From assembly GCF_900187975.1 (NCBI RefSeq), contig NZ_FZPC01000008.1, positions 51,930 to 115,929 on the forward strand: a stretch of 64,000 bases of DNA, in the 5' to 3' direction. Shown one piece after another: positions 1-64,000 of the stretch. The notes below the pieces were generated by a model. That model worked only from the letters and a program-made list of their open reading frames with translations. It searched no databases and was not told where the DNA came from. Source of the DNA: Pseudomonas delhiensis (GTDB lineage Bacteria > Pseudomonadota > Gammaproteobacteria > Pseudomonadales > Pseudomonadaceae). Numbering within the stretch: the stretch's first letter is position 1; every line of letters begins with the position of its first letter. The position numbers were made by a program, and so were the translations under genes.

Positions 1-867
1 CGGTGTCAGCATCAGTCGGGCCGCCCGCATCTCGGGGCGCAGGTCCCAGGTCTGCGCATCCCGCTGCAGGGTCTCGAAGTAGCTCTCCGCGTCCCGGCGC
101 CGCAGCAGTGCGCCCCAGAGATACTCGGCGCAATTGGGTACGCGCCGTCCCTCCTGCCACTCGAAGAGGCTGGCGACGCCCTCGAAGAGCCCGGCCGGCC
201 AGTGCGGAACCTCCAGCAACAGCTCCACCACCGCCTCGTCCAGCAGGCCGCGCGCATCGTAGCTTTGCAACCAGGGCTGGCGGCGCAGCGTCGCCAAGCC
301 GTCCTGGAATTCCGCCACTTCGCCCTTATCGAGCGAACGACGCAATTGCAGCAGCAACCCACGCAACACCCTGGAACGCACCTGCAGGCGCTCGCCCTCT
401 GTCAGCGAGGAGCGCCGATCAGGATCCAGCCAACCATACTCGACGCAAGCGGCATCCAGCAGAAGGTGGTTGCCGGGCACCTCGAGACAATGCTGCAGGA
501 GAGCGTGCTCGAAAGAAGTGGCCAGCCCGGCCTCTTCCGCCCGCAGCCTGCACTCGGTCAGTGTGGCAGGCGAGATGTCCGCAAGCAGCGATGGAAGGTG
601 CAGCTGCAGGTCGGTGTCGAGGGGCTGCGCGGCGGGGGGCACAACGGCCGACGCTACGTGTTCGGCTCGCTGCGGCTCTACCTCGGCGATCTCGTCCTCG
701 CCTTCCCACTCCACCCAGCTCAATGCCTGCTCGTAGGCCTCCCGTAGCGCCTGGAAAGCCTGGGCATCCTCGTCAGGGCGGGTGACCTTGAGCAAACGCG
801 CATATTGCCGCTTGATGGTGCGCTCGTCGGTGCCGGGCTCCAGGCCCAGGGTTTCCCAACAACTCAT
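1..867 (-). CDS. J-domain co-chaperone (DjlB/DjlC type), 3' end outside window
   Basis: Reading down from the ATG at 867 gives an open frame of 289 codons that runs off the window edge. The first ~55 residues ([19 protein letters not shown]...) form a J-domain: helix II, then KVTRPDED, then the [13 protein letters not shown] helix. The canonical HPD tripeptide is RPD here. The rest is charged and helical without a motif I recognise. The gene starts 10 bp after the hscC stop on the same strand, so the two are surely co-transcribed. In E. coli HscC also works with DjlB/DjlC, so this is probably its dedicated ATPase-stimulating partner. That pairing is inferred from context. Confidence 0.8.
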
Positions 868-877
868 GGCGCGTGCC

Positions 878-2581
878 TCACTGCCACACCGACTGTTCGA
901 TCTCGTCCAGGCGCACCTGAACGGCCTCGCGCATCGCCTCGATCCGCGCCGGGTCCTGCTCGGCCAGGACCTGCTGGAAAGCTCCGGCCAATTGGGCGAG
1001 CTGGCTGCGCGCCTCTCCCAGGCTCTCCTGGTACAAACGTTCGAGACGGGCCAGGAGCAGGGTATTCACCTGCTGGTTACGCGGGTGCACCTTCAGCGAG
1101 GCCAATTCGGCCAAGCGCTGGCGAACCTCCTCGGGGCTCAGCACACCGGGGTTCTTCTCGATGACCAGGCTATGCCGCTCGCCGCTGTCCGGCAGGGTCA
1201 CCTCTGCTTCGAGGATGCCGTTGTTGTCGTAGGTGAAGCGTACGTCCAGCTTGACCTCGCCCGCCTTGCGCGGCGGTACCGGGATATCCAGCTCGCCGAG
1301 CGGGATGTTGTCCTTCACCAGGCGGCTTTCACCCTGGAAGATCTGCAGCAGCACCCGGGCCTGGCCATCCTGCAGGGTCTGCACCGTCTTCACCCGGCTC
1401 ACCGGCACCACGCTGTTGCGCTCGATGATCGGCAGGTAGTGCCCACTTTCATACTGGCGACCGAATTGCATGGTGGTCTCGATGCCCAAGGTATAGGGGC
1501 ACACATCGGTCAGCACCACTTCCTCTAGCGCGGCGGCGCGGCTTTTCAGCGCGGCCTGCACAGCGGCGCCCAAGGCCACCGCCTCATCGGGGTTGATGTG
1601 CAGGGCCGGGAAGCGACCGAACAGTCCGGCGGCCAGCTTGCGCACCAACGGCATGCGCGTGGTCCCGCCTACCAGCAGCACCTCGTCGAGGTCGGCGACA
1701 CGGATGCGCGCATCGCGCAGCGCGCGTTCGATCGGCCCGCGTAGACGCTCCAGCAGCGCGGCGCTGACCTTCTGCAGGTCGTCCTGGGTCACTTCCAGTT
1801 CCCACCTGCGCCCACCATGGCTGAAGACGAAGGTCTCGCTCGCCTGTTGCCCCAGCGCCTGGCGCACGCGCTCGGCCTCGCAGCGAAGGCGATGGAGGAT
1901 GCCGCTGCCGTTGATGTCGGGGAACTGCGCGTCCTCCCGCTGGCTGGCGACGAAGTGCTGCAACAGGGCGGTATCGAAGTCCTCGCCGCCAAGGAAGTTG
2001 TCGCCGGCGCTGGCGCGGACCTCCATCACCCCCTCGAAGAGCTCGAGGATGGAGACATCGAAAGTGCCACCGCCGAGGTCGAAGACCAGGAAGGAAGTCT
2101 CCCGGTCCTTGTGGTGCAGGCCGTAGGCCAGGGCCGCCGCGGTAGGTTCGTTGACGAGTTTCTCGACCTTCAGGCCGGCCAGTTCGCCGGCGATTCGCGT
2201 CGCCTTGCGCTGCGCATCGCTGAAGTAGGCCGGCACGCTGATGACCGCTTCTTCCACCGGCTCGCCGTAGGCACGCTCGACGTCCTCCTTCAGGCTGCGC
2301 AACAGCAGCGCGGAGAGCTCTTCGGGGCGGAAGCGCCGTTGACCCAGGGTAGTCTCGTGGCCGCTGCCCATATGGCGCTTGAACAAGGCGGTGGTGAGCT
2401 GGGGGTGGGTCTGCAGGCGCTCACGGGCAGCCTGGCCGACCAGGATCAGGCCCTGGTCGTCGAGGCCGACCACACTGGGGGTGATCACGCTGCCCAGCGC
2501 ATTGGGCACCAGTTGCGGGGCATCGTCGCGCCACACGGCGACGAGGCTGTTGGTCGTGCCCAGATCAATGCCGACTATCAT
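878..2581 (-). CDS. hscC: Hsp70-family chaperone HscC
   Basis: The product has 567 residues, close to E. coli HscC (about 556) and shorter than DnaK. It opens with [12 protein letters not shown] (phosphate-1 loop) and carries [12 protein letters not shown] (phosphate 2) and [10 protein letters not shown] (adenosine loop), followed by a short substrate-binding domain and a reduced lid. An upstream ATG at 2629 is possible, but AAGGAG lies nine bases before the ATG at 2581 and the protein begins there exactly at the ATPase fold. HscC is a cytoplasmic ATP-dependent chaperone of specialised role. It heads a two-gene operon with the J-protein downstream. Confidence 0.92.
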
Positions 2582-2796
2582 GCTGGCGCTCTCCTTGCGA
2601 GCTTGGCGGGCTCTGCAGGCCAGGCCCATCCATGGAAGGGAAAGAACACTATTACAGCGAGATGCCAGTATCCGGTAAAGCCCCCGGAAGCAGTATCAGA
2701 GTGAGCCGGTTGGCCTCGGAAGAATTCGGCTCCGCCGACCAGATCCTGCCGCCGGAAATCCGGGGGATTCGGACTTTCCTTCCTGCTTGCCGCCGC

Positions 2797-3264
2797 TCAG
2801 GGCTGCACCAGCACATCCCGCAGTTCGTTGAGCTGCCGCGCCAGCGCCTCCGCTTCCACCTGGCTGTCGAACCCCTCCAGCATCACCCGGCCGTCGCGCA
2901 CCGGCTCGGACACCGGCGGCAGCATGCGCAGCTGGCCGTCGATCACCACCGCCAGGGCCTTGCCCTGCTGCTTTTCGGTCAGGCGCGCCAGGCGCCGGCT
3001 GGCGTCGGGGGCGAAGGTCACCAGCACGCCGGGGCGGCCGCCGTTGCCCAGCACCACTTCGGCGCGCTGCACGTCGCGCTGGGTGAGTTCGGCGCGGGCG
3101 ATGACCAGCACCGCCTGGCCTTGCGGGTCGGCCAGGGTGCGGGTGCTGGCCGTGGCCTTGTCGGCGGTGGCGTGGATGTCGAAGCTGTGCTGCGGCAGGA
3201 CCGGCGGCGTGCCGGCGCAGGCGCCCAGCAGGGCGAGGAGGCAAAGCGGGATCAGGCGTTTCAT
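2797..3264 (-). CDS. Lipoprotein with a SecD P1-head-like domain
   Basis: The predicted precursor has 155 residues. It begins MKRLIPLCLLALLGAC, a short signal peptide with a lipobox, cysteine at about residue 16, so the mature protein should be lipid-anchored in the envelope. The C-terminal ~75 residues (VLVTFAPDASRRLARL, then GKALAVVIDGQL, then an EGF..QVEAEALARQL segment) follow the pattern of the periplasmic P1 head of SecD, which reads roughly LT..N.GK.LAIVLDG...G.FT.EEA..LA. Here the domain stands alone without SecD membrane helices. The start at 3264 is chosen because the signal peptide begins there. Function unknown. Confidence 0.75.
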   Translation of the reverse strand: MKRLIPLCLLALLGACAGTPPVLPQHSFDIHATADKATASTRTLADPQGQAVLVIARAELTQRDVQRAEVVLGNGGRPGVLVTFAPDASRRLARLTEKQQGKALAVVIDGQLRMLPPVSEPVRDGRVMLEGFDSQVEAEALARQLNELRDVLVQP

Positions 3265-3593
3265 GGGTCGACGACGGGTCAGGCAACAGTGGAATCGGGC
3301 CGGATGCCAGTTGGACAACGGCGCGCGCCGGTCATTGCGTACCGGCCGGCACATGATAACGCCGATGGCGGCCCGGCAGGCGTGGCAGAGGTCAACGAAG
3401 GGGCTGGCACGGGCCTTGCGTTGGCAGTCGCGGCCGAGGCCGGCTAGGCTCGTCGGGGAAGCGGGCGACGGGCTCGATACCCGCGTTTCCGGCGAGCTGC
3501 TATGATGCCCGCCTTTTTTGCCCAGGCCGCGCGAGACGGCCATTGTTGACCGACCGGTCGAGCCGCAGGACGCCCAAACACGGGGAGCACGAC

Positions 3594-4889
3594 ATGCTGG
3601 AAAAGCTGTTCCAACTCAAGGCGCACAACACCAACGTACGCACCGAGATACTGGCGGGGGTCACCACCTTCCTGACCATGGCCTACATTCTCTTCGTCAA
3701 CCCGAGCATCCTCGGCGAGACCGGCATGGACAAGGGCGCGGTGTTCGTCGCCACCTGCCTGGCCGCGGCCATCGGCTCGGCGATCATGGGGCTGATCGCC
3801 AACTACCCCATCGCCCTCGCGCCGGGCATGGGCCTGAACGCCTTCTTCACCTACACCGTGGTGCTGCACATGGGCCACACCTGGCAGGTGGCGCTGGGCG
3901 CGGTGTTCCTCTCGGCCTGCATGTTCTTCGTCATCTCGATCTTCCGCATCCGCGAATGGATCATCAACAGCATCCCGCTGGCCCTGCGCTCGGCCATCGC
4001 CGCCGGCATCGGCCTGTTCCTGGCGCTGATCGCGCTCAAGGAATCCGGCATCGTCGTCGCCAACCCGGCCACCCTGGTGGGCATGGGCGACCTGGCCAGG
4101 CCCGAGCCGCTGCTGGCGATCCTCGGCTTCATCCTCATCGTCGCCCTGGAAGCCCGCCGCGTGACCGGCGCGGTGATGATCGGCATCCTCGCCGTGACCT
4201 TCATCGCCATCGCCCTGGGCGTGTCGCAGTTCGGCGGCGTGGTGTCGATGCCGCCGTCGCTGGCGCCGACCTTCCTCCAGCTGGACATCAAGGGCGCCCT
4301 GGACATCGGCCTGACCAGCGTGATCTTCGCCTTCCTCTTCGTCGACCTGTTCGACAACTCCGGCACCCTGATCGGCGTGGCCAAGCGCGCCGGCCTGATG
4401 GGCAAGGACGGGCACATGCCGAAGATGGGCCGCGCGCTGATCGCCGACAGCACCGCGGCCATGTTCGGCTCGCTGCTGGGCACCTCCACCACCACCAGCT
4501 ACATCGAGTCCGCCGCGGGCGTCTCCGCCGGTGGCCGCACAGGCCTGACCGCCATCGTGGTCGCCGTGCTGTTCCTGCTGGCGCTGTTCTTCGCCCCGCT
4601 GGCGGGCAACGTGCCGGCCTTCGCCACGGCGCCGGCGCTGTTCTTCGTCGCCGTGCTGATGGCCTCGGGCCTGGCCGAGATCGACTGGGACGACCTGACC
4701 GTGGCCGCGCCCGTGGTGGTCACCGCCCTGGCCATGCCGCTGACCTTCTCCATCGCCAACGGCATCGCCTTCGGCTTCATCACCTGGACCGCCTGCAAGC
4801 TGCTGGCCGGCCGCTTCCGCGAGCTGAACTGGGCGCTGGTGATCCTCTCGGTGCTGTTCGTCATCAAGCTGGGCTGGTACAACGCCTGA
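3594..4889 (+). CDS. NCS2-family purine permease (AdeP/GhxP/PbuG type)
   Basis: This is a 431-residue polytopic inner-membrane protein of the AzgA-like branch of nucleobase:cation symporters. Typical marks are ILAGVTTFLTMAYILFVNP near the N-terminus, APGMGLNAFFTY in the TM3 region, VDLFDNSGTLIGVA and GTSTTTSYIESAAGVSAGGRTG. It should import adenine, guanine or hypoxanthine with protons, and sequence reading cannot pick the base. Start: ATG at 3594 after GGGAGCACGAC. The in-frame upstream TTG at 3543 lacks a ribosome site. A TATGAT at 3501 is a possible -10. Confidence 0.9.
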   Translation: MLEKLFQLKAHNTNVRTEILAGVTTFLTMAYILFVNPSILGETGMDKGAVFVATCLAAAIGSAIMGLIANYPIALAPGMGLNAFFTYTVVLHMGHTWQVALGAVFLSACMFFVISIFRIREWIINSIPLALRSAIAAGIGLFLALIALKESGIVVANPATLVGMGDLARPEPLLAILGFILIVALEARRVTGAVMIGILAVTFIAIALGVSQFGGVVSMPPSLAPTFLQLDIKGALDIGLTSVIFAFLFVDLFDNSGTLIGVAKRAGLMGKDGHMPKMGRALIADSTAAMFGSLLGTSTTTSYIESAAGVSAGGRTGLTAIVVAVLFLLALFFAPLAGNVPAFATAPALFFVAVLMASGLAEIDWDDLTVAAPVVVTALAMPLTFSIANGIAFGFITWTACKLLAGRFRELNWALVILSVLFVIKLGWYNA

Positions 4890-4909
4890 GTCATCTTTAC
4901 CCATGCTGC

Positions 4910-4978
4910 ATGGGTATCGCTTCGCTCGACCCATCCCGCGAGTCACCTGCAAGATGGGTCGAGTGCAACGAAACCCAT
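4910..4978. repeat. Imperfect inverted repeat between permease and trmA
   Basis: Arms of 26 bases (4910-4935 and 4953-4978) are near-perfect reverse complements, each built around ATGGGT..TCG..CGA.CCCATC, with a 17-base centre. It resembles the REP-like palindromes scattered between Pseudomonas genes and could form a hairpin at the 3' end of the permease transcript. It has no T-run. Confidence 0.6.
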
Positions 4979-5006
4979 CGCCGCCACCACGCACCAAGAG
5001 TTCCCC

Positions 5007-6098
5007 ATGAGCAGCCCCCGCTTCGACCCCGCCGCCTACGACACCCAACTGGCCGACAAGGCCGCGCGCCTGCGCGAGCTGCTGGCGCCCTTCGCCGCGC
5101 CCGAGCCGCAGGTGTTCGACTCGCCCCGCGAGCACTACCGCCTGCGCGCCGAGTTCCGCCTGTGGCGCGAGGGCGAGCAGCGCCACTACGCGATGTTCGA
5201 GCAGGGCGACAAGCACACGCCGATCCTGATCGACGACTTCCCCATCGCCAGCCAGCGCGTCAACGAACTGATGCCGCGCCTGAAGGCCGCCTGGGCCGAG
5301 CGCGCCCTGGGCCACAAGCTGTTCCAGGTGGAGTTCCTCACCACCCTGGCGGGCGATGCGCTGGTCACCCTCTGCTACCACCGCCCGGTGGACGAAGCCT
5401 GGCAGGCCGCGGCGGCGACGCTGGCCGCCGAGCTGGGCGTGAGCATCGTCGGGCGCTCGCGCGGCAAGCGCCTGGTGGTCGGCCGCGACTATGTCGAGGA
5501 AGCCCTGCAGGTGGCCGGGCGGACCTTCCGCTACCGCCAGCCGGAGGGCGCCTTCACCCAGCCCAACGGCGTGGTCTGCCAGAAGATGCTCAACTGGGCC
5601 TTCGAGGCCCTCGGCCAGCGCGACGACGACCTGCTGGAGCTGTACTGCGGCAACGGCAACTTCACCCTGCCGCTGGCCACCCGGGTGCGCAAGGTGCTCG
5701 CCACCGAGATCAGCAAGACCTCGGTGAACGCCGCCCTGGCGAACCTGGCCGGCAACGCTGTGGATAACGTCACCCTGGTGCGCCTCTCCGCCGAGGAGCT
5801 GACCCAGGCGCTGAACGAGGTGCGCCCGTTCCGCCGCCTGGCCGACGTGGACCTGAAGGGCTACGACTTCGGCAGCGTCTTCGTCGACCCGCCGCGCGCC
5901 GGCATGGACGCGGACACCTGCGAGCTGACCCGCCGCTTCGAGCGCATCCTCTACATCTCCTGCAACCCGGAGACGCTGGCGCAGAACATCGCCCAACTGC
6001 ACGACACCCACGCGGTGACGCGCTGCGCATTGTTCGACCAGTTCCCCTACACCCACCACATGGAAGCGGGCGTGCTGCTCGAGCGTCGCCGCGGCTAA
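5007..6098 (+). CDS. trmA: tRNA (uracil-5-)-methyltransferase TrmA
   Basis: The 363-residue protein has the TrmA hallmarks: [15 protein letters not shown] (AdoMet site), [25 protein letters not shown] with the catalytic cysteine, and a terminal [12 protein letters not shown] with the general-base glutamate. It makes 5-methyluridine at position 54 of tRNA. Length and ends match the family. A short palindrome CCCAACC-TG-GGTTGGG at 6099-6114 directly after the stop may help end the transcript. Confidence 0.95.
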
Positions 6099-6171
6099 CC
6101 CAACCTGGGTTGGGCGGCGCTTCCCGCGCCGCCGGCTAGGCTGCTGTGGATAACCACAAGAGAGCCTCGCC

Positions 6172-6666
6172 ATGCACCGCTTCCTGCTTCCCCTGCTCGC
6201 CCTGCTGCTGGCCGCCTGCGCCGGCAGCGACCCGGCCAAGGTGACGGTCTCGCCGGCCGCCGATGGCCACCAGGGCAGCTTCTCCATCCAGGCGGTACGC
6301 GCCCCCGGCCACCGCCTGGACCTCGAGGACCGCTTCGACGCCGCCCTGCGCCGCGCCCTGGAAGCCAAGGGCTACCGCTTCCAGGCGCGCAATGGCGATT
6401 TGCGGGTGCTCTATGCGCTGGGGCTGGAGCGCCAGACCGGGGTGATCCAGCGCCCGGTAGCGACCCAGGAAGGCGTGGTGAACCAGACGCAGATCGCCGA
6501 TTCCGACCTGGCGCGGCTGGTCATGCGCATCGTCGACGAGGGGAGTCGCGAAGTGCTCTACGAAGCGCAGTTGAGCAGCCAGCTACAGGACCCGAACCTG
6601 AGCCAGGAGGCTTTCGACAAGGCGCTGGCGAAGCTGCTGGAGGATTTCCCGGCGCACCGCCCCTGA
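6172..6666 (+). CDS. DUF4136-like lipoprotein
   Basis: The precursor has 164 residues. MHRFLLPLLALLLAAC is a lipoprotein signal with its lipobox cysteine. The mature part has an amphipathic segment (FDAALRRALEAKGYRF), then strands (DLRVLYALGLE; RLVMRIVDEGSREVLYEAQL) and ends with a helix QEAFDKALAKLLEDFP. This layout is that of DUF4136 envelope lipoproteins, whose role is not known. It is a single gene between trmA and a convergent DUF1883 gene. Confidence 0.65.
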   Translation: MHRFLLPLLALLLAACAGSDPAKVTVSPAADGHQGSFSIQAVRAPGHRLDLEDRFDAALRRALEAKGYRFQARNGDLRVLYALGLERQTGVIQRPVATQEGVVNQTQIADSDLARLVMRIVDEGSREVLYEAQLSSQLQDPNLSQEAFDKALAKLLEDFPAHRP

Positions 6667-6672
6667 GGCGGC

Positions 6673-6975
6673 TCAGCTGTAGCTGGAGGGCGTCTTGCGC
6701 ACGAACTTGATGCTGTAGCTGAAGTCCGGCTTGCGGGTGACGCTGATGGCGCGGCGGGTGACGGTGTCCAGGGTGAGGTTCCAGAACCCGGTGCTGGGCA
6801 CGCGGATGCGCGCCGGGAAGCGCTCGAAGGCGCCGCCGTGGTAGCTGTGGCGGCCGCCGTTCTTGAAGCTGCGGAAGTTGGCGTCGTTCATCAGGCGGAT
6901 GTTGCAGGTGCGCGAGCATTCGATGACCACGAGGTCGCCCTCGTTGAGGTGTTCGCGCTTGTGGATGAATTTCAT
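6673..6975 (-). CDS. DUF1883 domain protein
   Basis: A 100-residue soluble protein starting MKFIHKREHLNEGDLVVIEC and containing the DUF1883 core: CNIRLMNDANFRSFKNG, a YHGGAFERFPARI turn and a strand-rich FWNLTLDT segment. DUF1883 proteins are small, probably beta-sandwich, and uncharacterised. In larger proteins the domain sits with TIR or signalling modules, but here it stands alone. Start at 6975 chosen for the family N-terminus. Upstream codons in the same frame are compositionally random. Confidence 0.8.
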   Translation of the reverse strand: MKFIHKREHLNEGDLVVIECSRTCNIRLMNDANFRSFKNGGRHSYHGGAFERFPARIRVPSTGFWNLTLDTVTRRAISVTRKPDFSYSIKFVRKTPSSYS

Positions 6976-7060
6976 GTTGCGGGCCTGCGGGTGACGGTCG
7001 AACGGGGCGCAACGATAGCACGGAAGCCGGCGCCGCCCCAGCGGCGCCGGTCCGACAGGC

Positions 7061-7411
7061 TCAGTCCGCGGCGCGCAGGCGGATGCCGTCGGCCTCCACG
7101 CGCTGGCCCACCTGGAACGCGGCGTTGGGCGAACGCACGGTGCGCTCGCTGCCATCCGCCGCCTGCACCACGTAGGCCTTCTGGCTGGCGCCGCTGGCCT
7201 GCTGCACGCCGCTGCCGGCCAGCCAGCCGATGCCGGCCCCCGCCAGCGCGCCGAAGGGCCCGCCCAGGGCGCCGCCGACCAGCAGCCCGCTGCCCGCGCC
7301 GAAACCGCCGCCGACCGTGTTGTCCGGCCGTTCAGCCACCACCTGGTCCGCCTGCGCCACCGCGCAGGACAACAGCACCACACCCATTGCACACAGGCTC
7401 GCTACTTTCAT
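7061..7411 (-). CDS. Secreted glycine-zipper protein
   Basis: A 116-residue protein with signal peptide (MKVASLCAMGVVLLSCAVAQA) followed by a glycine-zipper stretch (VGGGFGAGSGLLVGGALGG and GALAGAGIGWLAG) and a small C-terminal domain (KAYVVQAADGSERTV ... QVGQRV). The pattern matches SlyB/Rick17-like outer-membrane lipoproteins, but the only cysteine in the signal lies in LLSCAVAQA, so lipidation is uncertain. Likely periplasmic or outer-membrane associated. Function unknown. Confidence 0.7.
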   Translation of the reverse strand: MKVASLCAMGVVLLSCAVAQADQVVAERPDNTVGGGFGAGSGLLVGGALGGPFGALAGAGIGWLAGSGVQQASGASQKAYVVQAADGSERTVRSPNAAFQVGQRVEADGIRLRAAD

Positions 7412-7566
7412 GATCGCTCCATTGGCGTTTGAAGGTAGCCAAGCCATTACAGCAAACGTGCCAGCCCCCGAGGGCCCATGGATCATGGGCTGGCGCGAGA
7501 TCGAAGTCAAAATGACCAGCAGCGGCGGAGTCATCCTGACTCGCCGCGAAGTCTTTCGGACCTGAC

Positions 7567-8034
7567 TCAGAGCCCTTCGAAGTCGGCGTCGCGCACCTTC
7601 TCCACCGGCGTCTCCGGCAGCGGTTCGGCCGGCTCCGGCTCGCGCCGGCCGCGCTCCAGCCAGTACAGGGCGAAGATCGCCAGCAGCGACACGCTGCCGC
7701 GGTAGACCAGGCCGTAGAGGGTGGCGTCGGTATCGATGCCCAGGCCCGAGGACCAGGCGATGAGCAGCCGCGACAGGGTCAGGGTGAGCTGCACCAGCAC
7801 CACCAGGATCAGCCCGGCGCGCAGCAGCTCGCGGCGGCGCAGGGCGAACAGCAGGAACAGCGCCAGGGCGAACTGGTGGCCGCCGTAGAACACCTGGGCG
7901 TCGCTGACCGATTCCGGTTCCATCAGCAACATGCCGCTGAGGTTGGCCATCTCGTAGGGGCGCACCCAGTACAGCAGGCCCAGGCCGGCCCATACCAGGG
8001 CCTGTAGCAGCAAGACGAAGCGGGCGAAGAGCAT
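7567..8034 (-). CDS. DUF4345-like small membrane protein
   Basis: A 155-residue protein with four probable transmembrane helices (VLLLQALVWAGLGLLYW; FALALFLLFAL; AGLILVVLVQLTLTLSRLL; SVSLLAIFALYWL) and a soluble acidic tail. The segment DAQVFYGGHQFALALF matches the conserved loop of DUF4345. Start at 8034 is set by AGGAGG six bases upstream. The longer upstream frame is not plausible coding sequence. No function is known. Confidence 0.75.
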   Translation of the reverse strand: MLFARFVLLLQALVWAGLGLLYWVRPYEMANLSGMLLMEPESVSDAQVFYGGHQFALALFLLFALRRRELLRAGLILVVLVQLTLTLSRLLIAWSSGLGIDTDATLYGLVYRGSVSLLAIFALYWLERGRREPEPAEPLPETPVEKVRDADFEGL

Positions 8035-8207
8035 CCTGTTCCTCCTGGGGCCCGTCAGCCCTCGGCATAATGAAGATGGATAAAGGACACAGACCTTGCT
8101 CGGCGCGCCGAGTTCGGCGGCGGCGTCATAAGCTGATACAGAGCAGGGACGGGCGCCGCCGTCCCTGAGAGTATGCTCCACGGATTTCGTTCTGACAGGA
8201 GCTTCCC

Positions 8208-8642
8208 ATGCGCCGCATCCTCCTTCTCGCCGCCCTCCTCGCCGGCACCGCCCAGGCCGCCCAGCCGTTGACCATCGACGTGCACCGCGACGCCAATTGC
8301 GGCTGCTGCAAGGACTGGATCAAACACCTGCAGGCCAACGGCTTCACGGTCAACGACCACGTCGAGGCGGACATGTCGGCGGTCAAGACGCGCCTGGGCG
8401 TGCCCTACGCCATGGGCTCGTGCCATACCGGGGTGATCGACGGCAAGTTCGTCGAGGGCCACGTACCGGCCCGTGATGTGCTCGCGCTGCGCGAACGCGC
8501 CGACCTGGTGGGCGCCGCCGTGCCAGGCATGCCCATGGGCTCGCCGGGCATGGAGATGGGTGGGCGTTACGATGCCTACCAGGTGCTGGGGTTGGGCAAG
8601 GATGGGAAAGCGGTGGTGTTGGCGGATTATCCGCGGCGTTGA
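8208..8642 (+). CDS. Exported DUF411 metal-binding protein
   Basis: A 144-residue protein with a Sec signal (MRRILLLAALLAGTAQAAQP) and the DUF411 core: HRDANCGCCKDW (thioredoxin-like CxCC motif), then VPYAMGSCHTGVIDG, VEGHVPARDV and a methionine-rich VPGMPMGSPGMEMGG stretch. The His, Cys and Met content suggests copper or another soft metal in the periplasm, as in DUF411 proteins of metal-resistance loci. No metal-resistance gene is next to it, so the ligand is inferred. Confidence 0.82.
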   Translation: MRRILLLAALLAGTAQAAQPLTIDVHRDANCGCCKDWIKHLQANGFTVNDHVEADMSAVKTRLGVPYAMGSCHTGVIDGKFVEGHVPARDVLALRERADLVGAAVPGMPMGSPGMEMGGRYDAYQVLGLGKDGKAVVLADYPRR

Positions 8643-8699
8643 GGTTTTTCTTGGGGGCTTGGAGCCATTCTGCTGTTCTGGGACGTGGGATCGGCTCCG

Positions 8700-8860
8700 C
8701 CCCTCTCCCTAACCCTCTCCCTGAAGGGAGAGGGGACCGTTGGGCAGGCACTGATGTTCTGGAGTCAGCCGGCTAGCATAGAAATTGCCGGCTAAAATCA
8801 AGCCTTATCTCGGCACGGACAAGCCCCCTCTCCCTTCAGGGAGAGGGCTGGGGAGAGGGA
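8700..8860. repeat. Inverted pair of CTCTCCCT-type palindromic repeats
   Basis: Two 37-base copies (8700-8736 and 8824-8860) are reverse complements of each other with few mismatches. Each contains a CTCTCCCT..AGGGAGAG hairpin. They lie between the DUF411 gene and the end of alaC (convergent genes), the usual location of REP-type elements. The 87 bases between them hold nothing I recognise. Confidence 0.65.
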
Positions 8861-8920
8861 AAGAAGCCCCCGCGAAGCACCAATGCATCCGGAGAGCTCC
8901 CTTTCCCATACGCCTTTCGC

Positions 8921-10147
8921 TTACTCCCCCACCTTCGCCCCCTTCGGCAACAACCCATCGGCCCGGAACATCGCCTTGATCCCCCGCACCGCCTGGCGCA
9001 AGCGATCACGGTTCTCGATCAACGCAAAGCGCACGTGGTCGTCGCCATAGTCACCAAAGCCGATACCCGGCGAGACGGAGACCTTGGCGTCCTTCAGCAG
9101 CTTCTTGGCGAACTCCAGCGAGCCCAGGTGCGCGTAGGGTTCGGGGATCTTCGCCCAGACGTACATCGAGGCCTTGGGGTTCTCGACCCTCCAGCCGGCC
9201 TCGTGCAGGCCCTTCACCAATACGTCGCGGCGCGCCTGGTACTGGCTGGCGATGTCGCGCACGCACTGCTGGTCGCCTTCCAGGGCGGCGATGGCGGCCA
9301 CCTGCAGCGGGGTGAAGGTGCCGTAGTCGTGGTAGCTCTTGATCCGCGCCAGGGCCGAGACCAGCTCCGGGTTGCCGACCATGAAGCCGATGCGCCAGCC
9401 GGCCATGTTGTAGCTCTTGGACAGGGTGAAGAACTCCACCGCGATGTCCTTGGCGCCGGGCACCTGCATGATCGACGGCGCTTTCCAGCCGTCGTAGACG
9501 ATGTCGGCGTAGGCCAGGTCGTGCACCACCAGCACGTCGTACTGCCTGGCCAGGGCCACCACGCGCTCGAAGAAGTCAAGCTCCACGCACTGCGCGGTGG
9601 GGTTGGAGGGGAAGCCGAGGATCATCATCTTCGGCTTGGGGATCGACTCGCGGATCGCCCGTTCCAGCTCGTTGAAGAAGTCGATGCCCGGCACCAGCGG
9701 CACCGAGCGCACCTGGGCGCCGGCGATCACCGCGCCGTAGATGTGGATGGGGTAGCTGGGATTGGGCACCAGGATGTTGTCGCCGTGGTCCAGGGTGGCC
9801 AGCATCAGGTGCGCCAGGCCCTCCTTGGAACCGATGGTGACGATGGCCTCGGTTTCCGGGTCGATGTCCACCGCGTAGCGCTCCTGGTACCAGCGCGAGA
9901 TGGCCCGGCGCAGGCGCGGAATGCCGCGGGAGGTGGAGTAGCCGTGGGTGTCCTCGCGCTGGGCGACCTGCACCAGCTTTTCGACGATGTGCGGCGGGGT
10001 GGCGCCGTCGGGGTTGCCCATGGACAGGTCGATGATGTCCTCGCCGCGGCGGCGGGCGGCCATCTTCAGTTCGGCGGTGATGTTGAAGACGTAGGGCGGG
10101 AGACGATCGATACGCGCGAAGCGGCGTGCTGAACGGGGTTCAGTCAT
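8921..10147 (-). CDS. alaC: Alanine-synthesising aminotransferase AlaC
   Basis: A 408-residue class I PLP aminotransferase. Visible features: [20 protein letters not shown] near the N-terminus, [19 protein letters not shown], the aspartate region [10 protein letters not shown], and the PLP lysine in [17 protein letters not shown]. This matches glutamate-pyruvate aminotransferase AlaC of gamma-proteobacteria, which makes alanine from pyruvate with glutamate. It is transcribed divergently from the phzF-like gene. Confidence 0.9.
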
Positions 10148-10290
10148 GATTTCCTCGGTGAACGTAAGCGCCCGGAACCGTCCGAGCGACGCCGGCCACT
10201 GCGGTGGCCTGAAAAGCTGGGCTTTTCTTGTCGGCGAACATATCCGCCGTTAGGCTCGCTGTCGAGTTCTACTTTCAGCCAGGGAGCCCC

Positions 10291-11163
10291 ATGTCCCCTC
10301 AGCATTACTGGCAGCTCGACGTCTTCGCCGAACGCCCCCTCGGCGGCAACGGCCTGGCGGTGTTCGCCGACGCCCGCGGCCTGGCCGACGCCACCCTGCA
10401 GGCCCTGACCCAGGAGCTGCGCCAGTTCGAGACGCTCTTCCTCTACCCCACCGCGCAGCTGGACACCTACGGCGCGCGCATCTTCACCCTGGAGGAAGAG
10501 CTGCCCTTCGCCGGCCACCCGCTGCTGGGCGCCGCCGCGCTGCTGCACCACATCCACCAGCGTGGCGAGCAGGAACACTGGACGCTGCAACTGGCCGCCA
10601 AGGACGTGAACCTGACCACCCGCCGCCACGGCCAGGGCTTCATCGCGCAGATGAACCAGGGCCAGGCGCAGTTCGGCGCCGTGCTCGACGACGAAGCCCG
10701 CCGCTGGTTCGCCGAGGCCTTCTCGCTGCAGGCCAGCGACCTCGCCGGCTACCCCGCCAGCGTGGTCAGCACCGGCCTGCCCTACCTGCTGCTGCCGGTG
10801 CGCGGCGAGGCGCTGGGGCGCATCCGCCAGCGCGCCGAGCTATCCACGCCGATGGGCGAGCGCCTGGCCGCCCTGGGCGCGGCCTTCGTCTTCCTGCTGG
10901 ACGTGGATGGCCGCGAAGGCCGCACCTGGGACAGCGCCGGGCTGGTGGAGGACATCGCCACCGGCAGCGCCGCCGGCCCGGTCGCCGCCTACCTGGTGGA
11001 ACTGGGCAAGGCCCGCCGCGGCGAGACCTTCGAGCTGCACCAGGGCCGCTTCCTCGGCCGCCCGAGCCTGCTGGAAGTACGCGTCGGCGACGACGACCAG
11101 GTGCAGGTGGGCGGCAAGGTGCAGCTGCTGGCCCGCGCCGAGCTGCTCTGCCGCCTCGACTGA
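10291..11163 (+). CDS. PhzF-family isomerase-like protein
   Basis: A 290-residue protein with the two-lobed PhzF fold: QLDVFAERPLGGNGLAVF at the start, the catalytic-glutamate region RQFETLFLYP, the conserved ELPFAGHPLLGAA and, in the second lobe, EDIATGSAAGPVAAYL. PhzF enzymes are isomerases or epimerases. The name comes from phenazine synthesis, but no phenazine genes are here, so the substrate is unknown. Start ATG at 10291 follows CAGGGAGCCCC. The in-frame upstream codons are not family-like. Confidence 0.85.
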   Translation: MSPQHYWQLDVFAERPLGGNGLAVFADARGLADATLQALTQELRQFETLFLYPTAQLDTYGARIFTLEEELPFAGHPLLGAAALLHHIHQRGEQEHWTLQLAAKDVNLTTRRHGQGFIAQMNQGQAQFGAVLDDEARRWFAEAFSLQASDLAGYPASVVSTGLPYLLLPVRGEALGRIRQRAELSTPMGERLAALGAAFVFLLDVDGREGRTWDSAGLVEDIATGSAAGPVAAYLVELGKARRGETFELHQGRFLGRPSLLEVRVGDDDQVQVGGKVQLLARAELLCRLD

Positions 11164-11230
11164 CGGCCGGACTGGCGCACCGCGCGGGCGCCGACGACAC
11201 TCAACCCACGCACATTCAGGAGAAGACGCC

Positions 11231-12127
11231 ATGCTCTGGCGCAAAGGACGACGCAGCGACAACGTGGTGGATGCCCGCGACGACAGCGGCGGCGGCATCG
11301 GCGGTGGCGGCATGCGCATCGGCGGCCGCGGCCTGAGCCTGGGCGGGGTGGCCATCGTGGTGGTGGTCGGCCTGCTGATGGGCCAGGACCCGATGCAGAT
11401 CCTCGGCAGCCTGCTCGGCCAGATGGACACCGGCCAGGCCCCGGCGCGCCCGCAGGTGCAGGGCCGCCCGGCGACCGGCGCCGACCCGCAGGTGGACTTC
11501 GTCCGCGCCGTGCTCGGCGACACCGAGGACACCTGGGGGCAGATCTTCGCCCACGGCAACGCCCAGTACGAGCAGCCCAAGCTGATCCTGTTCAACGGCG
11601 GGGTGAACTCGGCCTGCGGCTTCGCCTCCTCGGCGGTGGGGCCCTTCTACTGCCCCGGCGACCACCGGGTGTACCTGGACCTGGGCTTCTTCCGCGAGAT
11701 GGAGCAGCGCTTCGCCGCCGCCGGCGACTTCGCCCGCGCCTACGTGATCGCCCACGAGGTCGGCCACCACGTGCAGAACCTGCTGGGCATCTCGGCCAAG
11801 GTCGAGGCCGCCCGCCGCCGCGGCGCGCCCATGGAGGGCGCCAACGGCCTCTCGGTGCGCCTGGAGCTGCAGGCCGACTGCTTCGCCGGGGTCTGGGCCA
11901 ACAAGGCCCAGCAACGCCTGCAGTGGCTGGAGCCGGGCGACATCGAGAGCGCGCTGAACGCCGCCAACGCCATCGGCGACGACCGCCTGCAGAAGCAGTC
12001 CCGCGGCACCGTGGTGCCGGACTCCTTCACCCACGGCACCTCGGCGCAGCGCATGCGCTGGTTCAAGCTCGGCTTCGACTCGGGCTCGCCGGGCAAGTGC
12101 GATACCTTCAAGGCGCAGGCGTTGTGA
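11231..12127 (+). CDS. Neutral zinc metallopeptidase, YpfJ family
   Basis: A 298-residue protein. A glycine-rich N-terminal segment (DDSGGGIGGGGMRIGGRG) precedes one transmembrane helix (LGGVAIVVVVGLLMG). The large domain has the zinc motif VIAHEVGHHVQNLLG and LELQADCFAGVWAN, whose downstream acidic residue is a likely third ligand. YpfJ-family proteins are inner-membrane-anchored with unknown substrates. Start at 11231 follows AGGAGAAGACGCC. It lies 68 bp after the phzF-like gene, possibly in the same transcript. Confidence 0.88.
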   Translation: MLWRKGRRSDNVVDARDDSGGGIGGGGMRIGGRGLSLGGVAIVVVVGLLMGQDPMQILGSLLGQMDTGQAPARPQVQGRPATGADPQVDFVRAVLGDTEDTWGQIFAHGNAQYEQPKLILFNGGVNSACGFASSAVGPFYCPGDHRVYLDLGFFREMEQRFAAAGDFARAYVIAHEVGHHVQNLLGISAKVEAARRRGAPMEGANGLSVRLELQADCFAGVWANKAQQRLQWLEPGDIESALNAANAIGDDRLQKQSRGTVVPDSFTHGTSAQRMRWFKLGFDSGSPGKCDTFKAQAL

Positions 12128-12156
12128 GCAGTACGAAGGGATTCCGCCGCGGGGAT

Positions 12157-12420
12157 ATGTTCGCGAGCAAGCTCGCTCCTACGAAAAGCCGTGCTCATCT
12201 GCAATGTAGGAGCGCGCCCTGCGCGCGATATCGCGGGCAGGGCCCGCTCCTACAGGTAGCCGGGAAGCACGGTCCTCCCCCGTAGGAGCGGACCTTGTCC
12301 GCGATAGCCGGAAGTATCGGCGCGATTCGCGGATGAGATCCGCTCCGCCGCCCCGCCCGCGCCATCCCCCTGTAGGAGCGCGCCCTGCGCGCGAATCGCG
12401 GGCAGGGCCCGCTCCTACGA
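12157..12420. repeat. Cluster of GTAGGAGCG palindromic repeats
   Basis: The 311-bp gap between two convergent genes is filled by REP-like units: a half unit (TTCGCGAGCAAGCTCGCTCC) near 12159-12185; a 50-base palindrome 12205-12254 (GTAGGAGCGCGCCCTGCGCG ... CCCGCTCCTACA); a 65-base unit 12282-12346 (GTAGGAGCGGACCTTGTCCG ...); and another 50-base palindrome 12371-12419. The same units recur at 29261-29760. No gene is seen in the gap. Confidence 0.85.
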
Positions 12421-12438
12421 ATAGGCTGGCCAGGCGCT

Positions 12439-12891
12439 TTACAGGTAACGCCTGAGCGTCTGCAGGAATTCCGCCGGCTCCACCGGCTTGAGCAGGAAGT
12501 CCAGCACGTTCAGGCGCATCGCCTCGACCACGTCGCGGGCGCGGGTGGTGCCGGAGAGCACGATGATCGGCAGGAAGGTGCCCTGGGCGTGAAGCTGGCG
12601 GATCAGTTCCAGGCCCGCGCCCTCGCCTTCCATGCACAGGTCGGTGACCAGCAGGTCGATGGCCGATTCGTCGCGGCCGATGCGGCGCAGGGCCTGGGCG
12701 CTGTTGCGGGCGGTCAGGCAGTGCAGGTCGGCGCTTTCGATCAGTTCGCGCATCTCGGCGAGCACCTGCGGGTCGTCATCCACCAGCAGCACCGTCGGGG
12801 GGCGCTCGGGGCGGACGGTGATCTCCAGCAGCGCCTCGATCTCTTCGTCGTCGAGCAGGTTGCGGTACGCGTGAGGCAAGGGCTCACCCAT
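12439..12891 (-). CDS. Stand-alone response regulator receiver protein
   Basis: A 150-residue protein: a ~30-residue acidic N-terminal extension (LLDDEEIEALLEITV), then a full receiver domain with TVLLVDDDP (acidic pocket), LLVTDLCMEGEGAG (phospho-acceptor Asp), IIVLSGTTRARDV (Thr/Ser) and FLLKPVEPAEF (Lys). There is no output domain, so it likely acts by protein contact like CheY, or feeds a phosphorelay. No histidine kinase lies beside it. Start ATG at 12891 is the first that precedes recognisable sequence. Confidence 0.85.
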   Translation of the reverse strand: MGEPLPHAYRNLLDDEEIEALLEITVRPERPPTVLLVDDDPQVLAEMRELIESADLHCLTARNSAQALRRIGRDESAIDLLVTDLCMEGEGAGLELIRQLHAQGTFLPIIVLSGTTRARDVVEAMRLNVLDFLLKPVEPAEFLQTLRRYL

Positions 12892-12953
12892 GGCGGCGTT
12901 TTGCCGGGAGTATAGCGGCATTTCGCCACATCGCCGTAGCCTCCCCCGGCCCA

Positions 12954-12980
12954 AGAAAAAGCCGGCCCGAAGGCCGGCTC
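12954..12980 (-). terminator. Rho-independent terminator of the DUF1302-DUF1329 operon
   Basis: Read on the minus strand, AGCCGGCC-TTCG-GGCCGGCT is followed by TTTTTC. It lies 22 bp after the stop of the DUF1329 gene. Confidence 0.9.
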
Positions 12981-13001
12981 TGTCAGCAAGGGCAACCGAC
13001 C

Positions 13002-14375
13002 TTAGCGCACGCCTTCCTGGCGCAGCGCCGCGGGGGTGAAGTCGCTTTCCGAAGCGCTGTAGTTGAAGTCGTAGGCGGATTTCTCCTCGTTCTTCAGGCC
13101 CAGCACCAGGTAACGGCTGGAGAGCAGGTCGTACAGGGTTTCCGCGGTGTACCAGGGCACCTGGTTGTTGTAGTAGTACTGCGAGAAGGCCTCGGCCACG
13201 CGCCACAGGGTGCCGCGGCCGTCGTAGTGGTCGATCTCGGCGGCTTGCCAGGTGTCCTCGTCGATGTAGAAGTCGCGCTTGGCGTAGATGTGGCGCTCGC
13301 CCGGCTTCAGGGTGGCGACCACGTGCCAGACGCGGTGCAGTTCGTAGCGGGTCAGGTCCTGGTTGAGGTGGCCGGGCTTGATGATGTCCGCGTACTTCAG
13401 CTTGGGATCGTCGAGCTTGTAGTTGTTGTACGGGATGTACAGCTCCTGCTTGCCCACCAGTTTCCAGTCGTAGCGGTCCGGCGCGCCGTTGTACATGTCC
13501 AGGTTGTCCGAGGTGCGCAGGCCGTCGGCGGCGGTGCCGGGGCCGTCGTAGGACACCTGCGGGGCGCGGCGCACGCGGCGCTGGCCGGCGTTGTAGAGCC
13601 AGGCCAGGCGCGGTTCCTTGACCTGGTCGAGGGTCTCGTGCACCAGCAGCACGTTGCCGGCCAGGCGGGCCGGGGCGGTGACCTGCTGCTTGAAGTAGAA
13701 CAGCACGTTGCTCGGCTTGCTCGGGTCGTAGTCCTTCAGGTCGGTGCGGAACACGAACTCGTCCTGGAAGTACACCAGCGAGTAGCTGCCGTTGACCTGC
13801 GGGGTGGCCTGGGTCACCAGGCGGCGCACGTGGCCGCCGCGGTAGCGGGTGATGTGGTTCCAGATGACTTCCAGGCCGTTCTGCGGGATCGGGAAGGGGT
13901 TGGCGGTCTGGAAGTTCTGCAGGCCGTTGCCGCCCTGCACCAGGTTGGTGGCGGTGGCATTCTTTTTCGTCGCTTCCAGCACCGAGTCAGGCAGGGTGGC
14001 GGTGCGGTGCGACGGGTACACCGGCATCTTGTAGGTGTCGGGGTAGCGCTTGAACATGGCCAGCTGGCCGGGGGTCAGCTTGTCCTTGTACTGCTCGACG
14101 TTCTGCGCGGTGATGGTGAACAGCGGCTTCTCGCTGGCGAAGGGGTCGGCGAGGAAGCCCTTGGCGTCCACGGCGCCGGCGTTCTTCGGCAGGCCGCCGG
14201 TCCAGGCGGGGATGCTGCCGTCGGCGTTGCCGGCCTTCTCGGCGCCGACCGGGGTCAGGGTGGAGCCCAGCTTGGCAGCGTCGGCGGCGGATACCGCGGC
14301 CATCACCTGGGTGGCCAGCAGGCTCAGGCCCAGGGCCAGCGCGCCGGTTTGCAGCAGTCTCTTTGTTGTTCTCAT
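13002..14375 (-). CDS. DUF1329 envelope protein
   Basis: A 457-residue protein with a signal peptide (LLQTGALALGLSLLATQVMA) and a DUF1329 body: LGSTLTPVGAEKAGNADGSIP, WTGGL, then HRTATLPDSV, RRAPQVSYDGPGTAADGLRT and a C-terminal SRYLVLGLKNEE. The fold is related to LolA/LolB-like lipid carriers. DUF1329 genes regularly pair with DUF1302 genes in loci for hydrophobic substrates, as here. The function is probably carriage of a hydrophobic molecule or lipid across the periplasm, an inference from fold and context. It ends at a strong terminator. Confidence 0.85.
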   Translation of the reverse strand: MRTTKRLLQTGALALGLSLLATQVMAAVSAADAAKLGSTLTPVGAEKAGNADGSIPAWTGGLPKNAGAVDAKGFLADPFASEKPLFTITAQNVEQYKDKLTPGQLAMFKRYPDTYKMPVYPSHRTATLPDSVLEATKKNATATNLVQGGNGLQNFQTANPFPIPQNGLEVIWNHITRYRGGHVRRLVTQATPQVNGSYSLVYFQDEFVFRTDLKDYDPSKPSNVLFYFKQQVTAPARLAGNVLLVHETLDQVKEPRLAWLYNAGQRRVRRAPQVSYDGPGTAADGLRTSDNLDMYNGAPDRYDWKLVGKQELYIPYNNYKLDDPKLKYADIIKPGHLNQDLTRYELHRVWHVVATLKPGERHIYAKRDFYIDEDTWQAAEIDHYDGRGTLWRVAEAFSQYYYNNQVPWYTAETLYDLLSSRYLVLGLKNEEKSAYDFNYSASESDFTPAALRQEGVR

Positions 14376-14487
14376 TATCGCGTCGTCCTCGATGAGTCGT
14401 TACTGCTCGCGCAGCGGCCGCGCCGCCGCGCTCGCGATCTCTGTCTGCTGGCGCCCCGCCCGGCAGCGGGCGGAGCGCGGGTGCCGC

Positions 14488-16356
14488 TTAGAAGTTCACG
14501 CCGAAGCTGAGCGCGACGAAGTCGCGGTCGACCAGGGTGGAGTACTTGCCGTCGAAGTAGTTGGTGTAGGAAAGGCTCGCGGTGTAGGTGTTCAGGTAGT
14601 CGGCGTCCACGCCCAGGCTGACCGCCTTGCGGCCTTCCTCGAAGTTGCCGCCCGGGCCGGGGGAGTAGCCGTCGACGTCGTGGGACCAGGCCACGTTGGG
14701 CTTGAGGTTCACACCGGCGAACACGTCGTTGTAGTCCCAGATCGCCCGCATGCGGTAGCCCCAGGAGTCGGCGGTGGTGAAGCCGTCGTTCTCGCAGTTG
14801 CGCGACAGGTTGTTCTTCGGCCCGTTGGCCCCAAGCGTCGAGGCGTTGAGCACCTGGCAGATCCCCCCCGGCAGCGGGCCGGGACCGAACACCGGGTCGC
14901 GGCCATAGCGGGCCTTGGAGGTGCTCTCCAGGCCGCCGACGTGGGTCCAGCCCACCTCGCCCACCAGGGTCAGGCGCTCGGCGCCCATGACCTGGTCGAA
15001 GAAGTGGGTGAAGGTGGTCTGCAGCTGGGTGATTTCCTTGCGGGTGTAGCCGTGCAGGTCGGTGTCCGGGGCCCCCTCGAGCACCGAGGCGTTGCCGAAC
15101 ACCGGGCCGCCCAGCGGCACCACGCCGGCGAACAGGATGTCGGTGGTGTTCAGTTGCACCGGGGCGTTGGGCCGGTAGCTGATCTCGCCCTGCCAGGCCG
15201 TGCCGGTGGGCAGCGTGGTGGAGAAGCTCAGGCCGTACAGGTGGATGTCTTCCGGGTACTCGACGAAGTACGAGGAGTTGCCGGCCACCAGCAGCGGGGC
15301 GAAGGCGGCGAGCTGGCCGGTGAGGCTGCGGGCCAGGTTGTAGGTGCTTTGCGAGGCGCCGCGGCCGCTGAAGATCGGCAGGCGGCTGTGGTAGTTCATG
15401 TAGTAGCCGCCGAACTCGGTGTTCAGGGCATCGGCGTAGTACTTCAGCGACAGGCCGTACTGCCCGCTGTCGCGGGCGTCACGGTCCGGCCCGCGGCGCA
15501 CCAGGGCGCCCTCGTTGTTGACGTCCACGCCGAACTGCTTGGCCAGCGCCACGTTCCCCGCCCCCAGCGCCTGGGCGTTGGTCAGCACGCGCAGGTTGTC
15601 GGTGCAGCCGTCGGCGATCACGTCGGGCTGGGAGAAGAAGGTGCCGCAGTTGTCGACCACCGTCTGGTCCCACTCCAGTTGGTAGAAACCTTCGGCGGAG
15701 AGGTTGTCGGTGAGGTTCTGCGACAGGTAGAACATGTTCACCGGCACCAGGGCTTCCTTGATCTCGGAGCCCGGGCGGCGCAACGCGGTGACGTCGAACG
15801 GGTTGATCGAGTTGATGCCGCCCTGGATGAAGGTGCTCTCGCCCCAGTTCACCACCTGCTTGCCCAGGCGCACGTTGCCCGGCAGGTCGGCGATGCTGTA
15901 CTTGTGGTAGATGAAGGCGTCGAGCAGTTCGGCGCCGGAGGCCTGGGCGGCTTCCTTGCGGCCGCTGTCGCTGAGCGGCTTGAACTCGGTGCTCTCGTCC
16001 TTCTGCTCGAAGTCGTACCAGTACTTGCCGCGCAGGAACACGCCGGTGTCGCCGTACTTCAGCTCCAGGTCGTGGATGCCCTTGAAGATCTTCGAGAAGG
16101 TCTTGCCGGCCTTGTAGTTCAGGTGGCCGTCGTCGGAGGTCTGCGACAGCCCCTTGCCGCCGTTGTTCACGCCGATCAGGTTCTTGTCCGGATTCTGCGT
16201 CGACCAGCTGGCGCCGACCGACAGGCTGGAATCGAAGGAGCCCTCGATCTCGCCGATGTTGAAGGTGACCGCCGAAGCGGGAGTGGCAAGCGTGGAAGCC
16301 AGGCTGACGGCCAGCGGCAAACGCGCCAGGCGCCAGATCTTCTTCATTTGTGTCAT
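14488..16356 (-). CDS. DUF1302 putative outer-membrane beta-barrel protein
   Basis: A 622-residue protein with a signal peptide (LARLPLAVSLASTLATPASA) and DUF1302 features: VTFNIGEIEGSFDSSLSVGA right after cleavage, alternating aromatic beta strands, FIQGGINSINPFDVTALRRP, and a C-terminal strand ending DRDFVALSFGVNF with the terminal aromatic typical of barrels assembled by BAM. It is followed after 112 bp by the DUF1329 gene on the same strand. It is likely an outer-membrane channel for a hydrophobic compound, fitting the acyl-CoA synthetase and thiolase next door. Start could be the first or fourth codon (MTQM). Confidence 0.85.
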   Translation of the reverse strand: MTQMKKIWRLARLPLAVSLASTLATPASAVTFNIGEIEGSFDSSLSVGASWSTQNPDKNLIGVNNGGKGLSQTSDDGHLNYKAGKTFSKIFKGIHDLELKYGDTGVFLRGKYWYDFEQKDESTEFKPLSDSGRKEAAQASGAELLDAFIYHKYSIADLPGNVRLGKQVVNWGESTFIQGGINSINPFDVTALRRPGSEIKEALVPVNMFYLSQNLTDNLSAEGFYQLEWDQTVVDNCGTFFSQPDVIADGCTDNLRVLTNAQALGAGNVALAKQFGVDVNNEGALVRRGPDRDARDSGQYGLSLKYYADALNTEFGGYYMNYHSRLPIFSGRGASQSTYNLARSLTGQLAAFAPLLVAGNSSYFVEYPEDIHLYGLSFSTTLPTGTAWQGEISYRPNAPVQLNTTDILFAGVVPLGGPVFGNASVLEGAPDTDLHGYTRKEITQLQTTFTHFFDQVMGAERLTLVGEVGWTHVGGLESTSKARYGRDPVFGPGPLPGGICQVLNASTLGANGPKNNLSRNCENDGFTTADSWGYRMRAIWDYNDVFAGVNLKPNVAWSHDVDGYSPGPGGNFEEGRKAVSLGVDADYLNTYTASLSYTNYFDGKYSTLVDRDFVALSFGVNF

Positions 16357-16502
16357 CGACGCTACTCCATGTGTGATTTTTGTTATGAGTGGCAGCGACT
16401 ATAGCCAGCCCCCCGTCGGGCTTGATCCCTCGAAAGTGTGATTTAGCGCGTCGCTGCGGCAACGAGCCGCAAGCTAGACGGCTCGCAGAAAGGATTAGCA
16501 GA

Positions 16503-16543
16503 GGCTGCGCCCCGTGCCAAGCGCTTGCTTGGGGGACGCAGCC
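16503..16543 (-). terminator. Possible terminator after the acyl-CoA synthetase gene
   Basis: Strong hairpin with arms GGCTGCG(C)CCC and GGGG(A)CGCAGCC, 13 bp after the synthetase stop. On the minus strand it is followed by only a weak T tract (CCTTTCT). Confidence 0.4.
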
Positions 16544-16555
16544 GGAGGGAAGGGA

Positions 16556-18238
16556 TTACAGGGCGGAGAGGAATTCGCTGCCGGATTCCTGCCAACGAGC
16601 GATATCCACACGGATGCGCTTCTTGTCCAGCTTGCCCACGCTGGTCTTGGGAACTTCAGTAACAACGGCGATCTGCGAGGGAATCGCCCACTTGTTGATG
16701 TGGCCCTGCTCGACGAAAGGCTTGAGGTGTTCCTTCAGCCCCTTGGCGTCCAGTTGCTGGCCCTCGAAGAGCACCAGCAGGGCGAACGGGCGCTCGCCCC
16801 ATTGCGGGTCCGGCACCCCCACCACGGCCACCTCGCGCACCGCCGGGTGACGGCTGATGAGGTCTTCCAGCTCCAGCGAGGACAGCCATTCGCCACCGGT
16901 CTTGATCACGTCCTTGATGCGGTCGCGGATGTCGATGAAGCCCATGCCGTCGAGGGTGGCCACGTCGCCGGTGTGCATCCAGCCGCCGGCCCAGAGCTCC
17001 TCGCCCTTCTGCGGCTCGCGGAAGTAACCCTGGGTCAGCCAGGGCGAACGCAGCACCAGCTCGCCCTGGGACTCGCCGTCGGCCGGCAGCAGCTGGCCGT
17101 GCTCGTCCATGATCGCCGCGTCCACCAGCGGCACCGGCACGCCGGCCTTGATGCGGTAGGTGGTGCGCTCGTCCTCGCTGCCGGCCTTGAGCTCCTCGTT
17201 GAGGTAGGCACAGGAGATCAGCGGGCAGGTCTCGGACATGCCGTAGGCGGCGGTCAGCTGGATGCCGCGGGCCTGGGCCGCCTCGTACAGCGAGCGGGTC
17301 AGCGCGCTGCCGCCGATGATGATCTTCCAGCCGTTGAAGTCCAGGCCCTGGGCGGCCTTGGCGTTCATCACCATCTGCAGGATGGTCGGCACGCAGTGGG
17401 AGAAGGTGACCTTCTCGCGCCTCCACAGCTCCACCAGCAGTTCCGGGTCGTAACGCCCCGGGTACACCTGCTTGATGCCGAGCATGGTGGCCACGTAGGG
17501 GGTGCCCCAGGCATGCACGTGGAACATCGGCGTGATCGGCATGTACACGTCGCTGTTGCCCATCAGGCGGATGCTGTCCAGGCTGGCGATGGTCGAGGCC
17601 ATGGCCAGGGTGTGCAGCACCAGTTGGCGGTGGGTGAAGTACACGCCCTTGGGGTTGCCGGTGGTGCCGGTGGTGTAGAAGGTGGTGGCCACCGAGTTCT
17701 CGTCGAAGTCGGGGAAGGCGTAGCGCGGGCTGGCCGCGGCCATCAGCGTCTCGTATTCGCCGATGCAGTCGGGCAGCGCGCAGCTCTTGTCGGCGCCGTC
17801 GGTCAGCAACAGGGTCTTCTGCACCGTGGTCAGCTGCCCGGCGATGCCCTGGTAGAGCGGCACGAACTCGCTGTTGACCAGCACGAAGCGGTCCTCGGCG
17901 TGGTTCATGGTGTAGAGGATCTGCTCCGGCGAGAGGCGGATGTTGATGGTGTGCAGCACCGCGCCGATCATCGGGATGGCGAACATCGCCTCCAGGTAGC
18001 GGTGGCTGTCCCAGTCCATCACCGCCACGGTGTCGCCGGCCTGCACGCCGGCCTCGGTGAGGACGTTGGCCAGGCGCGCGACGCGCTCGTTGAAGGTGGC
18101 GTAGTTGTAGCGCACCAGGTCGCGGTAGACGATCTCGCGGCTTTTTTCGTAGCGCGCGCCGGACAACAGCAGGCTCTTGACCAGCAACGGGTACTGGTAG
18201 GCATTGCTCGCAGCGGGGAGGAGACGGGTCTTGAGCAT
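16556..18238 (-). CDS. Fatty-acyl-CoA synthetase (AMP-forming, AlkK-like)
   Basis: A 560-residue ANL-superfamily ligase. It carries the P-loop TTFYTTGTTGNPKGVYFTH, the A5 motif AAYGMSETCP, the hinge IDIRDRIKDVIKTGGEWLSS and the C-terminal lysine motif KTSVGKLDKKRIR. It should activate a medium- or long-chain acid to its CoA ester through an acyl-adenylate. Start ATG at 18238 (MLKTRLLPAA). The in-frame extension to 18358 crosses the divergent promoter and is not protein-like. Context (DUF1302/DUF1329 pair downstream, divergent thiolase) suggests one catabolic route for a hydrophobic acid. Confidence 0.88.
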   Translation of the reverse strand: MLKTRLLPAASNAYQYPLLVKSLLLSGARYEKSREIVYRDLVRYNYATFNERVARLANVLTEAGVQAGDTVAVMDWDSHRYLEAMFAIPMIGAVLHTINIRLSPEQILYTMNHAEDRFVLVNSEFVPLYQGIAGQLTTVQKTLLLTDGADKSCALPDCIGEYETLMAAASPRYAFPDFDENSVATTFYTTGTTGNPKGVYFTHRQLVLHTLAMASTIASLDSIRLMGNSDVYMPITPMFHVHAWGTPYVATMLGIKQVYPGRYDPELLVELWRREKVTFSHCVPTILQMVMNAKAAQGLDFNGWKIIIGGSALTRSLYEAAQARGIQLTAAYGMSETCPLISCAYLNEELKAGSEDERTTYRIKAGVPVPLVDAAIMDEHGQLLPADGESQGELVLRSPWLTQGYFREPQKGEELWAGGWMHTGDVATLDGMGFIDIRDRIKDVIKTGGEWLSSLELEDLISRHPAVREVAVVGVPDPQWGERPFALLVLFEGQQLDAKGLKEHLKPFVEQGHINKWAIPSQIAVVTEVPKTSVGKLDKKRIRVDIARWQESGSEFLSAL

Positions 18239-18314
18239 GTTCGGCTTACCTGTGGGACCTTCATGGGAGTCGATGCCGGTGACTGTAGAGGCGCCACCCT
18301 GACCAATCATCCAT

Positions 18315-18368
18315 CCAAAGAGTGATTTGCGGGTGACTCTTTGGCCTGATCCGGTCACGCGCTAGAAT
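18315..18368 (+). promoter_or_regulatory. Dyad operator over the predicted thiolase promoter
   Basis: CCAAAGAGT (18315-18323) and ACTCTTTGG (18336-18344) form a perfect 9-bp inverted repeat with a 12-base spacer. A promoter candidate TTTGGC (18340-18345) - 17 bp - TAGAAT (18363-18368) faces the thiolase gene, with its -35 inside the right arm. The site lies between two divergent genes, so one regulator could control both. It does not look like the PsrA box I know (GAAAC-N4-GTTTC). Confidence 0.5.
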
Positions 18369-18430
18369 CGCCGCCACCCGGTCGTTCACGACCGCCCCCC
18401 CCAAGAACAAGAGCCACGAGGTAGTTTTCC

Positions 18431-19606
18431 ATGTCCGAAATCGTCATCGTCAGCGGCGCCCGCACCCCCATGGGCGGCTTCCAGGGCAGCCTGGCCGCGG
18501 TCCCCGCGGTGGAACTGGGTGCCATCGCCATCCGCGAGGCGGTCGCCCGCGCCGGCATCGACGCCGCCGATGTCGAGGAAGTGATCATGGGCTGCGTGCT
18601 GCCGGCCGGCCTGAAGCAGGGCCCGGCCCGACAGGCGGCGCTCAACGCCGGCCTGCCCGCCGCCACCGGCTGCACCACCATCAACAAGCTGTGCGGCTCG
18701 GGCATGAAGGCGGTGATGCTGGCCCACGACCTGCTCAAGGCCGGAACCAACAGGATCATGGTCGCCGGCGGCATGGAGAGCATGTCCAACGCCCCCTACG
18801 TGCTGGAGAAGGCCCGCAGCGGCCTGCGCATGGGCCACGCCGAGATCAAGGACCACATGTTCCTCGACGGCCTGGAAGACGCCCGCAGCGGCCGCCTGAT
18901 GGGCTCCTTCGCCCAGGAGACGGCGGACAGCAACGGCATCACCCGCGAGGCGATGGACGCCTACGCCATCGAGTCGCTCAAGCGCGCCCAGGCCGCGATC
19001 CACGATGGCTCCCTGGCCAGCGAGATCGTCCCGGTGACCGTCGCCACCCGCAAGGGCGAAGTGCTGGTCAAGGACGACGAGCAGCCGCTGACCGCCAACC
19101 TGGACAAGATCCCCGGCCTGAAGCCCGCCTTCAAGAAGGACGGCACCATCACCGCGGCCAACGCCAGCTCCATCTCCGACGGCGCCAGCGCCCTGGTCCT
19201 GATGACCGCCGAGGAAGCCGCCCGCCGCGGCCTGAAGCCGCTGGCGAAAATCGTCGGCCACGCCACCCAGAGCCAGGACCCGAGCGAATTCACCCTGGCC
19301 CCCATCGGCGCCATGACCAACCTGTTCAGGAAGACCGGCTGGAGCAAGGACGACGTCGACCTGTTCGAGATCAACGAAGCCTTCGCCATGGTCACCATGC
19401 TGGCCATGCGCGAACACGGCCTGGACCACGCCAAGGTCAACGTCTACGGCGGCGCCTGCGCCCAGGGCCACCCGGTGGGCTCCACCGGCTCGCGGATCAT
19501 CGTCACCCTGATCAACGCCCTGCAGAAGAAGGGCGGCAAGCGCGGCGTGGCCTCGCTGTGCATCGGCGGCGGCGAGGCCACCGCGGTGGCCATCGAGTTG
19601 CTCTGA
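18431..19606 (+). CDS. Thiolase (acetyl-CoA acyltransferase)
   Basis: A 391-residue thiolase with all catalytic motifs: NKLCGSGMKAV (nucleophilic Cys, about residue 87), FEINEAFA, GGACAQGHPVGSTGSRI (His) and the terminal CIGGGEATAVAIE (second Cys). It catalyses thiolytic cleavage of 3-ketoacyl-CoA or the reverse condensation. Sequence alone does not separate degradative FadA-like from biosynthetic AtoB-like use. Transcribed divergently from the acyl-CoA synthetase, which favours a catabolic role. Start ATG at 18431. Confidence 0.92.
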   Translation: MSEIVIVSGARTPMGGFQGSLAAVPAVELGAIAIREAVARAGIDAADVEEVIMGCVLPAGLKQGPARQAALNAGLPAATGCTTINKLCGSGMKAVMLAHDLLKAGTNRIMVAGGMESMSNAPYVLEKARSGLRMGHAEIKDHMFLDGLEDARSGRLMGSFAQETADSNGITREAMDAYAIESLKRAQAAIHDGSLASEIVPVTVATRKGEVLVKDDEQPLTANLDKIPGLKPAFKKDGTITAANASSISDGASALVLMTAEEAARRGLKPLAKIVGHATQSQDPSEFTLAPIGAMTNLFRKTGWSKDDVDLFEINEAFAMVTMLAMREHGLDHAKVNVYGGACAQGHPVGSTGSRIIVTLINALQKKGGKRGVASLCIGGGEATAVAIELL

Positions 19607-19646
19607 ACCCTCCGGCGCCGCCCGCCCCGGGTGGCGCCGCCCTGCC

Positions 19647-20900
19647 CTAGCGCCCACGCAGCGCCGCCACCTGCGCGGCGCTGACCCGCGGCGCCCGCTG
19701 GCCCCAGGCCTGGCGCAGGAAGTTCGCCAGTTCGGCGACCTGCACGTCGTCCAGCCGCCAGCCGAAGTCCGGCATCCGCAGCCCCGTGGGCGCCCCCTCG
19801 GTGACCGCCATGCGCGAACCCTTGAGGATGATGCTGATCAGCGACGAGGGGTCGTTGCCGAGTACCGCCGAATTGCCCAGCAGCTGCGGGAAGGTGTTGC
19901 GGTAGCCGCGGCCGTCGCTGCGGTGGCAGGCCGCGCAGTTGTCCAGGTACAGCGCCGCGCCCGTGCTCGCCGGCTGCCCGGCGGCCAGGGCCCGGTAGCT
20001 GAGGCCGTCGTCCCGGGCCAGGTCCGGGGCGCCGCTGCCCTCGCCCAGCGACTTGAGGTAGCCGGCCACCGCGCGCAGGTCTTCGTCGGTGAAGTACTGG
20101 GTGCTGTTCTGCACCGCCCCGACCATGGCGCCGAAGGCCGCCGTGCGCTCGTTGTGCCCGGTCTTGAGGAAGGCCACCAGTTCCGCCTCGCTCCACTGCT
20201 GCAGGCCGCTCGCGGTGGCGCTGCGCAGCTCCGGCGCATGCCAGCCGTCTAGGGTGCCGCCGCCCAGGTAGCGCGCATCGCCCTGGTCCTGCGCCAGCTC
20301 CTGGAACGCCCAGCCGCGCGGGCTGTGGCAACTGCCGCAATGGCCCAGGCCCTGCACCAGGTAGGCACCGCGGTTCCACTGCGCGGAGCGCTGCGGATCG
20401 TCGCGGTAGCGCTCGCCGCCGGCGAAGAGCGCGCTCCACAGGCCCAGCGGCCAGCGCAGGTTCAGCGGCCAGGGGATATCCGCCTTGCGGTTGGCCTGCT
20501 GCTGCGGCTGGACGCCCTGCTGGAAGTACTGGTAGAGGTCGGCGACATCGGCGTCGCTGAGCTTGGCGAACGACGGATAGGGCATCGCCGGGTACAGCCA
20601 GTGCCCGTCCGCCGCGCGCCCCTCGCGCAGGGCCCGGGCGAAGTCGGCCAGGGAATAGCCGCCGATGCCGCTGAGCGGGTCGGGGGTGATGTTGGTGGAG
20701 TAGATGGCGCCGATCGGCGTGTTCATCCGCAGCCCGCCGGCGAAAGGCCGGGCCGGGTCGCTGGTGTGGCAGGCGGCGCAGTCGCCCAGGCGGGCCAGGT
20801 AGCGGCCGCGGTCGACCGCTGCCGTGTCCTCGGCCCGGGCCAGGTCGGCCAGCGCGAGGGTCGCCAGCAGCGGCAGCAACAGTCTGATCGCGAACTTCAT
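19647..20900 (-). CDS. Triheme cytochrome c subunit of a membrane-bound dehydrogenase
   Basis: A 417-residue exported cytochrome: signal peptide (MKFAIRLLLPLLATLALADLA) and three heme c sites, CAACH, CGSCH and CAACH, one in each of three cytochrome domains. Each domain has a distal Met candidate (for example RMNTPIGA). This is the layout of the cytochrome subunit of gluconate, sorbitol and alcohol dehydrogenases, passing electrons to ubiquinone. The start at 20900 follows GAGGAG. It lies 11 bp after the GMC subunit stop, third gene of the operon. Confidence 0.9.
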   Translation of the reverse strand: MKFAIRLLLPLLATLALADLARAEDTAAVDRGRYLARLGDCAACHTSDPARPFAGGLRMNTPIGAIYSTNITPDPLSGIGGYSLADFARALREGRAADGHWLYPAMPYPSFAKLSDADVADLYQYFQQGVQPQQQANRKADIPWPLNLRWPLGLWSALFAGGERYRDDPQRSAQWNRGAYLVQGLGHCGSCHSPRGWAFQELAQDQGDARYLGGGTLDGWHAPELRSATASGLQQWSEAELVAFLKTGHNERTAAFGAMVGAVQNSTQYFTDEDLRAVAGYLKSLGEGSGAPDLARDDGLSYRALAAGQPASTGAALYLDNCAACHRSDGRGYRNTFPQLLGNSAVLGNDPSSLISIILKGSRMAVTEGAPTGLRMPDFGWRLDDVQVAELANFLRQAWGQRAPRVSAAQVAALRGR

Positions 20901-20911
20901 GGCTGGGCTCC

Positions 20912-22690
20912 TCATGCGTCCACCAGCGGGCCGGGGTCGCGCAGGTAGCGCTCGCGGATCGCCTGGGCCGCCCAGTAGGCCAGCGCACCGACCATGCCGG
21001 TGGGGTTGTAGGCCATGTTCTGCGGGAAGGCGCTGGCGCCGAGGACGAACAGGTTGGGCACGTCCCAGCACTGCAGGTACTTGTTCAGCACGCTCTGCCG
21101 GGGGTTCTCGCCCATGATGGCGCCGCCGGTGTTGTGGGTGCTCTGGTAGTCGATGGCGTTGAAGTGCTGGCCGAAGGCCGGGGCATTGAGCACCAGCTTG
21201 CGCGGGTTCAGCACCCGGGCGATCTCGCCCAGGCGCTCGGCCATGAAGCGCCCCTGGCGGATGTCGTTGTCCTTCCAGTCGAAGGTCATGCGCAGCAGCG
21301 GCTGGCCGTGCACGTCGCGGTAGGTGGGATCCAGGTCCAGGTAGCAGTCGCGATAGGCCATGTTCGAGCCTTCCGCGCCGAGCGACATGCTGTGCCCGTA
21401 GCTGTCGCGCAGCGCCTGCTTCCAGCCGCTGCCCCAGCGCGGCGCGTCGTCGGGCAGCGGCGCCTGCTGGATCGGCCGGCCGCCGGAGCTGCCCACCGAG
21501 AGATAGGCGCCGCCGATGAAGTCCCGCTGCGCGGACTGGAAGGCCTCGCTGTTGAAGTCGTCCAGCGCGATGGTGCCGCCGCCGGCGCCGATGAAGGGAT
21601 TGAAGTGGGTGTCGCGGTCGAAGAACAGCGTGGCGCCGGCGTTCATCTGGTAGGCGTAGTTCTTTCCCACCACGCCCTCGCCGCTGCGCGGGTCGTAGGG
21701 TTTGCCGATCTTCGAGAGCAACAGCAGGCGCACGTTGTGCAACTGGTAGGCGCTGAGGATCACCAGGTCCGCCGGCTGCTCCACCTCGCGGCCCTGGCCG
21801 TCGATGTAGGTGACCCCGGTGGCCTTGCGGCCGCTGGCGTCGGTGTTGACGCGGATGACCTGGGCCTGGGTGCGCAACTCGAAGTTGGGCTGGCGCAGCA
21901 GCACCGGCAGGATGGTCGATTGCGGCGAGGCCTTGGAGTACATGTAGCAGCCGAAGCGCTCGCAGTAGCCGCAGTAGTTGCACGGCCCCATCTGCACGCC
22001 GTAGGGGTTGGTGTAGGGCTCGCTGCAATTGGCCGCCGGCGAGACGAAGGGGTGCAGCCCCAGTTGCAGCGCGGCATCGCGCAAGAGCGCGCCGGAATGG
22101 AAGGTCTTCAAGGGCGCGGTCGGATAGGGCGAGCGCCGCGGCGCCTCGAAGGGGTTGCCGCCGGGCATGATCCGCCCCGCCAGGTTGCCAGCCAGGCCGG
22201 CGGTGCCGCAGACCTTCTCGAAACGCTCGAAGCAGGGTTCCAGCTCCTCGTAGCTGATGCCCCAGTCCTGGATGCTCATGCCCTCGGGAATGGCCGCCTT
22301 GCCGTGGCGCTCCAGGGTATTGCTGCGCAGCTTCAGGTCGTAGGGCTGCATGCGCCAGTGCATGCCGTTCCAGTGCACGCCGGCGCCGCCCACGCCGTTG
22401 CCGGGCAGGAAGGCGCCCAGGCGCCGGTAGGGCACCGCGCGGTCGCCGAGGCCATGGCGCAGGGTCACGGTCTCCCGCGAGAGGTTCTGGAACAGCTTGT
22501 AGCGGATGCCGTAGGTCAGCTCGTCGGCGATCTTCGGGTAGGCGAAGTCCGGGTAGGTATCGCGTGGCTCGCCGCGCTCCAGCGCCAGCACCCTCAGGCC
22601 GGCGTCGGCCAGCTCCTTGGCCATGATCGAGCCGGTCCAGCCGAGGCCGACCACCACCACGTCCACCGTGCCCCGGCGTGCCGCGCTCAT
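20912..22690 (-). CDS. GMC-family FAD dehydrogenase subunit (gluconate 2-dehydrogenase-like)
   Basis: A 592-residue flavoprotein. VVVVGLGWTGSIMAKELADA is the FAD Rossmann motif. The cysteine cluster CNYCGYCERFGC at about residue 226 fits the Fe-S cluster of this dehydrogenase class. The C-terminal GMC signature region (STHNTGGAIMGENP ... FPQNMAYNPTGMVGALAYW) contains the active-site His/Asn area. Upstream it overlaps the Tat subunit by ATGA; downstream is the cytochrome. Order small subunit-flavoprotein-cytochrome equals that of gluconate 2-dehydrogenase. The substrate may be gluconate or another polyol or sugar acid. Confidence 0.88.
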   Translation of the reverse strand: MSAARRGTVDVVVVGLGWTGSIMAKELADAGLRVLALERGEPRDTYPDFAYPKIADELTYGIRYKLFQNLSRETVTLRHGLGDRAVPYRRLGAFLPGNGVGGAGVHWNGMHWRMQPYDLKLRSNTLERHGKAAIPEGMSIQDWGISYEELEPCFERFEKVCGTAGLAGNLAGRIMPGGNPFEAPRRSPYPTAPLKTFHSGALLRDAALQLGLHPFVSPAANCSEPYTNPYGVQMGPCNYCGYCERFGCYMYSKASPQSTILPVLLRQPNFELRTQAQVIRVNTDASGRKATGVTYIDGQGREVEQPADLVILSAYQLHNVRLLLLSKIGKPYDPRSGEGVVGKNYAYQMNAGATLFFDRDTHFNPFIGAGGGTIALDDFNSEAFQSAQRDFIGGAYLSVGSSGGRPIQQAPLPDDAPRWGSGWKQALRDSYGHSMSLGAEGSNMAYRDCYLDLDPTYRDVHGQPLLRMTFDWKDNDIRQGRFMAERLGEIARVLNPRKLVLNAPAFGQHFNAIDYQSTHNTGGAIMGENPRQSVLNKYLQCWDVPNLFVLGASAFPQNMAYNPTGMVGALAYWAAQAIRERYLRDPGPLVDA

Positions 22691-23415
22691 AGCCCACCCC
22701 GCTTGCCGGCGATGCTCACCGGCCCCTGCGGGTAGGCCTGGTTCGGCCGGTCGACCCAGTCGGTGAAGTCGGCGCGCGCGCCGGGGAAGCCGATCATCCG
22801 CCAGGACGCCATGCTGCGGTTGCCGCCGTGCACCGGGTCGGCCAGGTAGCCCTCGCGGGTGTTCTGCCAGATCTGCCCGAAGAACAACGCCGCCGGGCAC
22901 GCCTCGAACGCCGGCTCGCCGCGCTCCAGCTGCGTCAGCACCGCTTCCTGGGCCTCCCGCGGCAGCGCCTCGAAGCGCTTGCCGGCGAACTGCCGCTGGC
23001 AATGGCGCTGCACCTCGGCGATGCCCAGGCGGTAGATCTCCCGCGGGCTCAGGCGGCTCTGCGGGCCCAGTTCCGCGGGGCCCTCGAGGAAGGGCCCTTG
23101 CAGGTACCAGAGGCCGCCATGGCCATAGCCGGTCTCCATCTGCCGGTCGATGAACTCGGGCACACCCTCGGCCACCGCGCCGGGGCCATTCTCATCGTCG
23201 GGGATCAGGCGATCGCAGGCGGCGAGGAGGAACTGCCACTCCGCGGCATTGAAGTACAGCGGCTGGTACTGCTGGCCCGCCGACTGCGGGCCGGCCGCGG
23301 CGTCGCGCGTCTCCACCAGGCCAGCGCCCAGCACCGCCACGGCGGGAATCAGGGTCAGCGACCCCTTGAGAAAACGGCGGCGCGACGCCCCCTCGGCAAC
23401 GGCTTTGCTGGACAT
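22687..23415 (-). CDS. Gluconate 2-dehydrogenase subunit 3 family protein (Tat-exported)
   Basis: A 242-residue protein with a twin-arginine signal (ASRRRFLKGSLTLIPAVAVL) and the subunit-3 body: LYFNAAEWQFLLAACDRLIPDD, VPEFIDRQ, PREIYRLGIAEVQRHC and a C-terminal FPGARADFTDWVDRPNQAYPQG. In the known enzyme the folded flavoprotein is carried through the Tat system bound to this subunit, since the GMC subunit lacks a signal of its own, as is the case here. Its stop overlaps the start of the GMC gene (ATGA), implying translational coupling. Confidence 0.9.
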   Translation of the reverse strand: MSSKAVAEGASRRRFLKGSLTLIPAVAVLGAGLVETRDAAAGPQSAGQQYQPLYFNAAEWQFLLAACDRLIPDDENGPGAVAEGVPEFIDRQMETGYGHGGLWYLQGPFLEGPAELGPQSRLSPREIYRLGIAEVQRHCQRQFAGKRFEALPREAQEAVLTQLERGEPAFEACPAALFFGQIWQNTREGYLADPVHGGNRSMASWRMIGFPGARADFTDWVDRPNQAYPQGPVSIAGKRGGL

Positions 23416-23562
23416 GCTGGCTTGACCCTCTCGAAGCGATAGACGCCCCGATACTAGTCACAAAGACCACACAGTTAGCAGGCTAATTATCACAACAAAC
23501 CTCTGCCGGATCCGCAAGAATGCCCGTGCCAGACGGCTCCGGGCATTCCAGGCGGGCAAGGC

Positions 23563-24192
23563 TCAGCGCAACTCGGTGAACGCCAGCTTGACCCCCAGCC
23601 CCACCAGCACCACCCCCATCATCCGGTCGAACCAGTGTCCCATGCGGGCGAAGCCGGCGCGCACGCGCTGCTGGCTGAACAGCAGGGCCACGAAGCTGAA
23701 CCAGGCCGCGGTGGCGCAGGCCAGGTAGACGCCGTAGCCGGCCTGCACCAGCACCGGGGTGTGCGGGTTGATGACCACGGTGAACAACGAGAGGAAGAAC
23801 AGCGTCGCCTTGGGATTCAGGCCGTTGGTGACGAAGCCGCTGACGAAGGCACCGCGCGGGGTGCGTTCGCTCGGCGCGGCGGCGGCCACGCTGCCGTCGC
23901 CGCCGCTCGGTTTGGCCCGCAGGGCCTTGATGCCGATGTAGAACAGGTAGGCCGCGGCCAGCCACTTGAGGGTGTTGAACAGCATGATCGACTGCGAAAC
24001 GATCAGGCCGATGCCCAGCAGCGAGTAGGTCACGTGGATGGAGATGGCGCAGCCCACCCCCAGCGCCGTCCAGGTGCCGGCGCGGCGGCCGTGGGTCACG
24101 CTCTCGCGCACCACCACGGCGAAGTCCGGGCCGGGGCTGGCCACCGCGAGCAGGTGGATCAATGCCACGGTGAGGAATTCCGTCCAGTACAT
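23563..24192 (-). CDS. LysE/RhtB-family exporter
   Basis: A 209-residue inner-membrane protein with about six helices. The family signature VASPGPDFAVVVRESVTHGRRAG opens the protein, followed by YLFYIGIKALRAK and GFVTNGLNPKATLFFLSLF. RhtB-type carriers export amino acids such as homoserine, threonine or lysine; the substrate is not readable. A hairpin AATGCCCG...CGGGCATT at 23519-23547 lies just after the stop, without a clear T-run. It is divergent to the 2-hydroxyacid dehydrogenase. Confidence 0.88.
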   Translation of the reverse strand: MYWTEFLTVALIHLLAVASPGPDFAVVVRESVTHGRRAGTWTALGVGCAISIHVTYSLLGIGLIVSQSIMLFNTLKWLAAAYLFYIGIKALRAKPSGGDGSVAAAAPSERTPRGAFVSGFVTNGLNPKATLFFLSLFTVVINPHTPVLVQAGYGVYLACATAAWFSFVALLFSQQRVRAGFARMGHWFDRMMGVVLVGLGVKLAFTELR

Positions 24193-24275
24193 GCAACCTC
24201 CGCAGGGGTGTGATTAACGCCGTCAGGCTGGCAACCTTACGCCAGCCCCGCTTCCCGCAAAAGGTACAGCCAGTG

Positions 24276-25238
24276 ATGAACAGCTCCCGCGCCGTGTTCC
24301 TCGACACCGCCTCCCTCGACCTCGGCGACCTCGACCTGCAGCCCCTGCACCAGGCCTTCGGCGAACTGCTCCTGCACGCCGCCAGCGCCCCGGGCGAGAT
24401 CGCCGGGCGCCTGCGCGGCGCCCAGGTCGCCATCACCAACAAGGCGCCGATCGATGCCCGGGCCCTGGCCAGCAACCCGGACCTCAAGCTGATCCTGGTC
24501 ACCGCCACCGGCACCAACAACATCGACCTGGCCGCCGCCCGCGAACGCGGCATCGCCGTGTGCAACTGCCAGGGCTACGGCACCGCCTCGGTGGCCCAGC
24601 ACGCCATCGGCCTGCTGCTCGCCCTGGCCACCCGGCTGCCCGACTACCAGGCGGCGGTGCGCGCCGGGCGCTGGCAACAGGCCACCCAGTTCTGCCTGCT
24701 GGACTACCCCATCGTCGAGCTGGAGGGCAAGACCCTCGGCCTGCTCGGCCATGGCGAGCTGGGCGGCGCGGTGGGCCGCCTGGCCGAGGCCTTCGGCATG
24801 CGCGTGCTGCTCGGCCAGTTGCCCGGCCGGCCGCCGCGCGCCGACCGCCTGGCGCTGGACGAGCTGCTGCCGCAGGTCGACGCCATCAGCCTGCACTGCC
24901 CGCTGACCGACCAGACCCGCGGGATGATCGGCCAGCGCGAGCTGGACCTGATGAAGCCCGACGCATTCATCGTCAACACCGCCCGCGGCGGCCTGATCAA
25001 CGAGCAGGCCCTGGCCGACACCCTGCGCCGCGGCCACCTGGGCGGCGCCGCCACCGACGTGCTCGGCGTCGAGCCGCCCAAGGACGGCAACCCGCTGCTG
25101 GCCGGCGACATCCCGCGGCTGATCGTCACCCCGCACAACGCCTGGGGCAGCCGCGAGGCGCGGCAGCGCATCGTCGGCCAGGTGACGGACAACGCCGCGG
25201 CCTTCTTCCGCGGCGACAGGCTGCGGCGGGTCGACTGA
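24276..25238 (+). CDS. D-2-hydroxyacid dehydrogenase (hydroxypyruvate/glyoxylate reductase-like)
   Basis: A 320-residue NAD(P)-dependent dehydrogenase. The nucleotide site reads [21 protein letters not shown] (GxGxxG). The catalytic triad sits in [10 protein letters not shown] (Arg), DVLGVEPP (Glu) and TPHNAWGS (His). It should reduce a short 2-oxoacid such as hydroxypyruvate or glyoxylate. The ATG at 24276 gives the family N-terminus; a GTG one codon upstream (24273) is possible. It precedes rsmC by 41 bp. Confidence 0.88.
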
Positions 25239-25279
25239 AGCGCGAAGTGCTAAACTCGCGCCCTTTTTCAGGAGGCCGC

Positions 25280-26284
25280 ATGTCCTACGCCCCCACCAGC
25301 GAGGTGCTGCTGCGCCAGATCGAACGTTTCGCCGGCCGCGTGCTGCTGGCCGGCCTGCCCGCCGACGGCCTGCTCGGCGAGCTGCCCCGGGCCCTGGGCT
25401 GGAGCTGGCACGCCGGCGAGCAGCGGCTGCTGGACGGCCGCTACCCGGGGCGCTGCCATTTCGGCGTGACGCCGCCAGGCGGCGGGTTCGACGCCGCCGT
25501 GCTGTTCCTGCCCAAGTCCCGCGAGCTGACCGACTACCTGCTGGCCGCCCTGGCCAGCCGCGTGCCCGGCGGCCAGCTGTACCTGGTGGGCGAGAAACGC
25601 GCCGGCGTCGAACGCGCCGCCAAACAGCTCGGCGCCCTGGCCAAGGCCGCCAAGCTCGACAGCGCGCGGCACTGCCAACTGTGGCACGCCAGCGTCGATG
25701 GCGCCCTGCCCTGCCCCGACCTGCACGCCCTGGCCCAGCGCTACAGCCTGGAACTGGCCGACGGCGAACTGCAGGTGGTCACCCTGCCCGGGGTGTTCAG
25801 CCACGGCCGCCTGGACCGCGGCAGCGCCCTGCTGCTGGAGCACCTGGACGGCCTGCCCGAAGGCCAGGTGCTGGACTTCGGCTGCGGCGCCGGCGTGCTC
25901 GGCGCGGCGCTCAAGCGCCGCTACCCGGCCAGCCGCCTGAGCCTGCTCGACGTCGACGCCTTCGCCCTGGAAAGCAGCCGCCTGACCCTCGCCGCCAACG
26001 GCCTGGAAGGCGAGGTGATCGGCGGCGACGGCATCGACGCGGCGCCGGCCGGCCTGGCCGCCATCGTCAGCAACCCGCCCTTCCACCAGGGCGTGCACAC
26101 CGACTACCAGGCCAGCGAACGCCTGCTGCGCGAAGCCGCGCAGCACCTGCGGCCGGGCGGCGAACTGCGCCTGGTGGCCAACAGCTTCCTCAAGTACCCG
26201 CCGCTGATCGAACAGCACCTGGGCCCCTGCCGCAGCCTCGCCGAGGGCGACGGTTTCCGCATCTACAGCGCCCGCCGCCCCTGA
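25280..26284 (+). CDS. rsmC: 16S rRNA (guanine1207-N2)-methyltransferase RsmC
   Basis: A 334-residue two-domain protein: a degenerate N-terminal methyltransferase-like half and an active C-terminal half with [20 protein letters not shown] (AdoMet motif I), [20 protein letters not shown] and the catalytic [15 protein letters not shown] (NPPF). It modifies G1207 of 16S rRNA in assembled 30S subunits. The start ATG at 25280 follows CAGGAGG. A TAAACT at 25251 is a possible -10. Confidence 0.93.
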
Positions 26285-26372
26285 GCCCGGGCGCCTCGTC
26301 GCAGGCCCACTACACTCCACCAGACCGAAAAGGGCGCGCCCGGCCGGCGCGCCTCACGAGCCGAGGATCGCC

Positions 26373-27875
26373 GTGAAAAGCACCGTGAAAGAAGCCGAGC
26401 TGACCTTCGTGAAGTCGCCGGAAAAGACCCCCGCGCACCTGAAGCGCTCGCTCAAGCCCAGGCACCTGAACATGATCGCCATCGGCGGCTCGATCGGCAC
26501 CGGGCTGTTCGTCGCCTCCGGCAGCACCGTCGCCACCGCCGGCCCCGGCGGCGCGCTGCTGGCCTACGCGCTGATCGGCCTGATGGTGTTCTTCCTGATG
26601 ACCAGCCTGGGCGAGATGGCCGCCTACATCCCCGACTCCGGCTCCTTCTCCACCTACGGCAGCCGCTTCATCGACGAAGGCTTCGGCTTCGCCATGGGCT
26701 GGAACTACTGGTACAACTGGGCGGTGACCATCGCCGCGGAACTGGTGGCCGCGCAGCTGGTGATGCACTTCTGGTTCCCCGACGTGCCCGGCCTGTACTG
26801 GAGCGCGATCTTCCTGGCCATCATGTTCGGCCTCAACTTCTTCTCGGTGAAGGGCTTCGGCGAGAGCGAGTTCTGGTTCGCGCTGATCAAGGTGGTGGCC
26901 GTGGTGATCTTCATCGGCATCGGCCTGGCGAGCATCTTCGGCATCATGCACGGCATCGACTCCCCCGGCTTCAGCAACTTCACCACCGGCGATGCGCCCT
27001 TCGTCGGCGGCCTGCAGGCCATGGTCGGGGTGGCGATGATCGCCGGCTTCTCGTTCCAGGGCACCGAGCTGATCGGCGTCGCCGCCGGCGAGTCGGAGCA
27101 CCCGCACAAGTCGATCCCCATCGCCATCCGCCAGGTGTTCTGGCGGATCCTGATGTTCTACATCCTGTCGATCTTCGTCATCGGCATGCTGATCCCCTAC
27201 ACCGATCCGAACCTGCTCAAGACCGACAGCAGCGACATCAGCACCTCGCCCTTCACCCTGCTCTTCGAGCGCGCCGGCCTGGCCGCGGCCGCCGGGGTGA
27301 TGAACGCGGTGATCCTCTCGGCGATCCTCTCCGCCGGCAACTCGGGGATGTACGCCTCCACCCGCATGCTCTACACCATGGCCCTGCATGGCCAGGCGCC
27401 GCGCCTGTTCCGGCAGATCTCGCAGAGCGGCGTGCCGCGCTATGCGCTCTACGCCACCACGCTGATCGGCGGCCTGTGCTTCCTCACCAGCTTCATCGGC
27501 GACAAGACCGTCTACACCTGGCTGCTCAACACCTCGGGCATGTGCGGCTTCATCGTCTGGCTGGGCATCGCCATTTCCCACTATCGCTTCCGCAAGGGCT
27601 ACCTGCTGCAGGGCGGCAGGCTCGACGAGCTGCCCTACCGCGCCAAGTGGTTCCCCTTCGGCCCGCTGTTCGCCTTCGCCCTGTGCCTGGCGATCACCCT
27701 CGGGCAGAACTACCAGGCGTTCGTCGGCGAGCACATCGACTGGACCGGGCTGGTCGCCACCTACGTCAGCCTGCCGCTGTTCCTCGCCATCTGGTGGGGC
27801 TACCGCCTGAAGAACGGCAGCCGCTTCGTCCGCTACGAGGAGATGGACGTCACCTCCGGCCGCGACGTCGACTGA
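26373..27875 (+). CDS. APC-family amino acid permease (LysP/AroP type)
   Basis: A 500-residue polytopic permease starting at GTG 26373 after CCGAGGATC. It shows the amino-acid-transporter family signature: LKPRHLNMIAIGGSIGTGLF, STVATAGPGGALLAYALIG, the central FSFQGTELIGVAAGESEHP, and SAGNSGMYASTRMLY. The extended hydrophilic loop and C-terminus resemble LysP, the lysine:proton symporter. Aromatic specificity cannot be excluded. Stem TGCCCAAG...CTTGGGCA at 27886-27909 lies just after the stop. Confidence 0.85.
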   Translation: MKSTVKEAELTFVKSPEKTPAHLKRSLKPRHLNMIAIGGSIGTGLFVASGSTVATAGPGGALLAYALIGLMVFFLMTSLGEMAAYIPDSGSFSTYGSRFIDEGFGFAMGWNYWYNWAVTIAAELVAAQLVMHFWFPDVPGLYWSAIFLAIMFGLNFFSVKGFGESEFWFALIKVVAVVIFIGIGLASIFGIMHGIDSPGFSNFTTGDAPFVGGLQAMVGVAMIAGFSFQGTELIGVAAGESEHPHKSIPIAIRQVFWRILMFYILSIFVIGMLIPYTDPNLLKTDSSDISTSPFTLLFERAGLAAAAGVMNAVILSAILSAGNSGMYASTRMLYTMALHGQAPRLFRQISQSGVPRYALYATTLIGGLCFLTSFIGDKTVYTWLLNTSGMCGFIVWLGIAISHYRFRKGYLLQGGRLDELPYRAKWFPFGPLFAFALCLAITLGQNYQAFVGEHIDWTGLVATYVSLPLFLAIWWGYRLKNGSRFVRYEEMDVTSGRDVD

Positions 27876-27917
27876 AAGCCAGGCTTGCCCAAGCCGGACG
27901 ACTTGGGCAGAATGCGC

Positions 27918-28125
27918 CCCGTCCTAGGGGAGTAGTCTCCCGCGAGCGGTTCCCACCCTCGCCCGGCACGCGTCAACACACTTGGTCCGCAGACCATGGC
28001 GCGTGCGGCCCCAAGGCCCGCAGCAGTCGGGCCCGGGTTTGACAAGACCTATGGCACGAGCGATCCGACCCGGGGTGGGCGGATGGCGCGTGTCATCGGT
28101 GATTAGTCGACCCGCCCCCTTAGGA
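27918..28125 (+). promoter_or_regulatory. yybP-ykoY manganese riboswitch
   Basis: The leader of the GDT1-family gene carries the conserved marks of this class: GGGGAGTAG (27927-27935), GCGTCAACACACTTGGT further on, and GGGTTTGACAAGACCTATGG in the third-arm loop, each bordered by GC-rich stems. The 5' strand TCCTAGGGG (27922-27930) pairs with CCCCTTAGGA just before the start codon, so the closing stem takes in the AGGA ribosome site (28122-28125). Known members sense Mn2+ and switch on manganese exporters of exactly the downstream family. Boundaries are approximate. Confidence 0.88.
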
Positions 28126-28132
28126 AAGCCTG

Positions 28133-28714
28133 ATGGAATCCCTGTTCGTCCCTATCCTGGTGGTTGCCCTCGCCGAAATCGGCGACAAGACGCAACTGCT
28201 GGCGCTCGTCCTCGCCGCCCGCTTCCGCAAGCCCTGGCCGATCATCGCCGGCATCGTCGCCGCCACCCTGGTCAACCACTTCGCCGCCGGCGCCGTGGGC
28301 AAATGGGTCTCCACCTTCTTCTCCGAAGCCGCCCTGAGCTGGCTGCTGGCCGCCTCCTTCCTGGCCGTGGCGGCCTGGACCCTGGTGCCGGACAAGCTGG
28401 ACGACGACGAAGAGGGCGGCCTGAAGAGGTTCGGCCCCTTCCTCACCACGCTGATCGCCTTCTTCCTCGCCGAGATGGGCGACAAGACCCAGGTGGCCAC
28501 CGTGATGCTGGCCGCGCAGTACCCGCACTTCTGGCTGGTGGTGCTGGGCACCACCATCGGCATGCTGCTGGCCAACGTGCCGGTGGTGCTGGCCGGCAAC
28601 TTCGCCGCCGAACGCCTGCCGCTGGCGCTGATCCGCCGCCTGGCCGCCTGCGCCTTCGCCGTGCTGGGCCTGGCCGCGGCCTGGCACGCCGCCAAGCTGT
28701 CAGGGCTGTTCTGA
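28133..28714 (+). CDS. TMEM165/GDT1 (UPF0016) family manganese exporter
   Basis: A 193-residue membrane protein with six helices in two inverted halves, each carrying the family's E-x-G-D-K-(T/S) motif: LAEIGDKTQLLALVLAARF at the N-terminus and LAEMGDKTQVATVMLAAQY in the middle. The acidic residues bind the cation. Bacterial members (MneA) export manganese. The riboswitch directly in front supports Mn2+ as substrate. Start ATG at 28133, seven bases after AGGA. Confidence 0.9.
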   Translation: MESLFVPILVVALAEIGDKTQLLALVLAARFRKPWPIIAGIVAATLVNHFAAGAVGKWVSTFFSEAALSWLLAASFLAVAAWTLVPDKLDDDEEGGLKRFGPFLTTLIAFFLAEMGDKTQVATVMLAAQYPHFWLVVLGTTIGMLLANVPVVLAGNFAAERLPLALIRRLAACAFAVLGLAAAWHAAKLSGLF

Positions 28715-28799
28715 CAGCCGCTTCGGCGTGGCGGCCAATGCCGCCGCCACGCCCCTAACCTACAGTGAGAGCAGTAGGCCCTAGCTGAAGGAAGCAGCC

Positions 28800-29243
28800 A
28801 TGACTGACAAGGACCTGAAACGCCTCGCCCGCCAGCACATCGACCTGAGCTGGAACAAGGGCCGCCTCGCCCTGGCCACCCAGCTGCACAGCCCGGACTT
28901 CCTCTACAAGAGCAGCTTCTCCGCCCAGCCCCTGGACAGCGCCGGCTACCGGCAGTTGATCGAGGGCATCCGCGCGTCCATGGACGACCTGGAGGTGGTG
29001 GTCGAGGAATGCATCGGCGAGGGCCACAAGGTGTTCACCTGGAGCACCCTGGTCGGCACCATCGGCCGCCCCGCCTTCGGCTACCCGGCCAGCGACAAGG
29101 TGGTCAGCATCCCCGGCATGGCCCTGTGGGTATTCAACCGCCACGGCAAGCTGCAGGAGCTGTGCACCCTGATCGACATGGAAAGCTTCCGCAGCCAGAT
29201 GGGCCTGCAGAACCGCCCGCTGGCGGAGCAGGCGTTGCCCTGA
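28800..29243 (+). CDS. SnoaL-like / NTF2-fold protein
   Basis: A 147-residue soluble protein with the SnoaL-like pattern: an N-terminal helix (DLKRLARQHIDLSWNKGR), a LHSPDFLYK strand, the IEGIRASMDDLEVVVEECIGEGHKVF pair, TWSTLVGTIGRPAFG and VSIPGMALWVFNRHGKLQEL. Such folds act as small cyclases, hydrolases or binding proteins. No catalytic assignment is possible here. It is a single gene followed by the repeat array. Confidence 0.7.
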   Translation: MTDKDLKRLARQHIDLSWNKGRLALATQLHSPDFLYKSSFSAQPLDSAGYRQLIEGIRASMDDLEVVVEECIGEGHKVFTWSTLVGTIGRPAFGYPASDKVVSIPGMALWVFNRHGKLQELCTLIDMESFRSQMGLQNRPLAEQALP

Positions 29244-29260
29244 GGCAGCGCCCTTCTCTT

Positions 29261-29760
29261 GTAGGAGCGGACCTTGTCCACGATAGCCGGACGTATCGGC
29301 GCGTTTCGCGGATAGGATCCGTGCCTACCCCCCCACCCACGCCATTCCAATGTAGGAGCGCGCCCTGCGCGCGAATCGCGGGCAGGGCCCGCTCCTACAG
29401 TTTGCGGTAAGGCACGGAGTCTCCCCGTAGGAGCGGACCTTGTCCGCGATAGCCGGACGTATCGGCGCGTTTCGCGGATAGGATCCGCTCCTACGCCGCC
29501 CCACCCACGCCATTCCAATGTAGGAGCGCGCCCTGCGCGCGAATCGCGGGCAGGGCCCGCTCCTACAGTTTGCGGTAAGGCACGGAGTCTCCCCGTAGGA
29601 GCGGACCTTGTCCACGATAGCCGGACGTATCGGCGCGTTTCGCGGATAGGATCCGTGCCTACACCCCCCACCCACGCCATTCCAATGTAGGAGCGCGCCC
29701 TGCGCGCGAATCGCGGGCAAGGCCCGCTCCTACAGTTTGCGGTAAGGCACGGCATTTCCC
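29261..29760. repeat. Tandem array of three ~167-bp composite REP units
   Basis: Three near-identical units begin at 29261, 29427 and 29595. Each joins a ~70-base element (GTAGGAGCGGACCTTGTCC... with TATCGGCGCG and GGATAGGATCC) to a 50-base palindrome (TGTAGGAGCGCGCCCTGCGC ... CCGCTCCTACA) and a spacer GTTTGCGGTAAGGCACGG. Units differ by single bases (for example CTTGTCCACG versus CTTGTCCGCG). The same elements occur at 12157-12420. It fills the 550-bp gap between two convergent genes. Confidence 0.92.
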
Positions 29761-29795
29761 GTGCGGACATGGCGCAGTCGGCAAGACTGTTGCGC

Positions 29796-30779
29796 CTACA
29801 GGTACCCGTTGGCGTGGAACCAGTCGATGGCGCGGTGCAGGGTGTCTTCCAGCGGCACGTGGCTTTCGAAGCCGATTTCCTCGCGGGCCTTGCGGCCGTC
29901 GAGGAATTGCCCGCCGGCCATCACCTCGATGGCGGTGTCGTCCAGCAGCGGCAGCTTGCCGGTCAGGCGATAGCGCCAGCGGCCCAGGGTGGCCAGCGCG
30001 CGGGCGCGGTGCAGCGGCATCGGCTGCGGCGCCGGGCGGCCCAGCAGGCGGGCGATGGTGGCGGTGAGCTCGGCCATCTCCACGTTGTGCCCGGTGAGCA
30101 GGTAGCGTTCGCCGATGCGCCCGCGCTCCAGGGTCATCAGCAGGCCGCGCCCCGCCTCGCCGGCGTCGATCACGTTGCGCCGGCCCGGCACGTAGTGGGA
30201 CATCTCGCCGCGGCCGATGGCGGTGATCAGGCGCCCGGTGGTCGGCCCCATGTCCAGCTCGCCGAGCACCATGCCGGGAATCCCGATCACCACCGGCAGG
30301 CCGCCGCGGGCCTGTTCGCGGGCCTGTTCGTCCAGCGCCCACTTGCACATCACGTAGGCACTCTTGCCGGTGGGCAGGCTCTCGTAGAACAGCCCCTCGT
30401 GGCCGGGCAGCCCCTGAGGGTGCATGGGCATGGCGAAGGCCGAGCCGACGTAGAGGATGCGCGGCACCTTGTTGTGCTGGCAGGCCGCGTAGAAGTGGTT
30501 GGTCTGGTCCAGGGCGCTGGCCACCTCCTCCTGCCAGCGGCGCGGCCGCTGCGGGTAGTAGCCGGCGCTGAAGATCACCGCGTCCAGCCCGCTCAGGGCG
30601 CGCTCCAGCCCCTTGTAGTCGAACAGTTCGGCGACCCGGCATTCCGGCTCCAGGTAGGCCAGGCGCTGGATCTGCGAGGACGGACGGTGGATCAGCACCA
30701 GTTGGTGGCCGGCGGCCTTGATGGCGCGCGCGGCATGATGGCCGAGGAGCCCGGTGGCTCCGAGTACTGCGATTTTCAC
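29796..30779 (-). CDS. NAD(P)-dependent epimerase/dehydratase family protein (atypical SDR)
   Basis: A 327-residue extended SDR. MKIAVLGATGLLGHHAARAI is the dinucleotide-binding start, and LYVGSAFAMP precedes a SAYVMCKWALDEQA segment in which the YxxxK pair sits. The C-terminal half is substrate-specific (VIGIPGMVLGELDMGPTTG, RNVIDAGEAGRGLL). Similar proteins act on nucleotide-sugars or dihydroflavonol-like compounds; no substrate is assigned. Convergent with the SnoaL-like gene across the repeat array. Confidence 0.82.
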   Translation of the reverse strand: MKIAVLGATGLLGHHAARAIKAAGHQLVLIHRPSSQIQRLAYLEPECRVAELFDYKGLERALSGLDAVIFSAGYYPQRPRRWQEEVASALDQTNHFYAACQHNKVPRILYVGSAFAMPMHPQGLPGHEGLFYESLPTGKSAYVMCKWALDEQAREQARGGLPVVIGIPGMVLGELDMGPTTGRLITAIGRGEMSHYVPGRRNVIDAGEAGRGLLMTLERGRIGERYLLTGHNVEMAELTATIARLLGRPAPQPMPLHRARALATLGRWRYRLTGKLPLLDDTAIEVMAGGQFLDGRKAREEIGFESHVPLEDTLHRAIDWFHANGYL

Positions 30780-30858
30780 TGGCGCTCCCTGGTGATGGTC
30801 GAACCGGCCCGCGACCGGGCCGCCTGCAACGGATCGGGCAGGCCGATCCTCCCGCGCT

Positions 30859-31677
30859 TCACTTGCCGGCCTTGGCCTGCTCGTACAGCGGCATCACCTT
30901 GGGAATCGCGGCCTGCAGGTTAGCCATGCGGGTGGCGTCCGCCGGGTGGGTGCTGAGCAGCTCCGGCGGCTTCTCGCCGCCGGCCTGGCCCATCTTCTCC
31001 CACAGGGTCAGCGCGGCATTGGGGTTATAGCCGCCACGGGCCGCCAGCTCCAGGCCGATGAGGTCGGCCTCGTTCTCGTTCTGCCGGCTGTTGGGCAGGG
31101 TCATCAGGTACTCGACGCCGGTATTGGCCAGTTGCAGGCTGTCCTGGCCCAGGCCCGCCAGCCCCCCCAGCTGGGTAGCCATCTGCACGCCATAGGCCTT
31201 GGACATCGCCTCGCGGCCATGCTCGCGCAGGGCGTGGGCGATCTCGTGGCCCATCACCGCGGCGATCTCGTCGTCGGTGAGCTTCAGCTGGTCGATCAGG
31301 CCGCTGTAGAAGATGATCTTGCCGCCGGGGCCGCAGTTGGCGTTGAGCTCGTCGCTCTTGATCACGTTGACCTGCCAGTCCCAGCCCGGGGCGTCCTGGC
31401 GGAACGCGCCGGTCTGCGGGATCAGCCGCGCGGCGATGGCCTTGACGCGCTTGGCGTCGCTGCTGTCGTTATCCAGCTTGCCCGCGGAAGTCGCGTCGGT
31501 GAGGGTCTTCTGGTACGACTGCGAGTACATCTGGTCGACCTGCTGGCTCGACAGCATGCTGAACATGTACTGCTTGCGCTCGACGCCGACGGCGCCGCCG
31601 CTGGTGGTGTTCACCTGTTGGCAGCCGGCCAGCAGCAGGGCCGCGGCCAGGCCGGCGAAACGGAATACGCTGGACAT
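30859..31677 (-). CDS. M48-family periplasmic metalloprotease lipoprotein
   Basis: A 272-residue lipoprotein (FAGLAAALLLAGC lipobox) of the LoiP/YggG-like M48 group. It has the zinc motif AVMGHEIAHALREHGREAMSK, the third-ligand region NENEADLIGLELAARGGYNP and a C-terminal LLSTHPADATRMANLQ. It probably degrades or helps fold outer-membrane proteins. The start at 31677, after CAGGAGAGCATC, fits the signal peptide. The in-frame ATG further up (31749) would hide it. Confidence 0.9.
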   Translation of the reverse strand: MSSVFRFAGLAAALLLAGCQQVNTTSGGAVGVERKQYMFSMLSSQQVDQMYSQSYQKTLTDATSAGKLDNDSSDAKRVKAIAARLIPQTGAFRQDAPGWDWQVNVIKSDELNANCGPGGKIIFYSGLIDQLKLTDDEIAAVMGHEIAHALREHGREAMSKAYGVQMATQLGGLAGLGQDSLQLANTGVEYLMTLPNSRQNENEADLIGLELAARGGYNPNAALTLWEKMGQAGGEKPPELLSTHPADATRMANLQAAIPKVMPLYEQAKAGK

Positions 31678-31870
31678 GATGCTCTCCTGAAGCATTGCAT
31701 TCTCCCTTGGACAGCGCGCAATGGTAGGCCGCCCCCCGATGGCCGGCAACCGCTGTGCGAGGGAGACGACACAAGGGCGTTACAACCCATTACAAGGCAT
31801 TTCCTAAGGAAACGCTGAAGTCCTGCCGATACAGCGGAACAGGCTGTCCCTGGTACGCGGGTATTTCGTC

Positions 31871-34012
31871 ATGAAGTTCAAGTCGATCCAGTTTTCCGTG
31901 GTGGCGCTGGCGGGGGCCAGCGTGCTGGCTGTGGTGGCGGCGCTGGTGCTGTATGCCCTGTTCGCCGGCGGGCGCACCCAGACGCTGGTGCAGGAACGCA
32001 CCCAGGCGCTGCTGGAGAAGGTCATCAACGAACGCCTGGTGGCCCTGGCGCGCGCCCAGGCCAGCCAGATCCAGCGCGAACTGGAATACCCGCTGACGGT
32101 GGTCAAGGGCCTGGCCCAGGCCAACATGCTGATGGACGGCAAGGACGCCGAAGGCAAGCCGCTGCTGGGCATCAGCCGTGGCGAGATGTCCAACCTGCTG
32201 CGCCAGACGGTGCAGCAGAACCCCAAGCTGCTGGACGCCTTCGCCGGCTGGGAACCCGGCGCCTTCGCCGGCCCCGACAGCCTCTACGCCGGGCAGACCG
32301 GCGCCGGCTACGACGCCAGCGGGCGCTTCATGCCCTGGTGGTACCGCAAGGCCGACGGCAGCCTCACCGTGGAAGCCATGGGCGACACCCTGGAAAGCCA
32401 GAAGGTGCTGCCCACCGGCGTGCGCGAGGGCGAGTACTACCTGTGCCCGAAGGAACGCCACAAGCCCTGCGTGATCGACCCGGCGCCCTATGAGATGGGC
32501 GGCAGGATGGTGCTGATGTCGTCGTTCAACGCGCCCATCCTGGTCGACGGCCAGTTCCGCGGCGCGGTGGGCGCCGACCTGTCCCTGGACTTCATCCAGG
32601 ACCTGCTCAAGGCCGCCGACGCCACCCTCTACGACGGCGCCGGCGAGCTGGCGCTGATATCCGCCAACGGCCGCCTGGTGGCCTACACCAAGGACGCCGG
32701 CAAGCTCGGCGAACCGGCCGACAAGGTACTCGACGCCTCCCAGGCCGCCAGCCTCGGCAAGCTGCAGGGCGAGCAGCCGCTGTACCAGCAGGACGAAGCC
32801 CGCGATACCATCGCCGTGTTCCTGCCCTTCGCCATCGGCGACACCGGCACGCGCTGGACGCTGATGCTGGAAATCCCGCGGCAGGCCGTGTTCGGCGAAC
32901 TCAAGCAACTGCAGGGCGCGCTCAAGGCGCAGAGCGATTCCGACACCCTGGGCATGACCCTGGTCGGCCTGCTCATCGCCGCCGGCGGCCTGCTGGTGAT
33001 CTGGCTGGTGGGCCACGGCATCGCCCGCCCGCTGCGCCAACTGGTGGGCATGCTCGACGACATCGCCCAGGGCGAAGGCGACCTCACCCGCCGCCTCGCC
33101 AGCGAGCGCGCCGACGAACTGGGCGCCATCGCCCGCGGCTTCAACACCTTCCTCGGCAAGCTGCAGGGCATGATCGGCCAGGTGGTGACCTCGGTGCAGC
33201 ACGTCAGCGACTCCTCCGAGCACACCGCGGACATCGCCATCCGCACCAACCAGGGCGTGCAGAAGCAGCTGGCGGAGATCGAGCTGGTGGCCACCGCCGT
33301 CCACGAGATGACCGCCACCGCCCAGGACGTGGCGCGCAACGCCACCCACGCGGCGGAAGCGGCCAGCCACGCCGACCAGGCCGCGCACCAGGGCAGGCAG
33401 ATCGTCGAAAGCAGCTCCGCGGCCATCCAGGCCCTGGCCACCGAGATCGGCCGCGCGGTCGGCGTGGTGCAGTCGCTGGCCCGCGACAGCGAGAACATCA
33501 ACGCCATCCTGGTGGCCATCCGCGGCATCGCCGAGCAGACCAACCTGCTGGCGCTCAACGCCGCCATCGAGGCGGCGCGGGCTGGCGAGCAGGGCCGCGG
33601 CTTCGCCGTGGTGGCCGACGAGGTGCGCAACCTGGCGCAGAAGACCCAGCAGGCCACCCAGGAAATCCAGACGATGATCCAGCAACTGCAGAACGGCACC
33701 CGCGAAGTGGTGCAGGTGATGCAGCAGAGCCAGGAGAAGACCGACGACAGCGTGCGCCACGCCCACGAGGCCGCCCAGGCGCTGGAGTCGATCACCCAGG
33801 CGGTATCGGTGATCAACGACATGAACACCCAGATCGCCAGCGCCGCCGAGGAACAGAGCGCGGTGGCCGAGGACATCAACCGCAACGTCGCCAACATCGG
33901 CCTGGTCGCCAACCAGGTGGCCGGCGGCGCCGACGAGGCCTCCCAGGCCAGCGCCGAGCTGACCAGGCTGGCCGAGCAGCAGCGGCGGCTGGTGAATCAG
34001 TTCAAGGTCTAG
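31871..34012 (+). CDS. Methyl-accepting chemotaxis protein with dCache sensor
   Basis: A 713-residue chemoreceptor. TM1 ([22 protein letters not shown]), a periplasmic ~300-residue double-Cache domain containing [26 protein letters not shown] and [15 protein letters not shown]2 ([20 protein letters not shown]), HAMP ([20 protein letters not shown]) and a long signalling domain with the hairpin tip [20 protein letters not shown]. It ends without a CheR-binding pentapeptide. It likely senses a small molecule such as an amino or organic acid, and the ligand is not inferable. It stands alone, without chemotaxis partners nearby. Confidence 0.93.
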
Positions 34013-34027
34013 AGCCCCTCACGCCAA

Positions 34028-34370
34028 CCCTCTCCCGCAAGCGGGAGAGGGGGCTGTCCCGAGTGGCCTGGAGGCCAGGCATCGTCCTCACACCACGCAC
34101 GCGCTAACGGCATGCGCGTAGGGCGCATAACGCCTACGGCGTTATCCGCCATTTTCGCCGGGCACCGGCATTCCGGGCCAACGGCGGATAACCGCGAACG
34201 GTTATTCGCCCTACGAACCAGGTGCCGGGCCCAAGAACCCCTCTCCCGCAAGCGGGAGAGGGGCTGTCCCGAGTGGCCTGGAAGCCAGGCATCGTCCTCA
34301 CACCACGCACGCGCTAACGGCATGCGCGTAGGGCGCATAACGCCTACGGCGTTATCCGCCGTTTTTTGCC
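34028..34370. repeat. Two long direct repeats between the chemoreceptor gene and hemH
   Basis: Copies at about 34028-34160 and 34239-34370 share ~132 bases with few changes: a CTCTCCCGCAAGCGGGAGAG hairpin, GTCCCGAGTGGCCTGGA.GCC, CATCGTCCTCACACCACGCA and CGCATAACGCCTACGGCGTT. The ~78-base centre holds a related GGCGGATAACCGCGAACGG motif. The second copy ends exactly at the hemH stop codon. No gene is seen in this 358-bp gap. Confidence 0.85.
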
Positions 34371-35396
34371 TCACAACGGCTCCGGCAGCCGCTCGCACAA
34401 CCGCGCCAGCGCCAGCGCCCAGGCCTGCTGGTCGTTCAGGCAGGGGATCAGCACCAGCTCCTCGCCGCCGGCGGCGATGAACTGTTCGCGGCCGCGCTGG
34501 CCGATTTCCTCCAGGGTCTCGATGCAGTCGGCGACGAAGGCCGGGCACATCACCAGCAGGCGCTTCACGCCCTGCTTCGCCAGGACCTCCAGCTGCGCAT
34601 CGGTGTAGGGGCCGATCCACTTGGCGCGGCCCAGGCGCGACTGGAACGACACCGACCAGCGGCCCTTCTCCAGGCCCGCGTTCTCGGCGAACAGCTCCGC
34701 GGTGCGCAGGCACTGGCTGCGGTAGCACAGCGCCAGGACTTCCGGGCGCACGTGGCGGCTGTCGGCGGCGTCGAGGTCATGGTTGCGGTCGCCCACCAGC
34801 TTGCGGATGTGCCGCTCGGGCAGGCCGTGGAAGCTCAGCAGCAGGTGGTCGTAGGGCTGCTCCAGGTAGGGCTGCACGCTGGTCAGCAGCGCCTGCTGGT
34901 ATTCCGGCTCGGCATAGAACGGCGGCAACACCAGCAGGTGCATGCCGTGCAGGCCGAGCTGGCGGATCAGCCGGCGGGTCTCCTCGATGACGGTGGTGGT
35001 GGTGCTGTCGGCGAACTGCGGGTACAGCGGCGCCAGGGTCACCCGGCGCACGCCCTGCTCGTAGAGGTCCAGCAGGGCGTTCTCGATGGACGGCTGGCCG
35101 TAGCGCATGGCCAGCGCCACCGGGCCGTGCGGCCAGTACTTGCGCATGACCTGCTGCAGGCGGCGGCTGATCACCACCAGCGGCGAGCCCTGGTCCCACC
35201 AGATGGAGGCATAGGCATGCGCCGACTCCTCCGGGCGCTTGCGCAGGATCAGCGACACCAGCAGGCGCCGCGCCGGCCAGGGCAGGTCGACGACGTACGG
35301 GTCCATGAGGAACTGGTCCAGGTAGCGGCGCACATCGGCCACCTCCGTCGAGGCCGGCGAGCCCAGGTTGACCAGCAGCAGGGCGTTGAGGGTCAT
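34371..35396 (-). CDS. hemH: Ferrochelatase
   Basis: A 341-residue protein of normal length with [11 protein letters not shown] at the N-terminus, [13 protein letters not shown], the conserved [18 protein letters not shown]-like segment with the metal-binding His, [16 protein letters not shown] and [17 protein letters not shown] with the catalytic Glu. It inserts Fe2+ into protoporphyrin IX, the last heme step, and so removes a strong photosensitiser. That may explain its long-standing neighbourhood with light-response genes. It lies 9 bp after the TIGR01777 gene, same operon. Confidence 0.95.
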
Positions 35397-35405
35397 GCAG
35401 CATCC

Positions 35406-36332
35406 TTAGTGACGGTGGGCGGCGGCCGCCGGGCGATGCGCGAGGACATCGGCGAGGGCGGCCGGCAGATCGTTGTAGCGGAACACGAAGCCGGCTTCCA
35501 GCAGGCGCCGGGGCTCCACGCGCTGGCCGCCGAGCAACAGCAGCGACAGCTCGCCGAGCAGGGTGCGCAGGGCGAAGGCCGGCACGCCCAGCAGGGTCGG
35601 GCGGTGCAGGGCCTGCCCCAGCGCCCGGGTGAAATCGCGGTTGCGCACCGGCTGCGGCGCGCAGGCATTATACGGACCGCTGGCATCGCTTCGCTGCAAG
35701 AGAAAATCGATCAGGCCGATCATGTCCTCGATGTGCACCCAGGACATCCATTGCCGGCCGTTGCCCAGTTGGCCGCCCAGGCCGAAGCGGAAGGCCGGCA
35801 GCAGGCGGGCGAGGAAGCCCCCCTCCGGCGCCAGCACCAGCCCGGTGCGCAGGCGCACCACGCGGATGCCGAGGCCCTCGGCCTGCAGGGCGATCTGCTC
35901 CCAGGCCAGGCACAGCTCGCTGGCGAAATCCTCGCCGGCCGCCGCGCTGCCCTCGTCCAGCGGCCGCTCGCCGGCATCGCCGTACCAGCCCACCGCCGAG
36001 CCGCTGATCAGCACCGACGGCCGCTGCTTGCGCCCCTCCAGCCACTCCACCAGGCGCTCGCTGAGGCGTACCCTGCTGTCCCACAGCAGCGCCTTGCGCC
36101 TTGCCGTCCAGGGCCGCTCGGCGATGGGCTCGCCGGCCAGGTTGACCACCGCGTCGACCGGCTCGTCGCCCACCGCCTCGAAGCTGGAAACGCCCCGCAC
36201 CTCGCTGCCGCAGAGGTCGGCGACGCGCTCCGGGCGGCGGCTCAGCACCGTCAGCCGATGGCCGGCGGCGCTCCAGTGGCGGCACAGGCGGCGGCCGATC
36301 AGGCCGGTACCGCCGGTAATGAAGATGTGCAT
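35406..36332 (-). CDS. TIGR01777-family SDR (YfcH-like)
   Basis: A 308-residue SDR starting MHIFITGGTGLIGRRLCRHW. It has the family pattern VDAVVNLAGEPIAERPWTARRK, LISGSAVGWYGDAGERPLDE and a C-terminal DUF1731-like tail (VPAFALRTLLGELSLLLLGGQRV). YfcH/TIGR01777 proteins bind NADP and have no settled reaction. It is first gene of an operon with hemH. It starts 267 bp from the divergent renalase gene, and their shared promoter region contains a PplR-type operator. Confidence 0.88.
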   Translation of the reverse strand: MHIFITGGTGLIGRRLCRHWSAAGHRLTVLSRRPERVADLCGSEVRGVSSFEAVGDEPVDAVVNLAGEPIAERPWTARRKALLWDSRVRLSERLVEWLEGRKQRPSVLISGSAVGWYGDAGERPLDEGSAAAGEDFASELCLAWEQIALQAEGLGIRVVRLRTGLVLAPEGGFLARLLPAFRFGLGGQLGNGRQWMSWVHIEDMIGLIDFLLQRSDASGPYNACAPQPVRNRDFTRALGQALHRPTLLGVPAFALRTLLGELSLLLLGGQRVEPRRLLEAGFVFRYNDLPAALADVLAHRPAAAAHRH

Positions 36333-36527
36333 CTGAACCTCCTTGCGCTGAACTCCCACACCTACCATCAGTCTGGACGAGGGAACGGCGCTTGCATTGC
36401 CGCACCCGTCCGAGTGTGGCGAACGTCTACGCTGTAAATGCCGGAACCGATACGCGACGTCCCCGAAGGAATGGCCACGAAGCGTGGACGGAATTCCGCC
36501 CGACCGTTCGAACGGCGACCGAACAAC

Positions 36528-36573
36528 TATACAAATAAAACCGATTGTACAAGGTTGTTCGACTCGCTAACCT
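36528..36573 (+). promoter_or_regulatory. PplR/LitR-type direct-repeat operator and promoter of the renalase gene
   Basis: TATACA (36528-36533), 12 bases, TGTACA (36546-36551) matches the T(G/A)TACA-N12-TGTA(C/T)A consensus that I recall for P. putida PplR1 light-inducible promoters. The downstream box overlaps TTGTAC (36545-36550), which with 17-bp spacing to TAACCT (36568-36573) makes a plausible promoter toward the renalase gene. The regulator encoded at 38650-39600 is the obvious candidate to bind it. Confidence 0.75.
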
Positions 36574-36575
36574 GA

Positions 36576-37583
<1,008 letters not shown>

Positions 37584-37614
37584 GCCCGACGGCGCCCGCC
37601 AGGGCGCCGCACCC

Positions 37615-37690
37615 TGTACAAGCAATTTGCCGCTGTACAACTCCCGGCCTATGCTGAAAAATAGTTGTACACGTGAAGCCTACTTGTACA
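37615..37690 (+). promoter_or_regulatory. Two tandem TGTACA direct-repeat operators before rudS
   Basis: Four TGTACA boxes start at 37615, 37634, 37666 and 37685, forming two pairs with 19-bp periods (13-base spacers, one more than the renalase site). A promoter TTTGCC (37626-37631) - 18 bp - TATGCT (37650-37655) has the second box inside its spacer, as in MerR-type promoters. The last box ends 10 bp before the rudS ATG. This is probably where the rudS-pplR-phrB operon is regulated, including by its own product. Confidence 0.75.
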
Positions 37691-37700
37691 GGGCCAGACC

Positions 37701-38660
37701 ATGTCCACTTCCCCTCCCCGGCCCAGGCTCGGCATCAGCGCCTGCCTGCTCGGCGCGAACGTCCGCTACGACGGCGGGCACAAGGCTTCGCGCCTGTGCC
37801 TGGAGGACCTTGCCCGGCATTTCGATTTCGTCCCGCTGTGCCCGGAAGTCGCCATCGGCCTGGGCGTGCCGCGCCCGACCCTGCGCCTGGTCGGCGAAGC
37901 CGCCCGGCCGCGCGCCGTGGACAGCCGCGATGCGACCCTGGACCACAGTGCGGCATTGCGTCGCCATGGCGCGGAGCAGGCCGGCCAGTTGGACGAACTG
38001 GGCGGCTTCATCTTCATGCAGAAGTCCCCCTCCTGCGGCCTGCACCGCGTCAAGCTCTACCCCGACGACGGCCAGCCGCCCCTGGCGATTGCCCGCGGCC
38101 TGTTCGCCGAAGCCTTCTGCGCCGCCCGCCCCGAGCTGCCGGTGGAAGAGGAAGGCCGCCTGCACGATCCCCGCCTGCGCGAGAACTTCGTCACCCGCGT
38201 CTACGCCCATCTCGACTGGCTCGCCCTGTGCCGCGCCGGGCTGACGCACAAGGCGATCCTCGATTTCCACTCGCGCTACAAGTACCAGCTGCTCGCCCAC
38301 CACCCGCGCCTGTACGCCGAGCTGGGCCGCCATCTGGCGGATATCGGCCGGCACCCGGCGGAGCATTTCGGCCCGCTGTACTACCGCACCTTCAGCCAGG
38401 CGCTGGGCCACTGCGCCAGCCGCGGCAGCCACAGCAACGTGCTGCAGCACCTGGCCGGCTACCTCAAGCGCGCCCTGGCGGCGGACGACCGCGCCGAACT
38501 GCAGCGGCTGATCGAGCAGTACCGCCACGGCGACGTGCCGCTGGTGGAGCCCCTGGCGCTGCTCAAGCACCACTTCCGCCGCCACCCGCACCCCTACATC
38601 GCCCGCCAGGCGTACCTGCAACCCCACCCCGAGTCCCTGGGTCTACGCAATGCCATCTGA
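37701..38660 (+). CDS. rudS: RudS: tRNA 4-thiouridine desulfidase (DUF523-DUF1722 fusion)
   Basis: A 319-residue two-domain protein. The N-terminal TudS/DUF523 domain (to about residue 150) has the three conserved cysteines expected to hold a [4Fe-4S] cluster: ISACLLG (Cys15), PLCPEV (Cys47), KSPSCG (Cys112). The C-terminal DUF1722 half (about 185-310) has HKAILDFHSRYKYQLLAH and RTFSQALGHCASRGSHSNV. RudS enzymes remove sulfur from s4U in tRNA, and DUF1722 helps bind tRNA. Since s4U8 crosslinks under UVA, erasing it relieves near-UV growth delay. First gene of an operon with the regulator and photolyase. The next gene overlaps by 11 bp. Confidence 0.88.
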   Translation: MSTSPPRPRLGISACLLGANVRYDGGHKASRLCLEDLARHFDFVPLCPEVAIGLGVPRPTLRLVGEAARPRAVDSRDATLDHSAALRRHGAEQAGQLDELGGFIFMQKSPSCGLHRVKLYPDDGQPPLAIARGLFAEAFCAARPELPVEEEGRLHDPRLRENFVTRVYAHLDWLALCRAGLTHKAILDFHSRYKYQLLAHHPRLYAELGRHLADIGRHPAEHFGPLYYRTFSQALGHCASRGSHSNVLQHLAGYLKRALAADDRAELQRLIEQYRHGDVPLVEPLALLKHHFRRHPHPYIARQAYLQPHPESLGLRNAI

Positions 38661-39600
38661 ACGAAGCGACACCCTTCCCGACGATTATCGCCAGGCGCTG
38701 GCCGCCGGCTGGCTGCCCATCAGCGAAGTGGCGCGGCGCACCGGGGTGAACCCGGTGACGCTGCGCGCCTGGGAGCGCCGCTACGGGCTGGTCGTCCCCC
38801 AGCGCACCGCCAAGGGTCACCGCCTGTACTCCACCGAGCAGTTGGAGCGCATCCGCCACGTCCTCACCTGGCTGGAGCGCGGCGTGGCGGTGGGCAAGGT
38901 GCGCGACCTGCTCGACGAACCGCCACGGGCGGCGGCCGCAACCCATTCGCCCTGGGACGACCTGCGCCAGCAGGCGCTGGGCGCCATCGCCCGGCTCGAC
39001 GAACAGCGCCTGGACGAGCTGTTCAACGGCGCCCTGTCGATCTACCCGGCGCAGACGCTGTGCGAGCACCTGATGCTGCCGCTGCAGCGCGACCTCCAGC
39101 AGCGCTGGCAGGGCCAGTTCGGCAGCGGCCTGGAGCGCCTGCTCTACCATTCCTGGCTGCGCAGCAAGCTCGGCGGCCGCCTGTACCACTACAACCGCCA
39201 GCAGCAGGGGCGGCCACTGCTGCTGGCGAACCAGTCGGAGCACCCGCGGGAGACCGGCCACTGGCTGTGCGCCTGGCTGGCCAGCGCCGCCGGCTGCCCG
39301 GTGCAGGTGTTCGACGGCCCGCTGTCCTGCGCCGAGATCGCCCTGGTCGAACAGCGCCTGAACCCGCGCGCCCTGCTCCTCTACTCCGACCAGAGCCTGA
39401 GCCCGACGCACCTGGCGCGCCTGCTCGACGGCTGCATCTGCCCCACCCTGCTGGTGGGCGCCAGCGTGAACATCCACGCGCGGGAGCTGGCCGACCTGCA
39501 GCGCGGCAGCCACCCGGGGCTGCACCTGGCGCAGGACCCGCTGCAGGCGCGCGCCACCCTGCAGGCGCTGGGCCTGCTCAACGGCGGGGGCGGCGAATGA
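38650..39600 (+). CDS. MerR-family light-response regulator (LitR/PplR type, class II)
   Basis: A 316-residue regulator: N-terminal MerR winged helix (LPISEVARRTGVNPVTLRAW, ERRYGLVVPQRTAKGHRLYS), a helical middle domain (QTLCEHLMLPLQRDLQQRW) and a Rossmann-like C-terminal domain like the cobalamin-binding part of LitR/CarH. The clear His motif for B12 is not evident (SEHPRETGHWLCAW stands in its place), which fits the class II PplR proteins that act with LOV photoreceptors. It sits between rudS and phrB and overlaps both, and TGTACA repeats lie in front of the operon. Autoregulation is likely. Confidence 0.82.
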   Translation: MPSERSDTLPDDYRQALAAGWLPISEVARRTGVNPVTLRAWERRYGLVVPQRTAKGHRLYSTEQLERIRHVLTWLERGVAVGKVRDLLDEPPRAAAATHSPWDDLRQQALGAIARLDEQRLDELFNGALSIYPAQTLCEHLMLPLQRDLQQRWQGQFGSGLERLLYHSWLRSKLGGRLYHYNRQQQGRPLLLANQSEHPRETGHWLCAWLASAAGCPVQVFDGPLSCAEIALVEQRLNPRALLLYSDQSLSPTHLARLLDGCICPTLLVGASVNIHARELADLQRGSHPGLHLAQDPLQARATLQALGLLNGGGGE

Positions 39601-41069
39601 GGCGCCAACTGCTCTGGCTGCGCAGCGACCTGCGCGTGCACGACAACACCGCCCTGGCCGCCGCGGCGCAGGCCGGCCCGGTCATCGCCTGCTACCTGCT
39701 AAGCCCCGGCCAGTGGCGCGCCCACGACGACTCGCCGAACAAGGTCGACTTCTGGTTGCGCAACCTGCAGGCGCTGCGGCACGACCTGGCGCGGCTGAAC
39801 ATCCCGCTGCTGTTGCGCGAGGCGGATACCTGGGGCCAGGCTTCCGAAGTCCTGCTGCAGCTGTGCCAAACGCTGGGCATCGCCGCGGTACGGGTGAACG
39901 AGGAATACGGCCTCCACGAAAGCCGCCGCGACGAGGCGGTGAAGCGGCGCCTGGCCGAAGCCGGGGTGGGCTTCCACAGCCACCTGGACCAGTTGTTCTT
40001 CGCCCCCGGCAGCCTGCTCACCCGCGGCGGCACCTACTTCCAGGTCTTCAGCCAGTTCCGCAAGCTCTGCTACCAGCGCCTGGCCAGCGCCCTGCCCGCC
40101 TGCCTGCCGGCGCCGCCAGCGCAGGCGCCACTGGACGTGGCCAGCGACCCCGTGCCCGAGGAACTGCCCGGCTTCGCGCCCAGCGCCGCCCAGGCACGGG
40201 AGTTCTGGCCCGCCGGGGAAAAGGCCGCCGGCGAGCGCCTGGCCGGCTTCGCCGAGGACGACCTGGCGCACTACCACGAACGACGCGACCGCCCGGACCT
40301 GGACGGCACCAGCCAGCTCTCCGCCTACCTGGCCGCCGGCGTGCTCTCGCCGCGCCAGTGCCTGCACGCGGCACTGGCGAACAACCGCGGCGAGTTCGAG
40401 AGCGGCGGCCCGGGCCCCGTGGCCTGGATCAACGAGCTGCTCTGGCGCGAGTTCTACAAGCACATCCTGGTCGGCTTCCCGCAGGTCAGCCGCGGCCGCG
40501 CCTTCCGCGCGCAGACCGAGGCGCTGCCCTGGCGCCACGCGCCGGCGGACCTGGAGGCCTGGCAGCAGGGGCGTACCGGCTTCCCCATCATCGATGCGGC
40601 GATGCGCCAGTTGCTGGCCACCGGCTGGATGCACAACCGCCTGCGCATGCTCACGGCCATGTTCCTCAGCAAGAACCTGCTGATCGACTGGCGCGAAGGC
40701 GAACGCTGGTTCATGCGCCACCTGGTCGACGGCGACCTGGCGGCGAACAACGGCGGCTGGCAATGGAGCGCCTCCACCGGCACCGACGCCGCGCCCTACT
40801 TCCGCCTGTTCAACCCGCTGGCACAGTCGCGCCGCTTCGATCCCCACGGGCGCTTCCTGCGCCAGTGGCTGCCGGAGCTGGCGCAACTGGACGGCGAAAG
40901 CCTGCACGAACCATCGCGCCTGGGACTGTTCGGCGCCCCCGGATACCCAGCGCCGATGCTCGACCTGGCAGCCAGCCGCGAGCGGGTGCTGGAGGCTTTC
41001 CGCAATCTGCCGGGGGCTGAATCCGCCCAGGCGAGCACGGCTTCTCGTAGGAGCGAGGGAGACGCCTAG
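39597..41069 (+). CDS. phrB: Deoxyribodipyrimidine photolyase (CPD photolyase)
   Basis: A 490-residue photolyase. N-terminal antenna domain (LLWLRSDLRVHDNTALAAAA), then the FAD domain with TSQLSAYLAAGVLSPRQCLH, WINELLWREFYKHIL, FPIIDAAMRQLLATGWMHNR, the RMLTAMFLSKNLLIDWREGE block and GGWQWSASTGTDAAPYFRLF, which includes photoreduction tryptophans. It splits UV-induced pyrimidine dimers with blue light. Its start overlaps the regulator stop (ATGA). The last ~10 codons (SRRSEGDA end) lie in a GTAGGAGCG repeat, so the original C-terminus may have been replaced. Confidence 0.95.
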   Translation: MRRQLLWLRSDLRVHDNTALAAAAQAGPVIACYLLSPGQWRAHDDSPNKVDFWLRNLQALRHDLARLNIPLLLREADTWGQASEVLLQLCQTLGIAAVRVNEEYGLHESRRDEAVKRRLAEAGVGFHSHLDQLFFAPGSLLTRGGTYFQVFSQFRKLCYQRLASALPACLPAPPAQAPLDVASDPVPEELPGFAPSAAQAREFWPAGEKAAGERLAGFAEDDLAHYHERRDRPDLDGTSQLSAYLAAGVLSPRQCLHAALANNRGEFESGGPGPVAWINELLWREFYKHILVGFPQVSRGRAFRAQTEALPWRHAPADLEAWQQGRTGFPIIDAAMRQLLATGWMHNRLRMLTAMFLSKNLLIDWREGERWFMRHLVDGDLAANNGGWQWSASTGTDAAPYFRLFNPLAQSRRFDPHGRFLRQWLPELAQLDGESLHEPSRLGLFGAPGYPAPMLDLAASRERVLEAFRNLPGAESAQASTASRRSEGDA

Positions 41070-41134
41070 TTCTTGCTCGCGAATGAGCCCCGCAGCGGAG
41101 TCTGTTCGCGAGCAAGCTCGCTCCTACGAAGAGC
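41041..41134. repeat. GTAGGAGCG inverted repeat overlapping the phrB stop
   Basis: Arms TCGTAGGAGCGAG (about 41045-41057) and CTCGCTCCTACGA (41118-41130) flank GCTCGCGAAT / TTCGCGAGCA motifs. The phrB stop (41067-41069) lies inside. Further partial repeats with GCGGATCTCATCCGCGAAT and TTATCCGCCGT continue to about 41262. The 270-bp gap holds no gene. Confidence 0.75.
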
Positions 41135-41293
41135 ACCCCGGATGCGGTGCTACCCGCTCCTACATGGGAACGACGTGGGCGAGACGTCGGAGCGGATCTC
41201 ATCCGCGAATCGTGCCGGGTTATCCGCCGTCGGCCGGAACACTAATGTCCGCCCTACGGATTTCCGGAGAATGGCTCGTAAACCCAGGGCATG

Positions 41294-41322
41294 AAAAAAC
41301 CGGCCACCTGGGCCGGTTTTTT
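41294..41322. terminator. Bidirectional Rho-independent terminator
   Basis: AAAAAACCGGCC-ACCTG-GGCCGGTTTTTT is symmetric and can end pagL on the minus strand (15 bp after its stop) and the phrB operon on the plus strand. Confidence 0.93.
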
Positions 41323-41337
41323 CGTACAGCAAAACTC

Positions 41338-41862
41338 TTACAGCGGATGGCTGTAGAACAGGCTGTAGGACTCGATGCCGTCGTTGGGCATCGACAGCCC
41401 GGCATTCGAGTAGTGGATGGCGCGGATGCCCACCGACTGGCCGCCGACGAACTTCAGGCCGAAGCCCAGGCGGTCCTCGAAGGCGAAGGCGCTGCCCAGG
41501 TCATGGTCGCCGACCTCGGAGCCGCTGAAGCCGGCGACGCCGATGCCGGCCTCGATGAAGGGCTTCACGCTGTCGCCGTTGAACTGGTAGACGAACACCG
41601 GCGAGAAGGACAGCGAATAACGGGCACCCGCGCGGTCGCCGGCGCCCCAGTAGGTGACGCCGGTGTCCCAGTAGCCGGTCAGGTGGCCGGTACTGCTTTG
41701 CCACCAGGTCTTGTCCCAATCGAAACTCGCGCCCAGGCGCAGGGTCATGTCACCCTGGCCGGTGGCACCTGCCGCGGCGGTCAGATTCGCCGCCTGCGCT
41801 GCGCCGGCTGCACCCACCATCATGATTGCGGCCAAGGCGGCCTGCGAGAGTAGCTTCTTCAT
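41338..41862 (-). CDS. pagL: Lipid A 3-O-deacylase PagL
   Basis: A 174-residue outer-membrane enzyme: signal peptide (LLSQAALAAIMMVGAAGAAQA) and an eight-strand barrel. The catalytic signature RAIHYSNAGLSMPNDGIESY has the His-Ser-Asn of PagL, and the protein ends in YSLFYSHPL with penultimate barrel aromatics. It removes the 3-linked hydroxy-acyl chain from lipid A, lowering endotoxin recognition. A TATAAT on the minus strand (41915-41920) may be its -10. Position next to phrB matches P. aeruginosa. Confidence 0.92.
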   Translation of the reverse strand: MKKLLSQAALAAIMMVGAAGAAQAANLTAAAGATGQGDMTLRLGASFDWDKTWWQSSTGHLTGYWDTGVTYWGAGDRAGARYSLSFSPVFVYQFNGDSVKPFIEAGIGVAGFSGSEVGDHDLGSAFAFEDRLGFGLKFVGGQSVGIRAIHYSNAGLSMPNDGIESYSLFYSHPL

Positions 41863-41988
41863 CGAAAGATCCTTATGGATAAGCTGAATGAAAAATCCCC
41901 GCGAATAGCTAACGATTATAAGGCGAATTGCCAGATCAGGCCTGGGAATTGTCAGCAGATTGTTACGCCTCTTCAGAATCTGCTTTGC

Positions 41989-42783
41989 TCAATCGGCAAA
42001 AAATCTGACCGATCCATCAAGGCCCCACAACACCGGCAACACCCTTTCGAACATCTCGACCGCCCCGCTGGTGAAGAAGTGCGTTTTTTTTGCCGGCCCC
42101 AGTGCCTGCAGGCCACGGCTGGCCAGCGATGCCTGCAGGTGGCGGGCCACGGCGGCGCCGGTGTCGATCAGCGATACCCCGCTGGGCAGCATCCGGCCCA
42201 GCAGCGGGCGCAGGAAGGGGTAATGGGTGCAGCCGAGGATCAGGGTGTCGCAGCCCTCGGCCAGCAGCGGCTCGACGAAGCCCTGGAGCAGTTCGCGGGT
42301 CTGCGGCCCGTCCAGGTCGCCGGCCTCGATGCGCTCGACCAGCCCCGGGCAGGGCTGGGTGATTACCCGCACGTCGCTGGCGAAGCGGTCGAGCAGCGCG
42401 GCGAAGCGCGCGCTCTTCAAGGTGCCGGTGGTGGCCAGCACGCCGACCACGCCGCTGCGGGTCGCCGCCGCGGCCGGCTTCACCGCCGGTTCCATGGCCA
42501 GGATCGGCAGTTGTGGATAACGCTCCCGCAGGTCGGAGGCGGCCGCCGCGGTGGCGGTGTTGCAGGCCAGCACCAGGGCCTTGCAGTCCTGGGCGATGAG
42601 GAATTCGGCGATGCGCCGGCAGCGCTCGCGGATGTATTCCGGGGTTTTCTCGCCGTAGGGCACGTGGCCGCAGTCGGCCAGGTACACCAGCGATTCGCCG
42701 GGCAGCCGCGCGCGGATCTCGCGCAGCACCGAAAGGCCGCCGACGCCGGAGTCGAAGACGCCTATCGGCCGCTCGTCAGCCAT
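41989..42783 (-). CDS. murI: Glutamate racemase
   Basis: A 264-residue racemase beginning [20 protein letters not shown]. Both catalytic cysteines are present, in [13 protein letters not shown] and [14 protein letters not shown], with Asp in the DSG motif. It supplies D-glutamate for peptidoglycan. Last gene of the hemA-prfA-prmC-moeB-murI operon; its start overlaps the moeB stop by 8 bp. Confidence 0.95.
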
Positions 42784-43531
42784 GCGTTACGCCGCAGACC
42801 GAGCACTGCGGGTCGCGCTTCACGCGCAGCTCGCGGAAGCGCGTGCCCAAGGCATCCACCAGCAGCAGGCGGCCCACCAGCGGCTCGCCGAAGCCGGCCA
42901 GCAGCTTCAGCGCCTCCAGCGCCTGCAGGCTGCCCACCAGGCCCACCAGCGGCCCGGCCACGCCGGCCTCGCTGCAGGTCAGCTCGGCTTCGCTGCCATG
43001 GCCGTAGAGGCAGTGGTAGCAGGGGCTGTCGTCGCGGCGCGGGTCGAACACCGAGAGCTGGCCTTCCAGGCGGATGGCCGCGCCGCTGACCAGCGGCTTG
43101 CCGGCGGCGACGCAGGCGGCGTTGACCGCCTCGCGGGTGGAGAAGTTGTCGCAGCAGTCCAGCACCAGGTCGACCTGGGCCAGCACCGCGGCCAGGGAAT
43201 CCCCGTCCAGCGCCTGGCGGTGCGGCACCAGCTTCACCTGCGGGTTGATGGCGGCCAGGCGGGCCATGGCCGAGTCCACCTTGCTGCGCCCGACCTGGGT
43301 GCTGTCGTGCACCACCTGGCGCTGCAGGTTGGTCACGTCGACGCTGTCGAAGTCGGCCAGGTGCAGCTCGCCGACGCCGGCCGCGGCCAGGTACAGCGCC
43401 ACCGGCGAGCCCAGGCCGCCGAGGCCGACGATCAGCGCGCGGGCGTTCTTCAGGCGCAGCTGGCCGTCGATGTCGATCTGCGGCAGGAGGATCTGCCGGC
43501 TGTAGCGCAGCAGTTCTTCGTCGTTCAACAT
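42776..43531 (-). CDS. moeB: MoeB/ThiF-family adenylyltransferase
   Basis: A 251-residue E1-like enzyme. [19 protein letters not shown] opens the protein, [21 protein letters not shown] is the ATP-binding motif, [17 protein letters not shown] follows, and the zinc site is formed by CYHC and, at the C-terminus, CSVC. It activates the C-terminal glycine of MoaD (molybdopterin synthase) or a related sulfur carrier. Overlaps prmC by 7 bp and murI by 8 bp. Confidence 0.92.
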
Positions 43532-44355
43532 GGCAGGCGCCCCAGGCTGATGCGTTCATGGCCGCCGAGGTCGCGGCGGCTTTCCACCTCGCGGAAACCG
43601 TTGCCCAGCAGCAGGTCGCGCACCGCCGGGCCCTGGTCGTAGCCGTGCTCCAGCAGCAGCCAGCCGCCCGGTTCCAGGAAGCGCGGGGCCTGGCCGACGA
43701 TCAGGCGGATGTCGTCGAGGCCGTCGGCGCCGGCCACCAGCGCGCTCTTCGGCTCGAAGCGCACGTCGCCCTGCTGCAGGTGCGGGTCGCTGCCGGGGAT
43801 GTACGGCGGGTTGCCGACGATCAGGGCGAAGCGCTCGCCTTCCAGGGCGGAGAACCAGTGGCTCTGGCGGAAGCCGACGTTGGCCAGGCGCAGGCGCTCG
43901 CGGTTGCGCTCGGCCAGGGCCACGGCCTCGGGAATGCGGTCGACGCCGGTGACCTGCCAGCTCAGGCGCTCGCAGGCCAGGGCCAGGGCGATGGCGCCGG
44001 TGCCGGTGCCCAGGTCGAGCACCCGCGCCGGGCTGGCCGGCACCAGTTGCAGGGCGGCTTCCACCAGCAGCTCGGTGTCCGGCCGCGGGATCAGGGTGTG
44101 CGGCGCCACTTCCAGGTCCAGGCTCCAGAAGCCCTGGCGGCCAAGGATGTAGGCCACCGGTTCGCCGGCGCGGCGGCGCGCCAGCCAGCCTTCGAAGCGC
44201 TCACGCACCTCGCGGTCGACCACCCGCTCCGGCCAGGTGCGCAGGAAGCTGCGCGGCTTGCCCAGGGCGGCGGCCAGCAGCAGCTCGGCGTCCAGGCGCG
44301 CGCTGGGCGAGTCGGGCAATTGCGCTTCGGCGAGCAGGGTCATGATGGTGGCCAT
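43525..44355 (-). CDS. prmC: Release-factor glutamine methyltransferase
   Basis: A 276-residue enzyme with the helical N-terminal domain, RVLDLGTGTGAIALALA (AdoMet site) and FALIVGNPPYIPGSDPHL (NPPY, Gln recognition). It methylates the GGQ glutamine of RF1 and RF2. It lies 6 bp after prfA, its own substrate gene, an ancient arrangement. Confidence 0.95.
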   Translation of the reverse strand: MATIMTLLAEAQLPDSPSARLDAELLLAAALGKPRSFLRTWPERVVDREVRERFEGWLARRRAGEPVAYILGRQGFWSLDLEVAPHTLIPRPDTELLVEAALQLVPASPARVLDLGTGTGAIALALACERLSWQVTGVDRIPEAVALAERNRERLRLANVGFRQSHWFSALEGERFALIVGNPPYIPGSDPHLQQGDVRFEPKSALVAGADGLDDIRLIVGQAPRFLEPGGWLLLEHGYDQGPAVRDLLLGNGFREVESRRDLGGHERISLGRLPC

Positions 44356-44361
44356 GGCGCC

Positions 44362-45444
44362 TCAATCTCCCAGGGCGGCCAACTGGTCGGCCTGGTATTC
44401 CTGCAACAGCGGCTCGATCACCTGTTCCACTTCGCCCTCCATGACTTCGCCCAGGGAGTACAGGGTGAGGTTGATGCGGTGGTCGGTGACCCGCCCCTGC
44501 GGGAAATTGTAGGTGCGAATGCGCTCGGAGCGGTCGCCCGAGCCCACCAGCAGCTTGCGGGTGCTGGCGATGGCCTGCTGCGCCGCGGCCTGCTGCTGGT
44601 CGTTGAGCTTGGCCGCCAGCCAGGCCATGGCCTTGGCGCGGTTCTTGTGCTGCGAACGCTCTTCCTGGCACTCCACCACGATGCCCGAGGGGATGTGGGT
44701 GATGCGCACGGCCGAGTCGGTCTTGTTCACGTGCTGGCCGCCGGCGCCGGAGGAGCGGTAGGTGTCTACCCGCAGGTCGGCCGGGTTGATCTCGATGGCC
44801 GCCTGCTCGTCGGGTTCCGGCAGCACCGCCACGGTGCAGGCGGAGGTGTGGATGCGACCCTGGGACTCGGTCGCCGGCACGCGCTGCACGCGGTGCGCGC
44901 CGGATTCGAACTTGAGCTTGGCGTAGACGCTGTCGCCCTCGACGCGGGCGATCACTTCCTTGTAGCCGCCGTGCTCGCCCTCGTTCTCCGAGAGCACCTC
45001 GACGCGCCAGCCCTGGCGCTCGGCATAGCGCGAGTACATGCGGAACAGGTCGCCGGAGAAGATCGCCGCCTCGTCGCCGCCGGTGCCGGCGCGGATTTCC
45101 AGGAACACGTTGCGCCCGTCGTTCGGGTCCCTGGGCAGCAGCATGCGCTGCAGGCGGTCTTCCAGCTCGGCCAGGGAGGCCCTGGCGCTGGCGACCTCTT
45201 CCTCGGCCATCTCGCGCAGGTCCGGGTCACTGTCCTTGAGCAGCGCCTGGGCGCCCTCGAGGTCGGCCTGGGTCTTGCGGAAGTCGCGGAACGCCAGGAT
45301 CACCGGTTCGACTTCGGCGAACTCGCGGGAATAGGCGCGGAACTTGGTCTGGTCGCTGATCACCTCGGCGTCGCCGAGCAGAGCGGTGAGCTCCTCGTAG
45401 CGGTCGCTGAGGTTGTCCAGCTTGGTCAGCAGGGAGGCTTTCAT
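44362..45444 (-). CDS. prfA: Peptide chain release factor 1
   Basis: 360 residues, standard RF1 length. The stop-codon-reading region includes [17 protein letters not shown], and the catalytic loop [20 protein letters not shown] carries GGQ. It ends translation at UAA and UAG. Its start overlaps the hemA stop by 4 bp. Confidence 0.96.
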
Positions 45445-46709
45445 CGCTTCTCAGTGCCCTCCTCGAGGGCGAACAGTTCCTGCGCCAGGGCCAGCGCATC
45501 GATGCGGCCCTCGGCGGAGAGTTTCTTCATCTGCACGCTGGGCGCGTGCAGCAGCTTGTTGGTCAGGCCGCGGGCCAGCTGGGCGAGGATGTCGCCGGGG
45601 TCGCCGCCGTTGGCCAGCAGGCGCTGGGCCTTCTGCAGTTCCTCGTCGCGCAGGCGCTCGGCCTGCTGGCGGTAGGCGCGCAGCACGTCCACCGCGGCCA
45701 GCTCGCGCAGGCGCTGCATGAACTCGACGACGCCCTCGCCGACCAGTTCCTCGGCGGCCTGGGCCGCGCCCTGGCGGCTCTTGAGGTTCTCGGCGACCAC
45801 TTCGTGGAGGTCGTCGACGCTATAGAGGTAGACGTCGTCCAGCTCGCCGACTTCCGGCTCGATATCGCGCGGCACGGCGATGTCGACCATGAACATCGGC
45901 TTGTGCCGGCGCTGCTTGAGCGCCCGCTCCACCGCGCCCTTGCCGAGGATCGGCAACTGGCTGGCGGTGGAGCTGATGACGATGTCGCTGTGCGCCAGGT
46001 GCTCGGGCATGTCCGCCAGCAGGATGGCCTCGGCGCCCAGCTCCTGGGCCAGCAGGCTGGCGCGTTCGAGGGTGCGGTTGGCCACCACGATGCGCTTCAC
46101 GCCCTGCTCGTGCAGGTGGCGGGCGACCAGGGTGATGGTCTCGCCGGCGCCGATCAGCAGCGCCTGGCTGCGGTGCAGGTCGCTGAAGATCTGCCGCGCC
46201 AGGCTGACCGCGGCGAAGGCCACCGACACCGGGTTCTCGCCGATGGCGGTGTCGGTGCGCACGGTCTTGGCGGTGCTGAAGGTGGCCTGGAACAGGCGAC
46301 CGAGCATCGGGCCTATGGTGCCGGCCTCGCGGGCCACGGCGTAGGCGGACTTCATCTGGCCGAGGATCTGCGGCTCGCCCAGCACCATGGAGTCCAGGCC
46401 GGCGGCCACGCGCATCATGTGGCGCACCGCGTCCTCGTCCTCGTGCACGTAGGCGCAGCTGCGCAGCTCGTCCAGGCTCAGGCGGTGGTAGTCGGCCAGC
46501 CAGGCCAGCACGTCCTCGGCCTCCGGGTGCTCCAGCTCCAGGTAGAGTTCGCTGCGGTTGCAGGTGGAAAGGATCGCCGCCTCGCGGCTGGCGGTCAGCC
46601 GGCAGAGCAACTGCAGGGCCTCGACCATCTGCCCGGGCGTGAACGCCACGCGCTCACGGACGGCCACCGAAGCTGTCTTGTGGTTGATGCCAAGGGCAAT
46701 GAAGGCCAT
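45441..46709 (-). CDS. hemA: Glutamyl-tRNA reductase
   Basis: A 422-residue enzyme starting [20 protein letters not shown]. It has the catalytic cysteine in [15 protein letters not shown], the [20 protein letters not shown] segment, the NADPH site [20 protein letters not shown] and a C-terminal dimerisation helix. It makes glutamate-1-semialdehyde, the first committed tetrapyrrole precursor. First gene of its operon, divergent from the TPR lipoprotein gene over 190 bp. Confidence 0.96.
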
Positions 46710-46899
46710 GCGGGATCGCTGAGGTAATTCGGGAAGCCCGCAATTGTCCTACGTCGACCGGTAGAGGACAACCACCGCAATACAAGCAGTCGATCTGTGC
46801 GTCTATGCTGGGTTTTGGCTGCCCCCACCCCATGGGCTTGCCGAATGGCTTATGTCATGATGGGGCACAACCCGCCGTCCAGGTCCCTCTCTTTCGTCT

Positions 46900-48621
46900 A
46901 TGAACAAATCCCTAGCGCTGCTGACCGCCCTGTTGCTGCTCGGTGGCTGCCAATCCATGCTGCACAAGGAACCGGCGCCGAAGCCGGCCAAGGACAGTGC
47001 GGCCAGCGCGGAGAAGGGCCGCAAGTACGGTTCCTTCAGCGAGGACACCCTGTATTCCCTGCTGGTGGCGGAGATCGCCGGCCAGCGCAACCGCTTCGAC
47101 ATCGCCCTGGCCAACTACGTCGACCAGGCCAGGCAGACCCAGGACCCGGGCGTGGCCGAGCGCGCCTTCCGCATCGCCGAGTACCTGGGCGCCGACCAGG
47201 AAGCCCTGGACACCTCGCTGATTTGGGCCAAGGCCGCCCCCGACGACCTCGACGCGCAGCGCGCCGCCGCCCTGCAGCTGGCGCGCACCGGCCAGTACGA
47301 CGAATCCATGGTGTACATGGAGAAGGTCCTCAACGGCCAGGGCGACACCCACTTCGACTTCCTCGCCCTGTCCGCCGCGGAAACCGACGCCGACACCCGC
47401 GCCGGCCTGCTGCAGAGCTTCGACCGCCTGCTGAAGAAGTACCCCGACAACGGCCAGCTGCTGTTCGGCAAGGCCCTGCTGCTGCAGCAGGACGGCCGCC
47501 CGCAGGAGGCCCTGGGCCTGCTGGAGAGCAAGCCGGCCAGCCGCCATGACGTGGCCCCCATGCTGCTGCGCGCGCGCCTGCTGCAGAGCATGAAGCGCAG
47601 CGACGAGGCCCTGCCGCTGCTCAAGGCCGGCATCAAGGAGCACCCGGACGACAAGCGCGTACGCCTGGCCTACGCCCGCCTGCTGGTGGAGCAGAACCGC
47701 CTGGACGACGCCAAGGCCGAGTTCTCCGCCCTGGTGCAGCAGTTCCCCGACGACGACGACCTGCGCTTCTCCCTGGCCCTGGTGTGCCTGGAAGCCCAGG
47801 CCTGGAACGAGGCCAAGGTCTACCTGCAGGAACTGGTCGAGCGCGACAGCCACACCGACGCCGCGCACTTCAACCTCGGCCGCCTCGCCGAGGAGCAGAA
47901 GGACCCGGAGACCGCGCTCAAGGAATACGCCCAGGTCGGCCCGGGCAACGACTTCCTCCCGGCGCAGCTTCGCCAGAGCGAGATCCTCATGGACTCCGGG
48001 CGCAGCGCGGAAGCCTCGCGGCGCCTGGCCGAGGCCCGCGAGCGCCAGCCCGACTACGCCATCCAGCTGTACCTGATCGAGGCCGAGGGCCTGTCCAACC
48101 GCAACCAGGCCGACCGCGCCTGGCAGGTCATCGAGCAGGGCACCAAGCAGTTCCCCGACGACCTCAACCTGCTCTACACCCGCTCCATGCTGGCGGAGAA
48201 GCGCGACGACCTGGTGCAGATGGAGAAGGACCTGCGCCTGATCATCCAGCGCGAGCCGGACAACGCCATGGCGCTCAACGCCCTGGGCTACACCCTGGCC
48301 GACCGCACCACGCGCTACGACGAGGCCCGCGAGCTGATCCAGAAGGCCCACCAGTTGAACCCGGACGACCCGGCCATCCTCGACAGCCTGGGCTGGGTCA
48401 ACTACCGCCTGGGCAACCTGGACCAGGCCGAGACCTACCTGCGCCAGGCCCTGGAGAAATTCCCCGACCACGAAGTGGCCGCGCACCTGGGCGAAGTGCT
48501 CTGGGCCCGCGGCAAGCAGCGCGAGGCCCGCGAAGTCTGGAGCGCCGCCCTGCAGAACCAGCCCGATAGCCCGGTGCTGCGCGACACCCTGCTGCGCCTG
48601 ACCGGGTCCAAGACCCCCTGA
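46900..48621 (+). CDS. Tetratricopeptide-repeat lipoprotein
   Basis: A 573-residue lipoprotein ([14 protein letters not shown] lipobox) made of many TPR units, for example [37 protein letters not shown] and a C-terminal row ending [20 protein letters not shown]. It probably scaffolds protein complexes at the outer membrane. It is the constant upstream neighbour of lolB and ispE in Pseudomonas. The ribosome site before the ATG at 46900 is weak. Confidence 0.88.
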
Positions 48622-48629
48622 GATTTCCC

Positions 48630-49253
48630 ATGCGTCTGATTCACGTCCTTGGCGCCGCCGCCCTGCTCCTGCTCAGCGGCTGCGCCGGCTTCACCACCCA
48701 GGAAGCCCTGCAAGGCCAGGGCAACGCCGACAGCTGGAAGACCCACAAGGAACGCGTCGCCGCCCTCGACGGCTGGCAGATCGACGGCAAGGTCGGCATC
48801 CGCGCCCCGAAGGACTCCGGCAGCGGCACCCTGTTCTGGCTGCAACGCCAGGGCTACTACGACATCCGCCTGTCCGGCCCGCTGGGCCGCGGCGCCGCGC
48901 GCCTGACCGGGCGCGAGGGCGCGGTGACACTGGAAGTCGCCGGGCAGGGCCGCTACCAGGCCGAGTCCCCCGAGGCCCTGCTGGAGCAGCAGATGGGCTG
49001 GCGCCTGCCGGTGTCGCACCTGCTCTGGTGGGTACGCGGCCTGCCGGCGCCGGACAGCAAGAGCCGCCTGACCCTCGACAGCGACAGCCGCCTGGCGCGC
49101 CTGGAGCAGGACGGCTGGGACGTGGAATACAGCAGCTACGCCCAGCAGGACGGCTACTGGCTGCCCGAGCGCCTGAAGCTGCACGGCAAGGACCTGGACG
49201 TCACCCTGGTGATCAAGAGCTGGCAGCCGCGCCTGCTCGGCCAGGCCCGCTGA
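48630..49253 (+). CDS. lolB: Outer-membrane lipoprotein receptor LolB
   Basis: A 207-residue lipoprotein ([12 protein letters not shown] lipobox). The LolB fold is seen in [37 protein letters not shown] and the late [20 protein letters not shown]. It receives lipoproteins from LolA and inserts them into the outer membrane. It starts 8 bp after the TPR gene and ends 1 bp before ispE. Confidence 0.94.
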
Positions 49254-49254
49254 C

Positions 49255-50103
49255 ATGCAAGCGCGCCTGACCCTGCCGGCCCCGGCCAAGCTCAACCTGT
49301 TCCTGCACGTCCTCGGCCGCCGCGCCGACGGCTACCACGAGCTGCAGACGCTGTTCCAGTTCCTCGACCACGCCGACGAACTGCACTTCGCCCCCCGCGA
49401 GGACGGGCAGGTCCGCCTGCACACCGACATCCCCGGCGTGCCCCACGACAGCAACCTGATCGTCCGCGCCGCGCGCCAGTTGCAGGAGCAGTCCGGCACC
49501 AGGCTGGGCGCCGACATCTGGCTGGACAAGCGCCTGCCCATGGGCGGCGGCATCGGCGGCGGCAGCTCCGACGCGGCCACCACCCTGGTCGGCCTCAACC
49601 ACCTCTGGCAACTGGGCTGGGACGAGGACCGCCTGGCGGCCCTGGGCCTGGGCCTGGGCGCCGACGTGCCGGTGTTCGTGCGCGGCCGCGCGGCCTTCGC
49701 CGAAGGGGTGGGCGAGCGGCTCACGCCGGTCGAACTGGAGGAGCCCTGGTTCCTCGTCGTCGTGCCGCAAGTCTTTGTCAGCACAGCAGAAGTTTTCTCC
49801 GATCCCGAGTTGACACGGGATACTCCGCCCATTAAAGTTCGCAGCCTTCTCGGGGTGGACGGTCGAAACGACTGTCAGACGGTCGTCGAGAAACGTTACC
49901 CAGCTGTACGTAACGCGCTGATGTTGTTGAACAAATTCACATCGGCCAGATTGACCGGAACCGGAGCTTGTGTGTTTGGGAGCTTCCCAAACCAGGGCGA
50001 TGCTGATAAAGTTCGCCGCCAACTTCCGGCCACTCTGCCAAGCTTCGTCGCACGGGGTCGCAACACCTCCCTGCTGCATCGCAAGCTTCAAGAACTGACC
50101 TGA
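49255..50103 (+). CDS. ispE: 4-diphosphocytidyl-2-C-methyl-D-erythritol kinase
   Basis: A 282-residue GHMP kinase: [24 protein letters not shown] at the start, the ATP loop [18 protein letters not shown], and a C-terminal [12 protein letters not shown] motif. It phosphorylates CDP-methylerythritol in the MEP isoprenoid pathway. The last ~100 codons (from about 49760) use more A/T than the first part, a local codon-use change. It is followed by two tRNA-Gln genes. Confidence 0.95.
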
Positions 50104-50135
50104 GAAGGGATGCAGAGCATTCGGTTGTACGATAC

Positions 50136-50210
50136 AGGGGCGTCGCCAAGCGGTAAGGCAGCAGGTTTTGATCCTGCCATGCGTTGGTTCGAATCCAGCC
50201 GCCCCTGCCA
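50136..50210 (+). tRNA. tRNA-Gln (TTG), first copy
   Basis: A 75-base cloverleaf: acceptor AGGGGCG pairs with CGCCCCT, anticodon loop TTTTGAT with TTG, T-loop GGTTCGAATCC, encoded CCA end. It lies 32 bp after ispE, possibly read from the same transcript. Confidence 0.96.
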
Positions 50211-50267
50211 TTAACCCCACGGGGGTTGCGTACGACGGTAACCGAAGCGCTGCACAGCAAAATTCAT

Positions 50268-50342
50268 AGGGGCGTCGCCAAGCGGTAAGGCAGCAGGTTT
50301 TGATCCTGCCATGCGTTGGTTCGAATCCAGCCGCCCCTGCCA
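50268..50342 (+). tRNA. tRNA-Gln (TTG), second copy
   Basis: Its 75 bases are identical to the copy 132 bp upstream, including the CCA end. The 57-bp spacer between the copies is unrelated sequence. A terminator follows directly. Confidence 0.96.
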
Positions 50343-50347
50343 TATAC

Positions 50348-50388
50348 AAAAAAGCTGTTCAAAAGCCACGGCCTTTGAACAGCTTTTT
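50348..50388 (+). terminator. Terminator after the tRNA-Gln pair
   Basis: AAAAAGCTGTTCAAA and TTTGAACAGCTTTTT form a long stem with a short loop, ending in a T-run. It separates the tRNAs from prs. Confidence 0.92.
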
Positions 50389-50426
50389 GGTTCATCAGGC
50401 CCACCCTCAGCCGGCAGGTACTGCGC

Positions 50427-51368
50427 GTGTCCAAGATGATGGTCTTCACGGGGAACGCCAACCCCGACCTGGCACGCCGAGTCGTGCGTCAACTGCACAT
50501 TCCCCTCGGTGATGTTTCCGTCGGCAAGTTCTCCGATGGCGAAATCAGTGTCGAAATCAACGAGAACGTCCGCGGCAAGGACGTCTTCCTGATCCAGCCG
50601 ACCTGCGCGCCGACCAACGACAACCTGATGGAACTGGTGGTGATGGCCGATGCCTTCCGCCGCTCCTCGGCCACTCGCATCACCGCGGTCATCCCCTACT
50701 TCGGCTATGCCCGCCAGGATCGCCGTCCGCGTTCCGCCCGCGTGGCCATCAGCGCCAAGGTCGTGGCCGACATGCTGACCGTCGTGGGCGTCAACCGCGT
50801 CCTCACCGTCGACCTGCACGCCGACCAGATCCAGGGCTTCTTCGATATCCCCGTCGACAACATCTACGGCTCGCCCGTGCTGGTCGACGACATCGAGGAC
50901 CAGCGCTTCGAGAACCTGATGATCGTCTCCCCGGACATCGGTGGCGTGGTGCGCGCCCGCGCCGTCGCCAAGTCCCTGGGCGTGGACCTGGCCATCATCG
51001 ACAAGCGTCGCCCGAAGGCCAACCAGTCCGAAGTCATGCACATCATCGGTGATGTCGAAGGCCGTACCTGCGTACTGGTCGACGACATGGTCGATACCGC
51101 CGGCACCCTCGGCCACGCCGCCAAGGCTCTGAAAGAGCACGGCGCCGCCAAGGTCATCGCCTACTGCACCCACCCGGTGCTGTCGGGCCGTGCCATCGAG
51201 AACATCGAGGGTTCCGTACTGGACGAGCTGGTGGTGACCAACACCATCCCGCTGTCCGCCGCTGCCCAGGCCTGTGGCCGCATCCGTCAACTGGACATCG
51301 CGCCGGTCGTCGCCGAAGCCATGCGCCGGATCAGCAACGAAGAATCGATCAGCGCCATGTTCCGCTGA
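50427..51368 (+). CDS. prs: Ribose-phosphate pyrophosphokinase
   Basis: 313 residues, GTG start at 50427. [17 protein letters not shown] opens it, then [17 protein letters not shown] and the PRPP loop [19 protein letters not shown]. It makes PRPP from ribose-5-phosphate and ATP for nucleotide, His and Trp synthesis. It lies between the tRNA terminator and rplY. Confidence 0.97.
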
Positions 51369-51389
51369 GGAACAGGGCCTGACGAAAGC

Positions 51390-51407
51390 GCCCCGCCGCG
51401 GCGGGGC
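51390..51407 (+). terminator. Possible weak terminator or attenuator after prs
   Basis: GCCCCGCC-GC-GGCGGGGC is a perfect 18-base palindrome 22 bp after the prs stop, followed by only ATTTG. Partial read-through into rplY is likely. Confidence 0.55.
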
Positions 51408-51418
51408 ATTTGAAGAGT

Positions 51419-51450
51419 CGCCCGAACGCTGGTCGCAAGCGCTCGGGCGA
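51419..51450 (+). promoter_or_regulatory. Leader hairpin before rplY
   Basis: CGCCCGAACGCT and AGCGCTCGGGCG pair with one mismatch around a short loop, 25 bp before the rplY start (TTGGAGATAGTGTA ribosome site). It could be an L25-binding leader or simply a second stem of the prs terminator. Confidence 0.4.
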
Positions 51451-51474
51451 TCTTGTCATTTTGGAGATAGTGTA

Positions 51475-52083
51475 ATGGTTGACTTTGTTCTGAATGCCCA
51501 AGCGCGTTCCGACCTGGGGAAAGGTGCGAGCCGCCGCCTGCGTCGTAATGCCGGTCTGGTTCCCGCGGTCATCTACGGCGGCGAGAAAGCCCCGGTTTCC
51601 GTGACCCTGGAACTGCGTGAAATCGCCAAGCTGCTGGAAAACGAGGCTGCCTTCAGCCACGTCATCGCCCTGAACGTCGATGGCGCCAAGGAAACCGTGC
51701 TGATCAAGGCCCTGCAGCGCCACCCGGCCAAAGGCTTCGTCATGCACGCCGACTTCCTGCGCGTCGTCGCCGACCACAAGCTGACCGCTCACGTTCCGCT
51801 GCACTTCCTCAACGAGGAAACCGCAGTTGGCGTCAAGCAAGGCGGCGGTGAAGTTTCCCACGTCATCTCCGAAGTCGAAGTTTCCTGCCTGCCGAAAGAC
51901 CTGCCGGAATTCATCGAAGTCGACCTGGCGAAAGTCGAAGTCGGCCAGATCGTTCACCTGTCCGACCTCAAGCTGCCGAAAGGCGTGGAACTGGTTCAGC
52001 TGGCCCATGGCAACGACCTGGCCGTGGCCAACATCCACGCTTCGCGCGTAGTCAAGGAAGAAGGTGAAGGCGCTGCCGAGTAA
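51475..52083 (+). CDS. rplY: 50S ribosomal protein L25 (CTC type)
   Basis: 202 residues, the long general-stress CTC form: an L25 domain ([50 protein letters not shown]) and a C-terminal beta domain ([41 protein letters not shown]). Binds 5S rRNA. Classically followed by pth, as here. Confidence 0.96.
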
Positions 52084-52125
52084 TCACTCGCCAGCCTCTT
52101 AGCCTCCAAGGAAAGGGCCCCCGTC

Positions 52126-52710
52126 GTGACCGCCGTGCAACTGATCGTTGGCCTGGGCAACCCAGGCCCGGAATACGAACAGACCCGGCATAACGCGGGG
52201 GCCCTTTTCGTCGAGCGCCTGGCCGACCGCGAACGCGTCAGCCTGAGCCCCGACAGGAAGTATTTCGGCCTGGTCGGCAAGTTCAGCCACCAGGGCCGCG
52301 ACGTTCGTCTGCTCATCCCCACCACCTACATGAACCGCAGCGGCCAGGCCGTGGCGGCGCTCGCCGGGTTCTTCCGCATCCCGGTCGAAGCCATCCTGGT
52401 GGCCCACGACGAACTCGACATGCCCCCCGGCACCGCCAGGCTCAAGAAGGGCGGCGGCCACGGCGGGCACAACGGGCTGCGCGACATCATCGCCCAGCTC
52501 GGCAACCAGAACGGCTTCCATCGCCTGCGGCTTGGCATCGGCCATCCGGGGCACAGCAGCCTGGTCTCCGGCTTCGTCCTCGGCCGCGCCCCGCGCAGCG
52601 AGCAGGAGCTGCTGGACGCCAGCATCGATTCCGCCCTCGGCGTGCTGCCGGAAATGCTCGCAGGCGACTGGACCCGCGCGATGCAGAAGCTGCACAGCCC
52701 GAAGGCCTGA
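52126..52710 (+). CDS. pth: Peptidyl-tRNA hydrolase
   Basis: 194 residues, GTG start at 52126 after [29 protein letters not shown] includes the catalytic His, and [20 protein letters not shown] with GGHNGLRDI forms the active-site groove. It recycles peptidyl-tRNAs dropped by ribosomes. It sits 42 bp after rplY and 24 bp before ychF. Confidence 0.97.
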
Positions 52711-52734
52711 CACGTCTCGCCAGAGGTACACAGC

Positions 52735-53835
52735 ATGGGCTTCAACTGCGGCATCGTCGGCTTGCCCAACGTCGGCAAATCCACCCTGTTCAACGCCCTG
52801 ACCAAATCGGGTATCGCGGCAGAGAACTTCCCCTTCTGCACCATCGAGCCGAACAGCGGCATCGTCCCCATGCCCGACGCGCGCCTCGACGCCCTGGCGG
52901 CGATCGTCAAGCCCGAGCGGGTGATCCCCACCACCATGGAATTCGTCGACATCGCCGGCCTGGTGGAAGGCGCCTCCAAGGGTGAAGGCCTGGGCAACAA
53001 GTTCCTCGCCAACATCCGCGAGACCGACGCCATCGCCCACGTGGTGCGCTGCTTCGAGGACGACAACGTCATCCACGTGGCCAACAGCGTCGACCCCAAG
53101 CGCGACATCGAGATCATCGAACTGGAACTGATCTTCGCCGACCTGGAAAGCTGCGAGAAGCAGCTGCAGAAGGTCGCGCGCAACGCCAAGGGCGGCGACA
53201 AGGATGCGATCGCGCAGAAATCCCTGCTGGAGAAGCTGATCCCGCACTTCAGCGAAGGCAAGCCGGCGCGCTCGCTGATGAAGAACCTCGGTGACGAAGA
53301 GAAGCGCCTGGTGCGCGGCTTCCATCTGCTGACCAGCAAGCCGGTGATGTACATCGCCAACGTCGCCGAAGACGGCTTCGAGAACAACCCGCACCTGGAC
53401 GTGGTGAAAGCCATAGCCGAGGAAGAAGGCGCCATGGTGGTGCCGGTGTGCAACAAGATCGAGGCCGAGATCGCCGAACTGGACGACGGCGAGGAGAAGG
53501 ACATGTTCCTCGAGTCCCTCGGCCTCGAAGAACCCGGCCTGAACCGCGTGATCCGCGCCGGTTACGAACTGCTGCACCTGCAGACCTACTTCACCGCCGG
53601 AGTAAAGGAAGTCCGCGCCTGGACCGTCCGCGTCGGCGCCACCGCCCCGCAGGCCGCGGCGGTGATCCACACCGACTTCGAAAAAGGTTTCATCCGCGCC
53701 GAAGTGGTCGCCTACGACGACTTCATCCAGTTCAAGGGCGAACAGGGCGCGAAAGAAGCCGGCAAATGGCGCCTGGAAGGCAAGGACTACATCGTCAAGG
53801 ACGGCGACGTGATGCACTTCCGCTTCAACGTCTAA
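52735..53835 (+). CDS. ychF: Redox-regulated ATPase YchF
   Basis: A 366-residue P-loop protein of the OBG group: [18 protein letters not shown] (G1), [20 protein letters not shown] (G3) and YIANVAEDG in place of NKxD, the change that gives YchF its ATP preference. A C-terminal TGS-like domain ends [21 protein letters not shown]. It binds ribosomes and responds to oxidative stress. Ends at a strong terminator. Confidence 0.96.
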
Positions 53836-53873
53836 GCCCTTCGCAGGCGCCCAAAGCGCCAGCCCAGGACGAG

Positions 53874-53906
53874 AAAAGGCCCCGAGCACCCCGCGGGGCC
53901 TTTTTC
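53874..53906 (+). terminator. Rho-independent terminator of the pth-ychF operon
   Basis: GGCCCCG (53878-53884), a short loop and CGGGGCC (53894-53900), followed by TTTTTC. Confidence 0.93.
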
Positions 53907-54012
53907 GTTCCCGCCCTACCGCTCGTCCCGCTAAACGCTTGAAAGAACAGAAAAATATCTAGCCAAAGGGGGTTGACAGCCCCCCGAAAGATCCGGAAAA
54001 TGCGCGCCACTC

Positions 54013-54089
54013 GGCTACATAGCTCAGTCGGTTAGAGCGCAGCATTCATAATGCTGATGTCCCAGGTTCAAGTCCCGGTGTAGCCACCA
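54013..54089 (+). tRNA. tRNA-Met (CAT, elongator)
   Basis: A 77-base cloverleaf: acceptor GGCTACA/TGTAGCC, anticodon loop TTCATAA with CAT, T-arm GGTTCAAGTCC, encoded CCA. It sits at the border of an island carrying an integrase, so its 3' end is a likely integration site. No second copy of its 3' end was found in the window. Confidence 0.96.
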
Positions 54090-54099
54090 TTATTTTCAA

Positions 54100-54157
54100 G
54101 GGGTTAGCGAAAGCTAGCCCCTTTTCTTTTGCCTGTAGTGACTACAAAGTGACTACA
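54100..54157 (+). terminator. tRNA-Met terminator followed by paired GTGACTACA repeats
   Basis: GGGGTTAGC-GAAA-GCTAGCCCC then TTTTCTTTT (54100-54130) ends the tRNA transcript. GTGACTACA then occurs twice with an 11-bp period (54138-54146, 54149-54157), one helical turn, as in arm-type recombinase sites. That reading is tentative. Confidence 0.7.
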
Positions 54158-54170
54158 GCGTGTCTACCGC

Positions 54171-54590
54171 CTAGCCCTTCCAGGGATCAATCAGCGGAAC
54201 ACCAAAGCTTTCGAAGTGCCGGACATTCCGTGTGGCGATCTGCGCGCCATTCAACCTGGCGATCGCCGCAATCTGCCCATCCGCCATATCGGCAACCTCG
54301 CCCCGCGCTTCGCTCGCAGCCACCAGTTCGGCATAGTGCACCGCTGCATCGGCATCGAACGGCAGGATGTTACCGGCAAAGTATTCCCCGAACATTGCAA
54401 GAGCCATGGTGTGGAGCGCCTGTTTACGCTTCCCGTCGGGCAGCTTGGCTACGCCGTAGAGAATCTCTGCCACGGTGATCGCGCTGATGTGCAAATCACT
54501 CACAGACTGCGCATCAAGCCAAGCCACAACTGCCGGATCAGGCTTGGCTCGCATCAGCTCCGAAAGCACATTGGTGTCGATCAGAATCAT
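54171..54590 (-). CDS. vapC: VapC/FitB-type PIN-domain ribonuclease toxin
   Basis: A 139-residue PIN domain: MILIDTNVLSELMRAKPDP gives the first Asp and Glu, and MADGQIAAIARLNGAQIATRNVRHF gives the C-terminal acidic and TRN residues. It ends IDPWKG like many FitB-type toxins. Its start overlaps the antitoxin stop by 4 bp. VapC toxins cut tRNA or rRNA. All catalytic positions I can see are kept, so it looks active. Confidence 0.92.
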   Translation of the reverse strand: MILIDTNVLSELMRAKPDPAVVAWLDAQSVSDLHISAITVAEILYGVAKLPDGKRKQALHTMALAMFGEYFAGNILPFDADAAVHYAELVAASEARGEVADMADGQIAAIARLNGAQIATRNVRHFESFGVPLIDPWKG

Positions 54591-54832
54591 TCGTCAAAAT
54601 CCGCTGCGCGGGCCTTGGTTTTACGCTCCGGCAGTTCCAGTTCACCCCCTCCCAACGACGCAAAGCGGGCATGGATTCGGCTACCCAAGCCCCCACCCTT
54701 CTCTCCCTTGGAGAGCGCTTGAGCGAGGATGACCCTCACCTCCTCTTCCATCGAGCGGCCGTGGCTGGCGGCAACCACGCGAAGCTTGGCTTTGAGATCT
54801 TCATCCAGGTTTCTAATAGTGATGCTGGCCAT
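54587..54832 (-). CDS. vapB: VapB/FitA-type ribbon-helix-helix antitoxin
   Basis: 81 residues. MASITIRNLDEDLKAKLRVVAASHGRSMEEEVRVIL is a FitA-like Arc/MetJ DNA-binding fold. The C-terminal ELPERKTKARAADFDE should wrap around the toxin. Start at 54832 with GGAGG six bases upstream; the in-frame region above is not coding-like. First gene of the vapBC pair, probably autorepressed. Confidence 0.92.
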   Translation of the reverse strand: MASITIRNLDEDLKAKLRVVAASHGRSMEEEVRVILAQALSKGEKGGGLGSRIHARFASLGGGELELPERKTKARAADFDE

Positions 54833-54912
54833 AATCGCCTCCGACGCAATCAATGAAATCACTGATAGCATACTAGGGCTCCTCCCATTACACCAACGGT
54901 TCCTGACAACGT

Positions 54913-56001
54913 TCACAGCTCATCCAGAGAAACCTCCCGAGACGGCTCGTTCACTCGCTTCTCAACGATTCGGCATAGCTCCATATCGTCTTCAGCTTCG
55001 TCGATGTCTGCTGAATCCAGTTGATGCTCCGACTGCACAAGGGGTGATAGACGCATGGCGGACTCCAGATGCTCCGGCGACAGGTGTGCATAACGCATGG
55101 TCATGGTGATGGAGGAATGCCCGAGAATGCGCTGCAACGTCAGTATGTCGCCTCCGCCCATCATGTAATGACTTGCGAAGGTGTGCCGTAGGATATGCGT
55201 CATCTGGCCCGGCGTATGGAATCCACAACGGCGGTAAGCACCGCGAAAGGCGGCACGGCAGGACATGAACAGACGACCGGTGCCAGGCATGCCTCGATTG
55301 AGAATCAGCCTCTCCAGGTCCTTGGGAATGGGCACCGCCCTACTCTGCCGGTTCTTGGTTCGGTGATAGTGGACCTTCCCACCCTGGACGGCGCCTCGGG
55401 AAAGGCTTTCGGCTTCATCCCAACGGGCACCTGTGGCGAGGCACAACATAGCAACGGGGTACGTATGCGTGTTGGTGCTGGCCTTGCACTCCGCCAGCAG
55501 CAGCGACACCTGGTCCAGTGTCAGGAAGGTCAGCTCCACCTGATCGGTCTTGATCTGGCGGACCTTGGCCAGTGGGTTCACCTTGTGCCATGAGCCGAGA
55601 CGAATCAGCTCCGAGAAGATCGCCGACAGGTAGCGCTGCTCATGGTTGACCGTCTCGGGCTTCACCTCGGTCAGTCGATGCTGTCGATAACGCGCCCAGG
55701 CCAGGGAGTCGAATTCGAAGGCGAGCGGATCACCAAGGCGCTTGGCCAAGGCATAGCATCGCGCCAGGCGCTGTTCACCATCTTTCAGGGTGCAGCCATG
55801 GAGGTCATGCCAGACCTTCACCAGATCGGAGAGGCGGTCATCCAACGGGCGTCTCGTCTCCCCCTTCACAGCGAAATAGTCCTGCTCATAGCGGATGGCT
55901 GCTGACCTAGTGGCGAAGCCCTTCTTACGGATACGCCGACCAGAACGGCCGTTGTCGTAGAAGTCAGCGGTCCACGTCTTCCCATCCTTGCGGGCCGTCA
56001 T
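54913..56001 (-). CDS. Tyrosine recombinase (phage/island integrase)
   Basis: A 362-residue integrase. N-terminal arm-binding part (KTWTADFYDNGRSGRRIRKKGF), core-binding domain, and a complete catalytic set: TGARWDEAESL (Arg I), HRTKNRQSRAVPIP (Lys region), THILRHTFASHY (H-x-x-R) and SSITMTMRYAHLSPEHL (Tyr). Transcribed toward vapBC and the tRNA-Met, it is probably the enzyme that placed this island. A decayed relative lies at 56799-57125. A 25-codon ORF overlaps its start. Confidence 0.9.
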   Translation of the reverse strand: MTARKDGKTWTADFYDNGRSGRRIRKKGFATRSAAIRYEQDYFAVKGETRRPLDDRLSDLVKVWHDLHGCTLKDGEQRLARCYALAKRLGDPLAFEFDSLAWARYRQHRLTEVKPETVNHEQRYLSAIFSELIRLGSWHKVNPLAKVRQIKTDQVELTFLTLDQVSLLLAECKASTNTHTYPVAMLCLATGARWDEAESLSRGAVQGGKVHYHRTKNRQSRAVPIPKDLERLILNRGMPGTGRLFMSCRAAFRGAYRRCGFHTPGQMTHILRHTFASHYMMGGGDILTLQRILGHSSITMTMRYAHLSPEHLESAMRLSPLVQSEHQLDSADIDEAEDDMELCRIVEKRVNEPSREVSLDEL

Positions 56002-56075
56002 ATCGCATAGCCCTTCTTCAAGTAGCGATCACACATCAGCCGGTGTATGTGCTTCTCGAACTCCTTCCGAGTCAC
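55998..56075 (-). CDS. Small ORF translationally coupled to the integrase
   Basis: A GTG-started 25-codon frame (about MTRKEFEKHIHRLMCDRYLK) whose TGA overlaps the integrase ATG (ATGA). Directly before it, in another frame, a stretch reading RPKKAIESARKLEFWHVIED ends in a stop at about 56076, which looks like the eroded end of a small phage-type regulator. Whether the 25-residue peptide is made, or only couples translation, is unknown. The rest of 56080-56228 holds nothing recognised. Confidence 0.4.
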   Translation of the reverse strand: MTRKEFEKHIHRLMCDRYLKKGYAI

Positions 56076-56228
56076 CCCTTGGCGAAGTAGTGATCCTCGA
56101 TCACGTGCCAGAACTCCAGCTTACGGGCGGACTCGATGGCCTTTTTGGGGCGGCAGACTACAACCTATCTCCCCTCTTCCGCCCGCATCGCCATTCGCGA
56201 GGCCCTTGCATTCCCTCGGTAGCTAGCT

Positions 56229-56534
56229 CTAGCCACGACCGGCCAGTGGCTCAACTTCGTGCACGATTTGCTCACCATTTGCCGCATAGGCAGTGGCCAG
56301 CGCGCACGCGCTCTGCAGGTTCATCCAGAAATCAGCCGACGTGCCGAAGTAGCGAGCCAAGCGGATAGCCATATCCGCGGAGACATCTCGACGCTCGCGA
56401 ATGATGTCGTTGACGGTCGGAACCGACACCTTGAGGGCTCGTGCCAAGGTCGTCGGAGTTATCCCCAGCTCCAGCAGGAACTCTTCACGGAGGACTTCCC
56501 CTGGATGGACGGGGCGCATTCCGTTGGTTTTCAT
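56229..56534 (-). CDS. higA: HigA-family antitoxin without adjacent HigB
   Basis: A 101-residue XRE protein: RPVHPGEVLREEFLLELGI, then the helix-turn-helix TTLARALKVSVPTVNDIIRE and RDVSADMAIRLARYFGTSADFWMNLQ. Closely resembles HigA of P. aeruginosa, found at the same place beside tRNA-Met. In that species higB lies directly upstream. Here the 50 bp upstream lead into a vapBC remnant and no HigB frame is seen. Start at 56534 follows GAGGGGGAG. Confidence 0.9.
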   Translation of the reverse strand: MKTNGMRPVHPGEVLREEFLLELGITPTTLARALKVSVPTVNDIIRERRDVSADMAIRLARYFGTSADFWMNLQSACALATAYAANGEQIVHEVEPLAGRG

Positions 56535-56587
56535 GATCTCCCCCTCGTGGTAGCCCACTAATGGCCTGACTGAGTTAGCGATGCGGG

Positions 56588-56698
56588 CTATTTCTTCCAG
56601 GGATCGAGCACGGGCTGCGCATCGATCCAGAGCATAACGGCCGATTCCAGCTCAGCCCGTCTCAATACTGAAAGAACACGGGTATCGAGCAAGATCAT
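56588..56698 (-). pseudogene. vapC remnant, internally deleted in frame (36 codons)
   Basis: Starts MILLDTRVLSVLRRAELESA and ends VMLWIDAQPVLDPWKK. The first ~27 residues align with the intact VapC start (MILIDTNVLSELMRAKPDP, then AVVAWLDAQSV) and the last with IDPWKG; about 100 residues between are gone. The first catalytic Asp is kept, but the Glu of VLSEL is now Val. The ATGA overlap with the antitoxin remnant survives. Confidence 0.85.
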
Positions 56699-56775
56699 TC
56701 GTCGAAGTCCGCCGCACGGGCCTTGCACTTGCTAACAGGAGGCTCGATGTCCAACTCGCTTCTGATGGTGACCAT
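56695..56775 (-). pseudogene. vapB remnant, internally deleted in frame (26 codons)
   Basis: Reads MVTIRSELDIEPPVSKCKAR then AADFDE. Its ends match the intact antitoxin (MASITIRN... and ...KTKARAADFDE), while the helices between are missing. A GGAGG ribosome site still precedes it. Confidence 0.82.
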
Positions 56776-56798
56776 AGGAACCTCCAATGCAATCGGGA

Positions 56799-57125
56799 TC
56801 AAAGCTCATCCAACGAAACATCCCTGGAAGGCTCTTCGCGACGCTGCTCCACGATCAGGCACAACTCGACATCGTCGTCGTCAGCCGTTTCAGTAACGTC
56901 GGATATCTCGGTCGACTGCATTAACGTAGATAGAGGCATGAAGGGCTCCAAGTGCTCAGGTGACATGCTCATGATGTTCAAGGAGCGTCCCGGAATGCTC
57001 TGCAAGATTAGGGGGTCCCTTCCTTGCATCCTGTAATGCCTGGCGAAGATGTGCCGTAGGACGTGAACCGTCGACCTGGAGCCTCCAACACCTCCCCGTC
57101 CGCCGATGACCAGGCGGTTGATGTC
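56799..57125 (-). pseudogene. Integrase remnant, C-terminal part
   Basis: An open frame homologous to the end of the integrase at 54913: DINRLVIGGRGG ~ DLERLILNRG, VHVLRHIFARHYRMQGRDPL ~ THILRHTFASHYMMGGGDIL, and the tail MSPEHLEPFMPLSTLMQS ... EEPSRDVSLDEL. The H-x-x-R box remains, but the MRYAHL stretch with the catalytic Tyr is lost, and the N-terminal two thirds are absent. Order integrase-vapB-vapC repeats that of the intact module. Confidence 0.88.
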
Positions 57126-57291
57126 ATCTACTTCCCTTATCCCCCTTACGCGTCCTTTTGCGACGACTCGGCTTGCCGGCCTCCATCTGAGCCAGCGAGC
57201 GTGCCAGGTGAGCGGCGTTAGCCGGGGACCTCAGCAAGTGGAAGGTTTCCACCAGGCTGTTGAAGTCATCGAGCCTGTCCATAAGCCGCAT
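57124..57291 (-). pseudogene. YefM/Phd antitoxin C-terminal fragment
   Basis: A 55-codon frame beginning MRLMDRLDDFNSLVETFHLL and continuing RSPANAAHLARSLAQMEAGK. This matches the C-terminal half of YefM-type antitoxins ([21 protein letters not shown]...). The DNA-binding N-terminal half is missing and no YoeB toxin follows. The basic tail RRKRTRKGDKGSR is new sequence running into the integrase remnant. Confidence 0.7.
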
Positions 57292-57326
57292 CTGTCTTTG
57301 CTCCCTATGCGGATATCGTCTTCCCC

Positions 57327-59303
57327 TCACAGGTACCTCACCCACTTCGCCCTGGCGCTGGCCTTCACGTCGCAGTTGGACAAGCACGAGCCCATGCCCG
57401 GAATATCCTCCGGCCTGTAGTCCGGCGGGAGGTCCGCCAGGTCGAGTTCGAGGTCGTTCAGGAAGTCGCTGCTGCCCTCTCCCCAGCCGGCGGCGGTGAT
57501 GTAGCCGCGGATCTTGCTGTCGCCCGTGGCGGACAGGCGGTTGCCGGCGATGACGCTGCCGTTGATTTCGCTCTGGCTGCCGAGGGTGATGTCGCCGCCC
57601 CGGAACTGGCCGTCGACCACGCCGCCGGCCAGCAGTCCTATGTTGCCGATGGAGTTGCTCTTCAGCTTGCCCATCGCCATGTCGCACAGGTTGCTGGGGT
57701 AGAGCCCCGTGAAGTCGATGTGGGGGTACTGGATGCTGCAGATGAACTTGAAGCCGCTGTAGTTGACCGCCGAGACGACCACCTGGCCGCCGGTGCTGAT
57801 CGAGCGGGTCGACAGGAAGCTGTTGTGGTAGTTACCGTTGGAGATGTGCAGGTCCCCTTCGAACCACAGGACGCCGGGCGCCAGGCTCTTGCCCGCCAGG
57901 GTCCACTTCCTGTTCCGGCTGTCGTAGGACAGGCAGCCCTGCTCGCTCGCGTGGCCCTGGCAGATCGTCCGGGCCTGCCGGCGATCGGCCGGGGCCGGGT
58001 CGAGGCAGTTGGCGCTGGCGTCGACCTGCAGGCAGAGGAAGTCCCTCCAGCCCCTGCCGTCGTGGGAGTAGTTGCCCAGGAAGTACTCGCCATCGGCGAG
58101 GCCGTTGACGTTGCGCACGGTCACCCGGCGCTGCCCCGCCACGAATTCGAAGACGTAGTTGGCCCCCGCCTTGAGGGTGTAGGCGTCCACCGTCGGTTTC
58201 TGCGGCATGACGTAGGGCTCGAGCCTGGCCATCAGTTCGAAGCTGACTTCCGCCGGCGCCTGGACCTTGTCGATGGCCGGGCAGTTGCTGACAGCCAGCG
58301 CCCTGATGCTGTCGAACGTGGTCCAGCCTACCGCCGGGCAAGTGACGGTCGCCCGGCTGTTGATGCTCCGCACGTCGAGCCAGGCGTTGATGGCGATGTT
58401 CCCCACCGCATTGGCCGTTTCGGCCATGCCGTTGCGCAGGGTGAGCGTCCTGCCGGCAGTCAGGCTGCCGTAGCCGGCGCCGCCGGCGCGGATCTCGCCC
58501 AGGGCGTTGCCGGTCTCCACGCGGCCGTTGTCGATGAGCAGGTTGCCGTTGGTGTTCAGTTCTCCGCTCTGCGCCCCGCTCTGCATGGCGATGCCGCCCA
58601 GCGCCGAGCCCTTGAGCACGGAGGCCGAGCCTTTCAGCGTCAGGGTGCCGTTGGCGTAGGCCTCGCCGACGCTGGCGCTGCCTTCGAGGGTGATGTCCTT
58701 GGTCGCGCGCAGCGACTCCACGCCGTTGACCGAGCCCTTGAGGGTCGCCGAGCCATCGACGTTGAGCTTGGCGTTTTCCTCGCCCTGGATGTCGATGTCG
58801 CCGGAGGCGTTGAGATCGCCGTGGATGTCGATGACGCCGTCGTGCTCCGGGCCGGGGGCGCTGCCGGGCGTCACCTGGTAGACGACCCGCAGCAGCGTCG
58901 CCGCCTGCGCCACCGCATGCCGGTTGCGCAGGTCGGCGGTGATGCTGTACGCCCTGTCCTCCTCCGCCTCCCCGGGCGGCTCGACGTCGATGATCTTCAG
59001 CGTCAGCGCATTGCTTCCCAGGCTGGCCTCCCGCTCGTCGCCCACGGCCAGCCGGGCCAGCCGCGACTCGTCCTCGGGCAGTTGCGAGTCCTCCTCCGCC
59101 AGCTTCAGGAAGTACCGGCGGAAGACCTCCACGCCGGTCCAGACGCCGGCCTGGGACTGGCTGGCGGCCTGCGCCGCCACTTGCCGGTCCTGGTTGCCGC
59201 GCACGCTGAAGATCAGCGACAGGGCGATGACGCCCAGCGCCAGGGCGCTGACCAGGACGGTGAGGATGGTTGCCGCGCCGCGTTGGCGAGAAGGTGCATT
59301 CAT
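57327..59303 (-). CDS. Large PilX-like minor pilin with predicted beta-helical domain
   Basis: 658 residues, several times longer than ordinary PilX. The N-terminus RQRGAATILTVLVSALALGV is a PilX-type class III signal and membrane helix. Residues ~150-320 are a row of short strands of the kind D(I/L)..SG...(V/L)..G (DIHGDLNASGDIDIQGEENA; NGTLTLKGSASVLKGSALGG), like bactofilin or other right-handed beta-helices. A second such stretch lies near the C-terminus (GGDITLGSQSEINGSVIAGN). Cysteines in the C-terminal half could form disulfides. Last gene of the minor-pilin operon; likely at the pilus tip. Confidence 0.75.
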   Translation of the reverse strand: MNAPSRQRGAATILTVLVSALALGVIALSLIFSVRGNQDRQVAAQAASQSQAGVWTGVEVFRRYFLKLAEEDSQLPEDESRLARLAVGDEREASLGSNALTLKIIDVEPPGEAEEDRAYSITADLRNRHAVAQAATLLRVVYQVTPGSAPGPEHDGVIDIHGDLNASGDIDIQGEENAKLNVDGSATLKGSVNGVESLRATKDITLEGSASVGEAYANGTLTLKGSASVLKGSALGGIAMQSGAQSGELNTNGNLLIDNGRVETGNALGEIRAGGAGYGSLTAGRTLTLRNGMAETANAVGNIAINAWLDVRSINSRATVTCPAVGWTTFDSIRALAVSNCPAIDKVQAPAEVSFELMARLEPYVMPQKPTVDAYTLKAGANYVFEFVAGQRRVTVRNVNGLADGEYFLGNYSHDGRGWRDFLCLQVDASANCLDPAPADRRQARTICQGHASEQGCLSYDSRNRKWTLAGKSLAPGVLWFEGDLHISNGNYHNSFLSTRSISTGGQVVVSAVNYSGFKFICSIQYPHIDFTGLYPSNLCDMAMGKLKSNSIGNIGLLAGGVVDGQFRGGDITLGSQSEINGSVIAGNRLSATGDSKIRGYITAAGWGEGSSDFLNDLELDLADLPPDYRPEDIPGMGSCLSNCDVKASARAKWVRYL

Positions 59304-59318
59304 GGTGGACGATCCCCG

Positions 59319-59975
59319 TCAGGCGTCGGATGCAGGAAGGTTGAGGAGGCAGATGCGGTAGCTGACCGGAGGCACGTCGGCCCCGGCCTGCTGCGTCGAG
59401 CTGGGCGCGGAAAGGGTGACCGTGGGGTGCCTCCGGGCCTCGCCTATCGCGCCGAACGGCGAGCACACCTCCTCCGCCAGTTCGATGCGCAGCTGGCTTT
59501 CGCTGCGGTTGCGGAACAGCAGCAGGTCCTCGGCCGGCGCCCAGGCGAGGCTCGCCAGGCCGGTACCCAGCGAGCAGTCGGGCGCCCGCAGGCGCGAGAG
59601 GATGCGCAGGGGCTGGCCGCTTTCCGCATCGCGCCCCGCCCGCTCGACGAGGCCGCCGCAGGTGGGCAGCGCGCCGTCCCGGAAGCGCCAGAGCAAGGCC
59701 TCCCGGGGCTCCGCCTGGCCGTCCAGGGCGAGCCGGGCCACGGCCAGGGCCTCGCCCGCGCCTGCCGCCATGCCGTAGCCCGCCCCCTGGATGTCCATCT
59801 GCAGCGAGACCAGGGCCGTGGCCAGCTCGCCGTCCTGGTTGGCCTCGCGCCTGGCCTGGGTGCCGATGGACGAGAAGGTCCTCAGGCTGGTCATCAGCAC
59901 CAGCATCACCAGCACCGAGATCAGCAGGCCCACCATCAGGCCGACCAGGCTCATGCCCCCTTGCCGGCCCCTCAT
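59319..59975 (-). CDS. PilW-like minor pilin
   Basis: 218 residues. MRGRQGGMSLVGLMVGLLIS is a prepilin peptide (cleavage after GG) in which the usual Glu+5 is replaced by Gly. Then LVMLVLMTSLRTFSSIG and a PilW-like body (LVSLQMDIQGAGYGMAAGAG; GLASLAWAPAEDLLLFRNRS). Its start overlaps the stop of the PilV-like gene (ATGA). Confidence 0.8.
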   Translation of the reverse strand: MRGRQGGMSLVGLMVGLLISVLVMLVLMTSLRTFSSIGTQARREANQDGELATALVSLQMDIQGAGYGMAAGAGEALAVARLALDGQAEPREALLWRFRDGALPTCGGLVERAGRDAESGQPLRILSRLRAPDCSLGTGLASLAWAPAEDLLLFRNRSESQLRIELAEEVCSPFGAIGEARRHPTVTLSAPSSTQQAGADVPPVSYRICLLNLPASDA

Positions 59976-60382
59976 GCCCCGCCTCCCACGGCGATTTCGT
60001 CGCCATCCAGGGACACCTTGAGCAGCAGCGGCGGGCTGATCTTCCCGAGGGTGGTGCCGGCCACCTGCACGGTGGTGGCGGCGCAGCCCGTGACCGTCAC
60101 CGGGATCGGCCGGGCGGAGCCGGGCAACTGGATGACGGCCCCTTCGCGGGCGCACAGGTCGACGCCGTCCTGGCCATTGCGCTGCAGCAGGTCGCGCATC
60201 TGCGCCACCGCCAGGGCCTGCAGGTTGCCGTTGCGCTGGTTGGCCAGGGTCATGGCCATGCCCAGGGCCAGCCCCAGGCAGAGGATCGACATCAGCACCA
60301 CGCCGATCAGGGCATCCAGCAGCACGTAGCCCTGCTGGCCGCGGGCCTCAGTGGAGGGAGACGGAAAGACTGGAGCGTCCAT
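59972..60382 (-). CDS. PilV-like minor pilin
   Basis: 136 residues from the ATG at 60382. The leader MDAPVFPSPSTEARGQQG ends in Gly and the helix is YVLLDALIGVVLMSILCLGL, with Asp in the +5 place of the usual Glu. The body is short (CAREGAVIQLPGSARPIPVT). The start lies 35 bp inside the preceding gene and has a poor ribosome site, so translation is probably coupled; the exact start is uncertain. Confidence 0.72.
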   Translation of the reverse strand: MDAPVFPSPSTEARGQQGYVLLDALIGVVLMSILCLGLALGMAMTLANQRNGNLQALAVAQMRDLLQRNGQDGVDLCAREGAVIQLPGSARPIPVTVTGCAATTVQVAGTTLGKISPPLLLKVSLDGDEIAVGGGA

Positions 60383-60818
60383 AGACAAGTTCGAGCTCGT
60401 TGCCGGCGCAGGTGGCATCCGTGCTGGAGCTCCCGCGGTTGTTGAAGGACATGCAGACCAGGGCGTGGCTCCCGGCCTTGGGACGGGTGGTCAGCTTCTC
60501 GGGCAGGCGGGCCTGCCAGAGCACTGGCGAGGTACAGCTGGCGGGGGTGTCGGCGTCCCTGGCCGAGCGCACGGTCAGTTGGCCCTTGCCCAGGCAGACG
60601 AAGCTGGCCGCCCGGTCCCCGCCGATGCCGTGCGGGTTGCGCAGCGCGGCGGCCTTGGCCCGGCCATAGGCCTCGCGCCAGATGCCTTCGGCGGTGTTCA
60701 GCCTGGCGTGCTCGACCCAGGTCGTGGTGAAGGGGGACGCGAGCATCGCCAGCAGCCCCACCAGCCCCACCACCACCATCATCTCGATCAGCGTGTAGCC
60801 GGCGTGCTTCGGGCTCAT
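60348..60818 (-). CDS. GspH/FimT-like minor pilin
   Basis: 156 residues. MSPKHAGYTLIEMMVVVGLV has a short leader cleaved at G^YTLIE, with the canonical Glu+5, followed by the GspH pattern (TTTWVEHARLNTAEGIWREA; AKAAALRNPHG). Overlaps the preceding pilin gene by ATGA. Confidence 0.85.
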   Translation of the reverse strand: MSPKHAGYTLIEMMVVVGLVGLLAMLASPFTTTWVEHARLNTAEGIWREAYGRAKAAALRNPHGIGGDRAASFVCLGKGQLTVRSARDADTPASCTSPVLWQARLPEKLTTRPKAGSHALVCMSFNNRGSSSTDATCAGNELELVYGRSSLSVSLH

Positions 60819-61249
60819 TTCCAGTCCCTGCCGCCGCCATGGGGGCAATCGCCCCGGCGCACGCCCTTTTCGTCGATGCTCATGTTGCAGTTCTTCGCCG
60901 AGCCGCTGAGGCCGGCGCCCCTGGCCTTGGCCCGGTAGCCGCCGGGCAGCGAGCTCACCGAATAGCTGAAGGCCCGCTCGGACGGGCGCCAGCCGTCGAA
61001 CTGCCGCATGACCGCGGAGGTGCCCTTGAACTCGCCCTCGGGAAAGGCCATCGAGCGCTGGTAGCCGGCCTCGATGACCATGCTCAGGGCGACGAGGTCC
61101 ACCTGCGCGGAGCGGATCCGCGACTTGTTGATGTAGTGGTCGTACGCCGGTAATGCGATGGCGGAGAGGATGCCGACCACCGCAACGGCGACGAGCAGCT
61201 CGATCAGCGAAAAACCGCGCTGTCGACAGTCGAGTGGACGATGACGCAT
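60815..61249 (-). CDS. PilE-like minor pilin
   Basis: 144 residues. MRHRPLDCRQRGFSLIELLV gives G^FSLIE cleavage, followed by AVAVVGILSAIALPAYDHYI, the classic type IV pilin helix, and a globular end with a pair of cysteines (NCNMSIDEKGVRRGDC). First gene of a five-gene operon of overlapping minor-pilin genes. No pilY1, assembly ATPase or secretin is present, so assembly must use machinery encoded elsewhere. Confidence 0.85.
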   Translation of the reverse strand: MRHRPLDCRQRGFSLIELLVAVAVVGILSAIALPAYDHYINKSRIRSAQVDLVALSMVIEAGYQRSMAFPEGEFKGTSAVMRQFDGWRPSERAFSYSVSSLPGGYRAKARGAGLSGSAKNCNMSIDEKGVRRGDCPHGGGRDWK

Positions 61250-61853
61250 GTCTGGACTTGCTCTGGAAGAGTGGAAAAACGGTGCCGCGCGGCGTTGCGC
61301 GTCTTTTTCCACTTAAAGTCACGGAGCGGGGAAAAGCCACCAGGAGAAAGCAAAACAACGGAAGGACTCACATTTAAGCGGCCGAACGGAATAAGTCCGC
61401 ACTCACGCTGCAAACCCCGTCAATCAAAAAATCCAGCTTGCTTCTCAAAACGTTATATTTCCTAGGAATTTTCTGTAATACGGACACCCTGAATCGACGA
61501 GGCATATATCCATGGGATCACGAAAAAGTATCAGCCGGATGAAAAGTACAATCTGAAAACCGTAAATTACCGGGCGACCTGGATATCGCTCCAAACTCAC
61601 CAGGCAGAAATCACGACTATCAACTTCCCCATATATTTCCTACAAACTTTCGGGAACAAGACTTCCTGGAAAGTAACGATTGTTTCACCCAGGGAAAAAC
61701 TCCTTCGCACGCTCGTTAGCTAGCTAACGGCATCCCCGGACGCTACCTTTGTCCCGGCAGGTTCTTCCATTTCCTGCACTCCCGCATGGCCATTGCCCGC
61801 CCCCGCTCCGAGCGGGCAATGGTCTCTTTTTCCCGCTCGTTCAGGACGTCGCC
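61250..61853. other. AT-rich intergenic region upstream of the minor-pilin operon
   Basis: About 600 bp without a convincing gene, clearly richer in A/T than its surroundings between about 61320 and 61720 (e.g. TTATATTTCCTAGGAATTTT; CCCCATATATTTCCTACAAA). It should hold the pilin operon promoter on the minus strand. A perfect 16-base palindrome CGTTAGCTAGCTAACG lies at 61714-61729. The composition suggests acquired DNA and possible silencing by MvaT-like proteins. Confidence 0.6.
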
Positions 61854-62048
61854 ATGCGTTATCTCGTCCGCACACTGGTTGTGGTTTGTCTTTCCCTGTT
61901 CCTGGGGCTGGCGGCCCGGGAATGGACCTTGTTCGTCCAGGCGCTGCCCATGGGCGGTGGCCTGCGCGCGATGCTCGCGGTGCTGCCGCTGCTGGCCGTG
62001 GGCAGCGGCAGCGCGACCTGGCTGGCCGCCCACCCCGAGCAGGGGTAG
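61854..62048 (+). CDS. Small membrane protein of unknown function
   Basis: 64 residues with two probable transmembrane helices (LVRTLVVVCLSLFLGLAA and AMLAVLPLLAVGSGSATWLA) separated by a short loop. Start ATG at 61854 follows CAGGACGTCGCC. It ends 2 bp before the convergent dehydrogenase gene. Not recognised. Confidence 0.6.
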   Translation: MRYLVRTLVVVCLSLFLGLAAREWTLFVQALPMGGGLRAMLAVLPLLAVGSGSATWLAAHPEQG

Positions 62049-62050
62049 CC

Positions 62051-63046
62051 CTAGAGCCGCTGCAGCACGCCCTCGCCCACCACGCGGGTGGTTTCCAGGC
62101 CATGGTCGAGGTGGCCTTCGTCGCGCAGGAAGCCTTCCACCGCACGCTCGATGCGCGCGGCGCCGGTTTCGTCGTGCCAGTGGAAGCGCAACAGCATGGC
62201 GGCGCTGAGGATGGCCGCCAGCGGGTTGGCGCGGCCGCTGCCGGCGATGTCCGGGGCGCTGCCGTGCACCGGCTCGGCCAGGGCCAGCCGCTCGCCCAGG
62301 TTCAGCGACGGCGCCAGGGCCAGGCCGCCGCCCCAGTGGCTGGCGAGGTCGGAGAGGATGTCGCCGAACAGGTTGCTGGTGACGATCAGGTCGAAGGCTT
62401 CCGGGCGCTCCACCAGTTGCAGGGCGGCCACGTCCACCAGACGCTCGTCGAGCACGTCGCCCCAGCCTTCGGTCACCAGCAGGTCGCGGCAGGTGTCGCG
62501 GAACAGGCCGCAGGTCAGCGGCAACACGTTGGCCTTGTGCACCAGGGTGATGCGCCGCGCCTGGCGCTGCCGGGCGATGCCCGAGGCGGCCTGGGCCAGG
62601 CGGGTGCAGGCGGCGCGGCTGATCACCCGCTCGGCGATGGCCACGCCGTCGGCTTCCCAGTGCTCGCGGCCGCTGTACAGGCCTTCGCTGTTCTCGCGCA
62701 GGACCAGCAGGTCGACACCGGCGCGGGGCGACACCACCGGCCAGGTGCGCACCGGGCGCAGGTTGAGGTACAGGCCCAGTTCCTGGCGCAGGCGCAGGAT
62801 GGCGCTGCGGTAGCCTTCCACCTTGTGGCTGGGCGAGGACACCGCGCCGAACAACCCGGCCCCGCATGCCCGCAGGGCCTCCAGGGTGGCTTCCGGCACC
62901 GAGGTGCCATGGCGCTGGAAGCAGTCCCAGCCCGCCTCAGCCTCGCGCAGGCGCAGCCCGGGCAGCAGCTTCTGCAGCACGGCCACCGCCGCCGGCAGCA
63001 CCTCGCGGCCGATGCCGTCGCCGGGGATCACGCAGAGTTCACGCAT
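62051..63046 (-). CDS. Isocitrate/isopropylmalate dehydrogenase family protein
   Basis: 331 residues, short for the family. MRELCVIPGDGIGREVLPAA opens it, then LLVLRENSEGLYSG (substrate loop), RRITLVHKANVLPLTCGLF (catalytic Lys), DLIVTSNLFGDILSDLASHW (metal Asp) and LAEPVHGSAPDIAGSGRANP (NAD site). It is an NAD-dependent beta-decarboxylating dehydrogenase. The substrate loop does not clearly read as LeuB, tartrate dehydrogenase or homoisocitrate dehydrogenase. No pathway neighbour helps. Confidence 0.85.
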   Translation of the reverse strand: MRELCVIPGDGIGREVLPAAVAVLQKLLPGLRLREAEAGWDCFQRHGTSVPEATLEALRACGAGLFGAVSSPSHKVEGYRSAILRLRQELGLYLNLRPVRTWPVVSPRAGVDLLVLRENSEGLYSGREHWEADGVAIAERVISRAACTRLAQAASGIARQRQARRITLVHKANVLPLTCGLFRDTCRDLLVTEGWGDVLDERLVDVAALQLVERPEAFDLIVTSNLFGDILSDLASHWGGGLALAPSLNLGERLALAEPVHGSAPDIAGSGRANPLAAILSAAMLLRFHWHDETGAARIERAVEGFLRDEGHLDHGLETTRVVGEGVLQRL

Positions 63047-63133
63047 GCTCGTCTCGTCGTGGACAACCTACCCACTATCTTCGGGCCAGCCGGCCCGCCC
63101 GGCGAGGCAGGCCGGACGACCGGCAGGGACGGC

Positions 63134-63778
63134 TCAGAGCTGGCCGATGGGGCGCAGGCGGTACTGCGGCGGCAACTGGTCCAGGCCGCTGACGGTGACG
63201 TTGAGGTTCTTCCAGCGGCCGTCCTTGATGCCGTAGATGCAGCCGTGCACCGACAGCGGCTGGCCGCGGTGCCAGGCGTTCTGCACGATGTTGGTGTGGC
63301 TGACGTTGGCCACCTGCTGGATGACGTTCAGCTCGCACAGGCGGTCGACGCGCTCTTCCTCGGTGGCGAACTGCGCCAGGTGCTCGCGGTACTCGTAGGC
63401 GAGGTCGCGGATGGTCCGCAGCCAGCCGTCGATCAGGCCGAACTGCTGGTCCTGCAGCGAGGCGCGCACGCCGCCGCAGCCGTAGTGGCCGGTGACCAGG
63501 ATGTGCTTCACCTTGAGCACGTCCACCGCGTACTGGATCACCGACAGGCAGTTGAGGTCGGTGTGCAGCACCACGTTGGCGACGTTGCGGTGGACGAACA
63601 GGTCGCCGGGCAGCATGCCGACGATCTCGTTGGCCGGCACCCGGGCATCGGAGCAACCGATCCACAGGTACTCGGGGGCCTGCTGGCGCGCCAGCTTGGC
63701 GAAGAAATCCGGGTCTTCTCGGTTGATCGCCTCGGCCCAGCGGGCATTGTTCTCGAACAGCTGTTCCAGGTCGCTCAT
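63134..63778 (-). CDS. can: Beta-class carbonic anhydrase
   Basis: 214 residues. LWIGCSDARVPANEIVGMLP carries the zinc Cys and the Asp-Arg dyad, and HILVTGHYGCGGVRASL the zinc His and Cys. GDLFVHRNVANVV is also typical. It interconverts CO2 and bicarbonate in the cytoplasm for carboxylation reactions. The same gene lies downstream of the higA/tRNA-Met region in P. aeruginosa. Confidence 0.94.
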   Translation of the reverse strand: MSDLEQLFENNARWAEAINREDPDFFAKLARQQAPEYLWIGCSDARVPANEIVGMLPGDLFVHRNVANVVLHTDLNCLSVIQYAVDVLKVKHILVTGHYGCGGVRASLQDQQFGLIDGWLRTIRDLAYEYREHLAQFATEEERVDRLCELNVIQQVANVSHTNIVQNAWHRGQPLSVHGCIYGIKDGRWKNLNVTVSGLDQLPPQYRLRPIGQL

Positions 63779-63844
63779 GGTGGCTCCTCCTCTTCGGCTG
63801 GCGCACCTTACGTAACGCCGGCGGCCTTTGACAAGCGCTACCGC

Positions 63845-64000
63845 TCAGGGCGTGGCGTGCTGCCGCCACCAGCGCGGCAGGCGCGGCTCCAGTTGCCCGG
63901 CGAGCTGCTGCCAGGCGGCGTGCCAGGCCTCGGCCTCGGCGGCCAGGCGCGCCCAGTCGGGGTTGCGGCGGTCCAGCGCGGCGAGCTGCTCGGCCTCGAG
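63845..64000 (-). CDS. C-terminus of an unidentified protein (partial)
   Basis: The last 51 codons of a gene that begins outside the window, ending ...LPRWWRQHATP. The visible part is helical and rich in Ala, Glu, Trp and Arg (RLAAEAEAWHAAWQQLAGQL). It stops 66 bp upstream of the carbonic anhydrase start, same strand. No family assigned. Confidence 0.6.
   Translation of the reverse strand, partial: LEAEQLAALDRRNPDWARLAAEAEAWHAAWQQLAGQLEPRLPRWWRQHATP

Follow-up and report, generated by a model that had tools for sequence, protein, structure and literature searches.

Within the whole 64,000-nt stretch of DNA analysed here (the window), five pilin-like genes appear to form a self-contained, horizontally mobile minor-pilin cassette. 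It probably gives the host's own type IVa pilus (T4aP) a different tip, with the beta-solenoid of its last product, X, a rod-shaped and probably adhesive domain, at the place of PilY1. The binding specificity of type IV pili is set by the tip, and in T4aP of diderms it has been credited largely to PilY1. The sequence-only reading from which we started had already suggested that a pilin joined to a beta-helix takes over from PilY1; this is also our best reading, given the predicted solenoid and that no PilY1 gene was found with the cassette, while the tip position is one that we infer.

Organization, setting and distribution of the cassette

The five genes occupy 57327-61249 of the minus strand, exactly where they had been placed initially, in the order E-H-V-W-X according to the ORF calls. 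E (60815..61249, 144 aa) encodes a PilE-like pilin with an N_methyl match above the cut-off (38.8 bits) and a ComP_DUS match below it (23.3 bits), and H (60348..60818, 156 aa) encodes a FimT/GspH-like minor pilin (N_methyl 27.6 bits, above the cut-off; TIGR02532). V (59972..60382, 136 aa) is PilV-like by gene order and N-terminus, W (59319..59975, 218 aa) is PilW-like, with a weak match to PRK10557 below the cut-off, and X (57327..59303, 658 aa) is, from its ORF and predicted structure, a modular PilX/GspK-like pilin with a presumed tip position. The description of all five genes as overlapping holds for E/H (4 bp), H/V (35 bp), and V/W (4 bp), but W and X are separated by a 15 bp gap. In profile searches, none of the five genes passed a family-specific cut-off and only the general prepilin motif passed (E and H); the names FimT, PilV, PilW, and PilX are tentative labels taken from gene order and N-terminal features. 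A scan for sigma-70 promoters found no match.

The same five-gene order recurs in other genomes: all five genes were present in 30 of 33 X-bearing places, with a constant order by stop codon, which is more than expected by chance. This set of 33 leaves out X pieces shorter than 480 aa (L040 and L045 at contig edges, L048 and L053, which appear broken, and the short L052) as well as the duplicates L050/L051. One of the incomplete sets, Rubrivivax IM151, was scored as such solely because its W, which was found, exceeded the distance limit. The two Acidithiobacillus loci yielded neither V nor W, and their E ORF was also the one selected by the H model, so that 31 H rows are distinct. As in minor pilins of T4aP, a glycine at position -1 of the prepilin peptidase site precedes the hydrophobic helix in nearly all rows of each member (E 32/33, H 33/33, V 31/31, W 30/30, X 32/33). 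Glutamate at mature position 5 (E5) is absent from all 33 X rows (one row being a gap), and capping pilins are described as lacking it (PMC12040237). X is not alone in this, as W has E5 in none of 30 rows (27 S, 3 G; Gly in the window), in contrast to the host's canonical PilW-like protein, which has E5. The lack of E5 in W runs against the expectation of the standard tip model.

The initial statement that no PilY1 follows X was confirmed by HMMs of the PilY1 C-terminal domain, which matched nothing at E <= 1e-3 across the window and 38 other loci with X or X pieces (39 loci, taking in the two duplicates). Two models were run, one from the host and a wider one built from seven PilY1 segments of six other host genomes, whose best match at the loci had an E-value of 0.45. 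While a first control reused the sequences from which the model had been built, an independent one showed that the host HMM recovers PilY1 of those six other genomes at E 1.4e-19 or better. Less than 3 kb of sequence downstream of X was present in 5 of the 33 places, 2 of which are plasmids that were scanned whole. No PilY1 was thus detected with these minor pilins at the 39 loci, and PF05567 was found in none of the six cassette plasmid records. The window's host has three PilY1 genes, all elsewhere in the genome, and of the 14 host genomes, 11 had a PF05567 match (9 above the cut-off), either on a different contig or no less than 100 kb away from full cassettes. PilM, the product of a core pilus-machine gene, was above the cut-off in all 14 host genomes tested. 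P. carbonaria was considered as a PilY1-less host based on Pfam and rejected, as a search with the host PilY1 revealed a 1561-aa frame (E 5.5e-11).

The cassette sits in about 6.6 kb that are absent from a relative (G016) and adjoin an integrase and tRNA-Met, which bears out the accessory island proposed initially; from the tRNA-Met side to the Iso_dh side, the relative has 956 bp compared to 7.58 kb in the window. The tyrosine integrase of the island (54913..56001, minus strand; Phage_integrase 7.5e-21, Int_N 2.7e-31) is accompanied by a remnant of a second one (56799..57029, minus strand), a C-terminal part that is about 54% identical to the intact protein and has no Pfam match of its own. 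The presumed integration site is tRNA-Met (54013..54089, plus strand), a displaced copy of whose 3' end is found in several relatives. Since no attR of tRNA-Met was found in the window, the right boundary of the island is inexact and lies somewhere in 61312-61715. The AT-rich surroundings that had been noted correspond to the integrase side (G+C 0.58-0.60), while the cassette core itself has a high G+C content of 0.705 at 58-60 kb.

Related sets occur patchily in Pseudomonas, Acinetobacter, Psychrobacter, Cellvibrio, and Rubrivivax. The cassette is also carried by six plasmids (8.5-31 kb) of Acinetobacter/Psychrobacter, five of them typed as mobilizable, and the nine annotated genes of the smallest serve only replication and mobilization or belong to the cassette. 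The A. terrae cassette has an integrase beside ssrA, 2.2 kb off, and in three Pseudomonas species the cassette adjoins the GTP cyclohydrolase II gene. For most loci of the species-genome scan, a similarity search for mobility genes was empty; this search is weak and missed the A. terrae integrase that was found by Pfam. A phage origin of X was rejected, as a pattern scan revealed no relative in viral_contigs and none was found in 50,697 phage records. A structure search of viral proteins with X gave one match at E <0.001, an uncharacterised phage protein with TM-scores of 0.19/0.11.

Predicted architecture and divergence of X

Structure prediction supports the beta-helix repeats that had been noticed in two places of X, with shifted boundaries. 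Instead of residues 140-330 and 560-640, the predicted model (pLDDT 85.5; 83.2 for a second model, X of A. terrae) has a solenoid at 158-345 and further helix rungs at about 476-625, in addition to a helix (8-72), a pilin sheet (90-145), a mid-domain (about 374-475), and a last pilin strand (649-657). A pilin is thus predicted to be joined to a solenoid, as had been proposed, but by an apparent insertion ahead of the last pilin strand rather than by fusion at the end. This split of the pilin domain is indicated by Streptococcus sanguinis PilA (126 aa), which aligns over model positions 44-672 (Z 8.3, 104 aligned residues, rmsd 3.1), and by X of P. jinjuensis (202 aa), which is devoid of the solenoid and keeps the C-terminal KWARYL and the last strand. 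Both predicted models combine a pilin module with a second module that is not specific to pili, as modular pilins do.

Tapirins of Caldicellulosiruptor are cellulose-binding adhesins whose genes adjoin type IV pilus genes. A tapirin (4wa0) was the best fold match for both X models, with Z 16.8 over model positions 152-639 for X of the window (278 aligned, rmsd 3.5) and Z 17.3 for the second model (277 aligned, rmsd 3.5), and both models have the C-terminal beta-helix fold of tapirins. ComZ (6qvi) spans pilin and solenoid, with Z 12.7 (353 aligned, model 44-658) for X of the window, for which it also ranks first in Foldseek (E 1.7e-4), and Z 12.9 (342 aligned, model 51-672) for the A. terrae model, for which the Foldseek E-value is only 0.21. 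The rmsd of these ComZ alignments is large (9.1 and 12.1 A), and unrelated beta-helix enzymes score at least as well (Z up to 13.1 and 13.6). The resemblance to bactofilins that had been read from the repeats did not stand: Pfam Bactofilin (PF04519) matches X 159-245 with E 0.0021 and 18.7 bits, below the gathering cut-off of 27.9, so that membership was rejected, and tapirin and ComZ are nearer in fold. A profile search for sequence homology to solved structures gave E 0.34 at best, and the six PDB sequences found up to E 10 do not include 6qvi, an absence that does not disprove kinship to ComZ. Structures of GspK or PilX are absent among the fold matches listed, which carries no weight.

Among the cassette genes, dN < dS holds for 29 of 30 comparisons (the remaining one lacks a dS estimate), and gene distances correlate at r 0.67-0.91 compared to a shuffled maximum of 0.31. 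All 7 informative Acinetobacter/Psychrobacter pairs are alike in the partner genes and the X helix, but beyond this helix X is strongly diverged, to the level seen in far more distant pairs. This divergence extends to synonymous positions, as third-position identity at identical residues is 0.47-0.59 beyond the X helix and 0.74-0.93 within it, which suggests that X ectodomains have been swapped between related cassettes. Pairs entered the comparison when the first X carried a set motif and the X helices were more than 85% identical; informative pairs were defined after viewing the table as Moraxellaceae pairs, duplicates removed, with the helix and at least 2 of H/V/W at 0.70 or above, and three of the seven are drawn from the same three cassettes and are not independent. 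The drop is unclean in some pairs, is absent from the Acinetobacter pair L103/L102 (helix 0.67, just below the cut), and is reversed in L103/L104, where X is closer than H/V/W. High-GC Pseudomonas and Rubrivivax pairs have no drop either, and the evidence for exchange therefore does not extend to the window's own lineage.

Function of the cassette

Under the reading we favor, the host prepilin peptidase would cleave E, H, V, W, and X, which would then assemble into an alternative priming complex capped by X, the pilin lacking E5 in all rows. Extension of the pilus by the host machine would carry X to the tip, where its solenoid, at the place of PilY1, may bind a surface, a polysaccharide, or a neighbouring cell. 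The ligand would vary by allele, which we propose to explain exchange of the ectodomain alongside retention of the parts needed for assembly. Adhesion is probable from the fold kinship of the predicted models together with the ectodomain divergence. It should be noted that a common beta-helix fold proves no function and that ComZ, the nearest studied relative in whole architecture, is a DNA receptor.

A less likely alternative is that the cassette serves DNA uptake, with the solenoid as a tip receptor for free DNA as in Thermus ComZ, and raises or redirects the carrier's natural transformation. The predicted match to ComZ covers the whole architecture of X, the Thermus locus likewise encodes four pilins next to ComZ, and PilA1-3 and ComZ are described there as required for competence and dispensable for piliation (PMC6561018); the ComP_DUS match of E, although sub-threshold, points in the same direction. 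However, a constant ligand such as DNA leaves the ectodomain exchange unexplained. Two weaker arguments can be added: G-[RK]-x-[RK], described for DNA binding by FimT (PMC12040237), is absent from the last 25 residues in all 33 H rows (31 distinct), and the distal domain of X is neutral to acidic (net charge -29 to +1, n=25, above 0 in 1), although the ComZ solenoid likewise shows no characteristic positive patch and yet binds DNA (PMC6561018).

We consider it improbable that the changed tip serves the plasmid or island itself, by contact with chosen recipients or by masking the tip against pilus-dependent phages. The mobilizable plasmids and the minimal gene content of the smallest would fit, and type IV pilus adhesins of plasmid TP114 are described to give conjugation specificity (PMC9045228). 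However, the weak similarity search yielded no mobility gene at most scanned loci, and three Pseudomonas species keep the cassette next to a GTP cyclohydrolase II gene. A part in a type II secretion pseudopilus, or decay from a minor-pilin cluster, which the weak gene names and the two broken-looking copies could indicate, is very improbable given that no secretion gene was found among 30 flanking proteins scanned at selected loci, that the ORFs are intact with dN < dS, and that gene distances co-vary.

Returning to a re-tooled tip of the host pilus, a PilY1-free five-gene set that is also plasmid-borne and apparently exchanges its effector would explain changes in pilus function between close relatives. 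It further provides a small, naturally occurring system in which the requirements of a tip complex can be tested, among them the odd W pilin without E5, and in which ComZ-like solenoids can be examined for binding to DNA or to surfaces. More speculatively, mobile elements might trade tip cartridges: they would carry the tip set alone, borrow any type IVa machine, and go on swapping the solenoid ectodomain, so that pili of the carrier could grip new targets (conceivably recipients of the plasmid, rival cells, or surfaces) or hide the tip from phages. This would amount to a recombining and transferable recognition system on a single conserved set of adaptors.

Relation to known systems

Contrary to the initial impression that no system with this layout had been described, a precedent exists in pilA1-4/comZ of Thermus thermophilus (PDB 6qvi), a locus of five genes, four of them for pilins, in which ComZ has its beta-solenoid before the last pilin strand and a proposed tip position (PMC6561018). 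Unlike for ComZ, the order here is E-H-V-W-X, no sequence match was found, and the cassette is mobile and accessory, occurs in Proteobacteria that mostly also have PilY1, and apparently exchanges its ectodomains. Caldicellulosiruptor tapirins (PDB 4wa0, 6n2b, 6n2c) come closest in fold to the distal domain as a whole, but share 12-14% identity over the aligned part.

The FimU-PilVWX-PilY1 tip of T4aP and, in Myxococcus xanthus, three minor-pilin/PilY1 clusters are comparable as full minor-pilin sets that work with a single major pilin and a single machine; the spare clusters were proposed to give tips of differing properties. Each of those clusters has PilY1, whereas here it is missing and the effector lies within X (PMC7541494). 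An effector module on a minor pilin is also known from PilB and PilC of S. sanguinis, modules likely displayed at the tip and likened to PilY1. In contrast to their vWA or lectin module after the pilin, the solenoid of X is inserted in the predicted pilin fold, and the tip set travels as a cassette (PMC8179133). No description of plasmid-borne sets of minor pilins alone was found among the matches listed, which cover the literature partially. Finally, the cassette plasmids share with TP114 that variation of a pilus adhesin is borne by a plasmid, but while TP114 encodes its own pilus with the major pilin PilS, the tip set alone is carried here (PMC9045228).

Gene content and distribution of the pilin cassette

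Five consecutive pilin-like genes span 57327-61249 on the minus strand of the window (genome G000, 6.73 Mb; contig C52), starting with E (60815-61249), followed by H (60348-60818), V (59972-60382), and W (59319-59975), and ending with X (57327-59303), which encodes a large PilX-like pilin. Along the cassette, genes overlap by 4, 35, and 4 bp, and a 15-bp gap separates W from X. A general prepilin motif was detected above cut-off in E and H and weakly in W, and none of the five proteins matched a specific family at its cut-off; therefore, the names FimT, PilV, PilW, and PilX are assigned by gene order and N-terminus.

With the own genome counted, X was found in 6 of 143 related genomes as well as in wider samples of the class (2 of 369) and the phylum (2 of 398); for the genus of A. 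terrae, it was found in 18 of 175 genomes, some of which represent a distant subfamily. Furthermore, a pattern-based scan of 84,980 species genomes yielded 27 loci, which originate from Pseudomonas, Denitrificimonas, Acinetobacter, Psychrobacter, Cellvibrio, a gammaproteobacterial MAG, Rubrivivax, Ralstonia, Acidithiobacillus, and Paludibacterium. Where X comprises at least 480 residues (33 places), the five-gene set was complete in 30, and the order by stop codon was constant. Distances between gene trees agreed among E, H, V, and W (r 0.75-0.91) and with X (0.67-0.75), with a maximum r of 0.31 in the shuffled control (500 shuffles per pair). Moreover, 29 of 30 comparisons gave a dN lower than dS, and the remaining one yielded no dS estimate.

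P. kuykendallii carries two complete, diverged cassettes approximately 2 kb apart (L027:1610-12193). P. carbonaria likewise has two, each on its own contig (L022, L023). The more distant X subfamily from the genus of A. terrae (L102-L107 and L117) has open frames of 826-947 aa and approximately 29-33% identity in the matched part. An apparent broken remnant in G013 (L053:9737-10694) consists of pieces of X alone.

Plasmids and the tRNA-Met site

The cassette was identified on 6 of 72,556 plasmid records, with identical gene order in each. The smallest of these plasmids (8.5 kb) has nine annotated genes: besides the five pilin genes, these are rep, mobC, and genes for a relaxase and a replication DNA-binding protein. 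The largest (30.8 kb) has 42. On the A. schindleri plasmid pBDT2091-2 (L021:370-1536 and 8091-10226), a second, fragmented X, annotated as a FapA family protein, lies beside the long one.

In the window, the cassette is preceded by a tRNA-Met gene (54013-54089), an intact tyrosine integrase, and the remnant of a second integrase. Located between the tRNA and the integrase are genes for a PIN-domain protein and a FitA-like antitoxin (54171-54916); an HTH_3 protein is encoded at 56229-56558. The flanks of the cassette, 7.58 kb apart in the window, are separated by 956 bp in the relative G016 and by 1.26 kb in G011, and in G018 the gap contains a related integrase. Since several relatives carry copies of the tRNA-Met 3' end some kilobases away (57 identical bases in G010), this site appears to be a hotspot for integration in the genus; a displaced copy was not found in the window. 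In A. terrae, an integrase and ssrA are located 2-4 kb from the cassette. It is worth adding that the cassette adjoins genes for GTP cyclohydrolase II and a periplasmic binding protein in P. carbonaria (copy b), P. jinjuensis, and P. insulae, and this common neighborhood indicates that it is not always recently mobile.

Predicted fold and apparent exchange of the X ectodomain

X was modeled with AlphaFold2 (25 sequences, pLDDT 85.5), and a second model was obtained for its A. terrae relative (23 sequences, pLDDT 83.2). Both models share the same layout: a single long helix and a small sheet come first, followed by a beta-solenoid, a middle part, more rungs, and a final strand. In the window X, the solenoid is predicted at residues 158-345 (block pLDDT 92-97, one block 76; period approximately 16-17 residues), the further rungs at approximately 476-625, and the last strand at 649-657. 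No solved structure matching X was found by sequence alone. In structural comparisons (VIA-align), C-terminal domains of tapirin, the Caldicellulosiruptor adhesin, ranked first for both models (4wa0: Z 16.8, 278 aligned, rmsd 3.5 for the window X; Z 17.3, 277 aligned, rmsd 3.5 for A. terrae). The alignment with ComZ, the Thermus solenoid pilin, extended over both domains, covering residues 44-658 of the window model (353 aligned, Z 12.7, rmsd 9.1) and residues 51-672 of the A. terrae model (342 aligned, Z 12.9, rmsd 12.1). Since Z values of up to 13.1 and 13.6, respectively, were also obtained with unrelated beta-helix enzymes, the best tapirin match is ahead by 3.7 units, and ComZ is ahead by coverage, not by Z. 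In Foldseek, ComZ was the top hit of the window model (E 1.7e-4), but it reached only E 0.21 with the A. terrae model.

A solved 126-residue minor pilin aligns across residues 44-672 of the A. terrae model (Z 8.3, 104 aligned, rmsd 3.1), and therefore X appears to be a pilin fold closed by its C-terminal strand, with the solenoid domain placed ahead of that strand. The same arrangement is described for ComZ in passages of PMC6561018. A natural control agrees with this placement: X of a second P. jinjuensis cassette (L052:8034-10576) has 202 aa and no solenoid, yet retains the conserved C-terminal strand, ending in KWARYL.

Related cassettes were further compared by third-position identity at codons with identical amino acids. 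Given in the order H, V, W, X helix, and rest of X, values were 0.96, 0.99, 0.85, 0.93, and 0.47 for L019/L091; 0.82, 0.84, 0.84, 0.86, and 0.55 for L039/L029; 0.78, 0.84, 0.86, 0.90, and 0.59 for L017/L020; 0.73, 0.81, 0.77, 0.85, and 0.50 for L046/L017; 0.81, 0.85, 0.74, 0.74, and 0.52 for L046/L020; 0.66, 0.75, 0.73, 0.74, and 0.54 for L037/L018; and 0.58, 0.92, 0.71, 0.90, and 0.52 for L107/L117. Identity thus falls in the rest of X in all 7 informative Moraxellaceae pairs, although the rule for informative pairs was fixed after the table was seen and three of the seven share three cassettes. Since these values resemble those of more distant pairs (0.42-0.58), the ectodomains look foreign to their own cassettes, for which recombination would be the simplest cause. 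Sliding windows for five pairs place the fall approximately 210 to 550 bp into X, past the helix, with a one-window return to higher identity in L039/L029 (0.89) and L017/L020 (0.78); in the Psychrobacter pairs, upstream identity is itself uneven (0.67-0.94). Moreover, in 5 of 5 Acinetobacter/Psychrobacter pairs, the least conserved parts of X include the C-terminal window and the distal half of the first solenoid (around residues 250-350). Against an exchange, identity does not fall in L103/L102 (helix 0.67 and rest of X 0.69, with 0.72, 0.79, and 0.81 for H, V, and W), and L103/L104 is a reverse mosaic (X 0.71 versus 0.49-0.56 for the three partner genes). The drop is likewise missing from pairs of high-GC Pseudomonas and Rubrivivax (rest 0.74-0.84), although codon bias weakens the test there.

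A proposed PilY1-free pilus tip

When the ORFs of 39 loci, a set including X pieces and two duplicates, were searched with an HMM of the C-terminal domains of the host's three PilY1 proteins, no match reached E <= 1e-3. As an independent control, the same HMM recognized PilY1 of six other host genomes, including A. terrae (E 1.4e-19) and A. brisouii (7.9e-20). A wider HMM, built with the PilY1 of these six genomes, likewise found none at the cassette loci (best E 0.45); in 5 of the 33 places searched, the sequence downstream of X is short (<3 kb). Among 14 host genomes, PF05567 matched in 11, exceeding its cut-off in 9, and it matched in 0 of 6 plasmids; the host matches are on a different contig from full cassettes or at least 100 kb away. 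In A. qingfengensis, an X fragment containing a stop lies approximately 24 kb from a weak PilY1 match. For the three hosts in which PF05567 did not match, partial matches to the host PilY1 were obtained (P. carbonaria, E 5.5e-11; Acinetobacter A7.4, 4.4e-4; P. aquimaris, 9.9e-4). As PilM is over cut-off in 14 of 14 host genomes and PF05567 is found in most, we read the cassette as a second kind of tip for cells that have the pilus machine and mostly also PilY1.

Within such a tip, the four small pilins E, H, V, and W would stand in for the members of the known priming complex. The pilus would be extended beneath the E-H-V-W-X complex by the host machine, and the X solenoid would take the place of PilY1. 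X is likely the cap, because capping pilins lack the glutamate at mature position 5 (E5; PMC12040237) and X lacks E5 in all 32 relatives having a letter there. However, W has serine or glycine at this position and E5 in 0 of 30 cassettes, in contrast to the expectation that the capping pilin alone lacks E5. One W outside this set (L048) carries E at position 5. As the role of X, we favor adhesion over uptake of DNA: its top-ranking fold match is an adhesin, its ectodomain varies and has a neutral or acidic net charge (-29 to +1 in 25 sequences), and the DNA motif of FimT occurs in 0 of 33 H rows; no single argument is decisive.

Our literature searches did not find the Proteobacterial family with its fixed PilY1-free five-gene set described, nor its plasmid and island life, nor the apparent ectodomain exchange. 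The kind of protein is already known, through ComZ and modular pilins. Moreover, the minor-pilin clusters of Myxococcus, several of which can serve one machine according to parts of PMC7541494, are a precedent for an additional tip set, and S. sanguinis PilB, in which an added module can give the pilin an adhesin function (PMC8179133), is one for an effector module on a pilin, as supposed for X.
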